In this document: positions 1 to 64,000 of the stretch, piece by piece
Layout: each line of letters opens with the position of its first letter
How positions within the stretch are numbered: position 1 is the stretch's first letter
Source: a virus
DNA length: 64,000 bases
IMG/VR virus record: IMGVR_UViG_3300010399_000035
Span: 21,036 to 85,035 of that record
Reading direction: 5' to 3' (one strand)
The notes under the pieces: model-generated
The model's database searches: none
The model's input: the letters and a program-made list of their open reading frames with translations, nothing else
Told to the model about the DNA's origin: nothing
Translations under genes and position numbers: made by a program

Positions 1-99
1 GCCGAGATGTTGCCCAACTGGAGACAATACTCCGGACCGTTAATTGGTTTTGAATTACATCAGTTCCCCGGCAACAATAGCTGGGATGCGGTTAGCTAA
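1..99 (+). CDS. C-terminal end of an upstream phage gene (partial)
   Basis: The first reading frame is open from the window edge to a TAA at 97-99 and encodes 32 residues ending in NNSWDAVS. It runs in the same direction as the tail genes and ends 47 bp before the next start, so it is probably the last part of a head-completion or tail-completion gene. Too little is visible to name it. Confidence 0.5.
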   Translation, partial: AEMLPNWRQYSGPLIGFELHQFPGNNSWDAVS

Positions 100-146
100 T
101 CTATTAGCTACTACCTTGGATTAGCAGCGATAGTTCAGGAGATACT

Positions 147-1145
147 ATGCCAGCACCAGCTATTAACATCATTGGTGGGGATCAAGCAATTGTACGCTTC
201 TTGCCTGAATCCACCGACCTAAGTCTATACCCATTCTCTACCATGCCTTCGGTGCCGGGTGGAACGCCACAGCTGTTCGGCGTGACTCGCGTACCGCAAA
301 AAGACCGTCAGCGGAGCAACAAGAAACTGTTCTCGGCGGGATCTCCGTTCGGCATTGCCAACGTTCGCGGCGTGCGAGCGTACATGGTGAATGTAGAAAT
401 CAACATTGCCAACTTGGCAGTGTTGGCTTATTGCGTTCGCAACGGCTACAACAATAGCGTACAGACTACAGGCTATAAGGGTCTACCCGACCTATGCTTG
501 TTCATCGACTATGTAGACACCTATGGCGAGGGCAACGGGTACTCCTGGATCATTCGCTATGCCAAGTGCGACACCGGCTCCATCTCCATCCAGATGAACG
601 GGCCGGAAATTACGGCACAGCTTCGCTTCATTGGTATTGCAGAGTATCCGAATGGTTCGCCGCTCTCCATGACGATGTCCCAGCTGGACACCGCCATCCG
701 CACCTTCGGCGAAGCACTGACTTACCACCATTTGGTTTCGTTGACGGTGGGTAGCGATCTCCGCCCAATCCTGAGCGGCATCAACTACCAGTTCAACAAC
801 AACGTGCACGGTTCGCAAGCAGCCCGCCCCTCTTCTGGAGCGGACGGTCGCTTATGGAACACGCACTACTCGCTGAAGCCTGGGAACCTGAACGTCTCCG
901 CAGACTTATCCTTGGATAGTGATATTCCGGCAGCCCTAGCTACCAGTGCTTTCACGTCAGACGCATGGGGCGACATCATTGCAACCATCAACAATGCGGG
1001 GACTGGCGGATCCAAGGTACAGGTAATTACCCTCACAGATGCACTGCTAGGCACCGACTCTGCTGGAGGCGGAGATTCTGGCCAGGACATCCCCTTCTCC
1101 GCCAACGTGACCGGCGACGCATTGGTGATTGCGAATACGTTCTAA
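147..1145 (+). CDS. Putative major tail tube protein
   Basis: A 332-residue soluble protein without membrane segments, rich in Ser, Gly, Ala and Asn, starting 6 bp after a GGAG ribosome site. It lies directly before the frameshifted chaperone pair and the tape measure, the usual place of the tail tube gene in long-tailed phages. The C-terminal part (about 270-332) alternates short strands and Gly/Asp-rich turns as tube proteins do. Residues about 226-235 (RPSSGADGR) are a degenerate copy of the dispersed repeat. The assignment rests mainly on gene order; another tail structural role is possible. Confidence 0.55.
   Translation: MPAPAINIIGGDQAIVRFLPESTDLSLYPFSTMPSVPGGTPQLFGVTRVPQKDRQRSNKKLFSAGSPFGIANVRGVRAYMVNVEINIANLAVLAYCVRNGYNNSVQTTGYKGLPDLCLFIDYVDTYGEGNGYSWIIRYAKCDTGSISIQMNGPEITAQLRFIGIAEYPNGSPLSMTMSQLDTAIRTFGEALTYHHLVSLTVGSDLRPILSGINYQFNNNVHGSQAARPSSGADGRLWNTHYSLKPGNLNVSADLSLDSDIPAALATSAFTSDAWGDIIATINNAGTGGSKVQVITLTDALLGTDSAGGGDSGQDIPFSANVTGDALVIANTF
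826..851 (-). repeat. Degenerate dispersed repeat inside the tail tube gene
   Basis: Reads as the reverse complement of the dispersed repeat, with the CTTCTGGAG core kept and the ends altered. It translates as PSSGADG, the same peptide that the clear copy at 49967-49994 gives in its gene. Confidence 0.45.
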
Positions 1146-1151
1146 CCGAAA

Positions 1152-1178
1152 GCCCATCTTCTGGGAGAGATGCTCCGC
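1152..1178 (-). repeat. Dispersed repeat copy, intergenic
   Basis: A near-perfect copy in reverse orientation that begins 7 bp after the tail tube stop codon. With the forward copy 44 bp further on it makes an outward-facing pair that could fold into a large stem-loop between the tube gene and the chaperone gene. Confidence 0.85.
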
Positions 1179-1222
1179 GTTCTTTGCTACCTACAACAGC
1201 TTGCTGTATACTGGTAGTGTGT

Positions 1223-1248
1223 GCGGAGATCTCTCCCAGAAGAGGGCC
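1223..1248 (+). repeat. Dispersed repeat copy, intergenic
   Basis: Forward copy with AGAGGGCC in place of AGATGGGCC. It is the right arm of the pair starting at 1152 and lies 39 bp before the chaperone start codon. Confidence 0.85.
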
Positions 1249-1287
1249 ATAAATTCGACTAAATCCGAGAGTAGTTGAAAAGGAATC

Positions 1288-1863
1288 ATGCCCGACGAAC
1301 CGACCAACCTATCCGAGAAGATGGCCGCAACTGCTGCTAGTGATCCAGAAGCTGCATCCTACCTAGAGCGCAAGGCCCGCGAAGCTGAACAGCAGCAAAC
1401 GAAGTCCGTCGTGGGTGATACCAAGCGGCTGAAGTTCACTTCGGTGAATGGCAAGCCAATGAAGTACATCACGCGCCCTTCGCAACGTACCGAGGATACC
1501 TACGAACTTGTGGTGCATCTGGAGCCTGGGTTTGCGGTGGCCATTGATATCCTGCCGGAGATTACCTTAAGGGAGCGTACGCGTGAGCTCCAGCGTATCC
1601 AATCCGATGGGCGGGCGTTGGCGAATGTGGATATGAAGGAGTTAGATAAAGCCTATGATAGGGCTGACGAGTTAGCGGACGAAGAGAAGGCCCTCTACGT
1701 AGATGTCATCCGTAGCCAATGTAAAGGCTGGACTAATCCGGAACCGTTCAACGTAGATGAGTTGCTGGCCGACTTGAACGCTATCGGCCGCACCACGCTT
1801 GGCGACGAGATCATTGGATCCTCTTCGACAGGGCGTCCGGGCACTGTGCCGCTAAAAAACTAG
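1288..1863 (+). CDS. Tail assembly chaperone, short form (gpG-like)
   Basis: A 191-residue charged, mostly helical protein starting 4 bp after AAAAGGA. It sits between the tail tube and tape measure genes, where long-tailed phages carry the gpG/gpGT chaperone pair that loads the tape measure and recruits tube subunits. Its last codons contain the slippery heptamer A AAA AAC in the right phase just before the TAG stop, which allows the longer fusion. Residues about 100-145 are strongly helical and acidic. Sequence similarity to a known family was not recognised; the call rests on position and the frameshift signal. Confidence 0.8.
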   Translation: MPDEPTNLSEKMAATAASDPEAASYLERKAREAEQQQTKSVVGDTKRLKFTSVNGKPMKYITRPSQRTEDTYELVVHLEPGFAVAIDILPEITLRERTRELQRIQSDGRALANVDMKELDKAYDRADELADEEKALYVDVIRSQCKGWTNPEPFNVDELLADLNAIGRTTLGDEIIGSSSTGRPGTVPLKN

Positions 1864-2114
1864 TCTACCGGGTCGTTGAACAGGGTGAACCGGCACTCCA
1901 GAAACTTGGTCGTGGAGAGACTCAAGCAGACTTAGACCTACTGAAAGACTTCCTGTGGTCCTTGGGCTCACCGGAAGTCTTTTCGTTAGAGGAGATGACC
2001 CAGACGAATAGGTTGCGATTGCGCGACTTGGCCGTATCCTGGCATTTGAACCAAGCCCATATCCTATTCGATATAAGGAAGTTGCTGTTGAAGTTGCTGC
2101 AGAAGCCGGTGTAA
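1288..2114 (+). CDS. Tail assembly chaperone, -1 frameshift fusion (gpGT-like)
   Basis: Ribosomes that slip back one base on A AAA AAC (1854-1860) miss the TAG at 1861 and read an open frame of 84 more codons (1860-2111) to a TAA at 2112-2114, giving about 275 residues. The extension has no start codon of its own that would make sense, is helix-rich (ending ILFDIRKLLLKLLQKPV), and exactly fills the space before the tape measure gene. This is the standard arrangement of lambda-type G and GT proteins. The stimulatory RNA structure downstream was not modelled. Confidence 0.85.
1854..1860 (+). promoter_or_regulatory. Programmed -1 ribosomal frameshift site
   Basis: The heptamer A AAA AAC matches the X XXY YYZ rule in the zero frame (codons CTA AAA AAC), one codon before the zero-frame stop. 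The same heptamer drives -1 slippage in many bacterial and phage genes. Confidence 0.85.
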
Positions 2115-2127
2115 CCTATAACTGCTA

Positions 2128-3918
2128 ATGGCCTGGTTTAACAACGTAGCTTCGATCCGTACCAGAGCCCGCATCTCCAGCCACGGAGTTGGCGGGACCA
2201 TCTCCGGCAATGCCCTCGGCGGCGCTATCGCGGCACGCGCTCGCTTGGGGGCACACCCCAGCCTGATGCTGGGTGGCAACCCAGACACGGCCCTGGGTAG
2301 TGTAGTGCAGATGTCGGTGTTGGCGTTGGGCTTGTTCGGCACGGCGCTAGGCAGCATTGTGCTCACCGTTCACAAAGTTGAACGCGCGATGAGCGAGTTC
2401 TCCAGCAATATTCAGACCCTGTCCAATAATACGGGGATGGGGTACGGTCAATCTATTGGCGTACAGGGTCGCTTCGGGGCGTTCGGCATGAATGCGGCGG
2501 AGATGTTCTCTGGGACGGAGAGCATGCCGATGTTCTTCCGCGCCAAGGCCCAAGGCTATGGTCTGCCAGGGTACGAGGATCCCCATTTTATATCATCGCT
2601 AGCACAGAGGTATCAGGCCCAAGCCAGCCAAGGACCTACTGGCCTGCTCATGGCGCGGACCATGCTGCAGAATCTGGGGCTGGATTCACCGCAAATGCTG
2701 AATACGGTGAACCTCTCTCCCAGAAGAATCCGCGAACAAGAACAGTTCCAGACTCGGATGCAGAGTGCTTTCGGATTGAACCCTGCGGCCATTCGCCGTT
2801 GGGCGGAGGAATTCCCGCTGCTTCAGGCCAGGGTTGGCTCGTTCTTCCAACTGCTTTGGGTGAAGATAGGTACGCTAGTTTCGCCCTATATTCTGGGAGC
2901 ACTGAACTTAGCTACAGCGCTCATGGAGCGGTTTGGCGGGGTTATTGGGCGTGGGCTGCAGAAAGGTGCGGAAGTTGGCACGTACTGGATTGGTAAACTA
3001 TTCGGACTGTTCTATGTATACGGACCGCTGGCGTTCCTAAGTATGGAATCTGCAGCACTGAAGATGATGAGCATTATCGGCCATCTTGGCATCATGATTG
3101 CGGCGCTCTATAAGAATACTATAGGCAGGTTCCTTAGTCCAACGCTTGGTTCTATGGCCGCTCAAGTACCGCAAGCCTTGGGGGACGCTTCCTTGGGTGC
3201 GGAAGCCGTCACGAACTGGGTTGCCAATAAGGTAGGCGGGGCTGTCGTAGATCCGTGGCAGCCAGGCAGCCCAGCTAAGTCTAACCAAGTGCCAGCAGCC
3301 GTTAAACACAGAGCCACCCATTCGGTACATAATCGTATAAAGTCACGCCATATGGGCTTCGATCCGTTCGGTATAGACGAAGCCTTGAATCCAATGCTGC
3401 AGCACGGTATAGACAATCTGAAGTTCTGGTTTCGGCCGCTACCTGACCATCACTACGGTCTGGACGATCTGACGGAGGGCTACCGCTATATGCGTGGCGG
3501 TGGTGGAGGCCACCAGCAATATATCCAGAAGCGGTCTGCCGACATCCAGCACCAGCAGCGAGCTATAAAGCAGTGGCAAGCTAGCGGAGCGAATCCACGT
3601 ACACGTCCAGTTACGCCCGATATCCCTTCTGCCCAAGGCGGCAACCAAGGACCAGAGGACTCCAACTTCATCACCGCTTTCACCGATCCCAAGATTGCTG
3701 AAATCGATAAGCAGATCGCCCAAATCAACACAGGCTCTCGCCAGAAAGACTGGGACAAGATATGGGGCGATATGCTGAACGAGATCAAGGGTCTCCGCCA
3801 GGATATCGACGAGAAGTCAGGTGCGGTTGGCTTCCCTGAGTTCCGTGCCCTGATGAAGTTGCTAGGTCGGGAGATGGGCTCCGATATTCTGCGAACCTCG
3901 TATAAGGGTGGTGGGTAG
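2128..3918 (+). CDS. Tail tape measure protein
   Basis: A 596-residue protein starting 13 bp after the stop of the frameshift extension. It has a Gly/Ala-rich N-terminus, hydrophobic segments at about 62-86 and at about 240-325, and a charged helical C-terminus. This mix, and the position after the chaperone pair, is typical of tape measure proteins, which set tail length and pass through the host membrane during DNA ejection. It is short for the family, so a short tail (roughly 90 nm by the usual 0.15 nm per residue) would be expected. Residues LSPRRI (about 198-203) come from a partial dispersed repeat at 2713-2728. Confidence 0.75.
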   Translation: MAWFNNVASIRTRARISSHGVGGTISGNALGGAIAARARLGAHPSLMLGGNPDTALGSVVQMSVLALGLFGTALGSIVLTVHKVERAMSEFSSNIQTLSNNTGMGYGQSIGVQGRFGAFGMNAAEMFSGTESMPMFFRAKAQGYGLPGYEDPHFISSLAQRYQAQASQGPTGLLMARTMLQNLGLDSPQMLNTVNLSPRRIREQEQFQTRMQSAFGLNPAAIRRWAEEFPLLQARVGSFFQLLWVKIGTLVSPYILGALNLATALMERFGGVIGRGLQKGAEVGTYWIGKLFGLFYVYGPLAFLSMESAALKMMSIIGHLGIMIAALYKNTIGRFLSPTLGSMAAQVPQALGDASLGAEAVTNWVANKVGGAVVDPWQPGSPAKSNQVPAAVKHRATHSVHNRIKSRHMGFDPFGIDEALNPMLQHGIDNLKFWFRPLPDHHYGLDDLTEGYRYMRGGGGGHQQYIQKRSADIQHQQRAIKQWQASGANPRTRPVTPDIPSAQGGNQGPEDSNFITAFTDPKIAEIDKQIAQINTGSRQKDWDKIWGDMLNEIKGLRQDIDEKSGAVGFPEFRALMKLLGREMGSDILRTSYKGGG

Positions 3919-3930
3919 CTCCAGCTGGAG
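3917..3930. repeat. 14-bp perfect palindrome before the PKD tail gene
   Basis: GCTCCAGCTGGAGC overlaps the tape measure stop and includes the GGAG ribosome site of the next gene. Folding in the mRNA would hide that ribosome site. Confidence 0.5.
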
Positions 3931-3938
3931 CGAGTAGT

Positions 3939-5870
3939 ATGGGGACCTTCCGCGCATATACACTTAATAGCAAACAATACGTAGAGATAATTGCTACTGC
4001 TCTACCCGCCACAGATCGTAAGTGGGCAGGACTGTATGCACCTACTATACTAGGTAATATGGTAGACGGCGAATGGTTCTACTTTTGGGGCGCATACGCT
4101 CACTATGATTCATTTACTATAGACCTAGATCACCCGCAGAATACAGGGCCTTTCGTCTGGAGCAGCAGAGCACCGCTACCCAACTTCGTGACTATCACAG
4201 ACCTAGGTGGAGGTAACTTCAATTGGACTGTGCTCGTTAGCGGACCCAACTTCGACAATAGTAACGCTCAGCTGCCTGGAACGTTATACTTGATGAGCGG
4301 TGGGGTGCTATATCGCGCATATGTTGAAGTTATGACTGATAGCGAGAATGCATTCGTTCTGTCCGGTAGCGCTATGAGACGGAGGTTTACCGCAGAAATA
4401 GTATGGCGGCCTGGATTCCAGTATGTATCGTTTCCAGGGCCTACAACATTAGGGGCTCCAGCAACCTACGAGTGGATAGTGGTTCACGAAGATGGGAGCT
4501 CTGAATCGGTTTCTACGCTCCCAAAGCTAGATATAGACCCTCTCAAGCCAGCGTCGGGTGGGTTGTACAATACAGGACAAAGTCCATATCTACCTAAGCT
4601 ATACGCTCACACCTTAGACAGCCACGGTACAGAGGCCGACTGGTATCCGTCGAATGCTGGAGGTATCTTTGGATCATTTGGGTTCTACTGGAACTACTTC
4701 ATCCCTACCGCCAAAATCAAGGTAGATAACGGTACTAACCTCGGTTCCGGTAACTGGAGCGTGGACGACACCTTGGCTATTCTGGACGCTTCGGACTCGT
4801 TCGATCCCGACGGTACTATCGTAAACTATCATTGGATGATTGGATCTCCGCTCCAGAAAACGTATGATACTCCGGGACCCATCCTTCCGCTTGACTTCGA
4901 CGAAGGCTATCATAACTTGATTCAAGTACAGGTAACGGACAACGAAGGCTTCCAAGCTACTAGTCCGTATATCTCGCTACAGGTAGGAATCCGTGCTCGG
5001 CTGCTCTACGATAAGCATCTTCGTGCCCTATACTACTTCTATGCGGGATATCCGTTGTTCGTCAAGTGTGCTACTTCGTTCAACTTGGCTAGCTTCGATA
5101 CTTCCCAGGCAGTGTACACGTATCTGCACTTCTTTACCTTCGGAGAGCAGGCCATAGCGGCCACTAGCGCACTAGCAGCCTTCATGCTAGGCTCCATGCC
5201 TGCAGTAGCCTATACCTCCGGAGACTACGGTATCCAGTTATTCTACTCCAAGGATCATGGCGCGTCGTTCGTGCATACTCCGCTCTACGCAAACGCAGGG
5301 CTTTACGGCGGACTTTACAACGAACACACACGATCGCTCTTCATGCTGGGTATCACTACATACGGAGGACCTATTCGCCGCTTTTGCGCCCGCTACAATG
5401 GAGCGAACTGGACCACCGAACCAGCCGTAGACATACCTACGCTACCTTCAAGCAGCGTGGCGAATTGGCACCTTTTCTGGAGAGGCTCCACGTTGATGGT
5501 TGTGGTGGAGCACGACTCCGTAATCGAAATGTATGCCTCCAAGGATGACGGCTATACCTTCACCCTCCAGCACACCATTCCTGGCGGATATTCCCCGATG
5601 AGCGCCCGGTGGAATGATCATACACTGTCGGCGTATATCCTGTCCAGAAAAACGGGCGACCAAACCAACGTTTATAGGATCGTGGCCCGCACCAATGGCA
5701 ATGGGGATTGGGCGCATGACGATATAGCCCCAGTTAGCGGGATTCTAGCCGACTCTACGGGACTGGCGCACGAGATCGGCCAAGGGTCCGCCTATGCGAT
5801 TTCTCGCGCTGGAACGGCTTTAAACGCTGTGATTTCGAAGGATGAAGCATACAGCTACTCGGGGATTTGA
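3939..5870 (+). CDS. Tail protein with PKD domain and Asp-box (BNR) repeats
   Basis: A 643-residue beta-rich protein. Residues about 273-347 form a PKD-type Ig fold (DASDSFDPDG, later VQVTDNEGF). The second half carries two Asp-boxes, SKDHGASF near 435 and SKDDGYTF near 532, of the S-x-D-x-G-x-x-F type that caps blades of sialidase-like propellers. Both domain types bind or process surface sugars, so an adsorption role at the tail tip is likely. Catalytic sialidase residues were not identified. Its N-terminal 100 residues are unassigned. It follows the tape measure, the usual place of distal-tail genes. Confidence 0.65.
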   Translation: MGTFRAYTLNSKQYVEIIATALPATDRKWAGLYAPTILGNMVDGEWFYFWGAYAHYDSFTIDLDHPQNTGPFVWSSRAPLPNFVTITDLGGGNFNWTVLVSGPNFDNSNAQLPGTLYLMSGGVLYRAYVEVMTDSENAFVLSGSAMRRRFTAEIVWRPGFQYVSFPGPTTLGAPATYEWIVVHEDGSSESVSTLPKLDIDPLKPASGGLYNTGQSPYLPKLYAHTLDSHGTEADWYPSNAGGIFGSFGFYWNYFIPTAKIKVDNGTNLGSGNWSVDDTLAILDASDSFDPDGTIVNYHWMIGSPLQKTYDTPGPILPLDFDEGYHNLIQVQVTDNEGFQATSPYISLQVGIRARLLYDKHLRALYYFYAGYPLFVKCATSFNLASFDTSQAVYTYLHFFTFGEQAIAATSALAAFMLGSMPAVAYTSGDYGIQLFYSKDHGASFVHTPLYANAGLYGGLYNEHTRSLFMLGITTYGGPIRRFCARYNGANWTTEPAVDIPTLPSSSVANWHLFWRGSTLMVVVEHDSVIEMYASKDDGYTFTLQHTIPGGYSPMSARWNDHTLSAYILSRKTGDQTNVYRIVARTNGNGDWAHDDIAPVSGILADSTGLAHEIGQGSAYAISRAGTALNAVISKDEAYSYSGI

Positions 5871-5872
5871 TC

Positions 5873-6319
5873 ATGGCAGACGAACCGGCTACCAAGATCG
5901 AACTAGATCGAATGGAGGCACACTTTCGCGAGCTACTGACGGCAGAGCGGGATGCTCGCCAGACACAACAGACTACCAATAAAGAAGCCTTAGACTTGCA
6001 GGCGAAAGAGTATGGACGGCGATTAGATGAGCTGAACCATGCACACGCGACTGCCCTAGAGGTACAATCCAAGACTGTAACGAGAGAGATGTTCGATCAG
6101 TATCGAGAGAGCCAAGCGAAGGAACAAGCCTCGTTCGAGCATGAGATTCAAACGTTCAAGGATTCAGTGAATCGATTCATCACCCAAGAAACGACTAAGT
6201 CGATGGAGTATGCGGGACAGTCTGCTCGCAGTTGGGCGGTTGGAATGTTGATTCTGTCGGTGATTGCTACTGTCATTCTGCATTTTATTTTCCCTGCAAC
6301 AACCGCATTTCCTAAGTAA
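5873..6319 (+). CDS. Coiled-coil protein with C-terminal membrane anchor
   Basis: 148 residues starting with MADEPATK; the ATG at 5873 lies 8 bp after GGGGA, so the in-frame TTG two codons earlier was not used. Residues about 5-115 are charged and helical with a coiled-coil look; residues about 124-143 are one hydrophobic segment (WAVGMLILSVIATVILHFIF). The start overlaps the end of the preceding gene by sequence context only. It could be a tail-associated membrane protein or a lysis helper; no family was recognised. Confidence 0.7.
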   Translation: MADEPATKIELDRMEAHFRELLTAERDARQTQQTTNKEALDLQAKEYGRRLDELNHAHATALEVQSKTVTREMFDQYRESQAKEQASFEHEIQTFKDSVNRFITQETTKSMEYAGQSARSWAVGMLILSVIATVILHFIFPATTAFPK

Positions 6320-6321
6320 AA

Positions 6322-9012
6322 ATGCCCTACAATCAATCCACGGAAAACCGAATACGGGTCTACAATGCGAACTCCATCCCGAACTTGGATCGTAACTCCT
6401 ACGCACACGCGGTGGACCTCACCAGCGTAATGGGCCGCAACTTCGGGCAGAGTGCGGATAACCAGAATGTAGGCATGGGCTTGGCTGGCATTGGCAACTC
6501 GCCGAACACTTGGTACGGACAACCACAGTTCAATGCGAACGAACTGTCGTGGTTCCGCTTGGGGCCGGATGGTACCTTCTATCAGGGGATGGATTCGCTG
6601 GGGCATACCAACGAACTCGGGCTCCAAGGCTTCATGCTGGTGCGACGAGAGTTGCCGTACGACTGCCAGATCATCCCCGCGAAGACTGGCGATACGCAGC
6701 CCATCGGTGCCCTCGGCTTCAACCCGATGCATTGGATTCCCACAACTGGACTTACACTACCAAATGGGCAGAGTGCATGGAAAACGGTAGGTTCATCTAC
6801 CAGTCCACTGGCCACGCGGATTGCCCACCTTACGCAAGCGCCCAACCAACGCGTGATTGCAACTAGTGTGGAGTCGGCTCCAGCGGACCTATCCTTCATG
6901 GTTCCGATCGACTTCATGGGGATTGCGGAAGGACATCTAGTCCCACCCTACCTCCGCTATACGTGGGCGAATGGGAAGTATGCCATCCTCTTGATGCACA
7001 ATCACTACCCAGTGATTGAACGGTGGACTAACGATCCCGCGTGGAATAATGGCATTCCCAGTTTAGCGCCCTGGCGAACGCTCTCCGCTACGGCTAAGAT
7101 TCGCATGGATGGCCCTAAGCAGCACTCCCATATGGTGCTGATTGTGCGGCAAGTAGGCGGCATGCTGGTCGTAGACTTGGACTTCGGCGACTTCTGCTAT
7201 CGCGAATGGATCGCGGACATCATCGCGCCCACACTCTCTGCGGACACCCCATGGGGTAGCCCAAGCAACCAAGATATCCGCATTCGGGATATCTCGTGGG
7301 ATCAAGGCGTATACTCTGTAGAGCTCTACGGTGCACTGGCCACTGTGGGCTACGCAGCTATTGTATATCGAGATGTACTCGTCCCAGGACAACCGGCAAC
7401 CGGACTGTCGGGCACATTCGAACAGTTCATCGCCACTACCTACGCTCCACCAGGCGGGTCTGCCAGTGGGGGCGGATCGGCAGCTGGTTGGATCCGTAAG
7501 AACACCAACGTAGACATTCAGAGTACCTGGACCACGGCCAACAAAGGTGGCTTGCTGCATACCCGCGTGACGCTGAATGCCGACGACCCTGAATATGTAG
7601 GGGCTGCTCCCGGTATCCATACTCCGGTTGTCTATAGATATGTAACTAGTACTACCAATCTTCTTGCTCCGGGAGGCCCACCCTACTTGGAGCTCCAGCA
7701 GTTCCTGAAAGGGTCGGGTAGTATTCAGTCTGGGGAAGAAGATGCCGTAATGGCGGAGGCAGACTTTACCCTCGACCGTGACCGGATGCAAGATACACCT
7801 GGGTATAGCACATGGCAAACATATCTGCAGGATCGACATCTGGTGACCTGGGAGCAGCAATGGACGGACTCCGCCCAGACTCCAGGCGGCTTCGTAGAAC
7901 TCTTCCGTGGGTACATCTCCGGTATTGACGAGACTTCCGGATCCGAACCGTTCGAGTTCGACGCCACCGTCCACATGCAGGACATGATGATGTGGCTAAG
8001 CGAAGGCTACGCGGTTGTAGATGAGCGATACTTGCCGCTGGATTGGTTAGTGATGCAAACTGGCGAACCTCTCTATGGCACCGCTGGCTTCCGCTACATG
8101 ATTAAGCTGGTGTTTGGTCAGGACGAAGCGGACAAGGTCAACGGTGGACCAGACAACGATCTACGTTGGTTCTCCGCAGGACATGCGGCCCTGATTGACG
8201 GCATCAACGATCAGTATGGTATTGTTCCTTCGCTGACCACGCTCCAACTCCAACCAGCCACGCGCAGTGGATTTAAGTACCCACCGCCACGTGGAGATAG
8301 TGTGCTCTCGTGGGCGAACACGATCCGCGAACAAGACAGGGCCGTGATTATATATGGCATCCCTCCGGGGCAGACCACGCGCTGCTTCATGTATGGGCGG
8401 CTGGACCTCATCGAAGCGGAACGGGCTGCTCAACCATTGATCGAACTATTCGATACGAACTACACCACCGCTTCGATCAACGGTCTGCTGGGCGAGATGT
8501 CTACGCATACCCTCCCCGGTACCTCGTACAACGTGATCGAAATCATCTGGGGCGGAGGCGTGAAGGCTAGCCAGATGGGCATCCTTCCGCCAGCTTTCGT
8601 TGTCAGCGCACGCTTGCCGGACACCGATCCATACAACTCTCCTGCTTTAACCGGCGAGCGGAAGCTGGTGATGCAACTCGAGTGGGTCACGGATCGGCGT
8701 ATGGCGCAGGAGATTGCAGACTACACGGTCAGCTTGTTTGCTAACACTCGTCACGAAACTATCCAATTGAATGCTTTGCGTGGCGTGCAAGGGACAGACT
8801 TCGGCAGACTCTGTGCACCGCGCCTGAACGGAACCTATTCGGATACTACGATCAACTTAAACGCCTACGGCAGTGGGAGCACAGTTCAACCAGACAGCGA
8901 GTTGCTAATCATGCACTATCGCCACGACTTCGCCTTCGATGGCGATAGTCCGGACAGAGCGTTCACAACTAACCTAAGTTGCCGCTTCAAGACAAGAGTC
9001 GCGGGGGTATAA
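6322..9012 (+). CDS. Large tail-tip or hub protein
   Basis: 896 residues, Trp/Tyr/Gly-rich and beta-structured, with no membrane segment. The middle (about 480-560, with FRGYISGIDE and DATVHMQDMM) resembles the barrel domain of hub proteins, which apply a user-defined path for the tape measure and tail needle. It follows the PKD tail protein and precedes the fibre gene, the usual place for a baseplate or tail-tip hub. The start ATG is 2 bp after the preceding stop. Assignment is from size, composition and order, not from a clear family match. Confidence 0.55.
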   Translation: MPYNQSTENRIRVYNANSIPNLDRNSYAHAVDLTSVMGRNFGQSADNQNVGMGLAGIGNSPNTWYGQPQFNANELSWFRLGPDGTFYQGMDSLGHTNELGLQGFMLVRRELPYDCQIIPAKTGDTQPIGALGFNPMHWIPTTGLTLPNGQSAWKTVGSSTSPLATRIAHLTQAPNQRVIATSVESAPADLSFMVPIDFMGIAEGHLVPPYLRYTWANGKYAILLMHNHYPVIERWTNDPAWNNGIPSLAPWRTLSATAKIRMDGPKQHSHMVLIVRQVGGMLVVDLDFGDFCYREWIADIIAPTLSADTPWGSPSNQDIRIRDISWDQGVYSVELYGALATVGYAAIVYRDVLVPGQPATGLSGTFEQFIATTYAPPGGSASGGGSAAGWIRKNTNVDIQSTWTTANKGGLLHTRVTLNADDPEYVGAAPGIHTPVVYRYVTSTTNLLAPGGPPYLELQQFLKGSGSIQSGEEDAVMAEADFTLDRDRMQDTPGYSTWQTYLQDRHLVTWEQQWTDSAQTPGGFVELFRGYISGIDETSGSEPFEFDATVHMQDMMMWLSEGYAVVDERYLPLDWLVMQTGEPLYGTAGFRYMIKLVFGQDEADKVNGGPDNDLRWFSAGHAALIDGINDQYGIVPSLTTLQLQPATRSGFKYPPPRGDSVLSWANTIREQDRAVIIYGIPPGQTTRCFMYGRLDLIEAERAAQPLIELFDTNYTTASINGLLGEMSTHTLPGTSYNVIEIIWGGGVKASQMGILPPAFVVSARLPDTDPYNSPALTGERKLVMQLEWVTDRRMAQEIADYTVSLFANTRHETIQLNALRGVQGTDFGRLCAPRLNGTYSDTTINLNAYGSGSTVQPDSELLIMHYRHDFAFDGDSPDRAFTTNLSCRFKTRVAGV

Positions 9013-9013
9013 A

Positions 9014-9235
9014 ATGGCCGACGTCACCGGACACCAATGGCAAGAACGACTTCGCGGGATGGCCGTACGCAAGGCCGTAGACCAATCCATCAAACTAGGG
9101 CCGCTACGCGAAGCAACTCTGTCGGGCTCCAACCCACCCAGCGTAGGTACCAGCGGCATGTTTGAGCAAGACGGCACCTTCAAAGGCTGGATGCGTTGCG
9201 GAGATTTGCCAGGCTCCGCGAAGCCATTGATATAG
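9014..9235 (+). CDS. Small tail-module protein, unknown function
   Basis: 73 residues beginning MADVTGHQWQERLRGM, starting 1 bp after the hub stop, so it is translated in series with it. It has a basic helical first third and a Gly/Ser/Pro-rich second half. No family recognised. Confidence 0.65.
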   Translation: MADVTGHQWQERLRGMAVRKAVDQSIKLGPLREATLSGSNPPSVGTSGMFEQDGTFKGWMRCGDLPGSAKPLI

Positions 9236-9238
9236 AAC

Positions 9239-9288
9239 GCGGAGCACTCTCTCCAGAAGATGGCCGCTCTTCTGGCAGAGATCTCCGC
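9239..9288. repeat. Full palindromic form of the dispersed repeat
   Basis: A forward copy (9239-9265) meets a reverse copy (9265-9288) head to head, giving about 23 bp of arms with few mismatches. It starts 3 bp after a stop codon and lies 22 bp before the next start. It could form a stable hairpin in RNA or a cruciform in DNA. Confidence 0.9.
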
Positions 9289-9310
9289 CCGACTCGTATA
9301 GGATACCATA

Positions 9311-11713
9311 ATGACTACCACACCAGCATTACAATTAGAAAATGACTTCATTGACGGAACTTCAATATCGTTCCCGAATGGTACTCCTATACCCGCTGGA
9401 TATCTGAATCAGATATCCAATGACTTAGATACGTTCAGCCAGAGTCTCTGCGCGGCACTTGGGGCGGGGTTGTTGGCTTGGCCTTCCAATACTTCGTTCG
9501 CCCTTAGCTTAGGTACTGGGGCGAATGTGAACGTAGCTAGCGGAGCAGGAATTGCCTATTCCTCGGCCCATGGCGCATGGGTACCTCTACGCAGCGCGTC
9601 CGGGCGTTCGAATGCGGTGGCAGGTGGTATCCCCGCTGGTACTTGGTTCCTCTTCGCTGCGGCCGGATTCTCCAGCACACCTACGCTGGACTCCATGCAG
9701 AGTGGGTATAACACTATTGCCTACGGTGCCACAGCGGTGATGGACGGCGGAATACTACTTGCCAAGGCAGTCTCTACTGGGAGTGCCATAACAACATTGA
9801 CGGACATGCGCGATCAATCTAGGTTGGTGCCCTGGGATCCGTTCGGTATGGACCCGAATACTTCTACTGGTCTGGTTTTTGGTACTAAGAAAGGTGTAAC
9901 TAAAGACAGTAGTAGCGTGTACCACTTAGTAGCCGCCACTACCTCCACCCTAGCTGCCAGCACCGCGAATCAGTTCCTGCAGGTGAACCCAGCTAACGGA
10001 GCACTCTCCGTCACCACCACGCCCAACAACGCCTACGTATCGCTCTGGAGTTTTGACACTGATGGCGCTAACATTACGAGGGCGGATAGACTCTTCCCCG
10101 CAGCACAAATTGGTGGGGCTGCTGGAGTCGCCACCCTAGGTACCACCGCACCAGTTACAAACACGGGCACTTCAACCAACCCAGTAGTAGCCTTGACTGC
10201 TGGTGGAGTCGACGATAGCTTCCTAGGCAACCGTACTATTGACCAGACGCAAGTTCCGGCTACGGATACCGACACGCCCACGAAGTTGCTGTCTTACCTG
10301 GCGAACCGGATTAAACATATCACCAACAAGGCCAACTGGAAGACGGATGGCGACATCCAGTTAGACGCCGTGGCAACTCACGTAGCGGCAGCGGCTCCAC
10401 ACTCCGGACACTTGAAGGCGGACGGCTCCGTGGCACTGAGTGGGGCGCAATCTCTTGGTGGACATAAACTCACGAACGTTCAGGATGGTTCCTCAGCGCA
10501 GGACGCCGCTACCTACGGACAGCTGACTGCTGTAGCCGGTGGGTTCCTGCCTCGTCTAGCTGCAGTCTGCGCTGCTACAGGTAACGTGAATATCTCCAGT
10601 CCAGGGACCAACGTCTTCGATACCGTCTCAGTCAGCAATGGAGACAGCGTTGCGCTCATCAACCAAACGACTACAACCGAAAACGGTATCTATATATTCA
10701 ATGGCAATTCGTCCGCCATGACGCGTCGTTCGGACTTGGATAGCTCTGGAGAGCTCGTGCCTGGCATCCGGGTACCGGTTAGCAGTGGGGCCACGTACGG
10801 TCACAAAGCCATCTATATCTACTCCGCTGGCACAATGGGTACGGACCCGATCCTCTGGACAATAGATGCTTCCAATGCGGGCGGGGAAGCGAACACTGCT
10901 TCCAGCCAAGGCTCAGGACAATCTCTCTTCTACCAGAAGAGCGGAGTTGACCTTCAGTTCTATGGGATTGCTGCGGCAGACAGTACGGTTGCAGTAGCGT
11001 TGGATGGCACCAATAAGAACGTGACAGTGGGTGTGAACCAAGCGAACCTGGACGTGGCGAACTTCACCAATCCAGTCGGGCCAACCAAGGGTGGAACCGG
11101 GCTGAGCGCGTTCGGCATCGGCAGCTTCCTGATTGCCACGGCAGCAAACGTATGGAGCGCGCTCGCAGGGAACACCACTACAACGCGCAAATTCCCGGTT
11201 AGTGTAGGGGTAGCTGGAGTAGCGACCGCACCTTTTCTGGACACGATTCAGCCGGGTGACCTACCTGTCATGGGGGCCAGCGGGGGAAGCCACGCACCAG
11301 GGGCCGCGCCCGATCCGGGGGCTACTGCGGGAGCGGTGCGCTTCCTATGTGAAGACGCAACTTATAAGATTCCTGGAGCCGCGACCACGCCAGCAGCCGT
11401 GCCGCTTACAGATGCTGCTACAATTGCTACCGACGCGTCTACTGGAGTCGTGTTCTTCGTGTCCAGTGCAGTAGACCGCACCATGGGCGTACCAACAAAT
11501 GCTGCGGTTGGAATAGCCTACAATTGGTTCTGGAAGAATACGGATAGCTCCGCACATACACTAACTCTAACGACCAGCGGAGCAGGCAGCTTCCGCTATG
11601 GGAACAATGTAACAGTACTCCCTTCGGTACCAGCCGGCAAACTGCTCCGCTTTACTGCAATGTTAGATCCAATAGATGGCAAGTTGGGCGTATCGGCTTA
11701 CGATATTTTCTAA
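9311..11713 (+). CDS. Tail fibre protein
   Basis: 800 residues rich in Thr, Ser, Ala and Gly, with an N-terminal adaptor-like part (ENDFIDGTSISFPNGTPIPAGYLNQI) and a long repetitive shaft. The segment near 335-410 (SYLANRIKHITNKANW, LGGHKLTNVQDGSSAQDAATYGQL) is a pattern common in phage side-fibre shafts. The C-terminal 120 residues form a more compact beta region likely to be the tip. The start follows AGGATACCATA. The role would be host-surface recognition. Confidence 0.75.
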   Translation: MTTTPALQLENDFIDGTSISFPNGTPIPAGYLNQISNDLDTFSQSLCAALGAGLLAWPSNTSFALSLGTGANVNVASGAGIAYSSAHGAWVPLRSASGRSNAVAGGIPAGTWFLFAAAGFSSTPTLDSMQSGYNTIAYGATAVMDGGILLAKAVSTGSAITTLTDMRDQSRLVPWDPFGMDPNTSTGLVFGTKKGVTKDSSSVYHLVAATTSTLAASTANQFLQVNPANGALSVTTTPNNAYVSLWSFDTDGANITRADRLFPAAQIGGAAGVATLGTTAPVTNTGTSTNPVVALTAGGVDDSFLGNRTIDQTQVPATDTDTPTKLLSYLANRIKHITNKANWKTDGDIQLDAVATHVAAAAPHSGHLKADGSVALSGAQSLGGHKLTNVQDGSSAQDAATYGQLTAVAGGFLPRLAAVCAATGNVNISSPGTNVFDTVSVSNGDSVALINQTTTTENGIYIFNGNSSAMTRRSDLDSSGELVPGIRVPVSSGATYGHKAIYIYSAGTMGTDPILWTIDASNAGGEANTASSQGSGQSLFYQKSGVDLQFYGIAAADSTVAVALDGTNKNVTVGVNQANLDVANFTNPVGPTKGGTGLSAFGIGSFLIATAANVWSALAGNTTTTRKFPVSVGVAGVATAPFLDTIQPGDLPVMGASGGSHAPGAAPDPGATAGAVRFLCEDATYKIPGAATTPAAVPLTDAATIATDASTGVVFFVSSAVDRTMGVPTNAAVGIAYNWFWKNTDSSAHTLTLTTSGAGSFRYGNNVTVLPSVPAGKLLRFTAMLDPIDGKLGVSAYDIF

Positions 11714-11720
11714 GGATACC

Positions 11721-12056
11721 ATGCCAAACTACGTAGTAAGCGGAGCAGGGGATGCGGGATATAACGGTACCTACATTGATATAGGAGTAGCCTACCCAGG
11801 TTTCACTCCATATGTTGTCTACCAGTTGGACAGCACTCACTTCCTGTTCAATTCCAGCGGATTCTGGTATCTGTCTTCCTCGGTGGATAGCGCTGGTATC
11901 AGCGGAAACACCCATTACTACCAGAGCGATGGCGGCAACCCATCAGTAGTAATACTTGGACCCTACGTGAATGCAGGCGGTATGACAAATCCTGCACCCA
12001 CCGTTGCCGTCGCGGGGGCTGCAACCCACACAGGTGACATGTTCCTTGGCGGATAG
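11721..12056 (+). CDS. Small fibre-associated protein
   Basis: 111 residues; ATG at 11721 chosen because AAGGA lies 7 bp upstream and the previous gene stops 8 bp before. Rich in Gly, Tyr, Ser and Val with alternating strands (YNGTYIDIGVAYPGFTPYVV), as in receptor-binding tips or fibre chaperone-like partners. It is the last plus-strand tail gene before the terminator. Confidence 0.65.
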   Translation: MPNYVVSGAGDAGYNGTYIDIGVAYPGFTPYVVYQLDSTHFLFNSSGFWYLSSSVDSAGISGNTHYYQSDGGNPSVVILGPYVNAGGMTNPAPTVAVAGAATHTGDMFLGG

Positions 12057-12106
12057 AGGAGATCTCTCCCAGAAGATGGGGCCATTCTTTGGAGAGGGTC
12101 CTCCGC
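12057..12106. repeat. Full palindromic form of the dispersed repeat
   Basis: Begins immediately after the TAG of the preceding gene: a perfect left arm (GGAGATCTCTCCCAGAAGATGG) read in two parts around a short centre, then a degenerate right arm ending in CTCCGC. Confidence 0.9.
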
Positions 12107-12159
12107 TGTTGGTGCTCTGTTCGGCCGTAGCCCGCTTGGGCCGACGACGGGCCGCTCGA

Positions 12160-12211
12160 CCAAAACCGGCGAGCCCACTTGGGTGGTTGGGCGTGAACTC
12201 GGCGGTTTTGG
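12160..12211. repeat. 14-bp inverted repeat between convergent gene blocks
   Basis: CCAAAACCGGCGAG at 12160-12173 pairs with CTCGGCGGTTTTGG at 12198-12211 with one mismatch, leaving a 24-nt loop. There is no run of T after it on either side, so it is not a clear terminator. Confidence 0.5.
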
Positions 12212-12237
12212 AAGCGGAAGCGACAGCCATTAGAGTA

Positions 12238-12272
12238 GCGATAGAGCAGCAAAGCCGCTCTATCGCTGTTTT
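12238..12272 (+). terminator. Intrinsic terminator of the tail operon
   Basis: A 10-bp perfect stem (GCGATAGAGC with GCTCTATCGC) and a 7-nt loop, followed by TGTTTT on the plus strand. It overlaps the last codons of the facing minus-strand gene, a compact end to two converging units. Confidence 0.8.
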
Positions 12273-12469
12273 ACGTTTGCGGCGTCTACACGTTCCACTA
12301 AACGCAGATCTTCCTCGGGGAAGCGGACTTTCCAGTCTACGTTATACCCCGCCAATCGCACAGTCAGCCCACCGTGCTCGCCATGAACAGCAGAAACTTC
12401 GCCAACGTCCCCATGGACCTCAGAATGGTCCAGCACTTGTACCATATCTCCAACTTCGAATTTGCTCAT
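12260..12469 (-). CDS. Small KOW/SH3-like protein
   Basis: 69 residues with FEVGDMVQVLDHSEVHGDVGEV near the start, the look of a KOW or small SH3 barrel, then charged residues. The stop lies inside the terminator of the tail operon. GGGGT precedes the start. Such small barrels are common in phage early regions; the function is unknown. Confidence 0.65.
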   Translation of the reverse strand: MSKFEVGDMVQVLDHSEVHGDVGEVSAVHGEHGGLTVRLAGYNVDWKVRFPEEDLRLVERVDAANVKQR

Positions 12470-12485
12470 TATATACCCCGCAAGC

Positions 12486-13238
12486 TTACTCTATGTAGGC
12501 GGCTTCCCCGAAGGCTTGCGCCATGTACGGTGGAACGCCGTTGCCTATAGCACGATATAGCTCAATCTCCCACTTGGTATATGAGCCTTCGAACCACGTA
12601 GGTTTCCTGTACCACTGCTTGGGAATCTCGAAGCCCATGTAGTAGGCGCACTCTTCAAGAGTAGGTTTGCGGCCGAACCAACGAGAAGCACGGCGACCGT
12701 CGGTAGCGCACCCCTTATACTCCGTAGCGCCAATTCCAGGACAGAGATCGTATTCGTGATAGTATCGCTTGTAAGGCCTATGAACCTGTGGCTCTGGATA
12801 CCTACCCCCAATGATACGGTTCCGGCACATGTTGGGCGTTGGGAGGAATTGAGCAGCGTTGTAGGCTCTACCCCATGTATTGCCGCTCTTGTGCTGTGTA
12901 GTCACGTTCTCTACCCAAAGAAGTGGATGCGGAAGCTGAAGCGAATACTCCAATAGGTCCGTCATATCTCGCGTGAAGGCTATCCCAGCAAAGTCACCTG
13001 TAGGAACTCCGGCTGTTCGCGATGATGAACGCCACTGACAAGGCGGGGAGGCCCAAATTCCTTCGTATCCCGATAGGTCTTGATCCAGCACATCCCCAAT
13101 AATACACTCGCCAGCGCCAACGAATGTAGAAAGGTAGTGGGCGATCGGGTTGAGTTCAATACCTACACAGAAGTGGCCAGCCCACTCCAAACCTTGGCGA
13201 GCCAGCCCAGCGCCGTCGAAGAGAACCGCTATTTTCAT
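12486..13238 (-). CDS. DNA (cytosine-5) methyltransferase
   Basis: 250 residues with the family motifs in order: I (LFDGAGLARQGLEWAG, about 6-21), IV with the catalytic Cys67 (ASPPCQW), VI (LLWVENV), VIII (RNRIIGG) and X (YRAIGNGVPPYMAQAFGE). It would transfer a methyl group from S-adenosylmethionine to C5 of cytosine, probably to protect phage DNA from host restriction. The target-recognition part is short. No restriction enzyme gene is next to it. Motif I has FDGAGL in place of the more usual FAGIGG. Confidence 0.9.
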   Translation of the reverse strand: MKIAVLFDGAGLARQGLEWAGHFCVGIELNPIAHYLSTFVGAGECIIGDVLDQDLSGYEGIWASPPCQWRSSSRTAGVPTGDFAGIAFTRDMTDLLEYSLQLPHPLLWVENVTTQHKSGNTWGRAYNAAQFLPTPNMCRNRIIGGRYPEPQVHRPYKRYYHEYDLCPGIGATEYKGCATDGRRASRWFGRKPTLEECAYYMGFEIPKQWYRKPTWFEGSYTKWEIELYRAIGNGVPPYMAQAFGEAAYIE

Positions 13239-13240
13239 AC

Positions 13241-13507
13241 TTAAGTAAGGATCAGTCGGTTAACCAATTCAATGATTCGGTTAGCGTCGGTACAGTCGGG
13301 GCCATCTACTGCGAAGTTCCACACTATGGATTCCTCTGGCAGGAGTTCGTTGGCATCCAGCCGGTCGTGGAGGCACGAGAATGGTGTATTCGCAGACTCT
13401 CCCGCATTTGTACGGCGGATAGACTCTTCTCGCGCGTATTGCCGATCAGAGTCAGATAGCGACGCGTAGATGGCGTTCGCGGCAGCTTGGATTTCTTTCA
13501 GGGTCAT
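13241..13507 (-). CDS. Unknown 88-residue protein
   Basis: Starts MTLKEIQAAANAIYASLSDS, overlapping by ATGA the stop of the upstream small gene, and ends 2 bp before the methyltransferase start. Helical N-terminus and an acidic, helical C-terminus. No family recognised. Confidence 0.7.
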   Translation of the reverse strand: MTLKEIQAAANAIYASLSDSDRQYAREESIRRTNAGESANTPFSCLHDRLDANELLPEESIVWNFAVDGPDCTDANRIIELVNRLILT

Positions 13508-13656
13508 GAGAGCACCTGCTTGCTTTTGGCGAACAAAACGAACATCATGTGAGGCTCCCCAGCCTCTACTTGCTTGCGCATTTCGGATTTATCCGCTTCG
13601 CTAGCGCGTAGTTTTTCAATGACTTCAAGCGCACGTTCCTTGGTGAATGGCTTCAT
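13504..13656 (-). CDS. Small helical protein, 50 residues
   Basis: MKPFTKERALEVIEKLRASE starts the frame; GGGAG lies 10 bp before the ATG and the stop overlaps the next start (ATGA). Charged, helical, one exposed hydrophobic C-terminus (HMMFVLFAKSKQ). First gene after the promoter at 13698. Confidence 0.75.
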   Translation of the reverse strand: MKPFTKERALEVIEKLRASEADKSEMRKQVEAGEPHMMFVLFAKSKQVLS

Positions 13657-13697
13657 TGATTTGGAGCTCCCGAACAGTTATTCGACCGTCACCAATC

Positions 13698-13724
13698 ATT
13701 ATAACCGATCAACACTCGTTTGAG
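13698..13724 (-). promoter_or_regulatory. Phage promoter P1
   Basis: On the minus strand CTCAAA, 15 nt, TATAAT, with GATCGG just before the -10 box and an A/T-rich stretch (AATAATATTATTTTTT) upstream. Drives the small genes and the methyltransferase leftwards. Confidence 0.75.
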
Positions 13725-13762
13725 GGGCTTTTCCAGAAAAAATAATATTATTTTTTCAACCC

Positions 13763-13784
13763 CCTCCTCGGGAGAGAGTACTCC
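13763..13784 (-). repeat. Degenerate dispersed repeat near P1
   Basis: CTCCTCGGGAGAGAGTACTCCG keeps the GGGAGAG and CTCCG parts but lost the CAGAAGA core. It is between the primase stop and promoter P1. Confidence 0.5.
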
Positions 13785-13791
13785 GTGTGGT

Positions 13792-15948
13792 TCATTCAGC
13801 CCTCCGTACCTTCACTCTCCTAATTCCAGGCTTCGTAACAGGCGTGGCCTTCTTCAATCCAGCCGCTTCCCACAGATTCACTATATGGTCCGTAGCCCCA
13901 TATAAGTAACGCGGAGCGCCCCGCCCAAATGGATTCTCCGTGCGGGTCTTGGTGACTGCTCCCAGAAGATAGAGGTCTTCCAGTTGGTCGCGCAATGTTG
14001 AGAGGGGAATATCCAACTTCTCGCAGAGCGGTTCGATGAAGAAGTCTCCGTCATTACAGAATGCGGCCACCGCTTCCAGATTAAACCCCACGCAAGTATC
14101 CAAGGCTACGCGACTTACGATAGAGTAGTTGTCTTCGTCCAGCTTAGGTGTGTGGGACAGCAGCGAGAGCCCGTAGGTTAGCTTAGTCAATTGCTTGCCA
14201 ATGCGGGTACCCATTTCATGCTGGGGACGGTACTGCAACTTCTCTTGCCCGCCCGACCAGGCTCGGTTCACATTAGCGCGAAGGATGCCGACCAGCGAAG
14301 CCAGCGCTACAATCTTCGTGATGAGCCACTCCGGCATGGCGGGTAGCGTATACGGATCTATCTTTACCTCCACGAACCTACGTACGATGTCGTGAAGGTC
14401 CTCGCGCATGCCAATCTCTTGGCCTACGTTGCCTATGGCGGTGCGGATGGCGGCGTCCGCGTTCGGGTTGTGGCCTACTCCCTTGACCAAGTGGAACATC
14501 AAGAACCGCTCGCCAAGGGCTGCGGTTCGCTCACCGAACACGGCATGCGTCACGCCGCTGATCATGTTGAATTGGACTTCGTAGTTGCGCACCAATCCGT
14601 TGCCGTAGTGCTTGGTGACGGAACCGTCGTAGGCTCCGCGTAGGGTGCCGTAGATTTCGTCGCGTTGGGTGGCAGGCAGGTTCAGTATCTCGGTGAAGTC
14701 CTTCAACACGAATGTCTTCTTGTTCAGCCTGGGGAGCAGGGACGGATCCCCACCGCCCCGCGTAGCGAAGCCGCTAACTAGGCTATGCGCCGTCAAGGTA
14801 CTGGCGAAGTAGCAACTAGGGCAGCCGCTGAGAGGCATCAGGAGTTCCGTCTTCGCCGTCCCTGGAGGAGATACGATATGCATCCAGAGCGGATCCCCAC
14901 CGATCTGGTTCGAGAGCACCACGGCGAAGATTAGCTTAAGGCCCGTCACCATATCGTCCGACATCTTCAGGTGCTGCCGGAACACAGATAGTACTTGGTC
15001 GAAGGTTGGGCGTTCGGTGGAATCTGGGGGCGGAAGCGATTCTATATGGGCAGCTTGCTCCGCTTGTTCGTTGATTTGGGCTTCGGAGACATAGATGGTA
15101 ACTAGGGATTGGAGTTCCTGGTAGGTACCTCCGCTAACCACAAAGTCGCGGATGTCGAACTTATTAGGAAGAGAGGATGGCCACTTGACATGAAGGAAAT
15201 CTTTGGCATGTCCGGCGAGTTTGCCGGCCAAACGATCGGTGCCCTTGACTCCGCCCGCGTCATGGTCGAAGCAGCATATGACGGTCCGCCCCGACACATA
15301 CTCCGACCAACGATCCTTCCATACTCCTGCTCCGGGCACACCAATTACAACGCCTTCAGCGGAGCTCTGCTCCAGAAGATGGCGTAGGGCTATCGCATCC
15401 CATTCACCCTCGCAAACGTAGACAGGTTCGCAAGCCTTGGCTAGGTCCAGCAACGCAGCCAAGTTCCATATAGAGAGTTCCAGACCCCAGATGGACTCTA
15501 GCTTGAAGTCTTCGCCGCACCGACGAAAGTTAACGATTTTTCCGTGGCCATTGTAGATCGGGATGTACCAATGGACGCCATCGTGAACAATGCCAGTTGA
15601 TTGTAGGACTTGCGGTGGTAGGTGGCGGCTAGCGGCTAGTTCGGCTAGCCATTCGGGCACCAGACTAGAACTTAGTTCAGTCCCATTTAGTTGCGCGGTG
15701 GGAGTGGGCTGCGCGTACATGCGGTACCACTCCGCTAAGAACGTATAGGTATTACCGTTCAACCCACAGGAGCCAGCCTTGCAATCCCACTGACCCGTTG
15801 CGGCGTTGATGTACAGCTTCTTGCGTCCTCCACAAAAGAGGCAGTCGCCGTAGTATTCGTCTCCCGCATGATTATCCGCGTGATATTCGAAGCCTAATGC
15901 GATGAACGGTCTAAGTTTGGGAGGAACTTCGGATGAGCTCCTCGCCAT
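13792..15948 (-). CDS. DNA primase-AAA+ ATPase (replicative primase/helicase)
   Basis: 718 residues from the ATG at 15948, which overlaps the upstream stop as TAATG; the longer frame would run through the upstream gene. Order: CHC2-like zinc site (C36, C39, C56, C61), TOPRIM primase domain (E180 in VCEGEWDA; D228, D230 in CFDHDAGG), linker, then an AAA+ module with Walker A PPGTAKTE (361-368), Walker B FVLKDFTE (413-420) and a GERFL arginine-finger region, and a C-terminal helical domain possibly of winged-helix type. It should make primers and unwind DNA at the fork with the nearby PolA. HLLEQSSAEG (about 190-199) inside the TOPRIM domain is encoded by a dispersed repeat. Confidence 0.85.
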   Translation of the reverse strand: MARSSSEVPPKLRPFIALGFEYHADNHAGDEYYGDCLFCGGRKKLYINAATGQWDCKAGSCGLNGNTYTFLAEWYRMYAQPTPTAQLNGTELSSSLVPEWLAELAASRHLPPQVLQSTGIVHDGVHWYIPIYNGHGKIVNFRRCGEDFKLESIWGLELSIWNLAALLDLAKACEPVYVCEGEWDAIALRHLLEQSSAEGVVIGVPGAGVWKDRWSEYVSGRTVICCFDHDAGGVKGTDRLAGKLAGHAKDFLHVKWPSSLPNKFDIRDFVVSGGTYQELQSLVTIYVSEAQINEQAEQAAHIESLPPPDSTERPTFDQVLSVFRQHLKMSDDMVTGLKLIFAVVLSNQIGGDPLWMHIVSPPGTAKTELLMPLSGCPSCYFASTLTAHSLVSGFATRGGGDPSLLPRLNKKTFVLKDFTEILNLPATQRDEIYGTLRGAYDGSVTKHYGNGLVRNYEVQFNMISGVTHAVFGERTAALGERFLMFHLVKGVGHNPNADAAIRTAIGNVGQEIGMREDLHDIVRRFVEVKIDPYTLPAMPEWLITKIVALASLVGILRANVNRAWSGGQEKLQYRPQHEMGTRIGKQLTKLTYGLSLLSHTPKLDEDNYSIVSRVALDTCVGFNLEAVAAFCNDGDFFIEPLCEKLDIPLSTLRDQLEDLYLLGAVTKTRTENPFGRGAPRYLYGATDHIVNLWEAAGLKKATPVTKPGIRRVKVRRAE
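13951..13974 (+). repeat. Partial dispersed repeat inside the primase gene
   Basis: TGCTCCCAGAAGATAGAGG retains the core only; it encodes LYLLGAV on the opposite strand. May be chance. Confidence 0.35.
15359..15384 (+). repeat. Dispersed repeat inside the primase TOPRIM domain
   Basis: A clear copy (GCGGAGCTCTGCTCC then AGAAGATGGCG) antisense to the gene, translated as HLLEQSSAE between the first TOPRIM strand and the next. Confidence 0.8.
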
Positions 15949-16973
15949 TAGATAGTTGCTCCCTCCAAAAGTAGACCGCACTCGCGCAACTTGTCCAGCA
16001 GATAGGTGCCCATGCAATCGTCTACCAACTTCATAGTGGTGCCGAGTTCGTCATACGAAGAAATCCACGAAGGCTTGAGCGGCTCCGGGAAGTACATCTT
16101 GGCTCCCTCAATCCACCCTTCGCGAATCCACCGACCAAGCTGCTCAGCGGAGGGACGGTCACGGAGGGCTAGCTGGGCAAGGTCGGATAGCGTCAAGCCG
16201 GTATTCTTCTGAACTTGAACCACGCGATCATCCCATAGGGACTGCATGCGGAAGTCCTTCACGTTCGTCACCGGCAACTCTAGGCCAATGTGCTGCGCGC
16301 ACCACTTCTCGACTACATCCCTGGCCTTAGAAGCATCGCGGGTGGGGTCGTCGCGGACGGATACCCGACTGGTGAAGATCCGCACGTCGTGGCCGCTGCA
16401 AACCCACTCGCGCACCCTAGAGACCATAAGCGGGATCGGTTCGCCAATGTAGTTGATACCTTTCCAAGAATCATACTCGGCCAAGGTACCGTCGAGGTCT
16501 ACACCAATCCAACCATGCCGCTTGACCATCTCTCCCAGAAAAACCGGAGCTCCATTTTTCTGGGCAGCATTCACCGCGTACTGCTGGAGGTTATGGAGAG
16601 TGTGGTTTGGGTCAGTGGGGTGGGGTTTGGCTTCCATCCACAAATAGACATCCTTGGCTCCTTCCACTTCGCGGAGGTAGCTACAGAACTTGGCTAGGTC
16701 CAAGCTGGGGCGGACTACATTCTCAGGCTGGAGGAAGTATGGCTTGGTGAGGGCGAACATCTTCGTGGTGCCCGAAGGCGTCCACATGAGCATCTGGTGC
16801 ATGCGGTCCGAACGGACCTTGCGAATGGCGAACAAGCAGCCATCATACTGCCCGACGCCGCTGGTAATCTGGAAGCGATGGTCGGCTTCCTCGAGTTGGA
16901 TGCCTTTTGGCTGTGGGGTGGGGGCGGGCTGCGGGGTTTCGGTGGACTCGGTTGAACTAGTTGTCTGACACAT
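15948..16973 (-). CDS. Protein with HAD-type phosphatase domain
   Basis: 341 residues. A Pro/Thr-rich N-terminus (1-25), an unassigned 120-residue domain, then a HAD-like core: motif I GVDLDGTLAEYD (about 166-177), a Thr/Ser motif II in RIFTSRV, and motif III-IV KDFRMQSLWDDRV. The core resembles polynucleotide kinase or 5'-nucleotidase phosphatases. The C-terminal third is helical with PSAEQLGRWIREGW. It ends in an overlap with the primase start, so the two are coupled. End healing of DNA or RNA is one possible role; not shown. Confidence 0.7.
   Translation of the reverse strand: MCQTTSSTESTETPQPAPTPQPKGIQLEEADHRFQITSGVGQYDGCLFAIRKVRSDRMHQMLMWTPSGTTKMFALTKPYFLQPENVVRPSLDLAKFCSYLREVEGAKDVYLWMEAKPHPTDPNHTLHNLQQYAVNAAQKNGAPVFLGEMVKRHGWIGVDLDGTLAEYDSWKGINYIGEPIPLMVSRVREWVCSGHDVRIFTSRVSVRDDPTRDASKARDVVEKWCAQHIGLELPVTNVKDFRMQSLWDDRVVQVQKNTGLTLSDLAQLALRDRPSAEQLGRWIREGWIEGAKMYFPEPLKPSWISSYDELGTTMKLVDDCMGTYLLDKLRECGLLLEGATI
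16528..16565. repeat. Palindromic dispersed repeat inside the HAD gene
   Basis: TCTCCCAGAAAAA and TTTTTCTGGGCAG are inverted around CCGGAGCTCC. The gene reads through as QKNGAPVFLGEMV. The GCGGAG ends are not kept. Confidence 0.65.
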
Positions 16974-17008
16974 AAATATAGGCTCCTTCTACGGCTTATC
17001 CGACTTGG

Positions 17009-19162
17009 CTATACGTCGATCGCTACCTTATCATCCCAGGACGACACGCAACGCTTAAACTCAACCGGCATGGGGACATCAATGCGGCCTTCGTTGTCGG
17101 ACATGATATCAATCATGCCGCGAACCAGCCAACGGTAGGCATCTTCCTGGTGTACTTCGAAGATGATTTCGTCATGCACTGGCATGACAACGTAGGCGCG
17201 AGCGCCAACCTCCTTGAAGTACTTCTCGCACCGGACCATGGAATCCTTCACCATACAGGCTGCGGTGGATTGAATCATGTAGTTGACCGCTTTGTAAGGC
17301 TTATCTTCCTCGATGTGAACCTTACGACCGTATGGGTTCACGATGTACCCATCCCGCGATGCTTGCTTGATGAGCATATCCATATACTGCCGCATCTCTG
17401 GGAGCGCTCCGCTCAGTTCGCGGAGGAATTGGGTGGCTTCCTGGAGCGAACAGTAGAGGAGCTCCGTAATGGTGCTTGGCCCTCCACCATAGATCATAGC
17501 GAACATGATGACTTTTGCTCGACCCCGACTGTTACTCTTGCCGACGGACTTCTCTGCCTTGACGATGTCGTAGTTATGTCTGGCCAGAAAATGGTCCGCC
17601 AACTCCTGGGAGCGTTGGGAGTAGAATCCATAGGTCATAGCGGCCTTGGAGTTCCACTCATACTCCTGCCAGAGCGCGGCCACTTCTGGGGACGAAGGTT
17701 CGTTTCGACCTAGGTCCAGCGCATACGAAGCCGCCTTCAACGCGGAGGGATTGTTGCGCCCACCCCAAGCCTTGTTTGCGCAAGCGGAGTTGGGGTCTCG
17801 TCCGGCGGATATCTCTTGGAGTAGGAAGGGGATTTGCCCAATGGAGGCGAAGAGACGCAACTCCTGCTGTGCATAATCTCCAGCGTACCAGACGTGACCA
17901 GCACGAGGGCCGAAAGGTATCCTTGGACGATAAGAACCAATGTTCGCGTGTGCTGTCTTCGGGTTACCGACTTGCTGTAAGTTCGGATTGTTGCAACTGA
18001 GCCGGAACGTGGTAGTTCCGCATTGATTCACCGATGGGTGGACGCACATACCTCCCGGTGCCAGCGGGTCCGGCAGCATGAGTTCAAGATACTTATCGAA
18101 GAAGAGTTTGATCGCCTGCTCCGCAGCCCGGTAGCCTACGAGCTCCAACACGAACGGTTCCGTCATGAGTTCGCGGAGGGCATTCTTGTCGGTGGAATAT
18201 TCGCCGCTGTCCGATGTTCGCGTGGTCGTTAGGCCTAATCCACCTTGCTCTGGCGGGTTGTACAGCAAGCGGCGAAGCTGAAGCGGAGAGTTGGGATTGA
18301 ATACCAAGTCTTCAAGACTAACTACAGTGGCATATGCTTCTGGACTGTGCGGCCGCAGCCCTTTCTCTTCAATCATCCGCAACATCGATTGATGGTGCTT
18401 GTTCAACGCCGTTCGTGCCTTGGCCAATTCCTCTTTGACTTTTTCTGGTGAGAGTCGCATCCCTCGGCGTTCCAACTTCACCATGATCGGCCAGAGTTCA
18501 CGCTCCGCCTCGTACCCCGCTGCCAGCAGAGGATCGTTGGCGAACTTCTCCTGATAGTAGAGATGTAGCCCCATGGTACGGAAGGTATCCATGCGACAGT
18601 ACTGCTCGCAGCCTTCGGAATCCAGATTGAAGCACTTAGGGAGCCAGTAGTCCTGTTCCGCTACTTCGCCAAGTTTAATTAGCGGAGAGTTGGTTTTAGC
18701 AGCTTGCCGATTGAGCGATTGGCAATGTCGCCGCCACTTCTTCACTTCCTCGCGAAGGGTAGACTCATCGTCGATCGGGATGCCGAGATACTTGCGGGCG
18801 AGCGGCTTGAGTTGGTAGGTATACTCCAGATTGTAAGCCACGCGGGCCTCAATGTGGGTGTCGTGGATTGGCCCGGCCATGGGGATACCCAGTGTCTCCA
18901 GCATGAAGCAGTCGAACTTCGCATTATGGAAGATTTTCGGTAAGTCGCTCCGGGCACACAGTGCCCGAAGCCACTCTATATCTTCTTCCACCACTTCTGG
19001 TTCCCTGGTATACGGATCCACACCCCACTCCACATAAGCGGTGTTGCCATCTTGATCGCACAGTCCCACGGCGAACGGCTTATCGCCGTGCCAATGCATA
19101 ATTCCGCTTGTTTCGGTGTCTATGGCGACAGCTTCGGTTGGGTTGAACTTGCCTATGTCCAT
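17009..19162 (-). CDS. DNA polymerase, family A, with 3'-5' exonuclease
   Basis: 717 residues, the normal length for a phage PolA without the 5'-3' nuclease. Exonuclease sites: D15 and E17 (AIDTETSG), HNAKFD with D84, and a later YCRMDTF. Polymerase motifs: A (GDYAQQELR), B (RGRAKVIMFAMIYGGG, with Phe at the sugar-discrimination position as in E. coli Pol I) and C (PVHDEII). It is the replicative polymerase, working with the primase-ATPase encoded just downstream. Motif A has Gln-Gln where SQIE is usual. Confidence 0.95.
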   Translation of the reverse strand: MDIGKFNPTEAVAIDTETSGIMHWHGDKPFAVGLCDQDGNTAYVEWGVDPYTREPEVVEEDIEWLRALCARSDLPKIFHNAKFDCFMLETLGIPMAGPIHDTHIEARVAYNLEYTYQLKPLARKYLGIPIDDESTLREEVKKWRRHCQSLNRQAAKTNSPLIKLGEVAEQDYWLPKCFNLDSEGCEQYCRMDTFRTMGLHLYYQEKFANDPLLAAGYEAERELWPIMVKLERRGMRLSPEKVKEELAKARTALNKHHQSMLRMIEEKGLRPHSPEAYATVVSLEDLVFNPNSPLQLRRLLYNPPEQGGLGLTTTRTSDSGEYSTDKNALRELMTEPFVLELVGYRAAEQAIKLFFDKYLELMLPDPLAPGGMCVHPSVNQCGTTTFRLSCNNPNLQQVGNPKTAHANIGSYRPRIPFGPRAGHVWYAGDYAQQELRLFASIGQIPFLLQEISAGRDPNSACANKAWGGRNNPSALKAASYALDLGRNEPSSPEVAALWQEYEWNSKAAMTYGFYSQRSQELADHFLARHNYDIVKAEKSVGKSNSRGRAKVIMFAMIYGGGPSTITELLYCSLQEATQFLRELSGALPEMRQYMDMLIKQASRDGYIVNPYGRKVHIEEDKPYKAVNYMIQSTAACMVKDSMVRCEKYFKEVGARAYVVMPVHDEIIFEVHQEDAYRWLVRGMIDIMSDNEGRIDVPMPVEFKRCVSSWDDKVAIDV

Positions 19163-19183
19163 TATATAGTCGATTCGCTAGTC

Positions 19184-19234
19184 GCGGAGCATCTCTCCCA
19201 GAGAATGGGCCATCCTCTGGCAGAGGCGCTCCGC
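19184..19234. repeat. Full palindromic form of the dispersed repeat
   Basis: Head-to-head copies with GCGGAG and CTCCGC at the ends and GGGCC at the centre, in the 79-bp gap between the small Cys protein and the polymerase gene. Confidence 0.9.
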
Positions 19235-19241
19235 GTGCCAC

Positions 19242-19559
19242 CTATAGTACCCAGAACTTATCGTACAATGCTAGTGCGCTCGCCCGTTCGTCGAGCGTCA
19301 TAGCCCGAAGTAGGTTAATACACCGCTGGCACACGTCGGCAAGATGGGTGGATTCTGTCGGGTCGGTTCGCGCTTGGTTAACCTGCTGCTGGCAGAAGTC
19401 TAGGTGATCATCTTCGAGGTTCCAGTCGTCGATCACGATATGTAAGTGGCCACCTGTACTGTGTAAATTGTATACCTCAGCAATTGCGGTGGCCGATTGG
19501 TATACCAAGGTGTTGTCGAGCATAGGAGCGCCATACTTCTGCCAGCAGCCGTAGCACAT
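19242..19559 (-). CDS. Small Cys-pair protein
   Basis: 105 residues from the ATG at 19559 (TAATG overlap with the SDR stop). CYGC at 2-5 and CQRC near 79 could bind one zinc. The middle is acidic (DDWNLEDDHLDF). The frame is open further upstream but only inside the SDR gene. Function unknown. Confidence 0.7.
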   Translation of the reverse strand: MCYGCWQKYGAPMLDNTLVYQSATAIAEVYNLHSTGGHLHIVIDDWNLEDDHLDFCQQQVNQARTDPTESTHLADVCQRCINLLRAMTLDERASALALYDKFWVL

Positions 19560-20314
19560 TAGACGCCCATCCCTCCCGGCATAGTCAGTACGGTGCCGGA
19601 GCACTGTTCGGGCAGACTGTTCACGGCGAAGTCGTACAGCTTCCAGACTTCCTCGAAAGTACATCCGCGTCCGAATGGGCTCTGGGAGAAGTACTTGGTG
19701 GCTTGCTCTTCGGACATGCCCCGCGTCCGCTGGAGCTCACGGATGGCTTGCGCCTTCATCTCCGTGTCGTCAATGCCGCCAGGGGCGATGGAGCACACAA
19801 CGATGGGCAACCGCCCCGCGAACTCCTTCGCGAAGACCTTCGTCAAGGCATCCAGTCCAGCCTTCGAAGCACAGTACCCAGGGCTAGCTCGGAGGCTAAT
19901 TTTGGTGCCCATGGACGAAGTGTTCACAATGCGGCGAAGTCGTTCTCGGGGGACGGATTCGTCGTTTTTAACTCGACGGGCGAATTCCCGGCAGAAAAGG
20001 AACGGAGCCACCAGGTTCACATTTAAAACGGCGCTGAAATCCCCCAAGGAATGGTTCTCGAGGAAGTCGATCTTGGTCATGCCTGCATTGTTAATGAGGA
20101 CGTCGATTGGGCCACCCATGGAAGCTTCAGCCTGGTCGAAGATGTGGTTAAGTTCTTCTTCGAACGAGTATGGTTCGGGGTAGGTGGCGTTGAAGTCGCT
20201 CTCGAAGTCCGGTCCGCCCAAGCCCACGCCGAACACCTCATGCCCTTGCTCCAGCAGTCGTTCCCGGATATAGGCTCCAATGCTGCGCGAGCAGCCTGTC
20301 ATTAAGATTCTCAT
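19559..20314 (-). CDS. Short-chain dehydrogenase/reductase (SDR)
   Basis: 251 residues with the classical signature: TGCSRSIG cofactor loop (6-13), NNAG, catalytic Ser in NTSSMG, YCASK, and the C-terminal PGG turn. It should be an NAD(P)(H)-dependent oxidoreductase with a Rossmann fold; the substrate cannot be read from the sequence. It lies between replication and nucleotide genes, so a sugar-nucleotide or nucleobase-related reaction is conceivable. SDR genes are rare in phages of this kind. Confidence 0.9.
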   Translation of the reverse strand: MRILMTGCSRSIGAYIRERLLEQGHEVFGVGLGGPDFESDFNATYPEPYSFEEELNHIFDQAEASMGGPIDVLINNAGMTKIDFLENHSLGDFSAVLNVNLVAPFLFCREFARRVKNDESVPRERLRRIVNTSSMGTKISLRASPGYCASKAGLDALTKVFAKEFAGRLPIVVCSIAPGGIDDTEMKAQAIRELQRTRGMSEEQATKYFSQSPFGRGCTFEEVWKLYDFAVNSLPEQCSGTVLTMPGGMGV

Positions 20315-20667
20315 TCTTTCCGTTCCCTTCTAGTGTCTACCTGCTTCGACAAGCGGGAGAAATTCTCCATATCGTCGTAGGTGTCTTCGTTGTAGTCGTA
20401 CGGTCGAGCCGCACGGACAGCCTTGATCATGACCATGACCAATCCCGCTACATGTGGCGGAATGGCGTGTGGTAGCTTGATGTTGTAGTGTGCCTCGATG
20501 AGTCCAGTGAGCGCGATGCCCGTAGCGCGGAAGGAGTCGTTGGCGTCGCCGTAGACCTTGGACCTCTCGGCGGTGATGGCGTCTAGCTTTCCGTTGCCAT
20601 TTAAATTGCGTTTAGAGCCATTTACAGGCGACTTGGGCGGTTTGGCGAAGGAAGCGCTGTGGCTCAT
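20311..20667 (-). CDS. DUF6378-like protein
   Basis: 118 residues from the ATG at 20667, which overlaps the thyX-like stop as ATGA. A basic, Ser/Asn-rich N-terminus is followed by a conserved-looking block: ERSKVYGDANDSFRATGIAL, then VMIKAVRAARPYDYNEDTYDDMENF. This matches the pattern of small phage proteins of the DUF6378 type, with an YGD motif and a Lys-Arg-Ala helix. Function unknown. Confidence 0.65.
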   Translation of the reverse strand: MSHSASFAKPPKSPVNGSKRNLNGNGKLDAITAERSKVYGDANDSFRATGIALTGLIEAHYNIKLPHAIPPHVAGLVMVMIKAVRAARPYDYNEDTYDDMENFSRLSKQVDTRRERKE

Positions 20668-21899
20668 GATTGGTCTCCTGGAAGGCCATTCATGGCGTCG
20701 AAGCCCCACACTTCGGAGAACTTGGCCGCGTTACGTTCCAGCATCTCGGCTTCGACGGGTCGGGTGGGGGTCCAGTTGCGGATATCCTTCGCCTGCTCAA
20801 GGTCATCTCGACCGTTACGCGCCATCCAAGCTGGGTTGTCTATTCCGCTAACTTTTCCGGAGAGCGCATCGTCTACAGCCTGCAGTGCCTCTTCCGTCTG
20901 ATATCGTATGAAAATGGGGCAAGGTGGCATACCATCACTACCCTGGATCCGCTCCACATTCGTCCCGGCGACGGGGCAGCCAACGTACTTCCCCTTCTTG
21001 ATGCACTTGGGCAAGCCTACCACCGCGAAGAGCGGATCGACTTCCACCAAGCATTTGCGCATGCCCATGATGACAGGTTCCCAAAGGCCAGCCTGTGCGA
21101 CCCAAGATGCGCGCTTCCCCAGAATATGGATCATCGCGGCCAGATTCACGCTCCACGTGATGTCTCCGGTGGCACCGACGGGGACGAGTTGGCGGCAGTC
21201 TTCGATGTGGACTCCTGCTTTCTGCAACTTGCGGTATGCGTCCTGTAGCTGCTTCATTACATCCCGGTAGAACTTCTCCGCCGGAATTGGCGCTGGTACC
21301 CAACCATTCTCTCCGTCGTGGACGTGGTTCTCTACCATCTTCCCCTTCAACGACTCCGGCACTATGTACCGACCTTCGTCGTAGAAGGTATCGAATGGGA
21401 TTACACGCGAGGTCTGCGCCCACCAACTCGAATCGTGGAAGTTGGGAATCTGGTCCATGTGCTGCAACCCCTCCCCAGCCAATAGGTGCTGTATGGGTTC
21501 GGGGATGATATCCACCCCAACACGCGGATCCAACTTCGTGCCCAGACGATGGCGCACCAACTGTTCGCGGAGGGAGATCGGGATACCTTGCAGATGGAAG
21601 ACGAAGTTGAGGTTCTCTACAACTGGGATGCTCTCGGCGAGGATCATCTCGACTTCGGCGCGGATGGAAGCGGCGCAGTCACGAACTGCGTTGGTATCCT
21701 TATCGAATCCAAGCATTCTACAGTCGGACAGGACTGCATCGTGCTTCCAACCAAAGGTTGGCATTCCGTCCTTACTGGCTTTCAGAATGCTTTCTATATC
21801 CTCGGGGCTCGGCAGTGGCTTGTTCGAGCGCGACTGACGCCAAATGTAGAACAGCGTGCCAACAGGGTGGGATGGGGCGGAGATGAGACTGACTTTCAT
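20664..21899 (-). CDS. thyX: Flavin-dependent thymidylate synthase-like protein
   Basis: 411 residues from the ATG at 21899 (AGGA 10 bp upstream); a longer frame would only add residues encoded by a dispersed repeat. The ThyX signature starts with RHR in LREQLVRHRLGTKLDPRVG (about 140), but the later Ser and NE residues of the usual RHR-x7-S motif are missing. A second family block is DCRQLVPVGATGDITWSVNLAAMIHILGKR. The protein is long for ThyX (usually 220-300). It may make dTMP from dUMP with FAD and methylene-folate, or act on a related pyrimidine. Neighbours are other nucleotide enzymes. Confidence 0.75.
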   Translation of the reverse strand: MKVSLISAPSHPVGTLFYIWRQSRSNKPLPSPEDIESILKASKDGMPTFGWKHDAVLSDCRMLGFDKDTNAVRDCAASIRAEVEMILAESIPVVENLNFVFHLQGIPISLREQLVRHRLGTKLDPRVGVDIIPEPIQHLLAGEGLQHMDQIPNFHDSSWWAQTSRVIPFDTFYDEGRYIVPESLKGKMVENHVHDGENGWVPAPIPAEKFYRDVMKQLQDAYRKLQKAGVHIEDCRQLVPVGATGDITWSVNLAAMIHILGKRASWVAQAGLWEPVIMGMRKCLVEVDPLFAVVGLPKCIKKGKYVGCPVAGTNVERIQGSDGMPPCPIFIRYQTEEALQAVDDALSGKVSGIDNPAWMARNGRDDLEQAKDIRNWTPTRPVEAEMLERNAAKFSEVWGFDAMNGLPGDQS

Positions 21900-21925
21900 G
21901 ATTCTCGGTTCCTTTTTAACGGCTT

Positions 21926-21952
21926 GGCTATCTTCTGGGAGAGATGCTCCGC
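21926..21952 (-). repeat. Dispersed repeat copy upstream of thyX
   Basis: Almost perfect, in the sense direction of the minus-strand mRNA, 26 bp before the thyX ATG and 3 bp after the previous stop. Reading through it in frame would add SLPEDS to the protein. Confidence 0.9.
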
Positions 21953-21955
21953 AGT

Positions 21956-22273
21956 TCACGTAACGGGTACTTTGGCGGCGGAGGTTGGTGGGAAGTCCAT
22001 CCAGCCGTGCTCGACAATACGGACATCCCAGTATTCAGGCATTTCGGCGCACATGAGCTCGGCAGACTCGCGGTCCGCGAAGTGGAGTCCTTTGTTGGGA
22101 TCGGTGGTCCAGCAGACGCCTTGGGTGTGCTGGTCGATCCGCCACGATATGAATCCGGTGACTCCGTTCGGTGTGTCCGCGATTAGTTCCGGAGTGTACT
22201 TGTCCAGGCGCGGTTCGAATGGCGTGCCTTGGAAGTACTGCTCGATCATCCAACAGGTTTGTCCTGGTTCCAT
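21956..22273 (-). CDS. Unknown 105-residue protein
   Basis: Starts MEPGQTCWMIEQYFQG, Trp-rich with SWRIDQHTQGVCW. No family recognised. Ends 3 bp before a dispersed repeat. Confidence 0.65.
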   Translation of the reverse strand: MEPGQTCWMIEQYFQGTPFEPRLDKYTPELIADTPNGVTGFISWRIDQHTQGVCWTTDPNKGLHFADRESAELMCAEMPEYWDVRIVEHGWMDFPPTSAAKVPVT

Positions 22274-22305
22274 AATTTCTCTTCTGTGGTTGGGTCGGGT
22301 TGGAG

Positions 22306-22929
22306 TTACAAGCTAATGGAATGCCCTGCCCGCTTCATGATTTCCTTGACGAGCTCCACCGTCTGGTCAACTAAGGGACGGATGAAGTCGTACCGAGGGT
22401 TCATGAATATGGCGGTGTAGTCGCGCATAGTTTGGTAGTTTTCTACCACGGTGGAGTTAGCGTTCGTGACCTCAGCGTAGAGGTAGCTCACCACGGACAG
22501 GTAGTCGGCGAAGGCTACGATGGCACCCTCGTTAGTGGAGTCCTTCGCGTTGGCCCACATTACCGCCATGCGCGTGGCGTAGGTCGGGTCTGGGTAGAGC
22601 ACACTAATGAGGGTCTCTATCTCCTTTTCCGCAGCTGCATCCAACGCATCTTTAAGTTGCGGATTGGAGTATTTGAACGGCCTCTGAAAATCGCCTGTGC
22701 GGGCTTCGTCCATGTCGTGAATCAACGCACGACGGAGCACCTGCAGTTCGTCAACGTCGGTGCGGTGGGTCTCCTTGCGAATCCAATCGCAAATGAACAT
22801 GGAATAGACGGCAACGTACGCGGTGTGCTCTGCAACATTCTCCCGATGCAACACCAAACTGGTCGAATGCCGGTTCACATAGCGAAGCCGGTTCACGTCG
22901 CCCGTCAGCAGTGTTCGTATGTTTAGCAT
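22306..22929 (-). CDS. HD-domain phosphohydrolase (YfbR/HDDC2-like)
   Basis: 207 residues. Metal-binding HD pattern: His in HRENVAEHTAYVA (about 29-41), HD in ALIHDMDEARTGD (about 70-82), and a later Asp in FADYLSV. This is the layout of 5'-deoxynucleotidases such as YfbR. It probably hydrolyses nucleotides of the dNMP or dNTP pool, matching its neighbours. Start overlaps the stop of the deoxyribosyltransferase gene. Confidence 0.8.
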   Translation of the reverse strand: MLNIRTLLTGDVNRLRYVNRHSTSLVLHRENVAEHTAYVAVYSMFICDWIRKETHRTDVDELQVLRRALIHDMDEARTGDFQRPFKYSNPQLKDALDAAAEKEIETLISVLYPDPTYATRMAVMWANAKDSTNEGAIVAFADYLSVVSYLYAEVTNANSTVVENYQTMRDYTAIFMNPRYDFIRPLVDQTVELVKEIMKRAGHSISL

Positions 22930-23648
22930 TCGGCCTCCACTTCAACCATACGCGGAGTATCCTCTCCAGAGGAGGGCCCAGTTTCTGGTAGGGTTTCCTG
23001 CTGGGCAGCCCAGGCTTCGCAAACGGACCAGTTGAAGTGTTGGGCCTTCACCGGCAAATTAGCGAGCTCACCACTGATGCCATATACGCTGGTGAGACGG
23101 CTACGATCGTAGATAGAGTTGGGGATGCAGCCGCTGAGTTCGGAGTCCAGGAACAGTGCCAACCTGGAGTACCCAGACAGGAGCCCGTCGCAGCCATGCG
23201 TCAACATAACGTTCAAGTGCTCAGCCTTCTTCGTTGGGTGGAAGCCGACGACAAGCTTGCCTAGTCCTCTGGCCGTACCCATCTCCCAAACTGTACCTGT
23301 GTCGGGGAGTTCGAGCTCCCTTATAGGCACGGTGATATCCACCTTCAAATCGGTGTATTCGCTGTGCTTCGGTTCCAACTTGCAAGCGCAAATGCGCTCG
23401 TTCGGCGGTAACGCATACGCAAGCACCGCCAAGAGCAAATCACACTCCTGGATGGACTGCTCGTTCCAGTTGAAGAGGGGGAGCCAAGCGGCAGGATTCT
23501 TGCGCTGGTCCTTCGGGGGTAGGAAGGGCTCGCTGCCGAGTCGAGGGGAGAGGAATTCGTGTCCGGCAGAGGTGATTATGTCTTCAATTGTGGCAATGAT
23601 GCCGCGTTGGGGCTCGTTGAAGAGCGGTGCGGCTATGTAGATTTTCAT
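22923..23648 (-). CDS. Nucleoside 2-deoxyribosyltransferase-like protein
   Basis: 241 residues. N-terminal MKIYIAAPLFNEPQRG is the family hallmark; ECDLLLAVL (about 69-77) and DTGTVWEMGTARGLGKLVVG (about 117-136) are the Asp and Glu active-site blocks. It would exchange bases on deoxynucleosides, or hydrolyse them. The C-terminus (GPSSGEDTPRMVEV) comes from a dispersed repeat. AGGAG precedes the start. Confidence 0.85.
   Translation of the reverse strand: MKIYIAAPLFNEPQRGIIATIEDIITSAGHEFLSPRLGSEPFLPPKDQRKNPAAWLPLFNWNEQSIQECDLLLAVLAYALPPNERICACKLEPKHSEYTDLKVDITVPIRELELPDTGTVWEMGTARGLGKLVVGFHPTKKAEHLNVMLTHGCDGLLSGYSRLALFLDSELSGCIPNSIYDRSRLTSVYGISGELANLPVKAQHFNWSVCEAWAAQQETLPETGPSSGEDTPRMVEVEAEC
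22952..22979 (+). repeat. Dispersed repeat in the 3' end of the deoxyribosyltransferase gene
   Basis: Forward copy, antisense to the gene, encoding GPSSGEDTPR near its C-terminus. A weak reverse half follows to about 22996. Confidence 0.85.
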
Positions 23649-23669
23649 TATACTCCTTGAACGGCTTAC

Positions 23670-23702
23670 CCAGGGAGTAGCGCCTACGGCGCTACTCCCT
23701 GG
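23670..23702. repeat. 15-bp perfect inverted repeat
   Basis: CCAGGGAGTAGCGCC and its exact complement are separated by TAC, between the DUF669 stop and the deoxyribosyltransferase start. No T-run follows it on the minus strand, so it may be an mRNA processing or stabilising hairpin rather than a terminator. Confidence 0.7.
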
Positions 23703-23726
23703 TTTAGTTGTGCAACGAACAAACGA

Positions 23727-24470
23727 CTACGCCGTTGGAACTTCCAAACCTTCCGGTTCGACTTCGAGATCGGAGTAAGCCACTTCATGCTTCACGAACT
23801 TTCCGTTCGCGCCCGGCACCTTGATCAGGGCAATCTCGGTATCGTCGTCGAGGGAGTCCACGGTGCCTTCGGTGCGAGCACCGTCCAAGTCGAAGAAGGC
23901 CTTCATGCCCTTGCGGAGCTCTACTTCCTCTGGAGCAGAAGGTGGTTGCTGCGCCGAAGGCGCGGCAGCCGACTGCTGCACACCATTGGAAGTTGCGGGG
24001 GTTGGCCGCTGCACTGGGGCCGGTTCCCCTTCGTCTTCGGCATTGTAGTTGGGGAGCAACTTCACGACCCTTAAGTTCTGAAAGTCGGAGTTGGGTGGGG
24101 TCTTGAGCGTGATCTTCATCACCAGGTGCTGCTCGACGAGATCTTCCAGTACGGTCTCGAGTTGGGTCAGGTCAATAGCGGCAGCATCCACACCTAGTGC
24201 GGAGAGTCGCCACACCAGCGGCTCCAGGCCACGCTGGCCTTCCAAGCCCAAGTACTCGTACTTCGTGGTGCCAGCCTTGTCACCTTCGAGGAAGGTGTAG
24301 CCCCAGCGGATCTGGATCTTACCGGAGTTCTTGGACTCGTCCAAGTCGGCGCTGGTGAGCTCCGCAATGTAGGAGCCGTCCGGTGGGTTCTCGAAGTTGC
24401 CCTTCTTGGCCTTCTCGACGGTTTCGGCCCATTCTTGGTTTGCGTTCTTGAGGAATCTGTTGAGGTTCAT
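23727..24470 (-). CDS. DUF669-like single-stranded DNA-binding protein candidate
   Basis: 247 residues. Residues 1-135 (MNLNRFLKNANQEWAE, later DGSYIAELTSADLDESKNSG) match the phage DUF669 pattern, genes often next to RecA-fold or annealing proteins. A Pro/Ala/Gln-rich linker (about 145-175) leads to a small barrel (LRKGMKAFFDLDGARTEGTV). The neighbour is an ATPase of the Sak4 kind, so a role in recombination or replication is likely; ssDNA binding is inferred. Confidence 0.7.
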   Translation of the reverse strand: MNLNRFLKNANQEWAETVEKAKKGNFENPPDGSYIAELTSADLDESKNSGKIQIRWGYTFLEGDKAGTTKYEYLGLEGQRGLEPLVWRLSALGVDAAAIDLTQLETVLEDLVEQHLVMKITLKTPPNSDFQNLRVVKLLPNYNAEDEGEPAPVQRPTPATSNGVQQSAAAPSAQQPPSAPEEVELRKGMKAFFDLDGARTEGTVDSLDDDTEIALIKVPGANGKFVKHEVAYSDLEVEPEGLEVPTA

Positions 24471-24564
24471 TCCATGTACCCTTTACCTTTTCGTAGGTAT
24501 ACCTTTGCGTAGATTTGTTGACATTGTGGTGCCGGTCGTACAGCTTGAGTGCAGGTAGTTTTTA

Positions 24565-24591
24565 GGCCCCTCTTCTGGAGAGAGTCTCCGC
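24565..24591 (-). repeat. Dispersed repeat copy, intergenic
   Basis: Good copy in the sense direction, in the 157-bp gap between the ATPase gene and the DUF669 gene, which holds nothing else recognisable. Confidence 0.85.
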
Positions 24592-24627
24592 AGTCCATAG
24601 GTAGTTGTGTGCGCATAGCGCAACCAA

Positions 24628-25536
24628 CTATCGCCTTCCGGCAGGAAGCTTCGCCTTCGTCTCAGAGAGGCCGGTGCGGACCTTCGGTTCCATCGTGTCC
24701 GCTTGGAGGTTATTGAAGGCGTCCAAGATGTTGGAGTAGCCTTCGGCGGCTGAAGCGCCCATGGGGATAGAGTGGATTCGCTGTTTGGGATCCTCAGAAG
24801 AAACGAAGTGACCATCGACGCGATGGCCGGCATCAACCATATCGCTCCCAGAAATCGTGAGCAACCGGTCGTGACCGTAGTAGCCGTAGTAAGCAATGAT
24901 GTCTACGAAGCCGGTCACGAACTTGCGCGCTTGTCCGGGCATGGTGGGGATAATCTTGTTGTACTTCCCGCCAGAAGCTTCCTGGAATTCGGACTCCGTG
25001 GCGTGGCTGAGGAACATCACGCCACGCCCTGTAGCAATCAGTTCCAGAATGGTGCTGGTGAATTCCTGCTTGATGATGCTCCAGGTCTTGCCGAAGTCGT
25101 TGTTGTCGGAGGGGTGATCGAAACCTTCGCGTCGCCCCACGAACTGCACGCACCGCTCGTAAGCGATGTCAATCGTGTCGATCACGATGGTGGAATACTG
25201 ACTAGTGCCCTTCAGCGCCTTCAGGTAGCCTTTGAAAGCATCCCAAGACGGACACTCCACTTGGTAGATGGAGAGCCCCTTGCCGCCAGGCTCGAACATC
25301 ATGAAGAGTGCCTCGGGGAATTGAGCCGCCAGGGAGGTCTTGCCAATCTTCCGCTCCCCGTAGATGAGCCAGGTGTAGTCGCCGAGTTCCGGTTTGGGTT
25401 CGGAGCGAGTGGTGGGCAAGGCGAAGGCCCCACCGCTAGATTGGGTGGGGGTAGCACCATTAGATGGTGCGAACCGGTTAGTGTCGGTTGGTGGCTGATT
25501 GAGCGGGGTACTACTTCTTACGGGGACGGATGCCAT
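24628..25536 (-). CDS. RecA-fold ATPase (Sak4/AAA_24-like)
   Basis: 302 residues. A low-complexity Pro/Thr N-terminus (1-45), then Walker A GERKIGKTS (about 60-68), Walker B TIVIDTIDI (about 115-123) and a sensor in GVMFLSHATE. Short phage ATPases of this kind act in single-strand annealing or recombination with an SSB-like partner, here the next gene. AAAGGAG lies 12 bp before the start. Confidence 0.8.
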   Translation of the reverse strand: MASVPVRSSTPLNQPPTDTNRFAPSNGATPTQSSGGAFALPTTRSEPKPELGDYTWLIYGERKIGKTSLAAQFPEALFMMFEPGGKGLSIYQVECPSWDAFKGYLKALKGTSQYSTIVIDTIDIAYERCVQFVGRREGFDHPSDNNDFGKTWSIIKQEFTSTILELIATGRGVMFLSHATESEFQEASGGKYNKIIPTMPGQARKFVTGFVDIIAYYGYYGHDRLLTISGSDMVDAGHRVDGHFVSSEDPKQRIHSIPMGASAAEGYSNILDAFNNLQADTMEPKVRTGLSETKAKLPAGRR

Positions 25537-25855
25537 TGAAATACATCTCCTTTAACTGCTTTACTGACGGTGGTTGGCTACGCTGTTGGTCTATGAGCGG
25601 GATGTCAACATCGTAGCGTATGTAAATGAAACGACAGTCTTCATGGTGAGGTCGGTGGCGGTTGGGGCACTGGAGGCGGAGCTCGGATGGCGTTAGCTTC
25701 TTGAAGAGACCTTTAGTGTCGTCTTCCCTTTCCAACACAACCGTAGCCCCACAAGCTGAACACCTTCCAGTTCGGCCAACCCACCACTTGTTAGGTAGAC
25801 GGGTAGGGTTCAGCTTGTGGGGTTGGGTGGTTGGGGCGGTTGCACTAAACGACAT
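25511..25855 (-). CDS. Zinc-finger protein, unknown function
   Basis: 114 residues. CSAC (about 33-36) and a later C-x3-H-x3-H cluster (CPNRHRPHHEDC) could hold zinc. Basic C-terminus (NGIRPRKK). It overlaps the ATPase start by 26 bp. Confidence 0.65.
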   Translation of the reverse strand: MSFSATAPTTQPHKLNPTRLPNKWWVGRTGRCSACGATVVLEREDDTKGLFKKLTPSELRLQCPNRHRPHHEDCRFIYIRYDVDIPLIDQQRSQPPSVKQLKEMYFNGIRPRKK

Positions 25856-26144
25856 CGGTACCTACCAAAGGTTCACCGTCCGTGCCGACCGCGACCACAT
25901 TCTGCTCCTGAAGGATCCGCTGATCCTCTGGAGAGAGTTTGGGTTGCTTGCCTGCGGCCTTGCGCTCCGCAATGGCCTTAGTGCAAGTCGGGCAGAGATC
26001 GATAATCGACTGCAGCTTCCAACCTGCAGCGACGGCTTGCTGCTTCGCTTCGGCTGCCGAGGCAGCTTCGTAGTTAGCAGTGGAGCCCTCGTGCGGGTCG
26101 CCGTTGGAACACTGGAGCGAGAGAACGAATCTTCCGTTTTTCAT
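25845..26144 (-). CDS. Unknown 99-residue protein with CxxC
   Basis: Starts MKNGRFVLSLQCSNGDPHEG after AGGTG. An Ala-rich helix (about 22-42) is followed by DLCPTCTKAIAER. KLSPEDQR (about 69-76) is encoded by a partial dispersed repeat at 25924-25942. Function unknown. Confidence 0.7.
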   Translation of the reverse strand: MKNGRFVLSLQCSNGDPHEGSTANYEAASAAEAKQQAVAAGWKLQSIIDLCPTCTKAIAERKAAGKQPKLSPEDQRILQEQNVVAVGTDGEPLVGTDVV

Positions 26145-26152
26145 AATATCAC

Positions 26153-26314
26153 CTACTTCCGTTGCGTTCGATACATATCCGAAGGTTGAGTTGTCTTAGT
26201 AAGTTCTTCCAGACACTTCGCTATTCGAGAGAGCGGTTCGTGGACGTACATCGCTCCCAGAAAGATGGAGGCTGAAAGAAGAAAAATGGCGGAGGCTATC
26301 AGAAGGGATTCCAT
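26153..26314 (-). CDS. Small single-span membrane protein, 53 residues
   Basis: MESLLIASAIFLLSASIFLG is an N-terminal membrane segment; the tail is charged and ends in MYRTQRK. The ATG directly follows the TAA of the 22-residue upstream frame, suggesting coupling. LGAM lies in a degenerate dispersed repeat (26249-26271). A different longer frame here lacks these features. Confidence 0.6.
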   Translation of the reverse strand: MESLLIASAIFLLSASIFLGAMYVHEPLSRIAKCLEELTKTTQPSDMYRTQRK

Positions 26315-26383
26315 TTATCGAGCTCCAAGATATGAGCCAATGAAAATGGCTATGCAGCACGCGACTATAAGAATAGGTTCCAT
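26315..26383 (-). CDS. Membrane micropeptide, 22 residues
   Basis: MEPILIVACCIAIFIGSYLG plus AR: one hydrophobic span and nothing else. It begins 2 bp after the nuclease stop and abuts the next membrane gene. Paired small membrane genes like this may act together at the membrane. Confidence 0.45.
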   Translation of the reverse strand: MEPILIVACCIAIFIGSYLGAR

Positions 26384-26385
26384 AA

Positions 26386-27765
26386 TCAATCCACCGTCGC
26401 CACCAAATCCCCATCGAGTTCAGGGAATACGTGCTCCCGACTGGTTAGGTTACTTGTGTCTTTGTACGCACACAGCCGCAGATACTCACAGGGGCGGTTC
26501 CACATCTGGCACGCGCCTGAGTTGCGGTAAGTATGGTCTGGGTTGTTAGCCCAACGGTATAGATGGGCCATCATTCGCTGAAGGTCTCTATTGGCCCACT
26601 CGTCCAGTTCGTCGGGCGTAACGGACACGTTGTAGCGTACGAAGTATTCTTCTGGACGAGACTGGACATCTGCCGTAATACGATCGCAGAAGTCATCTAA
26701 GGATTCCTTCACCTTCTGCCTTAAGAGGGGCCGCTTCACGATGTTGTATAGCACTCCGCGTGGAGTTTCGCCGTAGGTCTGTTTCATGGCCCACAGGTAG
26801 AGCATGACTTGTAGCTCGAAGTTGAGGCGATCGGACAGAGACTGTTCGTCAATGTAGGACTTGGTCTTGGTTTCGAAGAGCCACAAATCCCCGGTTGGCG
26901 AAGTGCTGGTAGGTATGGAACGGAACACACCATCGAACTTGCCACGAACTGGGAACTGGACGGTGTTCGTTGGGGCGTTGAACGGATAGCCGAAGCCGGG
27001 GTCTCCTGGTTGGAGTTGGTGGGTATATTGAACGCGGAAGGTGCGCTCTAGGTCTACCCAGTTCAGTTCGCGAAAGTCCGTCTCCCAGTGGCGGAAGTAC
27101 ATCCGCAGCATAACCTTCGCCAAGGAACAGTTTACTTCAAGGGCGATGAGTTCCGTGGGGGAGGCTGTACTTTGGAGTAGTGTAGTTCGGTCCGTCTGGT
27201 AGATCTGGATGATGGCATCTTCCACGAACGAGTCCATGTTCGTGATGAAGAACTCTGGAACGTATTCGCTTCCTTGTTCCGCCTTCGCTAGACCATAGAC
27301 GTTGTCTAGTGCACGGTGGAACACATCCCCGAAGGCTAAGGCTCCGGACTTGCTTGGGCTGGAAAGCCCCTGCTTCATTTTGATTGCCGCTTTTTCTGGA
27401 CAGAGTGCCACGAGGGCGAGTAGTCCTTGCGTGACGCCATCGCGGGTCAGTTGCCAGAAGTCGGTGGGTGGTTGGGTATCTATGGGCGGCGCAGTTGGGA
27501 TGGTAGAAGAGACTGGTACGAACGATTGCATCCGCTCCAGAATAGCAAGCTCTTCTTCGCAGCTAAGCGGTCCGCCGAAGAACTCCGCCTGGCCAGCCGC
27601 CACTATAGGGTCTGGCGTGCCAACTGTAGCGGCCACGAGGTCCATGGCTTCCTTGGCGGGGAGACCGTCCAGGTTGGGAGCCCCACAAGGCAGCAAGGAA
27701 TCCGCTAGGGCTTCGTTCTCCTCGATTATGGTTGGTTGGGTTGAGCGGACTTTAACTTTAGCCAT
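26386..27765 (-). CDS. PD-(D/E)XK nuclease (Cas4/RecB-like)
   Basis: 459 residues. Nuclease motifs GKFDGVF (about 266-272) and LFETKTKS (about 288-295), followed by QVMLYLWAMKQ. C-terminal cysteines in ACQMWNRPCEYLRLC, with an earlier Cys in LVALCPEKA, resemble the iron-sulfur cluster of Cas4 or AddB. Expected to be an exonuclease in recombination, next to the ATPase and SSB-like genes. ALCPEKA comes from a partial dispersed repeat at 27388-27411. Confidence 0.8.
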   Translation of the reverse strand: MAKVKVRSTQPTIIEENEALADSLLPCGAPNLDGLPAKEAMDLVAATVGTPDPIVAAGQAEFFGGPLSCEEELAILERMQSFVPVSSTIPTAPPIDTQPPTDFWQLTRDGVTQGLLALVALCPEKAAIKMKQGLSSPSKSGALAFGDVFHRALDNVYGLAKAEQGSEYVPEFFITNMDSFVEDAIIQIYQTDRTTLLQSTASPTELIALEVNCSLAKVMLRMYFRHWETDFRELNWVDLERTFRVQYTHQLQPGDPGFGYPFNAPTNTVQFPVRGKFDGVFRSIPTSTSPTGDLWLFETKTKSYIDEQSLSDRLNFELQVMLYLWAMKQTYGETPRGVLYNIVKRPLLRQKVKESLDDFCDRITADVQSRPEEYFVRYNVSVTPDELDEWANRDLQRMMAHLYRWANNPDHTYRNSGACQMWNRPCEYLRLCAYKDTSNLTSREHVFPELDGDLVATVD

Positions 27766-28015
27766 TGGATTGCTTCTTCACTAACTGTTCAATTCGCGCA
27801 TTATCTTCTTCAGTAATCGGATTCCACCACAGGATCATGCCTGGATCTTCACCATTCAGGAACTGCAGCACATCTTTAATGGCTCGTTCGTACCCGTTGT
27901 CAAAGCCCTGCTTCATACAAGTACCGGGATGCCCGCTATTGTAGTGTTTCAGGATAACCTGTTCGACTTCGCGGAGCACCTCCCGTAACTTAGCGCGTAC
28001 TTCAGCATTGGTCAT
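27758..28015 (-). CDS. Unknown 85-residue protein
   Basis: Helical first third (EVRAKLREVLREVEQVIL), then HYNSGHPGTCMKQGFDNGYERAIKDVLQFL. Overlaps both neighbours by a few bases. No family recognised. Confidence 0.7.
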   Translation of the reverse strand: MTNAEVRAKLREVLREVEQVILKHYNSGHPGTCMKQGFDNGYERAIKDVLQFLNGEDPGMILWWNPITEEDNARIEQLVKKQSNG

Positions 28016-28230
28016 GGCGTTTCGATTCGTTTCCTAGAGATCACCTTATACTGATCGGGGCGGAGCACCATACGGTACCCCTTCATCACGACTTCAACGG
28101 AGCCGTTCGCCAATAGCTGCTTTACTTGATACTCCGACCCCTTCCAGAAAAGCTGCTCGTTCCGCCGAACATTGCAGCGGAGTTGTATACGAGTCGGAAC
28201 TCTACGAAGAATTGGATTGTTCGGTGCCAA
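28012..28230 (-). CDS. Small basic protein, 72 residues
   Basis: Basic and beta-rich: RRVPTRIQLRCNVRRNEQLF, then GSVEVVMKGYRMVLRPDQYKV, perhaps a small barrel. First gene after promoter P2. Confidence 0.65.
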   Translation of the reverse strand: MAPNNPILRRVPTRIQLRCNVRRNEQLFWKGSEYQVKQLLANGSVEVVMKGYRMVLRPDQYKVISRKRIETP

Positions 28231-28234
28231 GGTA

Positions 28235-28261
28235 ATTATCCCTCTTTCAGCGGCCTTTGAG
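28235..28261 (-). promoter_or_regulatory. Phage promoter P2
   Basis: CTCAAA, 15 nt, GATAAT on the minus strand. It lacks the CCGATC box of most copies but keeps the exact spacing and the A/T-rich stretch upstream. Confidence 0.55.
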
Positions 28262-28295
28262 GGGCCGTTCAGAAAATAGATTGCGGGTTATTTTG

Positions 28296-28589
28296 CTACT
28301 TGTTGGCGCAGTGCGACGTGTGTAGAAACTTTCTACGCAAGCGAGCAGTTGCTTCGGCTTGAGTACGGGCACATTGCGCCTCGGGCACCACGTTCGCCAA
28401 GGCTTCGGTGGATTGCTTGGGTTGATCCAATTGCCAAGCAGCTATAACCATAGCTACGGCTTGGTCGCGGGTGTAGCGAAGCGTTTGTAGGGCGGTGAGT
28501 ATAAGTTGTATATCTTCCGCCGTGTAGAGCGGTGCGGTATGTCGGGCGAGTTTAATCGCTGTGCGTGAGAGGTTCATTGTTGATACCAT
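28296..28589 (-). CDS. Unknown 97-residue helical protein
   Basis: Mostly helical (TAEDIQLILTALQTLRYTRDQ, given in part), Gln/Ala/Arg-rich C-terminus. Start is uncertain between ATGs at 28589 and 28577; neither has a clear ribosome site. Overlaps the upstream gene. Confidence 0.55.
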   Translation of the reverse strand: MVSTMNLSRTAIKLARHTAPLYTAEDIQLILTALQTLRYTRDQAVAMVIAAWQLDQPKQSTEALANVVPEAQCARTQAEATARLRRKFLHTSHCANK

Positions 28590-29151
28590 GATTGGTAGCG
28601 GAGAGATCTTCAGTTAGCTTGTCGCCTGGGACAGGTTCGTAGCGGATAGGTTCGTTATCCATGTCGTGTAGCGGTATAACTGCGCGGCTCAGCGGAGTCG
28701 TTGTTGGCGGATAGGCTAATAACGATGGTGGCATCCGAACTGGTTGAACTTTGTACTTCGGATAGCGTACCTTCACTCCAGTCTGCAAGTTCCACGTTTC
28801 GAAGTATTCGCGGTATTCCAGAATCACGTGTACGTTGTCCAACCACGGACACAGCACGACTTCAATCGGGCGAAGGTAGGCGACTGGTTTGCTGGGAGCA
28901 GTCCGTTCTTCTAGGAGCGATAGCAGATGGTGGTTCATTCGAACGGAGAGTGGAATGCTGTCGGCTATATGGCGAAGCTCTTCCATTCGAGTTTGGAGAT
29001 CCTCGAAGGTGGTCGGTTTGGTGGGTGCGGAAGCGGTGGTGGCATTCAACGCGAACAAGCCTGAAGGCGATTCGTGCTTTGGCCGTTGGCCGACGTACTC
29101 AGCGAACTCGGCTGGTATTGGATTAGTTGGGTGGTTTGATTCAGAGTTCAT
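28552..29151 (-). CDS. Unknown 199-residue protein
   Basis: ATG at 29151 overlaps the upstream stop within a few bases. A Pro/Thr-rich N-terminus is followed by a compact middle with PIEVVLCPWLDNVHVILEYR and VRYPKYKVQPVRMP. No family recognised. Confidence 0.65.
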   Translation of the reverse strand: MNSESNHPTNPIPAEFAEYVGQRPKHESPSGLFALNATTASAPTKPTTFEDLQTRMEELRHIADSIPLSVRMNHHLLSLLEERTAPSKPVAYLRPIEVVLCPWLDNVHVILEYREYFETWNLQTGVKVRYPKYKVQPVRMPPSLLAYPPTTTPLSRAVIPLHDMDNEPIRYEPVPGDKLTEDLSATNHGINNEPLTHSD

Positions 29152-29446
29152 TGTTAGTAGCAAACCTTTCCATTCGTTCTATCTCTTCCATCGTCTGCGC
29201 GATGGGGCCGCAGAAACCTAGGTAATGGTCCGGGGCATCAGTATGCACCATGACCACGATACCTGCCTGGGCAAGGTCTATCAAAGTTTCTCGCCATTCT
29301 TCTGGGCAGGATACCCAGGCGTTCAGCGAGACCACGATCATGCCTTCGGGTGGTGGGTCGCTGGGGCGGGTGGGTATCAGTTGCCGTAGCTTGCCCATAG
29401 TGAGCAGGCCGATTTCGCGGGTGTGGTCTGGGTCGAAGAAGGGCAT
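29141..29446 (-). CDS. Unknown 101-residue protein
   Basis: Alternating strands and helices (GMIVVSLNAWVSCPEEW, GIVVMVHTDAPDHYLGF) suggest a small Rossmann-like or HAD-like fold, but no motif is complete. SCPEEW is encoded by a partial dispersed repeat. Confidence 0.65.
   Translation of the reverse strand: MPFFDPDHTREIGLLTMGKLRQLIPTRPSDPPPEGMIVVSLNAWVSCPEEWRETLIDLAQAGIVVMVHTDAPDHYLGFCGPIAQTMEEIERMERFATNNEL
29292..29314 (-). repeat. Partial dispersed repeat in a coding region
   Basis: GTATCCTGCCCAGAAGAATGGCG on the minus strand, read as two parts (GTATCCTGCCC, AGAAGAATGGCG); lacks the GCGGAG end. Confidence 0.45.
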
Positions 29447-29453
29447 TATGTAG

Positions 29454-30152
29454 TTACTGAGAACCTTTAGGTAGTGCAGCTGGCGGCATTGGTCCAGGGG
29501 CCATCGCTTCGCGGAGGTCTTCTATATATTGCTGGGTAGCGGCGTCCTTATCCAATTGGCGGACCACCCACGATGGGTGCCGCACGGCGCGTAGCCGGAA
29601 CGTATGGCCGGAACGCTGTGCGATGTTGGGTGCGTAGTCTAGCGGAACTTTGCCGGTTACAATGATGATTCGCGGTTGGAGTAGGCGAACGAGTTCGGTT
29701 AAGCGGGGCGCGCAGGCCTCTATTTCATTATGGTCCGGAGCACGGTTCGCTGGATGGCTGGGGCGGAGTGCCCATGGGCGGCAAGCCAGTAAGTTGGTCA
29801 GGGTATAGGGGGCGGTGTTGCCAGTGGCAGCGATACACTCCCGCAGAAGCTGCCCTGCAGGGCCGACGAAGGGCCGTCCAAGGACGTTCTCCCCAACTCC
29901 GGGCCCTTCGCCGATAAACATGAATGGGGGCTTTAAATCGGCGTGTACACCATATACGGGCGTGGTGGGGGCGGACGTCGTCGCTGTAGTATTCGGTGGC
30001 AGTTCGGCTAGCGGTGGCTGAGCCGGGACCACGATTTCGAACAGCACATGATGCTTCGCGGAGACTCCTAGTGGGCAGCGTTGGCAGGTAGACCACTCAT
30101 TTACGAGCGGTTCAAGGATTGGGAGGGAGCGGAGGATGGTGTCGTTAGACAT
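29454..30152 (-). CDS. Uracil-DNA glycosylase, family 4-like (Fe-S)
   Basis: 232 residues. FIGEGPGVGENVLGRPFVG and GPAGQLL form the family motif I; RHPSW is the C-terminal His motif. Cysteines for the 4Fe-4S cluster are in CQRC (about 23-26), LLACRP and EACAPR. It removes uracil from DNA. An insert of about 35 residues (Pro/Thr-rich, after VLFEIVVPAQPP) separates the first Cys pair from motif I. It overlaps the neighbour by TAATG-like packing. Confidence 0.85.
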   Translation of the reverse strand: MSNDTILRSLPILEPLVNEWSTCQRCPLGVSAKHHVLFEIVVPAQPPLAELPPNTTATTSAPTTPVYGVHADLKPPFMFIGEGPGVGENVLGRPFVGPAGQLLRECIAATGNTAPYTLTNLLACRPWALRPSHPANRAPDHNEIEACAPRLTELVRLLQPRIIIVTGKVPLDYAPNIAQRSGHTFRLRAVRHPSWVVRQLDKDAATQQYIEDLREAMAPGPMPPAALPKGSQ

Positions 30153-30436
30153 TAGATTGGTTCGTAGGACCGGGCGAATTCGTCGGGAGTTAAGACTCCG
30201 AAGTGCTTACTTTCGACATGTTGAACTACCCAGTGATCCGGTGGGATTTCTAGTAGGCTTGTTTCCAGCTGAATCACAAATAAACCATTCTTATGGGCGA
30301 ACACTGCGCCAAATGTCTCTGGAGCTCTATAAAATCGGTCGCGGAACCATGTCGGCCATTCCAGGTGAGCGTTAGCCTCGTACTTCATCTGGAAGGCTTC
30401 AATTAAGATTGGGCGGTGGCGGTATCGTTTAACCAT
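30152..30436 (-). CDS. Conserved small phage protein of unknown function
   Basis: 94 residues from the ATG at 30436. RPILIEAFQM near the start, an aromatic middle (WPTWFRDRFYR) and a GVLTPDEFARSYEPI end match a widespread phage family with the same start and end pattern. No function is known. Confidence 0.7.
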   Translation of the reverse strand: MVKRYRHRPILIEAFQMKYEANAHLEWPTWFRDRFYRAPETFGAVFAHKNGLFVIQLETSLLEIPPDHWVVQHVESKHFGVLTPDEFARSYEPI

Positions 30437-30656
30437 CAGCTGGGTCCTCTCCACGATGATAGTTGTCTGCGAGTAGCTGGCGGCGAAGGAACTCACCGGC
30501 TCCTTCTAAGTATCGTGGATGCGGATATCCTACTACGAACTCAGGCAGTCCAAGCGCCGCACAGCAGCGTTCCTCCGCGAAGTGCTGTAGGCGAAGAAGC
30601 TCGTCCAGAGAAGGGGCATCCACTTTGAGTGGAATGAACTGGATTGAAGTAGCCAT
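30429..30656 (-). CDS. Unknown 75-residue protein
   Basis: Starts MATSIQFIPLKVDAPSLDEL; start overlaps the upstream stop as TAATG. Helical, Leu- and Glu-rich, with HFAEERCCAALGLPEF. No family recognised. Confidence 0.7.
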   Translation of the reverse strand: MATSIQFIPLKVDAPSLDELLRLQHFAEERCCAALGLPEFVVGYPHPRYLEGAGEFLRRQLLADNYHRGEDPADG

Positions 30657-30886
30657 TAAGATTGCTTCGGGAGTACCAATGGCACGTTGCTCTCGCACCC
30701 TGGCGTCGGACAGCCGATGTACCGCTTCAGGACCTTGTCGTGATGGTCCTTCACTTCCACTACGCGGCTTGTATCAGTAGGTTCGAGTTCGAACTGCGTG
30801 CCGCACTGGGGACAGGTACCGGTCGCGCCGACAAGGGGCGAGACAGATTTGTGCTGGGAGATCTTGCCTGGCTTGGTGATTTTCAT
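30656..30886 (-). CDS. Zinc-ribbon protein
   Basis: 76 residues. CPQC (about 25-28) and CPTPGC (about 59-64) would bind zinc; the rest is basic. Probably nucleic-acid binding. Confidence 0.75.
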   Translation of the reverse strand: MKITKPGKISQHKSVSPLVGATGTCPQCGTQFELEPTDTSRVVEVKDHHDKVLKRYIGCPTPGCESNVPLVLPKQS

Positions 30887-30896
30887 TGTGGTTTTG

Positions 30897-30924
30897 GGCG
30901 CTCCTCTGGGAGAGATGTCTCCGC
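30897..30924 (-). repeat. Dispersed repeat copy, intergenic
   Basis: Sense orientation, 11 bp upstream of the zinc-ribbon gene, in the 61-bp gap before the coiled-coil gene. Confidence 0.85.
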
Positions 30925-30947
30925 GAATAGTAAATAGCTAATGATAG

Positions 30948-31496
30948 TTAGGTATCGGTAGATCGGGCGGGCTTCGGTTTAGTCCTGTCAAGTAGGTCCA
31001 CTACATACTTCAAGCGGAGAGAGTTGCGTTCAATGTCGTCCAAGATCTCATGAATGGGGCGCAAGTTTACGTATACAGCGAGCGCCTCCTTGGTCAGTTT
31101 AGCTTCCGTCACCATCCAGTAGTTTGGGCGGGTGATGGCGTCGATGCCGGATAGTTTCTTCTTGAGCTCCGCGAAGGCGTTGAAGTAGTCGGTGAGTTCG
31201 GTGCGGAGTTGCTGCAGTCTGTCGTGCAACTGTTCCTGCTCCGCCAGTAGTAGTGCCCGTTGGAGGATCGTGAGCGACTGTGGTTCGAGGTTATCTGGAT
31301 TGGTGATGGTGCTCTGCAGGAATTCGTACATTGCAGAGTCGTAGGCAAGTTGAGCCATTTCATCCGCTTCGTAGTACTCTTGACACGCTCCAGGATAGGA
31401 TTGGAACTCCATCATACACTTCTGAAGCCGTTGAGCAGCTGCAATACGCTGTTCGTTCAGGTCGATTAAAGACTCAGGGATTATGGGTTCGGACAT
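30948..31496 (-). CDS. Coiled-coil protein, 182 residues
   Basis: Almost wholly helical; heptad-like region about 85-120 (LLLAEQEQLHDRLQQLRTEL). Basic C-terminus. No domain recognised. Confidence 0.7.
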   Translation of the reverse strand: MSEPIIPESLIDLNEQRIAAAQRLQKCMMEFQSYPGACQEYYEADEMAQLAYDSAMYEFLQSTITNPDNLEPQSLTILQRALLLAEQEQLHDRLQQLRTELTDYFNAFAELKKKLSGIDAITRPNYWMVTEAKLTKEALAVYVNLRPIHEILDDIERNSLRLKYVVDLLDRTKPKPARSTDT

Positions 31497-31514
31497 GGGC
31501 TTGGTTCGGTTGGA

Positions 31515-31985
31515 CTAATACTTCTTGCCTCCGTCAAGCACTCTATTGGCTGGCTTATGGTCCTCGCGGACGGAGTTGTAGGCCAACTTCTCCGCCATGA
31601 TTTCCGGTAGGTCCGGGGCATATTCGCCCGCCATATCATAGATGCGAATCAAGCAATCGGCAAGTTCGGTGGCGAACATGGAGCGGTGGGGCAGCTTATC
31701 ATCTTGGAGGCCTTTGCGATGGCCTTCCATGGCTTCGGCGAGTTCGCTCACCGTAAGCATGAGCAGTTCGCCAATGTTGCGCTGGAGGGGTTGATGGGTG
31801 TGTGGATCGTTCCACCAACCACAGGCAACCGCATTGCCGTGGCATTGGGCGACTAGGATTTGGGTGGCACCAGAGACCGCGACTGGATCTAGAGCGAAGG
31901 TGCCAGTGGAGGGATCATACGGCGCGGCGTCGAAGCGGTCGGTTTGGTACAGCGGTTGCGAGGCGTTCTCGGTTGTTTCGGACAT
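31515..31985 (-). CDS. MazG-like nucleotide pyrophosphohydrolase
   Basis: 156 residues from the ATG at 31985 (AAAGGA 8 bp upstream). The E-x-x-E block LTVSELAEAMEGHRKG (about 79-94) and ELADCLIRIYDMAG (about 109-122) are the metal-binding pattern of all-alpha NTP pyrophosphohydrolases. It would hydrolyse NTPs or ppGpp-like signals. The in-frame GTG further upstream lacks a ribosome site. Confidence 0.8.
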   Translation of the reverse strand: MSETTENASQPLYQTDRFDAAPYDPSTGTFALDPVAVSGATQILVAQCHGNAVACGWWNDPHTHQPLQRNIGELLMLTVSELAEAMEGHRKGLQDDKLPHRSMFATELADCLIRIYDMAGEYAPDLPEIMAEKLAYNSVREDHKPANRVLDGGKKY

Positions 31986-32053
31986 TGTTGATTCCTTTAA
32001 ATAGTGTTCGCCGAGGAGTTCCAGGTATGGATACTCCGATTCAAGTAGCTTTC

Positions 32054-32581
32054 TCACTGTTGATTGAAGTGCCCCTTCAGGTACAGACCCATCCCCACAC
32101 TGTCCGATATATGCTCGTCGAACTTCATGCCTAGCCGATGCTCAATACGTCGATCTACCACCTTCTTCGGCATGGTTCCCTTCCACTCGTTCACTGGAAG
32201 GAAAGAGTAGTACCCACACCTGCTCTGGGCCACTTGGGCCAGGCGACCTACCATCACGGCTAGCTTCACTAGGTCGCCTCGGGTGGCCGTGACCGCTCCA
32301 CCGGACAGCATGAGCGCAGGGTATTCGATGTGCACGATAGTGACTTTGGACTCTTCGGTGCCAGGAAACTGGAGCGAGATCATTAGGTCGGTGAACTGAG
32401 ATATGATGGAGTCACATCGCTCTTCCCAGGTGCCCCCATTCGTCCAAGTATTAGCATGGGCCTTGGCGGGGCGGAAGCAGTCCACGGTTACTGGCGGTAC
32501 TAGGTCGGGCCACAATGGATTACTCCACTGGGCAACTCCGGTGCCGCCTACGCCTGGGTCAACGGTTAGCGTAAAGTACAT
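32054..32581 (-). CDS. RuvC-like nuclease/resolvase
   Basis: 175 residues in a RNase H fold: Asp8 in LTVDPGVGGTGVA, Glu in VHIEYPALM (about 106), and a final Asp in HISDSVGMGLYLKG. VNEWKGTMPKKVVDRRI (about 138-154) is the helix of RuvC-like proteins. It could cut Holliday junctions formed in replication and recombination. Confidence 0.8.
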   Translation of the reverse strand: MYFTLTVDPGVGGTGVAQWSNPLWPDLVPPVTVDCFRPAKAHANTWTNGGTWEERCDSIISQFTDLMISLQFPGTEESKVTIVHIEYPALMLSGGAVTATRGDLVKLAVMVGRLAQVAQSRCGYYSFLPVNEWKGTMPKKVVDRRIEHRLGMKFDEHISDSVGMGLYLKGHFNQQ

Positions 32582-32814
32582 TAGGTAAGTTGTTGGACCT
32601 CGGCAATCGCCAAATCAAATACGTCCATCAAGTCTACCAATTCATACTCTCTCAACATGAGAGTCATCTGATCTCCGCTCCCATCTAGACACTTGAGACT
32701 GAAACCAATTAGCCCAGGAGTAGCGCTATCCACTGTCAGAGTGATGTAGTACTTTCCGTCTAGATCAGATGTATATTGGTTTATTGTTCGAGTTGCCTGT
32801 AGTTCTTGGTTCAT
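32581..32814 (-). CDS. Unknown 77-residue acidic protein
   Basis: Beta-rich start (GKYYITLTVDSATPGLIGFS), acidic helical end (YELVDLMDVFDLAIAEVQ). Overlaps the nuclease start by 1 bp. Confidence 0.7.
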   Translation of the reverse strand: MNQELQATRTINQYTSDLDGKYYITLTVDSATPGLIGFSLKCLDGSGDQMTLMLREYELVDLMDVFDLAIAEVQQLT

Positions 32815-33146
32815 TTTGTTGGTTGGTTCCTCGGCAGCAACCGGCTATGCGCCTCTATCGAGGCAATCTCATTAGCCTCGTTCACCTTCAGTAGAGGTTC
32901 GCAGAATTTGGCATCATAGGCGGCAATCCAGGCTTCTACGATAGCTATCACGAATGATTTGGTAATGTGGCCGCTGGTTCGCTGGAAGCGGATGCAGGCT
33001 CGCGTTAGCACCGCTTGGAGGCGTGGGTTCAGCTTCCATAGTTCGAATGGTGGATCGTCGGTGTGGGCGTCGAATAGATATAGGCGGGCGAAGTCCAGGG
33101 CTTCGCCAAGGGTAAGTCGGGTGATGGGTTTGGTGATCGGATCCAT
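32811..33146 (-). CDS. Unknown 111-residue helical protein
   Basis: Helical throughout, with LGEALDFARLYLFDAHTDD and RACIRFQRTSGHITKSFVIA. No family recognised. Stop overlaps the next start. Confidence 0.7.
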   Translation of the reverse strand: MDPITKPITRLTLGEALDFARLYLFDAHTDDPPFELWKLNPRLQAVLTRACIRFQRTSGHITKSFVIAIVEAWIAAYDAKFCEPLLKVNEANEIASIEAHSRLLPRNQPTK

Positions 33147-33190
33147 TAGCTTTGATGGAGACGGTTCTATGTGGTGGGGGCTCCGCTAGT

Positions 33191-33493
33191 TTATTGATTT
33201 TTGGGCCCATCTTCTGGGAGAGATACTCCGCTATCCGTTTGGGCGTGGGTATCGATGAAGTCTGCTATCTGATGTAGGAACCGGGCGCGTTCGCAGCGGA
33301 AGTGGCTGCCTGATGGGGTGGGTTCATCATCATAGATGGTGGTGAAGAGTAGCGCGTTCAGGACGCTTTCGGCGTCTAGTTCGACGTACTCATACGGTGG
33401 GTCTTGGTTGGGTCGTGGGATGGATAGTTTGGTTCGGTGCATAGTAGGTGCGGAGCTCCTCCCAGAAGATGGGGCCTTTGGTTTAGTCGTCAT
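33191..33493 (-). CDS. Small protein built around two dispersed repeats
   Basis: 100 residues from the ATG at 33493, which overlaps the upstream stop. Residues about 6-17 (KAPSSGRSSAPT) and the C-terminus (SGVSLPEDGPKNQ) are each encoded by a dispersed repeat, in opposite orientations and different frames. The middle (YVELDAESVLNALLFTTIYD) is helical. A rare case of one gene keeping two copies in frame. Confidence 0.65.
   Translation of the reverse strand: MTTKPKAPSSGRSSAPTMHRTKLSIPRPNQDPPYEYVELDAESVLNALLFTTIYDDEPTPSGSHFRCERARFLHQIADFIDTHAQTDSGVSLPEDGPKNQ
33203..33231 (-). repeat. Dispersed repeat encoding a C-terminus
   Basis: Perfect copy in the gene's sense direction; gives SLPEDGP, as at 61631. 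Confidence 0.9.
33450..33476 (+). repeat. Dispersed repeat encoding an N-terminal segment
   Basis: Good copy antisense to the gene, giving APSSGRSSA near the N-terminus. Confidence 0.9.
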
Positions 33494-33701
33494 CGAATTG
33501 AGTGTCGGTTGGCGGCTGATTTCCCTCCAAAACCCACGCCAGGGCAACGGCAGGCCAGAACAAAACCCAGCCAAGGAAGCAGCATCCAGCGGCTGCTGCG
33601 GCCAAGAGTTGAGTGGGGGCGGACCGCTGTCCGGCGAACAAGCGGAGGGAGAATAGGACGGAGACAACGATACCGACTAAGATGTAGAGGAAGAATAGCA
33701 T
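33483..33701 (-). CDS. Small membrane protein, 72 residues
   Basis: ATG at 33701. Two to three hydrophobic spans: MLFFLYILVGIVVSVLF, then LLAAAAAGCCFLGWVLFW and PAVALAWVL, with an acidic tail (TDTQFDDD). Could alter the host membrane or be a holin-like early protein. Confidence 0.7.
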   Translation of the reverse strand: MLFFLYILVGIVVSVLFSLRLFAGQRSAPTQLLAAAAAGCCFLGWVLFWPAVALAWVLEGNQPPTDTQFDDD

Positions 33702-33761
33702 GGTTGTTAGTCTGATTCCTCTCCGCGAGCATAGGTCTCCGGAGATTTGTGTGCTGGGCAC

Positions 33762-34037
33762 TTACACTCGGAGGCGGTCTCTTCGCCGTCGAACGGCCAA
33801 TAGTACCACTCCCCCAGCTTGATCGCAGCCTTCTTCCTCGCAGAGGTATTCGATAGGGAAGGGCGACGTAAGCGGACCGGACCACTCTCCGTCTACAGCA
33901 CCAAGCAGTATTTCTCCCGTGAGGCCGATTGAAGACACCATCGGGCCATCAGGTGTGCCGAATCCAGAGACGAACACTATTTCAGGTGTGCCGCCTTCTT
34001 CCTTCAACCAGTAGTAGCCGTCTTTAGTGGGTTTCAT
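33762..34037 (-). CDS. Unknown 91-residue protein
   Basis: MKPTKDGYYWLKEEGGTPEI start resembles small phage proteins with a GYYW-like opening. C-terminus is basic (VRRRRDRLRV), unlike the body; a frame change near 33840 is possible. Confidence 0.6.
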   Translation of the reverse strand: MKPTKDGYYWLKEEGGTPEIVFVSGFGTPDGPMVSSIGLTGEILLGAVDGEWSGPLTSPFPIEYLCEEEGCDQAGGVVLLAVRRRRDRLRV

Positions 34038-35620
34038 TGTTGACTGTTTAGTTGCCTCCTCCAGAAGTTTGCGTCAATTGCCGCCATGAATAGCTTTGCG
34101 TTCGTTACCTTGGCGTTGACGGCGGCTACGATATCTTCGTCGATGGTGCGTTCGGTGACGAGATCGATGTAGAGCAGCGGCGTGGTCTTGTGTGGGTGGT
34201 AGATCCGATCCTCGCTTTGGGCGTTCACTTCGCAGCTGTAGGAGCGACTGTAGTTGATGATGGTGTCTGCAGCGGATAGGTTCAGGCCCATCTTCACGAG
34301 GGTTACTTGGCACAGGAGCACGCGGTTGGGTGGAGAGTCGGAGGAGGCGAACCACTCCAGTATTCGGGTGCGCTCCTTGGTGGTGGTTGAGCCAATCAGG
34401 ATATCGTTCGGTATATTGTTAGCATTCAATAGTTGGGCGACGTGCCGCAGTTCGCTGTTGAAGCGGAAGTAGACTACTACCGGTTGATTCGCCAGTTCGC
34501 TGGTTAACAGGCGTAGAAGTTCGTTGCGTTTGCCGGGGTAGAGTAGGTTGCCTTCGATGTCGCACCCCCCAGCTAGGCGAGCCAACCAGAGTTGCTTCAC
34601 AATCACGTGTTGCGTCTCGTGGCGGATGGTGAGCGGTGGACAGTTACCGACGATTGTATGGTTGGTGGATTCGGTGTCGAAGCCTTCTAAATCCAGTATG
34701 GCCGGAGGCCGGGGTTGGGCTGGGTTGGGTGGTTGGACGGTGGAATGGGTGCGGTGGGCGATATCGGTGACCAGAGCAGCGAATTCCTTCTCGATCATCC
34801 TATACTGCTTGAGTTGCTCTGGGGTGGGTGGTATGGTGTAAGTCTCCCGGACTTTATGGTTCGGTAGGTTCACGTCCTGGCGGCGGAGCACGAAGGAGCG
34901 GGTGTGGACGGCATCATGGATGGTTTGGCGGGTGTGGGGGAGGGGATCCCAACCGTCGCGGGAATCTATACCATTGGCGGGGGTATAAAACTTAGCGCGG
35001 AAGTGGTAGTAGTTGTCGCAGCCTAGGAACGTACTGTGAAGGAACTTGAACTGTTGGAATAGGTCCAGGTCAGACTCGGGTGATGGTAAGCCGGATAGGA
35101 TCATACGATGAGGGACGGTACGGAAACCAGCGCACATCGTGCGGGAGATCTGCGCTTTGGGGTTACGGAAGCAAGTTGATTCGTCGGCGATCACGACCTT
35201 CCAGGACATCGCGGCAATGGTGGGGTCAGCACGTAAGGCTTCATAGTTCAGCAGCACCCAGCGGCGTTGGTACCCGTTAGTAATAGAAGGGCGAAAGGCC
35301 CACTGCATGCGGAAGCGCCGTTTTTCTGGAGAGAGTCCAGTCGATAGGATGAAGGTTTCTTGTTCTTCGGTGAGTTCGGTGCGCCAAGCGTTAAGTACAG
35401 TTAGGGGAGCTAAGACTAGTACGGGGACGGGAGTGGTGGCCGGGGTCGGATACCACTGCTGAACGGTACGTATACTCAAAATCGTTTTTCCTAACCGCAA
35501 ATCGAGGAGGTACGCGGGGTGGCGAATACTGTTAGTGGTCAGCCACCGCAACGCGTCCTGCTGGTGGAGCATGAGGGTACGTTTGGGTTTGGTGGTTGGG
35601 GTGGAGTGGGTGGTGGTCAT
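34034..35620 (-). CDS. SNF2-type DEAD-like helicase/ATPase
   Basis: 528 residues from the ATG at 35620 (overlap with the upstream small gene). Motif I DLRLGKT (about 34-40), motif II ADEST (in VVIADESTCFRN), motif III SGLPS, and motif VI NAQSEDRIYHP. Two RecA-like halves as in SNF2 translocases of phages. Expected to move along or remodel DNA using ATP. LSPEKRR comes from a partial dispersed repeat (35317-35339). Confidence 0.85.
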   Translation of the reverse strand: MTTTHSTPTTKPKRTLMLHQQDALRWLTTNSIRHPAYLLDLRLGKTILSIRTVQQWYPTPATTPVPVLVLAPLTVLNAWRTELTEEQETFILSTGLSPEKRRFRMQWAFRPSITNGYQRRWVLLNYEALRADPTIAAMSWKVVIADESTCFRNPKAQISRTMCAGFRTVPHRMILSGLPSPESDLDLFQQFKFLHSTFLGCDNYYHFRAKFYTPANGIDSRDGWDPLPHTRQTIHDAVHTRSFVLRRQDVNLPNHKVRETYTIPPTPEQLKQYRMIEKEFAALVTDIAHRTHSTVQPPNPAQPRPPAILDLEGFDTESTNHTIVGNCPPLTIRHETQHVIVKQLWLARLAGGCDIEGNLLYPGKRNELLRLLTSELANQPVVVYFRFNSELRHVAQLLNANNIPNDILIGSTTTKERTRILEWFASSDSPPNRVLLCQVTLVKMGLNLSAADTIINYSRSYSCEVNAQSEDRIYHPHKTTPLLYIDLVTERTIDEDIVAAVNAKVTNAKLFMAAIDANFWRRQLNSQQ

Positions 35621-35790
35621 GCGTTCAGGATATCCCAACCGAATGGATCGTACAAGTCGTAGCCATCCCAGCCTTCCGTGTCGGGCGGAGAGTTCTCTCC
35701 AGAAGACGCGCCCGAATGCTTGGCCCAAACTGCGAGTAGGATGCCGGCGAAGAGCAGAGAGGCAAGCGCGATTAGGAGTGATCGGTTCAT
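35617..35790 (-). CDS. Small membrane protein carrying a dispersed repeat
   Basis: 57 residues: signal-like membrane span MNRSLLIALASLLFAGILLA, then GASSGENSPP encoded by a dispersed repeat, then an acidic aromatic tail (GWDGYDLYDPFGWDILNA). Start and stop both overlap neighbours by ATGA, so it is a genuine link in the chain. Confidence 0.75.
   Translation of the reverse strand: MNRSLLIALASLLFAGILLAVWAKHSGASSGENSPPDTEGWDGYDLYDPFGWDILNA
35685..35712 (+). repeat. Dispersed repeat inside the small membrane gene
   Basis: GCGGAGAGTTCTCTCC then AGAAGACGCGCC, antisense, encoding GASSGENSP just after the membrane span. Confidence 0.85.
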
Positions 35791-36146
35791 GACTTCGCTT
35801 TGGTTGGTGGTGGTTCGGTAGTGCTATTTAGCTTAGAGCGGAACTTCGAATCCACCTTGTTCAAGTCGAGCACTTGGTTCCCTGGCTTCGAGAGTTCATT
35901 GATTAGGATGCGGGCTAGCTTATGGCCTGTCTCTATGGCGGGAACAGAGATAAGCGGAATCGGGCGCTCATCGTCGGTTAGCTTGCAGTAAAGGATTGGG
36001 GTTTTGGTGTTGGTAGTGTGGGCCGTCCATAGCTTCGATACGTGGGCGAAGTTAATGGTAGTGTGTAGGGTGGTGATCACCCATTTCTGGGTGAGCTCCA
36101 TTGGCATGGGTGCTATCGGTGGTTGGGGTTGGGGGTGGAGGGCCAT
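35787..36146 (-). CDS. Unknown 119-residue protein
   Basis: Pro-rich start, then TQKWVITTLHTTINFAHVSK and a beta-rich middle with PIPLISVPAIETGHKLARIL. No family recognised. Overlaps both neighbours. Confidence 0.65.
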   Translation of the reverse strand: MALHPQPQPPIAPMPMELTQKWVITTLHTTINFAHVSKLWTAHTTNTKTPILYCKLTDDERPIPLISVPAIETGHKLARILINELSKPGNQVLDLNKVDSKFRSKLNSTTEPPPTKAKS

Positions 36147-36325
36147 TAGAGTTTGCTACTGAAGTAGTTATCGCGTTGGAGTGCCTTGGCGGTTCGCTTG
36201 CGGCGGAGCGTGTTGCGAAGCCGGGGCACGAAGAACGGTACATGGGAGCCCATACCGACGCGGTATGATAGGTAAAGGATTGTTAGTGCGAGCGGCGGGA
36301 GGGTGTAGTGGATTAGGGTGTTCAT
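36146..36325 (-). CDS. Small membrane protein with basic tail, 59 residues
   Basis: MNTLIHYTLPPLALTILYLS is a membrane span; the tail is very basic (RLRNTLRRKRTAKALQR). Stop overlaps the next start as TAATG. Confidence 0.6.
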   Translation of the reverse strand: MNTLIHYTLPPLALTILYLSYRVGMGSHVPFFVPRLRNTLRRKRTAKALQRDNYFSSKL

Positions 36326-36333
36326 TGTAGTTT

Positions 36334-36361
36334 GGGTGGTATTCTGGGAGAGATGCTCCGC
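36334..36361 (-). repeat. Dispersed repeat copy, intergenic
   Basis: Sense direction, with the GGGCC end eroded, in the gap before the DUF932-like gene's stop. It is 9 bp upstream of the small membrane gene's ATG. Confidence 0.8.
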
Positions 36362-36409
36362 TCTCGGTTTGGGTGGCGGCGAGAGCGGAGCTAGCTGTGG
36401 GTTGGTTAG

Positions 36410-37237
36410 TTAGTTAAAAGAAAGGTGGATTTCCTGTTGGTCGGCGGCGACTTGAGTGTAGTCCGAAACCAGACTACGGAGTTTTTTCAGCGTGTTAAAT
36501 TGCACCGCTGGGCTGAAGTTCTTCGCCACTTCCGTGAATGCATTGTAAGCGGAGAAGAGGGTCCTTGGTTCGAACTCGGGGTGGGGCGGGTTGGTCCACA
36601 GATGGTATACGTCCTCAAGGTGCCGCCACTTGAAGATTCCCCGCTCCCCAGCCTTCATGATGGCATAGGAGGCGTCGCGGTCGTCCATCGGGACTTGCTG
36701 CATGCCAACTGCCAGCAGTTGCACGGAGTCCAGTTCTTGGAGGTAGTTTTCCACGCCCTCGGCTACGGTCTCTTCCAGGTAAAGGCGGGATAGGTCCTCG
36801 GGGCTGAGTTCGGGGGTTTTGGATTGGGTGTAGGTATTCGGTTTGAGATGCCGATGCTTTAGCACGAAATCTCCGGAGAACATCCCATTGGCGCAGACAG
36901 CAATGCGCGCACCCACCGCGAAGGAGATCGCGTAGCGACCCAAGTTATCATGGCGGACGCCGAGGGAGAACGTGGCGGGGGAGCCGGGAATGTTTAGGTG
37001 GAAGTCGGTGTTAGAGGTATCCAAGTCGATCGCGCCGAAGAGGGCGCTTCCGTTGGGGTTGGTGTACCAACCTTCAGACTGGATAGAAAGGCCAACTTTG
37101 GTGCAGTAGTTGACGATGGTGTCCGCCAGGACGCCATGGTTCACGCCTTCCCAGAGGCGACCTACGTCGGTTCGCGGTGGCACTGGCACTTCGTGGAGTT
37201 GGGCTCGGGTCTGGGCGATGCCTGAGTTGTACAGCAT
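36410..37237 (-). CDS. DUF932-like protein
   Basis: 275 residues. SLGVRHDNLGRYAISFAVG and ARIAVCANGMFSGDFVLKHRH are the DUF932 hallmarks, a family frequent on phages and plasmids. AAAGGAG precedes the start; promoter P3 lies upstream. Function unknown, possibly DNA-related. Confidence 0.8.
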   Translation of the reverse strand: MLYNSGIAQTRAQLHEVPVPPRTDVGRLWEGVNHGVLADTIVNYCTKVGLSIQSEGWYTNPNGSALFGAIDLDTSNTDFHLNIPGSPATFSLGVRHDNLGRYAISFAVGARIAVCANGMFSGDFVLKHRHLKPNTYTQSKTPELSPEDLSRLYLEETVAEGVENYLQELDSVQLLAVGMQQVPMDDRDASYAIMKAGERGIFKWRHLEDVYHLWTNPPHPEFEPRTLFSAYNAFTEVAKNFSPAVQFNTLKKLRSLVSDYTQVAADQQEIHLSFN

Positions 37238-37292
37238 TTGGGTGGGCTCCTTTGGTAGGGTCGGTCTTGGTACGACTTGGTTGACAGAGTAT

Positions 37293-37319
37293 ATTATGCC
37301 CGATCTTGGGGTGTTTGGG
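37293..37319 (-). promoter_or_regulatory. Phage promoter P3
   Basis: CCCAAA, 15 nt ending GATCGGG, CATAAT. Overlaps the 3' end of the upstream gene. Drives the DUF932-like gene. Confidence 0.7.
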
Positions 37320-37680
37320 TGGGGTTTATTGGGGTATTTTCGGAATTATTTGATGGTAGGTTTCGTACCCAGAAATCTTTGATGGCGGCTTCCTGGTTTT
37401 CGTAGGTATAGGGAAGTGTGGTTAGTGACTGATTTGGGGCGGTTGGCAAGTATTCGCGTAGTAGATCGACGTAATAGTCGCATAGTCGCTCCACTGATTT
37501 CAGGTATTTAGCTTGCCGTTGGCAGCGGCGATAGGCGTGATGTGGGTTGCGGAGCCTTGGGTTGCTGATGAGTTTGGGCGTTCTTCTGGGAGAGATGCTC
37601 CGCGTTCGATATATAGTGTTTAATTGCCGCGAATAGGTTGGGTGGCCGTATATGGTGGAAGGGTAGGTTGGGTGCTTCAT
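37294..37680 (-). CDS. Unknown basic protein, 128 residues
   Basis: Basic first half including RSISPRRTPK from a dispersed repeat, then helical LKSVERLCDYYVDLLREYL. The 3' end contains the next promoter. No family recognised. Confidence 0.6.
   Translation of the reverse strand: MKHPTYPSTIYGHPTYSRQLNTIYRTRSISPRRTPKLISNPRLRNPHHAYRRCQRQAKYLKSVERLCDYYVDLLREYLPTAPNQSLTTLPYTYENQEAAIKDFWVRNLPSNNSENTPINPTQTPQDRA
37576..37603 (-). repeat. Dispersed repeat inside a basic protein gene
   Basis: Sense copy read in the frame RSISPRRTPK, a different frame from the SLPEDGP copies. Confidence 0.85.
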
Positions 37681-37901
37681 TTCGATTGGTGGGTGCGGGC
37701 TAACTGAGCTTTATAGTTTAGTGCGACAGTCTTCCACTGATCCCGCTCCCAGGTGCGAGTTTCGAGGATCATTTGTGTAGTTTGAAGTTGGTGGTTGGCG
37801 GACTGATGTTGCAATTCGTCAACGATCATAAACGCGGTAACCAATGCGGCTAGCACAAGCTGAACCAGACCTATAAACATAGTGTCGTTGCGTGGTTTCA
37901 T
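37677..37901 (-). CDS. Single-span membrane coiled-coil protein, 74 residues
   Basis: Membrane span MFIGLVQLVLAALVTAFMIV (about 8-27) followed by a Gln-rich helix (ANHQLQTTQMILETRTWERD). Spanin-like in shape but located in the early region. Confidence 0.7.
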   Translation of the reverse strand: MKPRNDTMFIGLVQLVLAALVTAFMIVDELQHQSANHQLQTTQMILETRTWERDQWKTVALNYKAQLARTHQSK

Positions 37902-38848
37902 TGTGGCTCGCTTGGCTGGCTATGGTGGTAGCGGAGGGCTTGTTGGATGAAGTCATGGACGTGGTCCGCTAGATTCACGGATTTAAGGAACTGAACTTCT
38001 TTCAACTCTAGACAGTTAAGGCTGCCTGGGTGGTTTCGTTCCGCCTCGCGGAGGGAGTCATACGGTACGACTGTGTAGAACAAGTGGATTTGGTATTGGG
38101 TTGGTTGGGTTTGGTCGGGTTGATACGCTGGGAATGCAGAGTAGTAAGTCCAATCATCGTAGCTGGTAGAAAGGCCGGTCGTGGCTTCGAAGACCTCGGC
38201 CATAGCGTGGTTGAACGAGTAGGCTGGATCGGTTTGGGTGGTTTGGGTGGTTTGGGTGGGCGGGTAGAGAGTACCTACCCCGCTCCACAGATGATCATCG
38301 TTAAGCGGAGGTAGGGTTAGCTTGTCGGACTCGCGCAGGAGTACGCGTTTGAAGTCGGGCGTGAAGGCGAAGCCAAGTACGTAGTCGGTGTGGGATTGGG
38401 ATGGTGTGAGCGGATGGTTATCTAACAAAGTTATGAATTGGTCCGCCATTGCCACTGCTCTGGATAGGGCCGCTTGTTGGTCGGTGTCGGTGTTGCGAAT
38501 GAAGTGGGTGGCGAACTTCAGAGCTATCTGGTCGCGGCGGGATAGTTGAGTAGGCGCGGCCCAAGCGGATATGGCTGTGAGTTCGCTATCGTTATTAGTA
38601 ATTGGGGTGAGTGTGGGTTGAGTGAATGGGTTCGGTTCGGAGCGGGGCGGAGTGTATGGTGCTTCGGGATCGGTAGAGGCGTTGGCTTCCAATAGCGATA
38701 GATAGTCTAGGAAGCCAGCGTAGTCGAAGGTTAAGTATTCCTCCTTGCCTAGTTCGTGAGAGCGAACTCTACCTTCGTGGATGGTGGCGCGGAGACCTAG
38801 TGCGGTGGCACGGTCGAGGGTTACTTGTTCGTTGGTAGTTGGTTCCAT
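37898..38848 (-). CDS. Protein with degenerate Nudix-like domain
   Basis: 316 residues. N-terminal helical part, Pro/Thr linker, then residues about 158-300: YVLGFAFTPDFKRVLLRES, GVGTLYPP, AMAEVFEATTGL and IHLFYTVVPY. This follows the Nudix fold order, but the box has AMAEVFEATTG in place of REVxEETG, so metal binding may be lost. A (GGTTTGGGTG)3 repeat codes for a Gln/Thr stretch in the middle. Confidence 0.55.
   Translation of the reverse strand: MEPTTNEQVTLDRATALGLRATIHEGRVRSHELGKEEYLTFDYAGFLDYLSLLEANASTDPEAPYTPPRSEPNPFTQPTLTPITNNDSELTAISAWAAPTQLSRRDQIALKFATHFIRNTDTDQQAALSRAVAMADQFITLLDNHPLTPSQSHTDYVLGFAFTPDFKRVLLRESDKLTLPPLNDDHLWSGVGTLYPPTQTTQTTQTDPAYSFNHAMAEVFEATTGLSTSYDDWTYYSAFPAYQPDQTQPTQYQIHLFYTVVPYDSLREAERNHPGSLNCLELKEVQFLKSVNLADHVHDFIQQALRYHHSQPSEPQ
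38231..38264. repeat. Tandem 10-bp repeat, G-rich
   Basis: Three units of GGTTTGGGTG plus GGCGGG on the plus strand; four or more G-runs could form a quadruplex. Encodes TQTTQTTQT on the minus strand. Confidence 0.7.
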
Positions 38849-38858
38849 GGTATTTTTA

Positions 38859-38886
38859 GGGTCGTCCTCTGGGAGAGATCCTCCGC
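38859..38886 (-). repeat. Dispersed repeat copy, intergenic
   Basis: Sense copy 11 bp upstream of the Nudix-like start, in the 111-bp gap before the Lar-like gene's stop. Confidence 0.85.
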
Positions 38887-38959
38887 GTTCGAGCCTTTCG
38901 CGTTAGTAGTTAGTGTTGATTTGGCGAGTTTGCATAGGAGCATTCGGTGGGTGGGCTCA

Positions 38960-39424
38960 TCATGGTTGTTTGAATCGGTTCCAATTATGTATAGCTGTCG
39001 CGTTCGTGTAGCATTCGGGGCCACGCGCTGCGCACCGAGGGCAGCGAACGTAGAGGATTGGTTTGTAGGTTGGGTGGGTATTTTCACGTTGGACGGCAGG
39101 AAGTGTTTTGTCGTCTTGGCAGAATGGGCAAGCGGAGATTGTGGGTAGTTCGGGTGTTGGTTCTGTGGTATTGGTATTGGTATTGGTATTGGTATTGGTA
39201 TTGGTATTGGTGGTGGGTTTATATATTGCTTGGAAGTAGACTGGTGGGTATGGATCTCCGGGGCGGGCTTCGTTCGGGTTGGGCTGAATAATGGCAATGC
39301 CGCCGATGGGTTGCCAGCCGGTGTTGTGGGTGGCTTGGGCGACTTGCTGGCATAGCTCATAGCAGCCGTCAGCGGAGATGATGCGATAGTTGATATCGTC
39401 TGGTATTTGAATTGGTGGGTTCAT
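38960..39424 (-). CDS. DUF1737 plus Lar-like zinc-finger fusion
   Basis: 154 residues. Residues about 10-65 (NYRIISADGCYELCQQV, TGWQPIGGIAI, YFQAI) match DUF1737; residues about 98-150 (CPFCQDD, YVRCPRCAARGPEC, AIHNWNRF) match restriction-alleviation (Lar) zinc fingers. A (Thr-Asn)n linker from a 6-bp repeat joins them. The Lar part could dampen host type I restriction. Confidence 0.75.
   Translation of the reverse strand: MNPPIQIPDDINYRIISADGCYELCQQVAQATHNTGWQPIGGIAIIQPNPNEARPGDPYPPVYFQAIYKPTTNTNTNTNTNTNTNTTEPTPELPTISACPFCQDDKTLPAVQRENTHPTYKPILYVRCPRCAARGPECYTNATAIHNWNRFKQP
39167..39208. repeat. Seven-unit hexanucleotide repeat
   Basis: GGTATT repeated seven times on the plus strand; AATACC on the coding strand gives (Asn-Thr)n. 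The unit length keeps the frame, so copy number can vary without a frameshift. Confidence 0.9.
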
Positions 39425-39426
39425 TA

Positions 39427-39999
39427 TTATTGTTCGCTTGGTGGACGCACTCGGACCACCCGCCTCGGTTTCGGTTGGTATTCGATCATTCGCTTGAGTT
39501 CTATGTCTACTTCAATCGCGCGGGGATCGTCCGGAGGGTAGCAGTCAAGCTTCACAAGTAGCTTGTAGAGTTCGAGGATATAGGCTAAGTTGGGAATGGT
39601 GGGATCGCATAGATTGATAAGAATGGAACGAGCGGTTTCGATTCGCCTGGCACGGTGGCGAGCTTGAGTCTGGGGATTGGTGAAGGTGGCGGTGAAGTCT
39701 ATGGTTGGTGGTGGCGGTTCGTAGGTGGGCGTGGGCTGGTCGGTGGAATCTGTGGGTTGGGTTTGGTATAGTTTGGTGACCTCTTCTAGCTCGGTGTAGA
39801 TGTCGTCGAGAGCGGGGTCTTCCTCGTCCAATGCTTCTATCTTACCTAGCAGATAAAGCATCCGATAGACGGACTTAACCTTGGTAGTATCGGGTAGGGT
39901 GGGGTCCGCTAAGATTTCGCGTAGATTGTTTACGGATTCAGCCCGTTGTATTTCCTTAGCAGTTGGTGGTTGGTTGGGTAGAAACTTATTCAGGTTCAT
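39427..39999 (-). CDS. Protein with an internal duplication
   Basis: 190 residues. Residues about 20-75 (SVNNLREILADPTLPDTTK) and about 120-175 (TARSILINLCDPTIPNLAY) share layout, each ending in a helix with DDP..I.DIYTEL or DDPRAIEVDIEL. The two helical modules are joined by a Pro/Thr linker. N-terminus MNLNKFL resembles that of the DUF669 gene. Function unknown. Confidence 0.65.
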   Translation of the reverse strand: MNLNKFLPNQPPTAKEIQRAESVNNLREILADPTLPDTTKVKSVYRMLYLLGKIEALDEEDPALDDIYTELEEVTKLYQTQPTDSTDQPTPTYEPPPPTIDFTATFTNPQTQARHRARRIETARSILINLCDPTIPNLAYILELYKLLVKLDCYPPDDPRAIEVDIELKRMIEYQPKPRRVVRVRPPSEQ

Positions 40000-40372
40000 T
40001 CTCGGTACTCTCCTGTGGTGGTCTCTTTGGAGGATTTTCGTATGGGAATGCAGCTTCTAGACGTTCGTTATCTTCGATGTACTTGGCGCGGCGGATAGCG
40101 GTTTGGTAGGCTTTACACTGTTTGCGCAGATTATACTCAACTATTGCAACGGCTTTCTTGTGGCAGTTCTCGCAAACCATCCGCTGCTTAGTCATGTAGC
40201 GATCGTTTATGTGGTCATGCTGGGAGTTGATTCGCTGAACATATTCGGTGATGTAGCAGAAGTTATACGATCCGCAGTAGTGGCAGCAGAGGAGCTCGCT
40301 GAGTTTCCTGCCCACTTCAGCTTCGCCTTCCAGTGTGACGTCGGCGACAGGCAAGTGGATATCGTTAGGCAT
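39986..40372 (-). CDS. Zinc-ribbon protein, 128 residues
   Basis: CCHYC (about 29-33) and CENC (about 68-71) form a zinc ribbon; the rest is helical and charged. Overlaps the next gene by 14 bp. Confidence 0.7.
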   Translation of the reverse strand: MPNDIHLPVADVTLEGEAEVGRKLSELLCCHYCGSYNFCYITEYVQRINSQHDHINDRYMTKQRMVCENCHKKAVAIVEYNLRKQCKAYQTAIRRAKYIEDNERLEAAFPYENPPKRPPQESTENEPE

Positions 40373-40415
40373 CTTATGATTTACCGAATTATAGGCTCTA
40401 GAAGTTGTATGAATT

Positions 40416-40889
40416 CTACTGTGGTTTTGTTCGGTTCTTGTAGGCTTTCATCAGGTCGTTGAATAGTTCAAGGAAAAATTCAGCGTGCATGGTGGGGTCC
40501 ACTTCTAGGAATAGTAGCTTGAGACGTTCGAGGGTTTCCGTGTGGCTATCGGTGGCTGCTAAATCTGGGTTCCGTAGCGCGTTATATAAGGAGAGCGGGC
40601 GGATCTGCGTGATGGGCTTGGCCCAACCGGAGCGCTTGCCTTGTTTGATTGCGCGTGGCGTGGCGGGCTTGCCGTAGACGATATCTCCTGGTTCGGCGTC
40701 GCAAAGCGGATACTCCAGCGCCAGCGTATGATCCTCGAGCAGCTGACGTGGCGAGCGATGCTCCGCTCGTTGCCCGCGTAGGAAGGCACATTCGCGCGAC
40801 ACCACAGTATATACGTGTCGATTTGGCGCTCCGCCCAAAGTCAGGTACCCGAGGTACACGTAATATTTGCTTTGCAATTCGCCCTCCAC
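40416..40889 (-). CDS. Unknown 157-residue protein
   Basis: Beta-rich N-terminus (SKYYVYLGYLTLGGAPNRHV), helical C-terminus (HAEFFLELFNDLMKAYKNR). No family recognised. First gene after the weak promoter P4. Confidence 0.65.
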   Translation of the reverse strand: MEGELQSKYYVYLGYLTLGGAPNRHVYTVVSRECAFLRGQRAEHRSPRQLLEDHTLALEYPLCDAEPGDIVYGKPATPRAIKQGKRSGWAKPITQIRPLSLYNALRNPDLAATDSHTETLERLKLLFLEVDPTMHAEFFLELFNDLMKAYKNRTKPQ

Positions 40890-40894
40890 CAGAA

Positions 40895-40921
40895 ATTATG
40901 CCTCAATCTGAAGCGGCTGCG
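40895..40921 (-). promoter_or_regulatory. Possible phage promoter P4
   Basis: Has the CATAAT box, GGCCCC and the A/T-rich upstream stretch, but the CAAA box is not at 15 nt. Weakest member of the family. Confidence 0.4.
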
Positions 40922-40983
40922 GGGCCTGTGAGAAAATAAATTGGAGGTTATTTTCGTACCACAATTCGACAGCGTCAAGTTTT

Positions 40984-41010
40984 GGCCCATCTTCTGGGCA
41001 GGATTTCCGC
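40984..41010 (-). repeat. Dispersed repeat at the edge of the gene-free region
   Basis: GGCCCATCTTCTGGG then CAGGATTTCCGC; sense direction. Confidence 0.85.
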
Positions 41011-41276
41011 TGTGGTGGGCCGCGTGGCAGGCGAAAACAGGGTACGGACATGGACTCGTCCGTAACTTAAGACTGACTGGGCTTAAAGCTGGGTTGGCTC
41101 ATTTTGAGTGCTCCGGTTTTAATCGGCCTCGCCAAAATACGACCAAACCTTATTAAAACGGTGTTTCAAAGGGGCGAGACGAAGGACTGAAAATCGCCCC
41201 TCTCGCAGGGCTGTGTCACCGTTTTAAAGATTTCTGTTCGGAGTTCGAGCAAATCTGCGAGTATCCTGGATTAAGG

Positions 41277-41627
41277 TCTAGAAACGGTCACCCCAGAAGT
41301 TGGGACAGCGCACAGAAAATGTGCGTTTTTGGGCTCATCTGCGGATTTTGTAGATGGCTCAAATTCCACCGTTTTGGTTTTTGTATTTGGCAATTATTTA
41401 CTTAAATTGACCATATATTAAAATATGATATTACTTAAAAATATCATGACAAAAAGCAAAAAGCGCATGACGAACGATACCCACCCATCCAGCAGTCGCA
41501 AGCGAACTCCCTGTCGCCGTTACCATAAGACGGACCAGGCGAAAACAGGGCTGGCCCGGTTCGGGGGCACCCTCGCCGCCCAACGCATCCGATGGCTGTC
41601 CCAACTTTCAAGGTGACCGTTTCTAGA
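41277..41627. repeat. 33-bp inverted repeat pair spanning 351 bp
   Basis: TCTAGAAACGGTCACC, six variable bases, GTTGGGACAGC on the left; the reverse complement on the right. Only the six central bases differ in part. Confidence 0.8.
41309..41330 (+). terminator. Possible plus-strand intrinsic terminator
   Basis: CGCACA, GAAAA loop, TGTGCG, then TTTTT. No gene ends here, so a short untranslated transcript may end at this point. Confidence 0.5.
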
Positions 41628-41727
41628 GTTCGACCTTTTCAGCGAGAAAAACGGAATTCCGCACAAATCCGCCAAAACCGCCCACTTCGCGCCGCGCCCA
41701 ACCCGCCACCACTCGCTAACTATCAAC

Positions 41728-41755
41728 GCGGAGGATCTCTCCCAGAAGATAGGCC
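41728..41755 (+). repeat. Dispersed repeat beside a minus-strand terminator
   Basis: Good forward copy directly next to the terminator T-run. Confidence 0.85.
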
Positions 41756-41790
41756 AAAAGAAAACCCCAGCAGTGTGTAGCTGCTGGGGT
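41756..41790 (-). terminator. Intrinsic terminator
   Basis: ACCCCAGCAG and CTGCTGGGGT pair around a 7-nt loop, then TTTTCTTTT on the minus strand; ends the unit of the gene at 41811-42188. Confidence 0.9.
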
Positions 41791-41810
41791 TGCTCCAAAC
41801 TACCACGACT

Positions 41811-42188
41811 TCATAGACGATCCAACAGCCCACCTAACAGATGCACCATCATCGCGGCAGCTGCAGCCTCACGGAAGTGGGCCACTTGCCAGCCATCGCC
41901 GTTGTGGGAGATGGAGCCGGTGTGCAACCCGAGCAACTTGTTTAGGGCGTAGTCGTAGTCGCGCTGGACGGACTCCTTCAACTTGTCCTGCTCCGGATAC
42001 TGCAGCGCGATTTCGGTGGAGCGAATGTAGCTCAGCTTCGCCTTGGCGATGATCCAAGCTTCGGTGTACATCTCCAACGACTCGGCGCTGGTGTAGCGAT
42101 TTGGCACGACTTCGCACACAGCTTCCTTCGCGGACACTTCCGCTTGGTGCAACGCTTCTACGACTTCGGCCACGGACTCTAACTTCAT
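41811..42188 (-). CDS. Unknown 125-residue helical protein
   Basis: ATG at 42188 with AAGGAGA 6 bp upstream. Helical, Ala/Glu-rich, with ESVAEVVEALHQAEVSAKEA. No family recognised. Followed by a strong terminator. Confidence 0.75.
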   Translation of the reverse strand: MKLESVAEVVEALHQAEVSAKEAVCEVVPNRYTSAESLEMYTEAWIIAKAKLSYIRSTEIALQYPEQDKLKESVQRDYDYALNKLLGLHTGSISHNGDGWQVAHFREAAAAAMMVHLLGGLLDRL

Positions 42189-42353
42189 GATGTCTCCTTT
42201 GTTTTCGCTGTCGGTTTCAGGTCGGGATTCCGCCCCAAGGCCGGTTTGGGGCACTGGGGCGGAAGCGGGTAAAAGTGGGGGCTAAAGGGGCGCTGAGTGT
42301 CCGGAGCGGCCAAGTCAAGTTGGGTCGCTCCCGCACGGATTGCACGCCACCGA

Positions 42354-42545
42354 TCAGAACTCGTCGTCCTCGTCGGACGGCGGCAAGACTACGACGGTCT
42401 TATACCACTTAAAGGTCTTGGTACCGTCGGCATGGTGCACGATGATGTCTTTGCCGACCCGCTCCACCTTGGTCGCCTTCACGGTCCGACGGTTGGATAT
42501 CAGGACCTCCATCCCGCGAACGATTTCGTATGCTTGGACTTCCAT
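42354..42545 (-). CDS. Small barrel-like protein, 63 residues
   Basis: Beta-rich: YEIVRGMEVLISNRRTVKAT and DGTKTFKWYKTVVVLP, acidic tail DEDDEF. May be a KOW/SH3-type fold. First gene after promoter P5. Confidence 0.7.
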   Translation of the reverse strand: MEVQAYEIVRGMEVLISNRRTVKATKVERVGKDIIVHHADGTKTFKWYKTVVVLPPSDEDDEF

Positions 42546-42584
42546 TGCTTGCCTCCGTTGGGCCTGTCGCCCTTACCATTAATA

Positions 42585-42611
42585 ATTATAACCGATCGGT
42601 ACAGGTTTGGG
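42585..42611 (-). promoter_or_regulatory. Phage promoter P5
   Basis: CCCAAA, 15 nt ending CCGATCGGT, TATAAT. Best example of the family. Confidence 0.85.
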
Positions 42612-42620
42612 GGCCTTTTT

Positions 42621-42646
42621 AGAAAGTATTTTCGAAAATACTTTCT
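42621..42646. repeat. 26-bp perfect palindrome upstream of P5
   Basis: AGAAAGTATTTTC with its exact reverse complement. Similar A/T-rich palindromic stretches lie upstream of other members, at the place of an UP element or activator site. Confidence 0.8.
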
Positions 42647-42928
42647 GGCCGCTACCCGCCTAGGGCCTGTAGAAGGTGTCGCTGTTGAAAACTTCGTCTG
42701 TAGTGGGTCTATATTGCGCGTTCGCGGGGCGGGCGGAGCCTTGGGGCTGAAGGCGGGCAAACGGCCCTAGAAATGGCGCTGAGCGCGAAGAGCGGGGTAT
42801 TTGGGGGTGTGGGGCGGGCGAATGGATGGTCCAAGCCACGCGGCGACCAAACATCGCACGAGGTAGGTGGACACCACCACGGCGATTGGGCCACACCAAG
42901 ATGATTCGCTAATTTCCAAGCGTGGTCA

Positions 42929-42957
42929 GCGGAGGTATCTCTCCCAGCAGATGGGCC
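42929..42957 (+). repeat. Dispersed repeat copy, intergenic
   Basis: Core has CAGCAGATGGGCC instead of CAGAAGATGGGCC. Confidence 0.85.
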
Positions 42958-43079
42958 TAAAGACGAATGCCCTACCAAACCACTTCGGGGTTGCCAAGTT
43001 CCGGTGCGCTGTATGGGAACTTCGCGGAAGGCGTCTTAAGCTGGCTGGCCACTTCGGGGTTGGTGAATGGGGTAACGAA

Positions 43080-43109
43080 ATACCCCGCCAGTTTGCGCTG
43101 GCGGGGTAT
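43080..43109 (-). terminator. Intrinsic terminator
   Basis: ATACCCCGCCAG and CTGGCGGGGTAT pair around a 6-nt loop; TTTCGTT follows on the minus strand, 11 bp past the gene stop. Confidence 0.85.
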
Positions 43110-43119
43110 GGGGAGCGAA

Positions 43120-43539
43120 CTACAATGCAGCCAGTTCGGCTTCGATTTCGGCCAGTCGAGCACGGAGTTCGGTTGCCTCAGCTTCCAAGGCTTCGCGCTT
43201 GGTATCGGGCGCGGTTTGTGCAGCGAAGTATTCGTCGATCAGTTTCCACAACTGCACTGCCCAGTCATTGTCCTGTACCCAGACGATAGTTTCTACGGAC
43301 GAGTCGGTGTGAAGCACGACGAGAGTGTAAGTTTTAACTTGGTTCTTGCGCGAGCCGCCGATATCGCAGACCAGATATAGACCAGGTTGCAGCGGCTGCA
43401 GTCCCTCGCCTACGAAATCTCCGAGCAAGGAGTACCCGTTGTTCTTGGTCTTGTCGAGGCCGGTGACGGATTTCATCCAGCCACCGTTGTAGCGGGTTGC
43501 ACTGATTTCCTTGGGGATGTTCACGACAATTGGTTCCAT
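43120..43539 (-). CDS. Unknown 139-residue protein with C-terminal coiled coil
   Basis: ATG at 43539 chosen over the GTG at 43548 because AGGAG lies 10 bp before it. Beta-rich body (PGLYLVCDIGGSRKNQVKTY), then a charged coil (LEAEATELRARLAEIEAELA). Own promoter (P6) and terminator. Confidence 0.75.
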   Translation of the reverse strand: MEPIVVNIPKEISATRYNGGWMKSVTGLDKTKNNGYSLLGDFVGEGLQPLQPGLYLVCDIGGSRKNQVKTYTLVVLHTDSSVETIVWVQDNDWAVQLWKLIDEYFAAQTAPDTKREALEAEATELRARLAEIEAELAAL

Positions 43540-43580
43540 TTGCTGCACGCTCCTGTTGGTTTTAACGACTTACAAGATAC

Positions 43581-43607
43581 ATTATAACTGATCGGTAGAG
43601 GTTTGAG
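43581..43607 (-). promoter_or_regulatory. Phage promoter P6
   Basis: CTCAAA, 15 nt ending CCGATCAGT, TATAAT. Confidence 0.85.
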
Positions 43608-43642
43608 TAGGTTTTCAGAAAATATTTTCGAAATTATTTTTA

Positions 43643-43677
43643 CGAAAATACCAGCCCACCTTGCGGTGGGCTGGTAT
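43643..43677 (-). terminator. Intrinsic terminator
   Basis: ATACCAGCCCACC pairs perfectly with GGTGGGCTGGTAT around TTGC/GCAA; TTTTCGT follows on the minus strand. Sits directly before promoter P6. Confidence 0.9.
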
Positions 43678-43700
43678 CTGAGCTCAGCAGTTTGGTTGGC

Positions 43701-44699
43701 TTAGCCCTCGGCGGGCGCTTCCGGTGTCTCAGCAATTTCGGCAGGGACTTCGGGAGCGTTCTCTGGCGTCGCCTGCTTGTCCTTCGGGGCGTTCAGCTTC
43801 AGCGAGTAGTCATACGGATGACCACCCTGGTCCACGAATAGTAGGGCTTTGGCGTGGGCTTCCTCGGCCATGGCAACCCGTTCGCGAGCGGACTTGACCT
43901 TCTTCGCGGCGATGGGGCTGAAGGGATGGATGCGCTGGTCCATCAGTGCCCAGTTCAACGAAGCGGTGGCGTTCTCTACGCGGGCCTGGGCGAGCTCGAC
44001 CACGGTTGGCTTGGGGCCGATACCTTCCGCTTTGGGGCCGAACTTCGCGGCGAACTTCTCTTCGCGGAGGCGAAGCTTCTCTTCACGGATCGCTGCCAAC
44101 TCCTCAGGCGACTTCGTGGGCTTGGGCGTACGCGGCTGCTTGGGCTCACGCGGCTGACGCACCTTCGTGTTCTGCACTTCCACGTAGATGGCGTGGGCTT
44201 CGCGGCCCTTGTCGGTGAGCGTGACTTCGTTGGTGGCATGGTCCACTTCAATCAGCTTGCGGTTGCCCAGCGAGCCGATGATGGCCACGGCGGTCAGCGC
44301 ATCGCCGAACTCGCGGGTAACGTTCTGCAACTGAATGGACGGGTTGTCCTGCACGATCGTCAAGATCTTGAAGTCGCGGGTGCTGATGGTTGGCTGCTTG
44401 CGTTCCTGGCGGGTGGGGTCGCCGTCCGCTCCAGGCTTCGGGGCAGAATCGGTACCTTCGCCAGTGACGGGTGTGGCGGCTTCTGGGCTGGTGGCCTCGG
44501 GTTGGGTGTCGGTACCCAGATGGCCGTTCAGGGCAGCCTCGGCCTCGGCGCGGGACTTGAACGTGGAGCCGATGACGGTTTCGCCATGGCTGGCGGTCCA
44601 GGTCTTGCGGTCCTTGTTCACCGCGACGCGGACGTCGGTGCCTTCGTGGGTGCCAGCATAAATATGCTTCCCTTCGGCCAGTTTGCTCAGCGTGATCAT
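43701..44699 (-). CDS. Protein with central winged-helix-like domain
   Basis: 332 residues. N-terminal 60 residues form a small alpha-beta unit (TWTASHGETVIGSTFKSRAE); then an acidic, disordered linker; residues about 104-170 (TISTRDFKILTIVQDNPSIQ, LTDKGREAHAIYVEV) look like a winged-helix DNA-binding domain; the rest is basic and helical with many Lys/Arg/Pro (REPKQPRTPKPTKSPEELAA). A regulator or nucleoid-type protein is possible. Own promoter P7 and terminator. Confidence 0.7.
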   Translation of the reverse strand: MITLSKLAEGKHIYAGTHEGTDVRVAVNKDRKTWTASHGETVIGSTFKSRAEAEAALNGHLGTDTQPEATSPEAATPVTGEGTDSAPKPGADGDPTRQERKQPTISTRDFKILTIVQDNPSIQLQNVTREFGDALTAVAIIGSLGNRKLIEVDHATNEVTLTDKGREAHAIYVEVQNTKVRQPREPKQPRTPKPTKSPEELAAIREEKLRLREEKFAAKFGPKAEGIGPKPTVVELAQARVENATASLNWALMDQRIHPFSPIAAKKVKSARERVAMAEEAHAKALLFVDQGGHPYDYSLKLNAPKDKQATPENAPEVPAEIAETPEAPAEG

Positions 44700-44793
44700 T
44701 GTGCCCTCCTTGGGCTGGATGCGACGCGGGCCACTGGGATGGATTTGTGGCCCGCTTTGGGTTGGACGACTAAACTTTGCGGCAACAGACTAA

Positions 44794-44820
44794 ATTATGC
44801 CTGATTTGTTCAGGTTTGAG
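44794..44820 (-). promoter_or_regulatory. Phage promoter P7
   Basis: CTCAAA, 15 nt ending AAATCAGG, CATAAT; A/T-rich palindromic stretch upstream at 44850-44880. Confidence 0.75.
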
Positions 44821-44893
44821 TGGGTCAAGGTAGGTAGATGGATGAGTATTTTCGAATAATACCAAAGTATTTTTCGTACCCTCCTCAGCATAC

Positions 44894-45280
44894 CTACCTA
44901 TATGAGTCGGGGCCGAGATCGGTGTCGGACTCCGTCGCCATTTGCTGGAACTTCGCGGGCACGGAGCAGATCTCGGTGACGGAGTCGCCCACCTGCAGGC
45001 GGAGCGAGAAGTGGAGCGTGCCATCGTTGGGAATCAAGAAGCGGAGTTCGGGGCGCATGATTACGATTTCCATCCACGTGAAGCAGCTGGTGGATAGGGA
45101 GTTCTCTGATTCTCGATAGGTGCGGACGTCGAACTTCGCTGCAGCCATCCGACAGGCATCATCGTAGTCGTGGCCTTGTGCAGCCAATTCGCGGGCTCTG
45201 GTCACCTGAGGCTTGGTCAGTCCATGCTGCCGCTCCACAGCGGCGCGAAACACAGGCGGCTCAATTGTGATTTGGTTCAT
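44894..45280 (-). CDS. Unknown 128-residue protein
   Basis: Helical start (KPQVTRARELAAQGHDYDDA) and beta-rich end (LHFSLRLQVGDSVTEI). No family recognised. Confidence 0.65.
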   Translation of the reverse strand: MNQITIEPPVFRAAVERQHGLTKPQVTRARELAAQGHDYDDACRMAAAKFDVRTYRESENSLSTSCFTWMEIVIMRPELRFLIPNDGTLHFSLRLQVGDSVTEICSVPAKFQQMATESDTDLGPDSYR

Positions 45281-45285
45281 GGTAT

Positions 45286-45313
45286 GCGGAGCATCCTCTC
45301 CAGAAGACGGGCC
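45286..45313 (+). repeat. Dispersed repeat just upstream of a start codon
   Basis: On the mRNA it reads CTTCTGGAGAGGATG, 5 bp before the ATG at 45280; it may contribute GGAGAGG to translation start. Confidence 0.85.
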
Positions 45314-45320
45314 TAAAAAA

Positions 45321-45551
45321 TCAAGGCTTCATCCCGACCAGCTGATCCTTTTCGTTCAGCGACATTTGCGAGTAGTAGCCGGAAGTGATGCGCAGCCATC
45401 CGGTGCCGTGCTTCACTTCGTTGCGGGCCGCGACCTTGGATAGCTTCATCCGGCGGACGGAACCGCTGCGGTCGATCTTCTGGTAGTGGCCGAAGCGGTC
45501 CTTCTTGTAGTCGTGGCGGACGCACCACGCTTCGAATTCGGAGCGGTTCAT
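45321..45551 (-). CDS. Small protein, paralogue of the gene at 53878
   Basis: 76 residues, GGAG 6 bp before the ATG at 45551. MNRSEFEAWCVRHDYKKDRF, GHYQKIDRS, GTGWLRITSGYYSQMSLNEK and KDQLVGMKP line up with the 75-residue protein at 53878-54105. Start overlaps the upstream stop by ATGA. Confidence 0.75.
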   Translation of the reverse strand: MNRSEFEAWCVRHDYKKDRFGHYQKIDRSGSVRRMKLSKVAARNEVKHGTGWLRITSGYYSQMSLNEKDQLVGMKP

Positions 45552-45718
45552 TTCGACTCCTTGGGGCAGGTGCAAGGCTTGGAGGTCCAGCCGTGGATCT
45601 TCCGGTTGGGGCACCAGTAGGCCCACTTTGTGTAGAGGGCCTTGGGCTCCAGCATCGTGCCATTGCAGTTCTCGATGCGTGTCTTGTGGTGCTTGTACAC
45701 GTTTCCGTGGCTGCTCAT
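45548..45718 (-). CDS. Small Cys-containing protein, 56 residues
   Basis: ATG at 45718 after AAAGGAG. Basic; ENCNGTML, YWCPNRKIHG and CTCPKESK provide four cysteines, perhaps one zinc site. Confidence 0.75.
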   Translation of the reverse strand: MSSHGNVYKHHKTRIENCNGTMLEPKALYTKWAYWCPNRKIHGWTSKPCTCPKESK

Positions 45719-45778
45719 ACGAACTCCTTTTAACGTCTTTAGCGTTGCCTGGGCTTGGAACCAGGACTGCCGCATTAC

Positions 45779-45795
45779 GGCCCGGAGGGGCCGTC
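45779..45795. repeat. Short GC hairpin between small genes
   Basis: ACGGCCC and GGGCCGT around GGA/TCC; no T-run, so only a weak terminator candidate. Confidence 0.4.
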
Positions 45796-45803
45796 CTCTG
45801 CGA

Positions 45804-46022
45804 TTAGAAGGAATCGTCTTCCACATCGTCGGCGAACTCCGCGAAGGCCAGTTCCTGCGCCTCGATGTAGGCATCAAAGGCGGCTTCGTTGGCGTCCGCT
45901 TCAGCATTGAGCCGCGCATACTCCTGGCTTTCCATATCCATGCAATACGCCTCGTGGGCACGCTCGGCGCGGAGGTTCTCGACTTCCTGGCTGTAGGCTT
46001 CGCGGTTCAATGGTTGGCTCAT
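45804..46022 (-). CDS. Small acidic helical protein, 72 residues
   Basis: GGAG precedes the start. Almost all helix, strongly acidic (ADANEAAFDAYIEAQELAFA, EFADDVEDDSF). DNA mimicry or anti-host binding is conceivable but unproven. Confidence 0.75.
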   Translation of the reverse strand: MSQPLNREAYSQEVENLRAERAHEAYCMDMESQEYARLNAEADANEAAFDAYIEAQELAFAEFADDVEDDSF

Positions 46023-46061
46023 GGTGTCTCCTGAAAACGTTGGAATTGCCCGACACCTTAT

Positions 46062-46088
46062 ATTATGCCTGATCGGTACCCGTTTGAG
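46062..46088 (-). promoter_or_regulatory. Phage promoter P8
   Basis: CTCAAA, 15 nt ending CCGATCAGG, CATAAT. Confidence 0.8.
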
Positions 46089-46266
46089 TGGCTTTTTCAG
46101 GAAAATTATTAATTATTTTTCTGGCCACTCCCGCCCGCCTGTGGAGCAGGTACTCATCGATGTTCGGTAGGAGCTCCGCACCCAGCAGCCCGACAAGGTC
46201 TAGGCGCAATCGCTGTTCGCTATCTGCTGGTCGCGGAGAAACCTCTCCCAGAAGATGGGCGTTCAT
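46063..46266 (-). CDS. Possible small protein starting in a dispersed repeat
   Basis: 67 residues; the ATG overlaps the upstream stop (ATGA), and the first codons (NAHLLGEVSPRP) are the dispersed repeat in another frame. The 3' end runs into promoter P8, which argues against it; the coupling argues for it. Confidence 0.4.
   Translation of the reverse strand: MNAHLLGEVSPRPADSEQRLRLDLVGLLGAELLPNIDEYLLHRRAGVARKIINNFPEKATQTGTDQA
46233..46260 (+). repeat. Dispersed repeat at a gene junction
   Basis: Clear forward copy ending 3 bp before the stop of the gene at 46263-46505. Confidence 0.85.
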
Positions 46267-46505
46267 GATTCCTCCAAATCCTTCATGATGCGGTCCAGGT
46301 CCAGCTTGCTCAGGTCCTCCGCTTGGAGCAGATGGCGGACGGCGGAGAACTCCTTGCGTCTAGCGAACTGAGTCAGGGTCTCGGCGAAACCCATTAAACT
46401 ATTTGGGTTGGGTCCGGAGACTATACGAATCCGATCCTTGGTCGAGAACTCGTAGATTAGGGCGAAGAAGGTGCTGTTGCTACTCAGGTTGCTTACGATG
46501 AACAT
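46263..46505 (-). CDS. Unknown 80-residue protein
   Basis: Beta start (MFIVSNLSSNSTFFALIYEF), helical end with LLQAEDLSKLDLDRIMKDLE. No family recognised. 1 bp from the metalloprotease stop. Confidence 0.7.
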   Translation of the reverse strand: MFIVSNLSSNSTFFALIYEFSTKDRIRIVSGPNPNSLMGFAETLTQFARRKEFSAVRHLLQAEDLSKLDLDRIMKDLEES

Positions 46506-46506
46506 A

Positions 46507-47310
46507 TCAATAACCTCTCAGTTGCTCTAGCCGCTGCGTGGCAAGCTCCAGCGGGATGCTACGCAACCGACCTACGGTCGTTGCGCTCTCCAACAACTCG
46601 ACGCTAGAAAGGCCTCCAAACCGCTCCAGCAGCACCAGATAGATGCCCACCCAGCCAGGGCCGTGGCCCGGTTCGGAGTCTTCGTGGCGGCGAGTTATGT
46701 TCTGTAGCTTGTACTCCCAGCGCGTCTGGAAGATGTGGGCCAGTTCGTGGATGGCAATCCACGGGCATAAGTCGCGGGGCGTGGAGTAGCGAATGAGATA
46801 GTCACCGCGAGCGATGGAGGTTCGGGCGTTCTTCAAGAATTCCACGCGGGGCGGCTTGATATCCAACTGGCGGCATATCTGGTAGGTTAGCTGCGTGGTG
46901 TAGGGCTCATCGAACTTGGTTGCCAGCGGAGTGGGTTTGATTGCTAACCGCTCCCAGGCATAGGCCTTGGCGCGTTGCGAATCGCGGGCGAGATAGAAGG
47001 ATGACTTCGGTACGAATCCTTCTGGTTGCCACCCAATGGCCGTCCACCACAGGAACTTGCCGCAGTTGGGGCACTTCTGGCAGAAGCGAGCGTAGTCGTC
47101 GGTGGAATCGTAGACCCGCTCCAGCCAATAGGTCAGCTGACCTTCGGGGTGCTTGCAGCGGGTGCAGTAGGTGTAGGTGACGCGGCCTTCCACGCCACGC
47201 CGCAGAATCATGAGGCGCTTAACCTCCGCGTAGGTGAGGTCTCTTGATTGTTCGCCCGGAGCTAGGAGGGGCTCTCCGGTACGCTGGTACTTCGATCGAT
47301 TGTTGCTCAT
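46507..47310 (-). CDS. SprT-like zinc metalloprotease
   Basis: 267 residues. N-terminal zinc ribbon (CTRC, then CQKCPNCG, about 45-90) and a C-terminal HELAH motif (IAIHELAHIFQ, about 188) followed by HGPGW, which supplies the third zinc ligand as in SprT/Spartan and WLM proteases. It may cut proteins bound or cross-linked to DNA. Promoter P9 lies upstream. Confidence 0.75.
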   Translation of the reverse strand: MSNNRSKYQRTGEPLLAPGEQSRDLTYAEVKRLMILRRGVEGRVTYTYCTRCKHPEGQLTYWLERVYDSTDDYARFCQKCPNCGKFLWWTAIGWQPEGFVPKSSFYLARDSQRAKAYAWERLAIKPTPLATKFDEPYTTQLTYQICRQLDIKPPRVEFLKNARTSIARGDYLIRYSTPRDLCPWIAIHELAHIFQTRWEYKLQNITRRHEDSEPGHGPGWVGIYLVLLERFGGLSSVELLESATTVGRLRSIPLELATQRLEQLRGY

Positions 47311-47356
47311 TGATATGAACCTTTCTTAATACGACTTGGAATGAACGACAAGAGAT

Positions 47357-47383
47357 AGTATAACTGATCGGTATGGGTTTGGG
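47357..47383 (-). promoter_or_regulatory. Phage promoter P9
   Basis: CCCAAA, 15 nt ending CCGATCAGT, TATACT. Overlaps the 3' flank of the next gene. Confidence 0.8.
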
Positions 47384-47408
47384 GGACTTTTCTGGGAATA
47401 TTTTGGAT

Positions 47409-47675
47409 TTATTTCCGTGCAGCCCGTCTACGCGCCTTGCGTGCTCGAGTGGCAGCAGTACGAAGTCGTGCCCGTTGGCGGGAGGGGCCGCTGCCATGCT
47501 TCGTGGTGGAGTAGTCGTGGCTGATGGAGTTCGGATCAGGGAACTTCACTATGCCTGCAGGCTTCGTATGGATGTCGGTGGGGAATTCGGGTTCTGGTTC
47601 TCCGTACTTCCGTTCGAAAGCACCCGGTACCATAGCTGCGGCGGCTAACATCAATGCGGCGTTCTTGCTTACCAT
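47409..47675 (-). CDS. Small protein with basic C-terminus, 88 residues
   Basis: AAAGGAG 7 bp before the start. Hydrophobic Ala-rich start (NAALMLAAAAMVPGAF) and a very basic end (RLRTAATRARKARRRAARK). Could be membrane-linked or nucleic-acid binding. Confidence 0.65.
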   Translation of the reverse strand: MVSKNAALMLAAAAMVPGAFERKYGEPEPEFPTDIHTKPAGIVKFPDPNSISHDYSTTKHGSGPSRQRARLRTAATRARKARRRAARK

Positions 47676-47700
47676 TATATGCTCCTTTGAGGCGGGTTGA

Positions 47701-48063
47701 TTACGAAATCCTCCGCCAAATATCCTTGCTCACGTGAACGAACTCCATCCCGTTGATTACCATTGGGCATTGGTCCATCGGTTCCCACAGAGTGCAGCAC
47801 TCCTCGCCTACAGCGGCATCCTGCCAGCTGCGGAGTATCACATTATAACGGAGCTCCAGCAGAGTATACTGGATTTGGAAGTCCGGACCTTGGCCGGTGG
47901 TGTCGGTGATGGGGTAGACGCGAACGATGTATTCGCGGCCATCGTCGAGGCAACTCCATAGCTCGCGCTGCAAGGCGGAGCGCATGGAGTTCTCGGCGTA
48001 TTCGCGAGCGGACTCCTCGAATACGGACATTCTTAGGTCGAACCAGCCTGTACGTCTATTCAT
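47701..48063 (-). CDS. Unknown 120-residue protein
   Basis: Helical N-terminus (FEESAREYAENSMRSALQRE), beta middle (REYIVRVYPITDTTGQGPDF). No family recognised. Overlaps the upstream gene. Confidence 0.65.
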   Translation of the reverse strand: MNRRTGWFDLRMSVFEESAREYAENSMRSALQRELWSCLDDGREYIVRVYPITDTTGQGPDFQIQYTLLELRYNVILRSWQDAAVGEECCTLWEPMDQCPMVINGMEFVHVSKDIWRRIS

Positions 48064-48259
48064 TTGAATCCTCCACGACTAAATCGGCCACGTGAACCGC
48101 ACTTGGATTAGCCTTGCAGTTATACTTGGCTGGCGGATCCGTATCCCAGCGAACCATGACCAGTCCTACCGAAGCAAACTCGTTGCTGTCGATCCGGCCA
48201 CCGCCGAGGAAGGCGTGCCGCACGCGCAAACCCACTTTACATTCGTTAGTTGTCATCAT
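48056..48259 (-). CDS. Small barrel-like protein, 67 residues
   Basis: KVGLRVRHAFLGGGRIDSNE and LVMVRWDTDPPAKYN suggest a KOW/SH3-like fold. Start overlaps the upstream gene by 14 bp. Confidence 0.65.
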   Translation of the reverse strand: MMTTNECKVGLRVRHAFLGGGRIDSNEFASVGLVMVRWDTDPPAKYNCKANPSAVHVADLVVEDSNE

Positions 48260-48584
48260 CTATCGGCTCCCCATGTTCTAGTTCATCCTTGAACTTCGCT
48301 AGCCCTAGCATTAGCGCCCGGCATACTTCCTGGCCGCTATAGGCCCCAGCGGAGATCCTCTCCAGAAAAACAGGCTCCGGAATTCCCAAAGCCTCCGCCG
48401 TCCACATGGCGGCATCGAAGCCGTACCTTGGCAGCGCCTGGACGATGGCCTTCTGGCGGATGGGGTCGTCCCAGTCGCGTACCTTGTTCAGCGCCAGGTA
48501 GAGGTTGTGTTGGGCTTCTGGAGGCCACTCCGCGAGTAGAGCGGTTTGCTCTACGAACTGCTTGATTTGAAGGTGGTTCATCAT
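48246..48584 (-). CDS. Unknown 112-residue helical protein
   Basis: Helical (IKQFVEQTALLAEWPPEAQ, ALGIPEPVFLERISAG). PVFLERISAG is encoded by a dispersed repeat; acidic tail. Confidence 0.7.
   Translation of the reverse strand: MMNHLQIKQFVEQTALLAEWPPEAQHNLYLALNKVRDWDDPIRQKAIVQALPRYGFDAAMWTAEALGIPEPVFLERISAGAYSGQEVCRALMLGLAKFKDELEHGEPIDDDN
48349..48375 (+). repeat. Dispersed repeat inside a helical protein gene
   Basis: GCGGAGATCCTCTCC then AGAAAAACAGGC, antisense; frame FLERIS. Confidence 0.8.
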
Positions 48585-48826
48585 AGTATTAGCCCAAGCG
48601 CGAAGTCGATGGATTCTTCATCGTGGATTGGGGCGGCGATGTCGAGTTCGGCCTCGTTCGGTTCGATGAGGGCTGGAGTGAAGATATAGCCGGTCTCGGC
48701 ACCAAGACTTTTGAAGACGAATACGATCTCCTCACCTTGTGGTCCGGTCATGTGGGTGCAGTTCATTGTGCTGTTGGCGACGAACCCACGCTTGGTGAGT
48801 TCGACCATGATTTCGTTTGGGTTCAT
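48581..48826 (-). CDS. Unknown 81-residue acidic protein
   Basis: ATG at 48826 overlaps the upstream stop by ATGA. MNPNEIMVELTKRGFVANST, beta core GEEIVFVFKSLGAETGYIF, acidic end. No family recognised. Confidence 0.7.
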   Translation of the reverse strand: MNPNEIMVELTKRGFVANSTMNCTHMTGPQGEEIVFVFKSLGAETGYIFTPALIEPNEAELDIAAPIHDEESIDFALGLIL

Positions 48827-49170
48827 ACTACAGATTCCTTTTGGTGCATGTGGTCCCTCCACCAGTCCGGGTGGTCGTGTTTCCACTGAGTATACTCGGC
48901 GGAGCCTCTCCACCGTTCGAAAACGATCTGGGAGTTGAACGCTACTCGGTTACGGAAGGCTCCAGCTACCAGAGTTGGCTCGCGACGGCAAATTACGTAC
49001 CACTTGCCTTCCAACTCGTCCAGTATGCTACTGGAAGCTTCTCTGGAGCGAACTTGGCGGGCGACCTTCAACTGGCCGAACTCTTCCCACAGCATATCGA
49101 GAATACGACTAGCAGCTACGTCGCTGCGATCGTTCGCAATATAGTAGTCGAGGTATTCCTTCGCTTTCAT
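48823..49170 (-). CDS. Unknown 115-residue protein
   Basis: MKAKEYLDYYIANDRSDVAA helical start; basic middle with WYVICRREPTLVAG; end rich in Trp and His (WKHDHPDWWRDHMHQ). Start overlaps the upstream stop. Confidence 0.7.
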   Translation of the reverse strand: MKAKEYLDYYIANDRSDVAASRILDMLWEEFGQLKVARQVRSREASSSILDELEGKWYVICRREPTLVAGAFRNRVAFNSQIVFERWRGSAEYTQWKHDHPDWWRDHMHQKESVV

Positions 49171-49712
49171 TGCTGCTCCATTCGCCGCTTGTTGGCGTTG
49201 TATTCCTTCAACTTCCGCGACTGTTCGGCGCGTTGCTCCGGCGTCCACGGACGGGCGTATTTGCTGCGTGGCTTCGCTTGGAGCGAAGGCGGAGTAGTAG
49301 CCGGTTGGTTCAGTTCAGTGATCAGTCGGTTCGTGCTATCCAAGTGTCGCTCTACTTCATCGCGGTGAAGCATGTAGAGGCAGCCGCGTAGAGCCTTGAA
49401 CTCCGTAGTATTTTCAGCTATGGTTCGGATAAGGTCGGCTTGGGCCTCCGCGTTCAGTACCATTGCTGTGGAGACATCTTGGAGTTGCCGGAGCAAGGCC
49501 TGATGTTGGGTGGTTTGCTCGGCGCGAAGTTGGCGATCGGCGGCTTGCTGCTGGTCGTCCAACGCCTCGAGCAAGTTAGATAGCTTGGCGGAGATGCCTT
49601 GCTGGGAGACCAAGTGGCGAATGGCGAGCTCGGCGATGCCGTTGGCATCGGAGGCGTCTTCGCCAAGTTGGTAGACAAGATTGGGGCGGGAGGGGGAGTA
49701 TTTGTTGCTCAT
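49167..49712 (-). CDS. Coiled-coil protein with basic tail, 181 residues
   Basis: ATG at 49712 (earlier in-frame codons lie in a hairpin). Long helix (about 40-130: LLEALDDQQQAADRQLRAEQ) and a basic C-terminus (PEQRAEQSRKLKEYNANKRR). Confidence 0.7.
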   Translation of the reverse strand: MSNKYSPSRPNLVYQLGEDASDANGIAELAIRHLVSQQGISAKLSNLLEALDDQQQAADRQLRAEQTTQHQALLRQLQDVSTAMVLNAEAQADLIRTIAENTTEFKALRGCLYMLHRDEVERHLDSTNRLITELNQPATTPPSLQAKPRSKYARPWTPEQRAEQSRKLKEYNANKRRMEQQ

Positions 49713-49758
49713 GGTGGGGTGGAATTCTTGTTTAAATGGCTTTCTACGGCCGATCGTA

Positions 49759-49786
49759 GGGGAGCGGGGCAACGGCCCCGCTCCCC
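49759..49786. terminator. Strong GC hairpin, probable terminator
   Basis: GGGGAGCGGGG pairs with CCCCGCTCCCC; no clear T-run on the minus strand, but it sits 11 bp after a stop codon, like the terminators of neighbouring units. Confidence 0.55.
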
Positions 49787-49796
49787 AATTCAAGTG

Positions 49797-50831
49797 CTAG
49801 CTCGCGGCCTCCGCGAAGAACTGATCCAACGCGCGACCACTCAGCGAACAATCCACCAGCAACTCCGGAGCAATGTGGCCTTCGTAGCGCATGGGGTGGC
49901 GGCGGGATTTCTTGGTAGGTTTGGGCGCGGGAGCGCGTTGAATGGCAGGCTTCGCGGCACGCCCACGCGGAGCATCCGCTCCAGAAGATGGGCCATCAGT
50001 ATTCAACTTCGCCACGATCTGACGGCGGATTTCTACACGATCGGGCGCATGCTCGTACACAGGGTAGGAATTCAATACGTTCTGAACTTCCCGCTGAATC
50101 TCGGCTTCGGTTGGAATCAAGGGCAACGGATCGCTGAGATCGATCGCCGGGATCTCCACAGCCATCGCCCCACCATGTTGCGGGTGGGGCAAGCCGTAGT
50201 GCTCGGCGCAGATCGGGCCGTAGCCAACTTCCACGGAACCTTCCTCTTCGAGCGTCCGGCCGCAGAAGCAACAGGCACCCAACAGACGGCCATACTCGGC
50301 GGCAACTTGCACCGGATTGACGGCGAAGCGAAGCACAACTTCGCGAATAGCGGGCGACATAGCCTTACCTTCCACCAGACGGCCATCCGGGTCAATGCGT
50401 CCGAACCAGGTACGGTCTTCGTATGAACCGGACGAGACAACCGAGAGGGATTGGGGGTGCTTGCTAGCCGAAGTGTTCGGCAGAATGCGGAAGTCTACCA
50501 CTTCGCCAGTGGGGGCGGTGGCTTGCAGCCGAACCTTGGGCCGCTTGAGGGCCTTGGCAGCGGTGGCGAACAGTTCGTAGATCTTGGCGACTTCGGCTAT
50601 CGATTCCGACGACCGCTGCGCGCCCGTCGCCAACGAATCCATCGCCAGCTTGTGCACCCACCACCATTGCTCGCTGCTCAGCGAACCCTTGGCGGTGAAA
50701 TCCGCTACCAACTTCGCGGCGAAGGAGTCGGGCTTGCCTTCGGCCAACCCAACCAATTCCTCCATTGCTTCCCGGTACGTAAACGGCGATTCCAACGTTC
50801 CCCGCTTGCCTGCTACACGATTCCGAATCAT
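49797..50831 (-). CDS. DUF6011-like zinc-finger protein
   Basis: 344 residues. CCFCGRTLEEEGSVEVGYGP and ICAEHYGLP (about 186-215) form the DUF6011 zinc knuckle seen in many phage proteins. N-terminal half is helical and beta mixed; the C-terminal part is basic and Pro-rich and holds GPSSGADAPRGR from a dispersed repeat. AGGAG precedes the start; promoter P10 upstream. Function unknown. Confidence 0.75.
   Translation of the reverse strand: MIRNRVAGKRGTLESPFTYREAMEELVGLAEGKPDSFAAKLVADFTAKGSLSSEQWWWVHKLAMDSLATGAQRSSESIAEVAKIYELFATAAKALKRPKVRLQATAPTGEVVDFRILPNTSASKHPQSLSVVSSGSYEDRTWFGRIDPDGRLVEGKAMSPAIREVVLRFAVNPVQVAAEYGRLLGACCFCGRTLEEEGSVEVGYGPICAEHYGLPHPQHGGAMAVEIPAIDLSDPLPLIPTEAEIQREVQNVLNSYPVYEHAPDRVEIRRQIVAKLNTDGPSSGADAPRGRAAKPAIQRAPAPKPTKKSRRHPMRYEGHIAPELLVDCSLSGRALDQFFAEAAS
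49967..49994 (+). repeat. Dispersed repeat inside the DUF6011-like gene
   Basis: Antisense copy in the linker between two domains, giving GPSSGADAPR. Confidence 0.9.
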
Positions 50832-50863
50832 TTTCGTTGCTCCTTTTTGAACGGCTTACGATA

Positions 50864-50890
50864 AGTATAACTCATCGGAGAAGGTTTGGG
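50864..50890 (-). promoter_or_regulatory. Phage promoter P10
   Basis: CCCAAA, 15 nt ending CCGATGAGT, TATACT. Confidence 0.8.
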
Positions 50891-50933
50891 GGGATTTTCA
50901 GCGAAAATAATTTAATTATTTTCCAAGAAAATA

Positions 50934-50959
50934 GGGGAGCGCCATACGGGCCGCTCCCC
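50934..50959 (-). terminator. Intrinsic terminator
   Basis: GGGGAGCG and CGCTCCCC pair around 10 nt; TATTTTC follows on the minus strand, 10 bp after the stop of the gene at 50969. Confidence 0.75.
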
Positions 50960-50968
50960 AATTAAATC

Positions 50969-51292
50969 CTACAACCCCGCAGCTTCCTCAATGAACGCAT
51001 TGCGTTCGTCCAGGGCTGGGGCGTAGGGGTTGCCCGCCTCGGCGAGTTCGTCCACCTTCGCCGCGAAGAACTGGTGCAGCAAGCGGCACATCTCGACGTC
51101 GCCGATTTCGTCGTACAGCTTTTGGTAGGTAGCGAAGGTTTTCGCTTCCATGATTACTTGGGATACAAGTTCGTTGTAGCGTGGATTTACCACGTTCAGC
51201 TGCAGTTTGATAATCCATGGTACGTCTTCAGGGTAATGTGCTTTGATGGTATCGTAGCAGCGTTGCTCGTCGGGAGTTTGCGGACCTATCAT
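50969..51292 (-). CDS. Unknown 107-residue helical protein
   Basis: All helix: YDTIKAHYPEDVPWIIKLQL and EMCRLLHQFFAAKVDELAEA. No family recognised. Coupled to the upstream gene by ATGA. Confidence 0.7.
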   Translation of the reverse strand: MIGPQTPDEQRCYDTIKAHYPEDVPWIIKLQLNVVNPRYNELVSQVIMEAKTFATYQKLYDEIGDVEMCRLLHQFFAAKVDELAEAGNPYAPALDERNAFIEEAAGL

Positions 51293-51579
51293 GAATCCTC
51301 CTCGGTTTCCGGCAGTTCCAGCCCAGAGAAGGGCGAACGGAAACCTACAGACAGAATGCGCTTCTTGACTTCGGGGTTGGAGTTGGGGTCGTCTACGGGG
51401 CCGCTAGAAATCCGTTCCACCAGCAAGTTGCGGTGGTACATTTCGTCGGCGGTTTTCTTGCGGGGTGCGGGGTAGGCCACTTTCAGCGGCTGGTGGAGCG
51501 GGGTCCAGGAATAGGGCGCGAAGTCCGTTTTGCGACGACGAACTTGCGATGGGGGGGTGGGGATGGCTTGGCGCGGCAT
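51289..51579 (-). CDS. Unknown 96-residue basic protein
   Basis: Pro/Arg-rich start (PPSQVRRRKTDFAPYSW) and an acidic end (LELPETEEDS). Probably not a compact fold. First gene after promoter P11. Confidence 0.65.
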   Translation of the reverse strand: MPRQAIPTPPSQVRRRKTDFAPYSWTPLHQPLKVAYPAPRKKTADEMYHRNLLVERISSGPVDDPNSNPEVKKRILSVGFRSPFSGLELPETEEDS

Positions 51580-51614
51580 AGGTTTCTCCTTTGGGTCTTA
51601 ACGGCTTACCTTAA

Positions 51615-51641
51615 AGTATAAACGATCGGAGCGGGTTTGGG
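51615..51641 (-). promoter_or_regulatory. Phage promoter P11
   Basis: CCCAAA, 15 nt ending CCGATCGTT, TATACT. Confidence 0.8.
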
Positions 51642-51751
51642 GGCCTTTTCAGGGAGAAATTTAGAAAATAATTTGAGGGCAGGAGCCGCAGCCCCTACCC
51701 CCCAAAGCACCACACCAACTAAACATTGCGCCCCAACACGGCTCGCTATTC

Positions 51752-51779
51752 GCGAAGGACTCTGTCCAGAGGATGGGCC
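51752..51779 (+). repeat. Dispersed repeat, variant form
   Basis: GCGAAGGACTCTGTCC then AGAGGATGGGCC; shares the GCGAAGGACTCTG start with the copy at 58973, so these two form a subtype. Confidence 0.75.
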
Positions 51780-51889
51780 AGCCATTTAAAGGCCTCTAGC
51801 AGCCGATTTAAAGCGACTTTATCATGGTAGGCCGCAAGGGTCCGCCCCGTCGAAAATCGTTTTCGTGGGCGGGTGTGGCTTGGTTGGTT

Positions 51890-52861
51890 TTAACTCGTAT
51901 CGCCCAACAACCACTCCTTGACGTCTTCGTAGTTGTCGGAAATGGCGAGCAGGGTTTCCTTTGCCTCGTCCTCTTCGTTCATGTCGTCGGCCCACTGGTT
52001 CTCGTCGCGGAGGGAGAGGACTTCAGCGGTGATTAGGTCTGCCAGGTTGCTGGGAGCCATCGCATCCAACTCCCACGATTCCTCGCCGAACTCGTCTATG
52101 TAGGCACCTGCGCGAGGATCCGTCACTTTGGCCGGATCCGGCGGCAAGCTATATAACTCAACCTGATCCATATTGAGCGCGATGCGCCGAACGGAGATAT
52201 CTCTCCCAGAAAAGAGGGCCAATCGATCATCGATGTCCCGCGTCATGTCTTTGCCGGATGGGTCGTGGTCGCCAAGGTGGATGACGACTGGTTTACGGTC
52301 GTTAGTGTCCGCCGCCTTCCGCAGCCTTTGTCCAGCTCCCCAAAGTTCCGAAGACGAAGTGTACCCGCGACAGGAGAAGTGGGGTACGTCCAGTGGTTGG
52401 CAGGCTTGCTCCACGATGCCGATTAAGGCATCCTTCTCGACCCATACCTCTACGTAGTAAGGTTGGAGTAGCCATTTATCAAGCCGGAACTGATCCGCTA
52501 CAGCACCTAGGATATCGCTGGGAGAATCCCAGTGTGGCAAGTTGCGCAAGTTCCTGGTGCGATCCGTAATGTGCGTCCAGTCTAGCAAACCGCCGTAGCG
52601 GGCCTCATTCAAGATACCACCAAGCTTCTTGTAGTTCTTCATGGTGTTCTTGGTGTCGGGTGATAGACCGTTGCGACGGTTATATACCGGATCTATCCAA
52701 GAGTCTGGGAAATAGTCGTGCGCGATGAACTGGTAGTATAGCTGGCGGAGGGTAAGGTCGTAGCCCAACGCATGCCATTCGCGAATGATGGCATTCGCCT
52801 GCTCGATGATGGCCAGCTTCTCTGGACGGAATTTGATGTAGCGGTAGGCAATGCGGGGCAT
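51890..52861 (-). CDS. TopoVI-A/Spo11-like TOPRIM protein (Mini-A type)
   Basis: 323 residues. A winged-helix-like part with LTLRQLYYQF (Y42, Y43, where TopoVI-A and Spo11 hold the catalytic Tyr) is followed by a TOPRIM domain: E142 in VWVEKDA and D198-D200 in LGDHDPSGKD. Layout matches the stand-alone Mini-A relatives of TopoVI-A on mobile elements, which lack a B subunit; no B-like ATPase is in this window. It may nick, cut or join DNA. LFSGRDISV (about 216-224) is encoded by a dispersed repeat. Confidence 0.7.
   Translation of the reverse strand: MPRIAYRYIKFRPEKLAIIEQANAIIREWHALGYDLTLRQLYYQFIAHDYFPDSWIDPVYNRRNGLSPDTKNTMKNYKKLGGILNEARYGGLLDWTHITDRTRNLRNLPHWDSPSDILGAVADQFRLDKWLLQPYYVEVWVEKDALIGIVEQACQPLDVPHFSCRGYTSSSELWGAGQRLRKAADTNDRKPVVIHLGDHDPSGKDMTRDIDDRLALFSGRDISVRRIALNMDQVELYSLPPDPAKVTDPRAGAYIDEFGEESWELDAMAPSNLADLITAEVLSLRDENQWADDMNEEDEAKETLLAISDNYEDVKEWLLGDTS
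52191..52220 (+). repeat. Dispersed repeat inside the Mini-A-like gene
   Basis: Antisense copy within the TOPRIM region, read as LFSGRDIS. Confidence 0.85.
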
Positions 52862-52872
52862 ATGTACTCCAG

Positions 52873-53106
52873 CTATTCCGTATAGTCATCCACGATTGCT
52901 CGGATTTCGAATGCCTGGAGCGGCGTGGCCAGCGTTAGCGAACACATGCTTAGTTGGAAGACCAGCGCATCGTAGTCTTGGTGCTCGCGGCAGAGACATT
53001 CGAACTCAGATAGTGCATTGTTGTCGTGGTTGTACTTCGCTACCAACAACTGTTCGTCGGAGCCGTTGAACGAGTAGTAGATCAAGTTGCCTTCGCGAAT
53101 GAACAT
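52873..53106 (-). CDS. Unknown 77-residue protein
   Basis: MFIREGNLIYYSFNGSDEQL beta start, helical acidic end (FEIRAIVDDYTE). Start overlaps the upstream stop by 1 bp. Confidence 0.7.
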   Translation of the reverse strand: MFIREGNLIYYSFNGSDEQLLVAKYNHDNNALSEFECLCREHQDYDALVFQLSMCSLTLATPLQAFEIRAIVDDYTE

Positions 53107-53312
53107 TAGTCCTCCTCATCCCCTTCCCGTTTCACGGTCCGATCGATCGAAATCACGACCGTTGCTCCATTCTCGTCCGCAACCCTCAACCAATTGCGGC
53201 CAACGGTGCGAACGATGCCGCGTTGCGGGGTGGTGTTTCCGTGTCCGTTTTCGTACTGTACGATGTCGTACTCGTTGAAGTCGGCGGCTGTGGGTAAGTT
53301 GGATTTAGACAT
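53106..53312 (-). CDS. Small KOW-like protein, 68 residues
   Basis: YDIVQYENGHGNTTPQRGIV and VGRNWLRVADENGATVVISI form a likely barrel; acidic tail. Start follows the upstream stop directly. Confidence 0.7.
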   Translation of the reverse strand: MSKSNLPTAADFNEYDIVQYENGHGNTTPQRGIVRTVGRNWLRVADENGATVVISIDRTVKREGDEED

Positions 53313-53504
53313 TTATCCCTCCAAACTCTTGATGCGAACGTCGCGGTCGCCGCTATCGCCCGGCAGGATGGACAAGTAGGTCTCGATCCGATCCTTGATC
53401 ACGTAGCGGAGAATGCCTCCGGGCGACACGTGCTGGCGAACGGATTCCTCCGCCAGCGTGACTGCGGAGGGCTCGTCGATTTCGACTTCGAAGGTGATTT
53501 TCAT
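53313..53504 (-). CDS. Unknown 63-residue protein
   Basis: ATG at 53504 with AAAGGAG 8 bp before it. MKITFEVEIDEPSAVTLAEE; helical middle. Same CGTTAAAAGGAG leader as other units. Confidence 0.75.
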   Translation of the reverse strand: MKITFEVEIDEPSAVTLAEESVRQHVSPGGILRYVIKDRIETYLSILPGDSGDRDVRIKSLEG

Positions 53505-53593
53505 ACGTGGACTCCTTTTAACGGCTTTGTTTGCATCCCGCCAGGACGGCGGCTGGGGTGATCGCACCACCCCACGCACGGTTTACGCCGATG

Positions 53594-53776
53594 CTAAATT
53601 GCAATCAACTTTGAGATCGCTGTGTCCAGCAAGTCAAGATTGAAGTATGCGATTTCCTCTTCTTCGGTATTCGCAAAGGAGGCGGGCTTCATAGCCAGAT
53701 CTACCTCTTCTTCTATCGACAGAGCCTTGAGTTGCATCGCCAAAGCCTTTATTTTCGCTAGCCGATCATCGGTCAT
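53594..53776 (-). CDS. Small helical protein, 60 residues
   Basis: MTDDRLAKIKALAMQLKALS, acidic middle. The only ribosome-site candidate is GGGAGAG from the adjoining dispersed repeat, 5 bp before the ATG. First gene after promoter P12. Confidence 0.65.
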   Translation of the reverse strand: MTDDRLAKIKALAMQLKALSIEEEVDLAMKPASFANTEEEEIAYFNLDLLDTAISKLIAI

Positions 53777-53777
53777 T

Positions 53778-53800
53778 GGATCTCTCCCAGAAGATGGCGC
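53778..53800 (+). repeat. Dispersed repeat forming a ribosome-binding site
   Basis: On the mRNA strand it ends CTTCTGGGAGAGATCCAATG, so its GGGAGAG lies just before the ATG at 53776. GCGGAG end is missing. Confidence 0.7.
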
Positions 53801-53821
53801 TACATTCTGCCACCACTAAGT

Positions 53822-53848
53822 ATTATAACCGATCCGTATGCCTTTGGG
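53822..53848 (-). promoter_or_regulatory. Phage promoter P12
   Basis: CCCAAA, 15 nt ending GGATCGGT, TATAAT. Confidence 0.85.
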
Positions 53849-53877
53849 GGCCTTTTCCACGAACAATTTCGAAAATA

Positions 53878-54105
53878 TTATTCGAGCTCTTTCAGCCCTA
53901 CCAGCTTGTCGTCATCGTTGATCGTCAGGTATCTATACTCGCCCCACTTTAATCCATGCCAGCCGCTACTTCCTACCGTCTTGGATTCCAAGCGAACGTA
54001 CCGCTCGTTCAGCTTCAGCCGTTTGTTAGCCTTATATAGGTGGTTGTTTTGGCCGACGATCCAGCCACGAGCGGTAGCCCATTCGACTAGCGATTGTTTG
54101 GTCAT
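53878..54105 (-). CDS. Small protein, paralogue of the gene at 45321
   Basis: 75 residues, ATG at 54105 right after GGAGGGG. MTKQSLVEWATARGW, HLYKANKRLKLNERYVRLES and DDKLVGLKELE align with the other copy. Confidence 0.75.
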   Translation of the reverse strand: MTKQSLVEWATARGWIVGQNNHLYKANKRLKLNERYVRLESKTVGSSGWHGLKWGEYRYLTINDDDKLVGLKELE

Positions 54106-54123
54106 ATCCCCTCCAAGTACCAA

Positions 54124-54354
54124 TTATATGCCGTTTATAGCATCTTCGATCTCGCGTTTGCTGAAGACAGGTTCCGGTTGGTTGGTACCTTCGTCGTTGG
54201 TGTAGTAGGTTACGAAGATATATGCTTCGTTGTCCATTTCAACCAGGACGATGATGTCGCCTTCGTCGTTGGAGAGCACTTGTGCGGTGGAGCCATCGGT
54301 GGTGGGAGTGTAGCCAAGGGTGGCTAGGTGGGCGGAGGCTGCGGGGACGTTCAT
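54124..54354 (-). CDS. Unknown 76-residue acidic protein
   Basis: LATLGYTPTTDGSTAQVLSN, then beta strands GDIIVLVEMDNEAYIFVTYY. AAGGAA precedes the start. Confidence 0.7.
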   Translation of the reverse strand: MNVPAASAHLATLGYTPTTDGSTAQVLSNDEGDIIVLVEMDNEAYIFVTYYTNDEGTNQPEPVFSKREIEDAINGI

Positions 54355-54390
54355 TTGGTTCCTTATAATGAGGTAGATATTGATGGGGTA

Positions 54391-54566
54391 GCAAGGCTGG
54401 TTGACCTACTAAATGCATCATCGCAAACTCAAGGTTTGCTCCGCCTTTTCAGTCTCAGCCAGATTCGTACAAATCAGCGGTCCCATATTGCAGGACTTGA
54501 AGACTACGTCGGGGCCATGCCAGGGTCAGTTGCGCAGCGGACGCAACCTTCTGGAACCAGCCTTGC
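54391..54566 (-). ncRNA. Stem-closed structured RNA candidate
   Basis: A perfect 12-bp inverted repeat (GCAAGGCTGGTT and AACCAGCCTTGC) closes about 150 nt that hold three further hairpins: GTTGCG/CGCAAC, AGTCC/GGACT and GCAAAC/GTTTGC. No gene fits this stretch. It lies directly next to the tRNA-like element. The strand is inferred from that neighbour. Confidence 0.5.
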
Positions 54567-54570
54567 CTGA

Positions 54571-54631
54571 CAACAAGTGATGGATTCGAACCATCTTCCC
54601 TGTGGGGAGCGCCCGGATGCGCAACTTGTTG
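54571..54631 (-). ncRNA. tRNA-like cloverleaf (61 nt, reduced anticodon arm)
   Basis: 7-bp acceptor-like stem (CAACAAG/CTTGTTG), a 4-bp arm with GG in the loop (GCGC, ATCCGG, GCGC), a 4-bp arm with a 4-nt loop (TCCC, CACA, GGGA), and a T-arm with a perfect TTCGAAT loop (GATGG/CCATC). There is one unpaired A before the acceptor strand and no CCA. It is too short for a normal tRNA and has no 7-nt anticodon loop. A decayed tRNA or a tRNA mimic are the alternatives. Confidence 0.5.
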
Positions 54632-54640
54632 ATTCCTAGT

Positions 54641-55732
54641 TTACGTCTCCTTCAATGGGTTATAGCTAGTCTCGTCCTCGTCGAAGCTCCAGGCGACGCC
54701 TTCCTTGGCCGTTCGAATCGTTGGCGGTACCATAAGGTAATAGGGCTTAAATTGGCCATCGGGCTCCGGGGTTGAGTTGATGACTTTGACCATAACCTCC
54801 CGCTCCCCGCCACGGAAGCGACCTTGCTCTGGAGGATCTATAACGTAGAGTTCGCCATACTCATCCTGCTGCGCTAGGCGAGCTCCAGCGGCTTTCAGGA
54901 ATCGTTCCCGCCCAAACGAATCGATCATGATGCGGCGAACTTCCATGTTCCAAGTTTCGCGAATCTCTTTGATCGTCATCTTCTCTGGCTGCTCAACTAA
55001 ATGCTCTTTGACGGACACTCCGACCAGATGATGGAGCCCAAACCCGTCAGACCACGCTACGGAAGGACCCTCCGCGTTATGGATTCGGCCTTGCTCGTCG
55101 CGGTGGAAGCGAACGTGCTTACGGCAGGCTAGGATAGCGTGTTCGTGTGCCCAGAACGGTCCGGCTAGAGCAAGTATTGTGTTGGCAGCCGATACGACCT
55201 CGGTGGGCAACTTGGACTTCGCGCCTAGCGCCACGCGATCCAAGTCATCTCCAGCCAACACCAATGTAAACGTGTTGGCCGCTTTAGAGTTAACGACCTT
55301 GTCCAACTGCCCCGTTAGGTCGATGCTGAACCGACTATGAAGCGTGCGGGACTCGCCGAAACTGCGTAGTAGGTCAAAGTACCCGTTGACTCTTGGGTAG
55401 TTATACCTGCCCAACAGCAAGTGGTATAAGTTCGGCCCTAGCCCAAGTTTGCCGTTTTCGGTTAGGTGCTGCCAGGCGGCGACTGCAGCCGGGGCGTAAG
55501 CCTTGCACTTGCGTGCGTTGTAGATCGATCGTGTGGTAGGTACGTATAGAGAATCGTTGAGAGCGCAAGTGGCATGCACCATGGCTGCCGCCAGCGGGGA
55601 ATCGAACCATACAATACGATTCGGGTAAGTCTGGTCGCTAGCTTCATATATGGTGCGTAGGGCCTGTTCAACTTCGGCTTCGTCTGCTTTGGTCGTGGCT
55701 CTGGGTTCTACCGCAACTTTGTACGGGTCCAT
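54641..55732 (-). CDS. DUF6745-like protein
   Basis: 363 residues; ATG at 55732 with AAAAGGAG upstream. The C-terminal half has the family blocks: GPSVAWSDGFGLHHLVGVSV, WNMEVRRIMIDSFGRERFLK, then VKVINSTPEPDGQFKPYYLM and a final NPLKET. The family is widespread in bacteria and phages; its function is unknown. Confidence 0.75.
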   Translation of the reverse strand: MDPYKVAVEPRATTKADEAEVEQALRTIYEASDQTYPNRIVWFDSPLAAAMVHATCALNDSLYVPTTRSIYNARKCKAYAPAAVAAWQHLTENGKLGLGPNLYHLLLGRYNYPRVNGYFDLLRSFGESRTLHSRFSIDLTGQLDKVVNSKAANTFTLVLAGDDLDRVALGAKSKLPTEVVSAANTILALAGPFWAHEHAILACRKHVRFHRDEQGRIHNAEGPSVAWSDGFGLHHLVGVSVKEHLVEQPEKMTIKEIRETWNMEVRRIMIDSFGRERFLKAAGARLAQQDEYGELYVIDPPEQGRFRGGEREVMVKVINSTPEPDGQFKPYYLMVPPTIRTAKEGVAWSFDEDETSYNPLKET

Positions 55733-55781
55733 CTTAAAACTCCTTTTCCCGCCCACCTACCCTAAATAATCGGCCCTCAGT

Positions 55782-56108
55782 TTAATCCGCCACGTAGCGG
55801 TTGTACTCTGGGGTATATTCGCGCTGGCGGCGAACTTCGTAGTAGCCAGGCTCTAGGTCGATCGGCGCGTGTTCGTCGTGAACCACAACGCCCGGATCTA
55901 CCAACTTCAAGAACCGACGACCCTCCTCGGTTTCCAGCAGTTCGGCGACCCCACCCTCAGCGCACTCCGCAACATGGGCATGTCCGGTGACCTCGCCGTA
56001 GGCCAGAATGACCCGACCTTCGTCCTTCGGGACTGGCTTCAGGGTTGCTTCCGGCATCCCAACCCGAACCAGCAGAATGTCCCCTTGGCGATACATTTTC
56101 TTTTGCAT
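55782..56108 (-). CDS. Conserved phage protein of unknown function
   Basis: 108 residues; ATG at 56108 just after AAGGAGG. MYRQGDILLVRVG, YGEVTGHAHV, HDEHAPIDLEPGYYEVRRQR and a YTPEYNRYVAD end form the signature of a common phage family. Beta-rich. First gene after promoter P13. Confidence 0.8.
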   Translation of the reverse strand: MQKKMYRQGDILLVRVGMPEATLKPVPKDEGRVILAYGEVTGHAHVAECAEGGVAELLETEEGRRFLKLVDPGVVVHDEHAPIDLEPGYYEVRRQREYTPEYNRYVAD

Positions 56109-56149
56109 TAATACCTCCTTCCAACCAATGGTTTTGGCTTCCACCGTAT

Positions 56150-56176
56150 ATTATGCCTCAAGCGAACAGCTTTGGG
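56150..56176 (-). promoter_or_regulatory. Phage promoter P13
   Basis: CCCAAA, 15 nt, CATAAT, with an A/T-rich palindromic stretch (AAAATAACT/AGTTATTTT) upstream. Rightmost promoter of the minus-strand block. Confidence 0.8.
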
Positions 56177-56323
56177 GGCCGTTTTCAGGTTTATACTAAA
56201 ATAACTGGGTAGTTATTTTGATAGGACCCTGCCAGCACCGCTCAGGATCCGCTGATTAAGGCATACTTGCTCCGGTGGCGCGGTTCGCGCCGAGCCCAGC
56301 TAGCCCCTACGAAATCAGTTGGC

Positions 56324-56701
56324 ATGGAATACAACAACGATACTATCACGTACTGGGAATGCCCGGTATGCTTACGTCAGATAGATTCCTGGGAGTTCGA
56401 CGTTCATCTCTTCCGGCACTTAGCGGAGGAGGCTCCTACTACCGCATTGAACGACCATGGAGCAAACGGCAATGGCACTATGTTGGCTGCAGCCATAGAT
56501 CTGCTAGGGGTGGGGGCCGTCAATGGATTTGGAGGAGTAGAAATTGGCGATCCTGGACTGGAAGAGTTCCTGACGAAGCAAGAGGCCGAACTAATGGAGT
56601 TTGATGTCTGGTTGAGTTGCGAACAGTTACGGCGCTACCGTATCTACTGGGAGCGACACTACCGTAAGTATCGAGCGGAAGAGGAAGGAGGGGATGACTA
56701 G
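56324..56701 (+). CDS. C2H2-like zinc-finger protein
   Basis: 125 residues from the ATG at 56324 (an earlier TTG is less likely). ECPVCLRQIDSWEFDVHLFR plus H fits a C2H2 finger (about 11-30). Gly/Ala middle, acidic-helical end. First plus-strand gene of the right block. Confidence 0.65.
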   Translation: MEYNNDTITYWECPVCLRQIDSWEFDVHLFRHLAEEAPTTALNDHGANGNGTMLAAAIDLLGVGAVNGFGGVEIGDPGLEEFLTKQEAELMEFDVWLSCEQLRRYRIYWERHYRKYRAEEEGGDD

Positions 56702-57123
56702 TGGCCCAATACTATAACTGGGATAGAGCCGACTATAACAGCGATCCCTTCCGCATTATGTTCGACAACTACTTCCGTCGAACCGGGACGCGCCACCCCG
56801 CCGACCCCAAGTATAAGGAATGGCAGGAAGCACAAAGCACCCCTCCCGGCAACCCTTCGGCTGGACGCGGAGCATCTCCTCCAGAAGAGGGGCCAAAATC
56901 CACAGCTCCGTATGTGTCGCTCGAGGTTCGTAAGGCGGCAGATTTTCTGGCTGCGAACTCGACTATACGCTCCGATTATATAACTACGTCCCCAGAGCGA
57001 ATGAAAGCCGCTTACCGCGAAGCGACTCAGAAGCTACGCCCCGATCTTGGCCGCAACCACGAAGCCTCGGTTCAGTTGAACGCCGCCTACGCCACGTTGA
57101 AGCGATTTCATGGCGTTCGGTGA
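56701..57123 (+). CDS. J-domain-like protein with RPD in place of HPD
   Basis: 140 residues with a GTG start overlapping the upstream TAG. The C-terminal 45 residues (MKAAYREATQKLRPDLGRNH, QLNAAYATLKR) follow helix II, loop and helix III of DnaJ J-domains, but HPD is RPD. The N-terminal half has an aromatic helix and a linker holding RGASPPEEGPKS from a dispersed repeat. May bind or mimic co-chaperones of host DnaK. Confidence 0.55.
   Translation: MAQYYNWDRADYNSDPFRIMFDNYFRRTGTRHPADPKYKEWQEAQSTPPGNPSAGRGASPPEEGPKSTAPYVSLEVRKAADFLAANSTIRSDYITTSPERMKAAYREATQKLRPDLGRNHEASVQLNAAYATLKRFHGVR
56867..56894 (+). repeat. Dispersed repeat inside the J-domain-like gene
   Basis: Sense copy in the SLPEDGP frame, here ASPPEEGPK. 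Confidence 0.9.
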
Positions 57124-57174
57124 AGGGTCCAATAAGTACGGCAGCCGTTTCCGACAGCAAACGACTGGACCTTA

Positions 57175-57453
57175 ATGGAATCCGTAACTCGCCGCACTAC
57201 TATGACGGCTTCGGGAGTGTGGGTGCGTGGAGCACTCTACGTAGGTGCGGCGATGCTGAACGATATTTATGCGTTCCTAACTAGCGATGCAGTTCCTCGA
57301 TGGCCAGTAGTGGTATGTAAGTTGGCGCTGACAGCGGTAATTACGATTCGTACTTTTATCGACCAGTCGCCAACCCAGCAAACTGCTGCAGGACAGGTAC
57401 GGGCGGGGGAAGCCAACGCGGTTGTAGTCTCGGGTAGTGAAGGGAATAAGTGA
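57175..57453 (+). CDS. Small membrane protein, holin candidate
   Basis: 92 residues. Two likely membrane segments (VRGALYVGAAMLNDIYAFL and VVVCKLALTAVITIRTFI) and a polar C-terminus. The pattern resembles small proteins encoded just before phage endolysins. The next genes encode cell-wall proteins. Confidence 0.6.
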   Translation: MESVTRRTTMTASGVWVRGALYVGAAMLNDIYAFLTSDAVPRWPVVVCKLALTAVITIRTFIDQSPTQQTAAGQVRAGEANAVVVSGSEGNK

Positions 57454-57457
57454 GATT

Positions 57458-58192
57458 ATGAAGGGCAACCAACTCGAAGGTGACGGAACTTGGCCGTGGT
57501 TAAAAGTCGAGGTGGATGGGGCGGACATTTTGCTGCACTCCGCTACAGCTACTTGGTTCGGAGGCGCGCACGACCCCCAGGATTCCGGAGCCACCGCTAG
57601 CGGAGTCTCCACCAAGTTGCACCCTGATATCTTGGGCTGCGCACTGCCCATGGCTGGGTTTGGTCGCGCTACACAGGGTAGCCCAATTCCCCGCTTACCT
57701 TGGCATACTAAGGTAGAAGTTTTCTGCTACGAGACACACAAGAAAGTCGAAGTCGAACTCATCGACCTCGGTCCCTCGAAGTATACTCATCACGGACTGG
57801 ACCTGACCGTTGCCGCCTTCGCTGCGCTGGGCATTTCGCTGGACCAAGGTACGTGTCGCTGCGATGCGCGCATCATTGACGGGGCACGGCACATTAAGGG
57901 CTTCCACGCGGCCCTCAGCGGCGTGGTGGAAGGCGCGGAGCTAGCGAACGGCGAACCTCAGCCGGACTACAATCCCCAAATAGTACTCCCGCTGGAAGAG
58001 TCCGAGGAAGAACCCACCAACGAAGCGGAGCCGAACGCGGGGATTCCAGCGTCCGTGCTGCGCGGAGCTAGTAGGCCGCAGTTGGCCGAACCTAGCACTA
58101 GCACCCCAGCTACAGCGGAAGACGTAGTTGAAGCATATGGCTCAGGCGTACCAGTTATGAATTCTGCCGAACCCACCCCCTCACCAGCCTAA
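57458..58192 (+). CDS. RlpA/DPBB-like barrel protein, probable cell-wall role
   Basis: 244 residues from the ATG at 57458. Residues about 25-150 (TATWFGGAHDPQDSGATASG, LPMAGFGRATQGSP, VELIDLGPSKYTHHGLDLTV) have the order and Gly/Asp pattern of double-psi barrels of RlpA or expansin type. The C-terminal 80 residues are an acidic Pro/Glu/Thr-rich tail. It is next to the peptidase gene, so a part in wall opening is likely. Confidence 0.6.
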   Translation: MKGNQLEGDGTWPWLKVEVDGADILLHSATATWFGGAHDPQDSGATASGVSTKLHPDILGCALPMAGFGRATQGSPIPRLPWHTKVEVFCYETHKKVEVELIDLGPSKYTHHGLDLTVAAFAALGISLDQGTCRCDARIIDGARHIKGFHAALSGVVEGAELANGEPQPDYNPQIVLPLEESEEEPTNEAEPNAGIPASVLRGASRPQLAEPSTSTPATAEDVVEAYGSGVPVMNSAEPTPSPA

Positions 58193-58195
58193 TAT

Positions 58196-58780
58196 ATGCT
58201 CACTGATCTCCTCCAGAAAATACGCGATTTCTTCCTACCCTCCGCAGTGGTTTCCAGTGGTCCGCTGCTGGGTGCGGGTAATGTCCACGGTTTAGTTCGT
58301 CATCCAGGGATGCAAGTCCACGAGTGGGAAGCCTACCTAGCCGCTTGCGCGGAAGCTAACGTCAGTCCAGACAGAATCATCCAAGTCGTGGGCAATGCGC
58401 CCGCTTCTCAGGGTTATCATCTACCAGATGGGCAATTCACCAATTCCAACGGACACCTTGAAGACTATACGGCGGCATTGGATTTGTCCGTCAAGCATCC
58501 CAACGGACACCTTTCCACGGCGCAAATCAAGAAGCTACTGGATTGCTTAGCGAAGCGTGGGTTCATTGGTTGGTATCGGCCCTGGGGCGACAACGAACAC
58601 ATCCACGTTGTCTACTGCGGCTTGCCAATGAAGGCTAAGCTTCGCGACCAGGTACACGACTGGTTCAAGCACTTGGACGGTTTAGTGGACCATGCGTACG
58701 ACGGATTCGTGCTGCCCACTGCAACGGAGATGAACTTTTGCCGGGCGCTCTTCCTAGCGCATAACCCAGCGAATGGGTAG
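58196..58780 (+). CDS. M15-like peptidase, endolysin candidate
   Basis: 194 residues. NGHLEDYTAALDLSV (about 86-100) and EHIHVVYCG (about 137-145) supply the His, Asp and His-x-His pattern of D-Ala-D-Ala or L-Ala-D-Glu peptidases of the M15/VanY group. Zn-dependent cleavage of peptidoglycan cross-links is expected. No signal peptide, so it would need a holin. Confidence 0.7.
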   Translation: MLTDLLQKIRDFFLPSAVVSSGPLLGAGNVHGLVRHPGMQVHEWEAYLAACAEANVSPDRIIQVVGNAPASQGYHLPDGQFTNSNGHLEDYTAALDLSVKHPNGHLSTAQIKKLLDCLAKRGFIGWYRPWGDNEHIHVVYCGLPMKAKLRDQVHDWFKHLDGLVDHAYDGFVLPTATEMNFCRALFLAHNPANG

Positions 58781-58789
58781 AGGTTTATT

Positions 58790-58963
58790 ATGATAGCTGC
58801 CATTATAGAAATCGTTTTTATTGGGTTGGGGGTGTGGGCGATCAATACCTACCTACCCATCCCACAGACATTCAAAGGCATTATCATGTTCCTCGGCATA
58901 CTAGCGGTCCTGATGGTACTGTGGGCGATATTCGGCGGCCACCAAGTGATCGCTGTTCGCTAG
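58790..58963 (+). CDS. Two-span small membrane protein (Thivi_2564-like), holin candidate
   Basis: 57 residues, nearly all hydrophobic: IAAIIEIVFIGLGVWAINTY, a Pro turn, then GIIMFLGILAVLMVLWAIF. The INTYLPIPQ turn resembles small bacterial membrane proteins of the Thivi_2564 type. It follows the peptidase by 9 bp and was too short for automatic listing. Confidence 0.7.
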   Translation: MIAAIIEIVFIGLGVWAINTYLPIPQTFKGIIMFLGILAVLMVLWAIFGGHQVIAVR

Positions 58964-58972
58964 GAACGGACA

Positions 58973-59000
58973 GCGAAGGACTCTGCCCAGAAGATGGGCC
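58973..59000 (+). repeat. Dispersed repeat, variant form
   Basis: GCGAAGGACTCTGCCC then AGAAGATGGGCC, between the small membrane gene and the next gene. Confidence 0.85.
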
Positions 59001-59037
59001 CTAAACTTTATAGATTAGCGCAAGGGAGGTGATTTGA

Positions 59038-59421
59038 ATGAACTACATGGTAATCGTGATTCAAGGCGTCCTCGCCTGGATTGCCGATCACAAGAACTTG
59101 CAAGATCGTCTGCTGCAGGTGAAGCCAGTGCTAGTCAAGCTGCATGACATTATCGAGGTGATCTTCCCTGATGTTGCGCAGCGGAGTGGTACTGCACATC
59201 TAACTGCTGCTCGCCAGGAGTTGGATAGTGGATCGATTGTTGCCGAAACCGACGGTTCTAGTAATTCGGACCAGAGTACGGCTCCCGATAGTGAAGTTGC
59301 CGCAGTTTCTGGCAAGGACTCCACTGGAACCGGCGCACAGGATACTCCGGCCGATGGCAGTGCAGCCCCGCAGAATGCGGGCGATGTCCAGCGCGTGCCA
59401 GATGTGCCAGGGCAGCAGTAG
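59038..59421 (+). CDS. Unknown 127-residue protein with disordered tail
   Basis: GGGAGG 8 bp before the start. N-terminal amphipathic helix region (VIVIQGVLAWIADHKNLQDR), then a Ser/Ala/Asp/Pro-rich acidic tail. Perhaps membrane-associated. No family recognised. Confidence 0.65.
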   Translation: MNYMVIVIQGVLAWIADHKNLQDRLLQVKPVLVKLHDIIEVIFPDVAQRSGTAHLTAARQELDSGSIVAETDGSSNSDQSTAPDSEVAAVSGKDSTGTGAQDTPADGSAAPQNAGDVQRVPDVPGQQ

Positions 59422-59574
59422 TCTAGCATTAGTAACTGGGTACCGGATGTATCCGGATAGCAGTAGTTGTATAGATTGCTCTTACCTGGCTTGTTTAGTC
59501 GGGCTAACCGGTCCCTCGGCCGAGTTGGGTGGAGAGCATAAGTCGGCTAAGGCGTAGCTTGCGAGCATCTCCCG

Positions 59575-59623
59575 AAGTGTACGGAGTTGAGGTAGGGATG
59601 TCTCGACTCCGTACACTTTTATT
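59575..59623 (+). terminator. Intrinsic terminator of the lysis genes
   Basis: AAGTGTACGGAGT pairs perfectly with ACTCCGTACACTT, with TGAG/CTCG near the loop, followed by TTTATTT. The rest of 59422-59649 shows no gene. Confidence 0.9.
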
Positions 59624-59649
59624 TACTGTCCGAGAGGAGTCGTTCCCCA

Positions 59650-60288
59650 ATGAACGAGCTAGCGGCGGCTAGGTTAGACTTACATATGGTAGCTACATGG
59701 CCTATGGAAGCAATGCCGATCCTGTCCAGCGCCATAGTCTCTGCAGACGAACATAGCTACGTAGATAGAACCCCAGTGCCTTGGTGGCGTACCTTTGTGA
59801 TGAACCGACCACAACCAACTCGCGTGTTACTAGTAGAAGATCAAGCGGACCAGCGGCGGTTGCTACAAATGTGGCTAGGAGGTCCTGAGGAGCCTAAGGC
59901 TGCTTGCGGTAATGATGGCTGGGAGATCTCCGAAGCAGCTACGTTAGAAGATGCCTGTGCAGCGGTCCGCAGCCACGAGTACGATTGTATCCTGCTGGAC
60001 TTGGGCCTAGGTTATTACACGGCGCAGCATGTATTCGACTCGGTGAAAGCGTGCGCAGGAAAGCAGCCTATCGTCGTGATGAGCAACAATGTAGACGAGG
60101 ACGTCTACGCATACGTAATGAGTCATGGGGCAGCGGAGTTCATCCCCAAGATGAGTGTTCACGAAGATGGATTGAAGCATTCCATCTGCAATGCGATGCG
60201 CTGGTCGGAGTTGGAGCAAGAGCAAGCACGGCTGGAAGCTAAGGCCGAAGAGCATGAAGCTACTGCAGCCAACTATAAAGTCATTTAG
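59650..60288 (+). CDS. CheY-like response-regulator receiver protein
   Basis: 212 residues. After a 55-residue N-terminal extension, a full receiver domain: acidic pair in LVEDQ (about 61-65), phospho-acceptor Asp in CILLDLGLG (about 117), Ser in VVMSNN, and Lys in FIPKMS. All five signature positions are kept. C-terminus is a charged coiled helix (LEQEQARLEAKAEEHEATAA). No kinase or output domain. AGGAG lies before the start. Could tap or block a host two-component path. Confidence 0.85.
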   Translation: MNELAAARLDLHMVATWPMEAMPILSSAIVSADEHSYVDRTPVPWWRTFVMNRPQPTRVLLVEDQADQRRLLQMWLGGPEEPKAACGNDGWEISEAATLEDACAAVRSHEYDCILLDLGLGYYTAQHVFDSVKACAGKQPIVVMSNNVDEDVYAYVMSHGAAEFIPKMSVHEDGLKHSICNAMRWSELEQEQARLEAKAEEHEATAANYKVI

Positions 60289-60352
60289 TTCCGACTCAAA
60301 GCTGGTATTAGTTGTATCTAGCAGACTGGTGATACCTTGAGCAGGATGAAAT

Positions 60353-60871
60353 GTGAGGATGGTAACTTGGTGGCAGTGGGTGGTATTCGTCGCCGGATCA
60401 GGCGGGATCGTCTGGTCTACGTACGATCGGATAGCCCAGCGACAGAAATTTAATCTGGAGCAGAAGGCTGCCGCCTTAGCTAAGGATGAGAAGTTAGCGG
60501 ACCGTTCCTATCAAGAACATCACGATCTCGTTGAAGCCTTGCAGTCTGAGCGTACTAGTAAGAATGAAGAGATCGCCCGAAAAGACGCTGCCATTGAAAC
60601 CCGTAACGCGGAGATTGTACAGTGGAAGGAACTAAGTGGGAAGTCCAAGGAAATCATCGCCCACAAGAATCTAGAAATCTTCCTTTATCGGAGGGAGCGG
60701 CGCGAGCTTCTGGAAGCGACCAAGGAACTGGAAGAAGATTTGAAGAAAGTGGAAGCAGCCGCTAAGGAAGCGAAATGGGACGGTAATGAGGTTCGTGATT
60801 GCACCCAAGTTGTGTCTATGATGGCCGCCAAGCTGTCGAATGATATAGAGATCCCATTCGAGAATTTGTAG
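60353..60871 (+). CDS. Membrane-anchored coiled-coil protein, inner-spanin candidate
   Basis: 172 residues, GTG start (an ATG two codons later is possible). N-terminal membrane span (WWQWVVFVAGSGGIVWSTY) and a long coiled coil (about 30-150). This is the shape of an inner-membrane spanin; no lipoprotein partner with a clear lipobox was found. Confidence 0.6.
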   Translation: MRMVTWWQWVVFVAGSGGIVWSTYDRIAQRQKFNLEQKAAALAKDEKLADRSYQEHHDLVEALQSERTSKNEEIARKDAAIETRNAEIVQWKELSGKSKEIIAHKNLEIFLYRRERRELLEATKELEEDLKKVEAAAKEAKWDGNEVRDCTQVVSMMAAKLSNDIEIPFENL

Positions 60872-60872
60872 A

Positions 60873-60899
60873 GCGGAGATCTCTCCCAGAAAAATGGGC
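60873..60899 (+). repeat. Dispersed repeat that supplies a start codon
   Basis: GCGGAGATCTCTCCC then AGAAAAATGGGC; the ATG inside it is the start of the next gene, and the GGAG 15 bp upstream could help. Confidence 0.85.
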
Positions 60900-61247
60900 A
60901 ATCCAAAAACGTTGGTGGCCGTTTGGCTGGTCTCCTTCATTGTATCAGGGCTGATACTGGAAGGAGACCTTTTGGCACACCATGCGCTGCTCATTAGTTG
61001 GTACATTGCAACTTGGTTCGTGGCCTACCCAGCCTTCGTGTTCAGTGTTGGAGTGTTGATGGGGCATTGGGCAGGGCAGGGGTTTAAGGTAAACCGCTGG
61101 CTGGATTTGGTAGTATGGGTACTCATAGCCATAGTAGTAGCAGCGATAGCTCTGCCTACCCTAGCTTTGTTCGTTGCGGGCGTGGCCGCAGGACATAGCT
61201 TCTGGCAGTTCAAGGATAACAAAATCGCTGTATCCGAGAAAGGATAA
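60894..61247 (+). CDS. Multi-span membrane protein, 117 residues
   Basis: Start codon lies inside a dispersed repeat. Three hydrophobic segments: LVAVWLVSFIVSGLIL, WYIATWFVAYPAFVFSVGVL, and LVVWVLIAIVVAAIALPTLA; short charged tail. May take part in lysis or exclusion. Confidence 0.7.
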   Translation: MGNPKTLVAVWLVSFIVSGLILEGDLLAHHALLISWYIATWFVAYPAFVFSVGVLMGHWAGQGFKVNRWLDLVVWVLIAIVVAAIALPTLALFVAGVAAGHSFWQFKDNKIAVSEKG

Positions 61248-61248
61248 C

Positions 61249-61683
61249 ATGTCAAAGAAGATAGTTAGGCTTACCGAGGACGTAGAGGACTTTGAAGGCA
61301 ACTCTGCCAATATTACCGTAGGCAAGGTAATTATTCGCCAGCTACAGAACATGCCCCTAGCCGAAAATCCACAAGTCGGTGCCACACAAGGTGACCTGGA
61401 TAAGGCACTCCGCTGTAGAGCTCTCGTTCGTAGACTACAAAAGGCCATGCAGCAAACTCCTCCGGACGACCGTTTAGAAAAGGTCTCCGAAACAGACTAT
61501 ACAGTCATTGACGAAGCTATCAAACGGAACCCGATTGGATTCCCTAGAGCACTCATGACGCAGGTCATAGAAGCCTACAGGGGTATCTCTTACGATGAGT
61601 CCGACGACCGCGACGACCGCGACGAGTCGAGCGGAGAATCTCTCCCAGAAGATGGGCCTCCAAAACTAGAAGCCGTAGGCTAA
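61249..61683 (+). CDS. Small helical protein with repeat-encoded tail
   Basis: 144 residues from the ATG at 61249 after AAAGGA. Helical, with LRCRALVRRLQKAMQQTPPD and DEAIKRNPIGFPRALMTQVI, an acidic Asp/Arg run, then SGESLPEDGPPKLEAVG from a dispersed repeat. The position before the fibre gene and size suggest an assembly helper. Confidence 0.65.
   Translation: MSKKIVRLTEDVEDFEGNSANITVGKVIIRQLQNMPLAENPQVGATQGDLDKALRCRALVRRLQKAMQQTPPDDRLEKVSETDYTVIDEAIKRNPIGFPRALMTQVIEAYRGISYDESDDRDDRDESSGESLPEDGPPKLEAVG
61631..61658 (+). repeat. Dispersed repeat encoding a C-terminus
   Basis: Perfect sense copy in the frame SGESLPEDGPP, the same peptide as the copy at 33203 on the other strand. Confidence 0.9.
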
Positions 61684-61693
61684 ACCAAAACTA

Positions 61694-64000
61694 ATGTCCG
61701 CAATCGCTGATCCTCGCCTTAGAGACCTAGCTGACGTAGACTGGTCCGGAGTGGTAGACCGCTCCGTGGTGGTCTACAACCTCGGCACGGATCTTTCTGA
61801 GGCACGTCTACTGGTTCCAGCCGACATCAGTGGTCTGACTGGAACTTTAGGAACCTTTGAGCTCTCCGCCAACAAAGGCGCGGCGAACGGCTATGCACCG
61901 CTGGATAGCGGTTCCAAGGTGCCGGTTGCGAACATTCCAGCTACAGCCATCACAGACACCTACGTGGTCGCTTCGCAAGCGGCCATGCTGGCACTAACGG
62001 CTCAGGTGGGAGATGTGGCCGTTCGTAGCGATATCTCTACTACGTTCATTCTACAGGGTTCCAACCCAGCAATCCTAGCGAACTGGGTACAATTATTGAA
62101 CCCAACTATATCCAGTACGGACTCGCTCCCAGAAGGTATAGTAAATCTCTACTACACCGATGCGCGGGCACGAGCAGCGATTACGGGAACGGCACCTGTC
62201 ACCGTTTCGGCTGGCGTGGTCAGCATGGCGCAGGCCACCGGCAGCGTGGACGGTTATCTCGCACACGCCGACTGGACGACGTTCAACAACAAAGAACCGG
62301 CTATCACCGCAGGCACGACCGGCCAATACTGGCGCGGCGACAAGACGTGGCAGACGCTACCGGTGACAGGCGGCGGCGTGCTGGCGACGGGCGGCTTCAC
62401 GCTCACGGTTCCCGCTACCGGCACGGCGGCGCTGCTGGGCACGGCGAACAGCTTCACCGCTGCCAACACGATTCTACTCGCACCCGCTGCCAACACGGTC
62501 AGCGACGGCCTGATTCTCAGCGACACCACGGCAGCCAGCAGCGGCAATCAGCAGTATTCGCCTGCTACCCACTGGATAGGCCAAGGCTGGAAGACGACAG
62601 CGACCGCAGCGAGTCAGACGACCGAGTTCAGGGCGTATGTCAAGCCGGTTCAGGGGACGGCTGCACCTACGGCGCTATGGACGCTTGAGAGTCAGGTCAA
62701 TGGTGGGGGCTGGGGAAATGGCGTTCAAGTAGATAGCGCAGGCACCATCACCGCCGCTGCCTCTGACGGCAATGTGTTTTCTGGCCCAACCGTGGAGATT
62801 GGTAGTTATTTGCGGGTTCAGTCAGGAGTTATCGCCGCTGGGGCCGGGGCTTCAATCGGATGGGTCGTTGAGGGAGCGGCCCAGAACAAAGTAATTTCTG
62901 GTAGTGGGTGGTTACATGGATGGTCGAATCTTGTTAATGGATCAGGCGTTAACTTACGCAGTGGAATGGACACCGCTCTCGCCCGCAACGCCGCCGCCGT
63001 AGTCGAAATCAACAACGGCACCGCAGGCCAGTGGGGCGCACTCAAGGTCGGCACCTACAACTCTACCATCGGCATCGCCAACGGCCTGACTATCGGCCAC
63101 AACGTCAGCAGCGGCACGCCGGACACTACGTTCGGCACCGGCATCCTCTTCACCGGGCAGGACACCACGACCGCTGACATCAGCATGGCGCAGGTCGCGT
63201 CGGTGTGGACGACGGCGAGTCATAGCGGGCCGGTAGCGGCGTTGAAGTTCAGTCTGGTCAATGGGACGATTGGGACGCTGACGGAGTATATGCGGCTGAC
63301 GCCAACAGGTCTGATTATGACTACAGGTGTTGCCAATCAGACAGTCAGGATTAGCGACAGGGCAATAGGTTTTTCGCGCACATCAGACGGCGGTTACCTC
63401 GGCACCATTACGGGGCGCACTACAGGTGACATCACTATTGATGGAGCAACGAGTTTTACACGGTCTGGTTCGACCATCCTCGCACTTGACAATGCGCTGT
63501 CTACGCTTACCACTACTACGTTCACTCTGACTAATGGAGTTATGAACACTAGTGGCAACACGCCACTAACACTCAGTTGTGACTCTGCTGCTGGCACAGA
63601 TCAGGGTATCCTCCTGGCTCGTGGTTCTCGCACTCCTGGGGCCAATAGCGCCCTATTCTCGTGGACGCAGGCCAGTATTGAAAGGGGCCGCGTGACTGTA
63701 GGCGGTAATCTCGGCCTGGGCACTACAGCCCCCGCCGCCATGTTGCAAGTCACGCAGCCGACGACGGGCTTCGGGACCGTCACCACGACCGCAGGTGGCA
63801 CCACGGTCACAGGAACTCTCACCCAGTTCACCAACACGTTTAAGCCTGGAGACACCATCACGGTCGGCGGCGAGACGCGCACCATTTCCGCCATTGCAAG
63901 CGACACCAGCCTCACTACGGATGCTTGGACGGGTGCTTTCTCAGCCTCGGCTTACACGTTGGTTGGCGGCACCCGCTTTCAGGTGTTTGGCAACGGTAAT
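61694..64000 (+). CDS. Large tail-fibre protein (partial, runs off the window)
   Basis: The frame is open from ATG 61694 to the window end, at least 769 codons, with no stop. N-terminus MSAIADPRLRDLADVDWSGV, a segment VASQAAMLALTAQVGDVAVR typical of fibre shafts, then NLYYTDARARAAI, GYLAHADWTTFNN and AGTTGQYWRGDKTWQ, motifs widely shared among phage fibres. The rest is Gly/Thr/Ser/Ala repeats (GTAGQWGALKVGT). From about 62,200 the codons become clearly more G/C-rich than upstream, so this part may have been acquired separately. Confidence 0.8.
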   Translation, partial: MSAIADPRLRDLADVDWSGVVDRSVVVYNLGTDLSEARLLVPADISGLTGTLGTFELSANKGAANGYAPLDSGSKVPVANIPATAITDTYVVASQAAMLALTAQVGDVAVRSDISTTFILQGSNPAILANWVQLLNPTISSTDSLPEGIVNLYYTDARARAAITGTAPVTVSAGVVSMAQATGSVDGYLAHADWTTFNNKEPAITAGTTGQYWRGDKTWQTLPVTGGGVLATGGFTLTVPATGTAALLGTANSFTAANTILLAPAANTVSDGLILSDTTAASSGNQQYSPATHWIGQGWKTTATAASQTTEFRAYVKPVQGTAAPTALWTLESQVNGGGWGNGVQVDSAGTITAAASDGNVFSGPTVEIGSYLRVQSGVIAAGAGASIGWVVEGAAQNKVISGSGWLHGWSNLVNGSGVNLRSGMDTALARNAAAVVEINNGTAGQWGALKVGTYNSTIGIANGLTIGHNVSSGTPDTTFGTGILFTGQDTTTADISMAQVASVWTTASHSGPVAALKFSLVNGTIGTLTEYMRLTPTGLIMTTGVANQTVRISDRAIGFSRTSDGGYLGTITGRTTGDITIDGATSFTRSGSTILALDNALSTLTTTTFTLTNGVMNTSGNTPLTLSCDSAAGTDQGILLARGSRTPGANSALFSWTQASIERGRVTVGGNLGLGTTAPAAMLQVTQPTTGFGTVTTTAGGTTVTGTLTQFTNTFKPGDTITVGGETRTISAIASDTSLTTDAWTGAFSASAYTLVGGTRFQVFGNGN
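62117..62140 (+). repeat. Partial dispersed repeat at the composition switch of the fibre gene
   Basis: ACGGACTCGCTCCCAGAAGG, translated STDSLPEGI. It lies just before the change in base composition. Confidence 0.4.

Follow-up and report, generated by a model that had tools for sequence, protein, structure and literature searches.

A directional 28-nt repeat in a soil phage is conserved by site and reverses its orientation at a predicted replication origin

A directional 28-nt repeat is dispersed over about 30 sites in the genome of a soil phage; its copies are conserved by site in a related virus, and their orientation reverses at a predicted replication origin and again near the opposite point of the map. 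The reading that we tentatively favor is that of a conserved DNA site which acts in cis, has a direction and, at both replication forks, lies on the template of the lagging strand.

The DNA analysed, hereafter the window, is a 64-kb stretch corresponding to positions 21,036-85,035 of an 85,035-base IMG/VR virus record. The record belongs to a tailed phage encoding a portal, large terminase, major head protein, DNA polymerase, TOPRIM primase and a ThyX-like gene, for which no close phage isolate was found. One collinear relative, IMGVR_UViG_3300025919_000136 (below, the relative), is ~80% identical to it at the nucleotide level (roughly 70-90%), with numerous gene gains and losses. This record and IMGVR_UViG_3300005339_000005, obtained from different metagenomes, are 100% identical in their overlaps and represent the same virus. 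A search for wider relatives carrying the repeat, based on capsid, terminase and polymerase, returned only the relative; distant relatives (31-66% identity) lack the repeat, and one of them (L037) contains a few repeats that are unrelated to this one. Genes are predictions throughout, the map is taken to be circular because the contigs of both records are circularly permuted, and some counts were done by hand from tables.

A profile trained on the copies defines the repeat unit as GCGGAGCATCTCTCCCAGAAGATGGGCC, in which two conserved blocks are accompanied by a variable pyrimidine stretch. The complete 85-kb record contains 45 copies scoring at least 10 bits, 34 of which score at least 16 bits and are referred to as strong; the corresponding numbers for the window are about 35 and 29 (Table 1). 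The repeat family is real and far above chance: 20 Markov-shuffled windows gave 0.1 matches of at least 10 bits per window, and the top score on the reversed sequence was 7.5 bits. When exact repeat patterns were searched in IMG/VR, eight contigs with one chance match each were obtained besides the two records of the relative, and the repeat matched nothing in GTDB genomes or phage isolates. The DNA hairpin folds of the copies were weak and inconsistent (about -2 to -7 kcal/mol). In addition, no common stem was found among the copies, and mutual information revealed no covarying helix, its signal being confined to local register shifts of the pyrimidine stretch. There is thus no support for a structured single-strand signal, and recognition of the sequence is more likely than recognition of a stable hairpin.

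Table 1. Copies of the repeat and the predicted replication origin, in window coordinates
Feature	Position	Strand	Score (bits)	Remarks
Repeat unit	1151..1178	-	31.9	6 nt past stop codon; ortholog in relative at 1019-
Repeat unit	1223..1249	+	25.6	intergenic; ortholog identical 27/27, flanks diverged
Head-to-head pair	9239..9288	9239-9266 + / 9262-9288 -		shared GGCC centre; directly past stop codon
Head-to-head pair	12055..12106	12055-12082 + / 12079-12106 -		
Head-to-head pair	19184..19234	19184-19211 + / 19207-19234 -		intergenic
Repeat unit	21925..21952	-	27.8	intergenic
Repeat unit	22952..22979	+	23.6	antisense, C-terminal tail of deoxyribosyltransferase-like gene (GPSSGEDTPR)
Repeat unit	24565..24591	-	20.8	overlying small ORF has stop in relative; probably non-coding
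Repeat unit	30896..30923	-	15-16	intergenic; start codon 10 nt away
Repeat unit	33204..33231	-	32	C-terminal tail of gene 33191-33442 (SGVSLPEDGP)
Repeat unit	33450..33475	+	17	leader of gene 33191-33442
Repeat unit	36334..36361	-	20.7	intergenic
Repeat unit	37576..37603	-	25.2	reads RSISPRR in ORF 37294-37680, likewise in relative
Repeat unit	38859..38886	-	21.4	intergenic; 11 nt before start codon
Predicted replication origin	40890..41811			longest non-coding stretch, AT-rich block, AAACGG/CCGTTT iterons, orientation flip
Repeat unit	40984..41010	-	20.8	last minus copy left of predicted origin
Repeat unit	41728..41755	+	28.3	first plus copy right of predicted origin
Repeat unit	42930..42957	+	18.5	intergenic
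Repeat unit	45286..45313	+	26.1	between two genes (6 and 8 nt)
Repeat unit	46234..46261	+	20	antisense over start of ORF 46063-46266
Repeat unit	49967..49994	+	26.7	antisense, extension behind DUF6011 domain (GPSSGADAPR)
Repeat unit	51752..51779	+	18.3	intergenic
Repeat unit	53773..53800	+	20	over gene start; relative without homologous DNA there
Repeat unit	56867..56894	+	27.8	in gene 56701-57123 (RGASPPEEGP)
Repeat unit	58973..59000	+	20.4	10 nt past stop codon
Repeat unit	60873..60900	+	21.9	between two genes, overlaps start codon
Repeat unit	61631..61658	+	30.5	C-terminal tail of gene 61249-61683 (SGESLPEDGP)

Most copies lie at gene junctions. About 21 of the 29 strong copies in the window are non-coding (hand count) versus 15% expected (binomial p=6e-12), and a stop or start codon is located 4-11 nt from many of them. 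For 30 of the 34 strong copies of the record a counterpart, in some cases lower-scoring, is present in the relative at the same site and in the same orientation. The other four are the primase site, the copy at window position 53773, where the relative has no homologous DNA, the copy at record position 19657, which lies beyond the sequence compared, and that at record position 82666, which is uncertain. The repeats are 85% identical between the two viruses versus 64% and 69% for their 30-nt flanks (35 of 38 sites, p=9e-9). Comparison of these viruses, which are ~20% diverged, revealed no clean empty site. Together, the conservation of sites, the higher identity of repeats than of flanks and the lack of an empty site indicate that the element is constrained and has not recently been mobile; as judged from these sequence comparisons, recent mobility is not supported. 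About 12 of 35 indel edges fall at a repeat (hand count), which is close to the share of junctions that bear a repeat, and we do not claim that the repeat is a recombination hot spot.

The orientation of the copies flips inside a block of genes that are all on the minus strand, and the two copies between which it does so bracket a ~920-nt region, the longest non-coding stretch (Table 1). This region, which was noticed via the flip, has the features of an origin independently of it: a ~73% AT block, AAACGG/CCGTTT iterons at 6.5 per kb versus 0.47 in the window (14-fold enrichment), and a sharp drop in GC skew that occurs at the corresponding place in both viruses while gene direction is unchanged. 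On the basis of these sequence features we predict that it is the replication origin. The region also contains a 33-nt inverted repeat (41277-41309 / 41595-41627). Counting single copies of both viruses combined, there are 18 plus and 1 minus copies on the right arm and 3 plus and 10 minus copies on the left arm. An orientation permutation test on both viruses gave p=3e-4 for this polarity when the origin was fixed and p=0.007 when both breakpoints were left free, statistics that come from two viruses with shared sites and thus little independence; for the 85-kb record alone the free-breakpoint p was 0.016-0.05. In the free fit the second breakpoint fell at about 20-22 kb of the record, nearly opposite the predicted origin. 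Exceptions to the polarity are found at record positions 4754-, 22258+, 43987+ and 54485+. In addition, there are four conserved head-to-head pairs with a GGCC centre (record positions 10.0, 30.3, 33.1 and 40.2 kb), and these occur only 22-33 kb from the predicted origin.

If replication starts at the predicted origin, it can be deduced that on either arm the strand reading GCGGAG...GGCC serves as template for the lagging strand or, equivalently, is the nascent leading strand. The site would then be presented on the lagging-strand template at both forks and could be read, perhaps in single-stranded form, by a replication or recombination protein; candidate roles would be lagging-strand priming, a primosome-loading site or a Chi-like signal. 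Far from the origin forks may come from either side, and the double-headed copies would serve both directions. Copies inside genes would be tolerated because the frames used encode linkers or tails rich in Gly, Ser, Pro and Asp. Chi, KOPS and ssi/PAS sites are oriented by replichore or strand and are read by replication, recombination or segregation proteins. The phage repeat resembles them in that its orientation reverses at the predicted origin and roughly halfway around the map. Chi and KOPS have a length of 5-8 bp and ssi are usually single structured sites, and we know of none of these types that forms a set of ~30 sites in a phage. In a fuller form of the proposal, about 30 directional signals, arranged by replichore on the ~85-kb phage chromosome and double-headed at a distance from the origin, would direct the synthesis of lagging strands, the restart of forks or recombination coupled to them while the chromosome is replicated bidirectionally; this is possible, if rather doubtful. 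An incomplete literature search found no phage repeats oriented by replication or replichore.

Among described cases, the closest is the 17-bp dyad repeat found in Corndog and other Cluster O mycobacteriophages, of which more than 30 copies are present, many of them intergenic and about one third in coding regions, and the function of which is unexplained (PMC4351075). As in Corndog, tens of short near-identical repeats are distributed genome-wide and conserved among relatives. Unlike the repeat described here, which is directional, 28 nt long and oriented by replichore, the Corndog repeat is a perfect 7-3-7 dyad that is nearly symmetric, and the two sequences are unrelated. A set that is conserved at each site and changes polarity at a predicted origin would tie short dispersed phage repeats to replication.

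Dispersed, constrained and asymmetric junction sites of this kind also resemble, besides the Corndog repeat, the stoperators of Cluster A mycobacteriophages, which are 13-bp sites oriented with transcription and read by the immunity repressor, at least 20 of them dispersed in short intergenic spaces (PMC9283540). The repeats could accordingly be fixed double-stranded binding sites of a phage or host protein, either repressor/stoperator-like or nucleoid/segregation-like, the polarity being secondary or partly accidental. Conservation in sequence blocks and not in stems agrees with such sites. However, while stoperators follow transcription, the orientation of the phage repeat agrees with the gene strand in 12 of 23 cases and is transcription-independent. 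Moreover, a unit of 28 nt that comprises two conserved blocks as well as a variable stretch of pyrimidines is long for a single repressor site, and the flip at the predicted origin is left unexplained. We consider this explanation unlikely. No immunity repressor was identified and no Phage_integrase domain was found.

A replichore bias might also be left behind by a short palindromic mobile element that, by REP/IS200-IS605-like single-strand transposition, inserted into the lagging-strand template, the present copies being its relics. Like REP/BIME sequences, the repeat is a unit in the 20-40 nt range with a G-rich 5' end, it prefers intergenic positions and it forms inverted pairs, the head-to-head pairs being reminiscent of BIME/REPIN; furthermore, the IS200/IS605 relatives of the REP system act on the lagging-strand template, and in-frame REP copies have been described inside tnpA genes (PMC6006769). 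REPs go together with a Y1 (TnpA-REP) transposase and a paired stem (PMC6006769), whereas here no GTAG/GTGG guide, stable stem or clean empty site was found, and a Y1 transposase (PF01797) was detected in neither virus but in the control genomes. Apart from the chance matches in IMG/VR, the searches found no match to the repeat outside this phage group, and neutral relics would not remain more conserved than their flanks. A transposition relic is therefore quite improbable.

We give little credence to an RNA-level element that would act in transcripts as a leader, processing or end signal. The short distance of many copies to a stop or start codon would fit such an element, as would the Shine-Dalgarno-like purine-rich stretches that occur on both strands of the unit (GGGAGAG, AGAGGAG). 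Yet sense and antisense copies are about equal in number, and the weak folds, the lack of covariation and the lack of an Rfam match at the repeat all argue against it. PeSL cassettes of T4-type phages, another short repeated intergenic element, consist of an early promoter and a stem-loop, both of which are absent from the phage repeat.

An earlier note on this DNA had proposed that the repeat was inserted into genes without breaking the frame, at sites where the proteins tolerate it, as with the protein-coding palindromic elements of Rickettsia; the latter are ~150 bp long and often inside genes (PMC10969869). The peptides on which this view was based are indeed encoded. In sense orientation these are SGVSLPEDGP, SGESLPEDGP, RGASPPEEGP and RSISPRR (Table 1), and in antisense orientation GPSSGEDTPR (22952), GASSGENSPP (35685), GPSSGADAPR (49967), ALFSGRDISV (52192), PVFLERIS (48349) and RHLLEQSSA (15359), the copies at 15359, 35685, 48349 and 52192 being weak (10-16.5 bits). 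Further strong copies, which the note does not mention, lie outside the window in the portal gene and in other structural genes. As with the Rickettsia elements, the repeat is thus read in frame inside unrelated genes, but unlike them it is 28 nt long, conserved by site and mainly non-coding, so that translation concerns a minority of the copies. Six of the seven sense copies share one frame (x-G-A-S-L-P-E-D-G-P; p~0.02); a shared frame in four of the six antisense copies is not significant. The small gene at 33191-33493, said to carry two copies, carries one. It starts with an ATG at 33442, the other copy is located in its leader, and ahead of this ATG the relative is in a different reading frame (PIFWKESPPT versus PSSGRSSAPT).

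The idea of tolerated sites holds for the strong in-gene copies, which encode flexible peptides and are located in a Pro-rich linker that follows the core of the portal protein, in an extension after a DUF6011 domain, and in C-terminal tails. The portal linker copy (L001:3944, outside the window) reads SGASSPEDGP and is identical at 28/28 positions in the relative, and homologues of the portal, DUF6011 and tail proteins end before the copy or differ at the site. In-frame insertion itself is not supported. Both viruses have these strong copies, and an allele without any of them was not found; since all of them are shared, an exact 28-nt insertion in frame cannot be demonstrated. Three cases cited as insertions are rejected, as they are ungapped parts of conserved proteins; their ungapped alignment with homologues that have none or little of the repeat is the outcome that the note had named as refuting its view. 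The presumed insertion into a TOPRIM domain lies in a protein (51890-52861) that aligns with four homologues from phages (45-48% identity) without gaps over most of LFSGRD, the primase copy at 15359 (HLLEQSSAE), in the gene at window positions 13792-15948, aligns ungapped with a relative lacking most of the motif, and FLERIS (48349) belongs to an ungapped stretch of a conserved protein. A search of the TOPRIM-like protein against the PDB gave a single spurious match. Despite the common sense frame and the flexible peptides, a selfish, Rickettsia-like coding element is very improbable, given a predominantly non-coding family, no presence/absence polymorphism, the three ungapped cases and the difference in unit length. 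Since the copies for the most part lie outside coding sequence, keep their sites and follow the replichore in their orientation, translation in a few genes is more likely a by-product of an element acting at the DNA level; in-frame translation of a repeat need not imply protein-level selection or mobility.

Several other features of this DNA were observed. Four structural genes that neighbour one another share a peptide motif of the type DDEPRDEHGRWTSGG, two of them having it twice (L001 2512-12050: the tail of the portal and the genes starting with that at 4605, followed by 5786 and 9384). The plus-strand GC skew is unusually strong in both viruses in the 30-41 kb region of the window (+0.2 to +0.39 per kb), which borders the predicted origin on its left. 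A Twister-P5 ribozyme (53 bits) is located at window positions 45749-45802 on the minus strand and also in the relative (L010:13933-13987), within a short block that is about 95% identical between the viruses. Finally, a second dispersed repeat family, TATTATAACCGATCGGTACAGGTTTGGGGGCCTTTT, is found at window positions 42584-42659 and at about 10 further places between 13680 and 56179, all in one orientation; read on the reverse strand it is promoter-like (TTATAAT) for minus-strand genes.

Follow-up and report, generated by a model that had tools for sequence, protein, structure and literature searches.

Why would a phage keep a tRNA fold without the arm that decodes? The usual explanations for phage tRNAs are codon usage and resistance to tRNA-cutting defenses. 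In the 64,000-nucleotide stretch analyzed here (the window; positions 21036-85035 of an 85,035-base soil phage contig whose genes encode phage structural and replication proteins), a tRNA-like cloverleaf with no usable anticodon arm stands next to an RNA domain closed by a long stem. An earlier note, made from the letters alone, had proposed a tRNA mimic or a new phage RNA. Our analysis confirmed the observation and partly supported the interpretation: the proposal fits, and a related phage preserves the arrangement, with changes on both sides of many pairs; descent from a tRNA gene or the swapping of such genes has to be weighed.

A cloverleaf and a stem-closed domain fill one intergenic gap

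Both RNA parts occupy a 286-nt gap between a DUF6745 gene and a gene of 76 codons on the minus strand. In 5' to 3' order on that strand, the cloverleaf (54631-54571) is followed by TCA, the stem-closed domain (domain C, 54567-54391), approximately 36 nt that include a purine-rich AAGGA, and the ATG of the 76-aa gene. The parts are as follows.

54571-54631, minus strand: tRNA-like cloverleaf, 61 nt, from sequence, predicted fold, and descriptor
54624-54631/54571-54578, minus strand: cloverleaf acceptor, 8 bp
Within the cloverleaf, minus strand: D arm, 4 bp, with GG
54597-54608, minus strand: third arm, 4 bp, loop CACA
54579-54595, minus strand: T arm, loop TTCGAAT
54568-54570, minus strand: linker TCA between cloverleaf and closing stem (CCA here in the relative G010)
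54391-54567, minus strand: domain C, multibranch, 177 nt, with a perfect 12-bp closing stem; probable 5' leader of the 76-aa gene
54555-54566, minus strand: 5' arm of the closing stem, GCAAGGCUGGUU in the minus-strand reading, identical in the relatives
54391-54402, minus strand: 3' arm of the closing stem, AACCAGCCUUGC in the minus-strand reading, identical in the relatives

The cloverleaf keeps the tRNA elbow and lacks a usable anticodon arm

The cloverleaf folds as the earlier note described, on the minus strand (the note gave no strand). From 54631 to 54571, its 5' part reads CAACAAGT-T-GCGC(ATCCGG)GCGC-TCCC(CACA)GGGA, and the remainder reads A-GATGG(TTCGAAT)CCATC-ACTTGTTG, followed by TCA. 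Three hallmarks of a tRNA that the note had listed are all present, namely, the acceptor stem, the GG of the D loop, and a perfect T-loop; the latter, TTCGAAT, agrees with TTCRANY and is canonical on the minus strand only. A plus-strand reading was dropped, as its T-loop is non-canonical and its 331-nt fold unremarkable (z -0.45). On the minus strand, the minimum free energy (MFE) of the cloverleaf was -24.9 kcal/mol (z -3.30, with 2 of 200 shuffles equally good; 63-nt stretch folded).

We described the cloverleaf by a TTCRANY T-loop, a 5/5 T-stem, an 8/8 acceptor, and GG in the D region. This descriptor matched once in the window, at the cloverleaf, and never in 100 dinucleotide-shuffled windows. 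Across 108 fetched sequences (475,168 bases, with 22 duplicates omitted and some overlap remaining), its only other matches were the relatives' copies and tRNA-array genes in three loci (L006, L120, and L121). The same scan showed that an eighth acceptor pair is not rare in ordinary phage tRNAs. L006 (8195-12660; IMG/VR contig 3300007072_000340, a topoisomerase-like relative) holds several dozen tRNA descriptor matches in a dense array, and its topoisomerase frame contains an in-frame stop.

The anticodon arm of a tRNA (5 bp, 7-nt loop, U33) is absent from the window cloverleaf, whose third arm has the 4 bp and 4-nt loop reported earlier, TCCC(CACA)GGGA. ARAGORN found 0 tRNA and 0 tmRNA genes in the window, and relaxed runs gave only calls elsewhere than at the cloverleaf. 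A tmRNA has its tRNA-like domain around an insert with a tag reading frame; the third arm here is 12 nt long. The covariance-model check that the earlier note had proposed (tRNA, tmRNA, and large phage RNAs) gave no Rfam match at the element. At gathering scores, Rfam 15 matched nothing in the whole window save a twister ribozyme elsewhere, and at E<=5 on 54200-54800 it reported just a 15.3-bit plastid hairpin on the other strand, a chance match. At E<=10, the Rfam tRNA model reported none of the three copies (window, G010, and G011) and detected tRNAs in 14/14 control genomes. Thus, no tRNA or tmRNA model recognizes the window cloverleaf, and the description of it as neither a standard tRNA nor a tmRNA stands. 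The claim that CCA is lacking holds for the window, which has TCA, but not for the related phage, where CCA is encoded. Not all bacteria encode CCA in their tRNA genes.

The stem-closed domain

The perfect 12-bp stem closing approximately 150 nt was borne out by pairing of 54391-54402 with 54555-54566, which enclose 152 nt. Such a stem alone is within chance, with 41 inverted repeats of this kind per 100 shuffled windows (0.41 per window); the case for its reality rests on its conservation in the relatives. Of the three inner hairpins noted earlier, the branched interior was recovered, while their number is approximate: the MFE fold of domain C has several branches, and the hairpin GCAAAC-CUUGA-GUUUGC is the one best supported by the relative. 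The fold was more stable than nearly all shuffles in the window (z -2.55, 1/200) and less clearly so in the relative (z -1.73, 10/200). Domain C had no covariance-model match to Rfam riboswitches or large phage RNAs (GOLLD, ROOL, etc.), and the relative's locus gave chance matches only against Rfam. No reading frame within the RNA element is common to both phages. Elsewhere in the window, a second, longer perfect inverted repeat of about 15 bases, GCTGCTGGCAGAAGT, lies at 19385-19550 with its arms approximately 135 nt apart, inside a 140-aa reading frame (19242-19664).

A related phage lineage carries the same layout

Searching with the major capsid protein identified two related IMG/VR phage contigs, G010 (53.5 kb) and G011 (88.4 kb), with capsids 97% identical. 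The 2,861 nt compared around the element do not differ between the two contigs, which therefore count as one further sequence, so that three contigs with two distinct sequences are known so far. Both have the same layout in the same place, ahead of an orthologous 76-aa gene, with one additional domain.

L025:991-1064: relatives' cloverleaf, 74 nt
L025:1068-1177: relatives' domain B, approximately 105 nt, stem-closed, not in the window (z -2.38)
L025:1177-1345: relatives' domain C

A stem-closed domain begins within 5 nt of the acceptor in both phages. The closing stems of domains B and C could instead pair with each other (CTGGTT/AACCAG), which would make a switch possible. The G010 cloverleaf alone is no stabler than its shuffles (z -0.10, 90/200). 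ARAGORN called this cloverleaf in G010 and G011 as tRNA-Leu(taa), with an anticodon arm that is defective in its drawing, having a C.C mismatch in the stem and a G at position 33; U33 is near-universal in tRNAs.

Outside this lineage, our searches of viral contigs and bacterial genomes, by pattern and by protein, turned up no true copy. The stem pattern hit four stretches in viral contigs, two of them true and two (L029 and L030) judged chance inside genes, and had 0 matches in bacterial genome contigs; the inner-motif pattern hit three stretches in viral contigs, two true and one (L119) a chance match inside a gene. A covariance model of domain C found 3 of 42 phage records at E<1e-40, two of the three having been used in building the model; a further match, in G031, scored 13 bits. 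The 42 records comprised 3 of the lineage, 9/9 topoisomerase loci, 24/80 terminase loci picked by length, and 6 named phages. Protein searches with the 76-aa and 75-aa products returned only G010 and G011. A profile of the 76-aa protein found none in bacterial genomes and none in 39 of the 42 phage records, the latter run having no positive control. A search for relatives of the DUF6745 protein found none, that with the topoisomerase-like protein gave nine loci, 0 of them with the element, and that with the large terminase gave none close among the 80 loci kept of more. Two 14-nt matches in topoisomerase-related loci were weak (E 0.07 and 0.27), and the one inspected was judged chance. A tRNA-model match in G011 (18.3 bits) was dropped because it lies inside a tail gene.

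Paired changes and a closing stem fixed in sequence

Compensatory changes in relatives had been named as a further check, and pairs changed on both sides were seen in both parts. We laid out the G010 cloverleaf pairs by hand, excluding the D arm, which differs in length. All 17 pairs compared (8 acceptor, 4 third-arm, and 5 T-stem) are standard in both phages; 6 are the same, 11 are changed on both sides, and none is changed on one side or broken. The two cloverleaves are 65% identical, against a shuffled mean of 61%. With so little resemblance beyond that of shuffled sequence, each may derive from a different tRNA gene occupying this position, and the "paired changes" would then be differences of origin. 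RNAalifold, run on the two aligned with MAFFT, recovered neither the complete acceptor nor the D arm.

For domain C, all 37 consensus pairs are kept in both sequences, 8 of them changed on both sides. Only 3/500 shuffles reach this level of pair keeping, and slid versions pair at 27-44%; these counts are support rather than proof, since the same two sequences had served to derive the structure. The interior of domain C is near random, with 68% of aligned positions identical compared to a shuffled mean of 61%. The 12-bp closing stem, by comparison, is identical at 24/24 bases between both phages, while fourfold-degenerate sites are 57% identical (323 sites in seven neighboring genes; an eighth, the topoisomerase gene, was dropped because its partner lies outside the compared stretch). 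Both the bases and the pairing of the stem are thus constrained, suggesting that a partner binds it.

The element lies in a run of same-strand genes

The neighboring features, in the order of transcription, are listed below.

56141-56233, minus strand: promoter-like block, identified by eye, with the inverted repeat AAAATAACT-ACCC-AGTTATTTT plus GGCATAATATACGGTGGA
55782-56144, minus strand: 120-aa gene, phrog_27831, probable ATG near 56108; in G010 not between promoter-like block and RNA
54641-55756, minus strand: DUF6745 gene, 371 aa, just upstream of the RNA; in G010 not between promoter-like block and RNA
54124-54354, minus strand: 76-aa gene, directly downstream of the RNA, no assigned function, 66% identical in G010
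53878-54105, minus strand: downstream 75-aa gene, 73% identical in G010 (in the list of open reading frames, start 54123, 81 aa)

The promoter-like block is common to both phages. It adjoins the cloverleaf directly in G010 and lies two genes earlier in the window, where the 120-aa gene and the DUF6745 gene come before the cloverleaf. This arrangement makes it likely that the cloverleaf is co-transcribed from the block. Simple promoter scans did not score 56141-56233 as a sigma-70 promoter, and on the minus strand no terminator-like site was reported from these genes down to the 76-aa gene except the T arm itself. Since the stem-closed part sits directly before the 76-aa gene, it looks like the 5' leader of that gene as much as a free RNA. 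AlphaFold modeled the 76-aa protein poorly (pLDDT 62).

Three further features of the region were observed. Compared to G010, the DUF6745 and phrog_27831 genes (54641-56144, minus strand) form a cassette gained or lost exactly here. A conserved palindrome, AAAATAACTACCCAGTTATTTT, at 56198-56219 in the divergent intergenic region is a likely operator. The twister ribozyme matched by Rfam is a Twister-P5 self-cleaving ribozyme at 45749-45802 (minus strand), above the Rfam cut-off and likewise found in G010 and G011; lying approximately 8 to 9 kb downstream of the putative tRNA mimic on the same strand, it would be a second RNA-cutting signal in the lineage.

Comparison with known systems

The closest parallels are likenesses of design rather than membership. 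The RNAs mascRNA and menRNA, from MALAT1 and MENbeta, resemble the element in being cloverleaves of about 60 nt with an acceptor, a T arm, and D-loop guanines forming the elbow, in having a reduced D arm, a compact loop on the third arm, and only a few linker residues, and in separating a long RNA from its flank (PMC11693755, PMC9777231). These reduced-arm cloverleaves are processed by RNase P and RNase Z, enzymes that recognize the elbow and measure from there (PMC11693755). They differ in being animal nuclear RNAs with the mimic at the 3' end and a triple helix upstream, whereas here the mimic is in a phage and 5' of the domain; the mascRNA third arm also has a longer stem. Apart from the chance plastid hairpin, the phage element matched no Rfam family at E<=5, including that of mascRNA-menRNA. 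The TMERs of murine gammaherpesvirus 68 are likewise tRNA-like elements directly followed by stem-loops in one transcript, of 200 to 250 nt and processed with tRNase Z (PMC4838037). However, they are herpesvirus Pol III transcripts yielding miRNAs, and no homology is claimed.

To our knowledge, the C4 antisense RNA of P1/P7 and M3 RNA are not full cloverleaves with a T-loop. What they would share with the element is being phage regulatory RNAs cut by host RNase P, which also cuts acceptor/T-stem-loop model substrates (PMC11143913, PMC4919922). They also differ in that the phage element matches no Rfam family. Another likeness is to the tRNA-Leu genes of the Gordonia phages GodonK and Phendrix, which resemble the D arm and 5' half of the relative's cloverleaf (88-90% identity over approximately 40 nt, at a weak E of 0.03). 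Both have full arms, including an anticodon arm with U33 that the phage element lacks, and that of GodonK scores 40.8 bits with the tRNA model. Together with the ARAGORN call in the relative, this likeness to actinophage tRNA-Leu makes phage tRNA genes the probable source of the element, which would since have lost decoding.

A processing signal, a decaying tRNA gene, or something else

We consider it very probable that the element is a real, conserved structured RNA. What it does is less certain, and the reading that we favor, at a probability of roughly 45%, has RNase P and RNase Z cutting the operon transcript at a non-decoding tRNA mimic that stands ahead of a structured 5' leader. Such a mimic would keep what tRNA-end enzymes measure, the stacked acceptor and T arm with the elbow of D and T loops, and dispense with a usable anticodon arm. 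Host RNase P would cut at the 5' end of the cloverleaf and RNase Z (or exonucleases) would act at its 3' end, so that the downstream message would be severed from what precedes it, DUF6745 in the window and a short promoter-proximal leader in the relative. The downstream message would gain a defined 5' end 3 to 5 nt before the long closing stem, by which it may be stabilized or its translation controlled. The stem-closed domain would then be the 5' leader of the 76-aa/75-aa gene pair, and its sequence-fixed 12-bp stem a putative binding site, possibly for a phage protein. A weak point is the RNase P step: the window cloverleaf ends in GUCA instead of the RCCA by which bacterial RNase P recognizes the tRNA 3' end.

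The main rival, which we judge rather unlikely, is that a phage tRNA gene is decaying, or that two distinct tRNA genes have been exchanged at this spot, with the cloverleaf lying by accident before an unrelated leader and having no present function. The probable origin in tRNA genes fits this account: the G010 copy is still called a tRNA and encodes CCA, its 5' half recalls the GodonK and Phendrix genes, the window copy looks like a further truncation, and the two cloverleaves have little sequence in common. Free decay, however, should break pairs, and all acceptor and T-stem pairs are intact in both copies, even though fourfold sites agree at 57%. Moreover, the anticodon arm is defective in both copies, and the next stem follows at a similar distance. 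The loss of the anticodon loop with retention of elbow and acceptor would also suit a decoy acting in trans, in which the cloverleaf, once processed, builds up and captures a host tRNA-binding protein, e.g., a tRNA-targeting defense enzyme or a tRNA-modifying enzyme, while itself uncuttable in the anticodon loop. A decoy would not need a fixed position ahead of a leader, and we regard it as improbable.

Two other accounts carry very little weight. Chen et al. in 2014 reportedly found Y RNAs near phage Ro60 genes, and YrlA, like the element, is a non-coding RNA with a tRNA-like domain or module (PMC7790460). A Y-RNA-like partner of Ro60 is nevertheless most unlikely here: the topology differs, with the cloverleaf outside rather than inside the long stem, no TROVE/Ro60 domain was detected in the three phage records at E<=1 (records that may be incomplete), and no Rfam Y RNA family matched at E<=5. 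Chance folding in an intergenic spacer would account for the 12-bp stem taken by itself (0.41 expected per window) and for the ordinary 331-nt fold of the plus strand, but hardly for a cloverleaf seen in 0/100 shuffles or for a layout and stem unchanged in the relative. As an account of the whole element, judged on this conservation, chance is refuted.

Implications

tRNA mimics as such are known; here, the RNA domain joined to the predicted mimic fits no Rfam model, and the literature searched contained no phage element of this kind (most subscription papers lay outside its coverage). The scope is narrow, three contigs with two distinct sequences. More tentatively than the favored reading itself, we propose that the element may represent a new class of phage RNA, in which an anticodon-less tRNA mimic marks an operon for cleavage and is fused to a structured leader of a new kind that drifts in sequence everywhere but in its 12-bp closing stem. 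Such a class would parallel, in a virus of bacteria, the designs of mascRNA and the TMERs. Keeping the tRNA fold without its decoding arm would mean that the phage uses the fold for another purpose, the simplest being to borrow host tRNA-end processing to cut its own messages, or to act as a decoy, and the neighboring leader, with no Rfam match, could be a new regulatory RNA.
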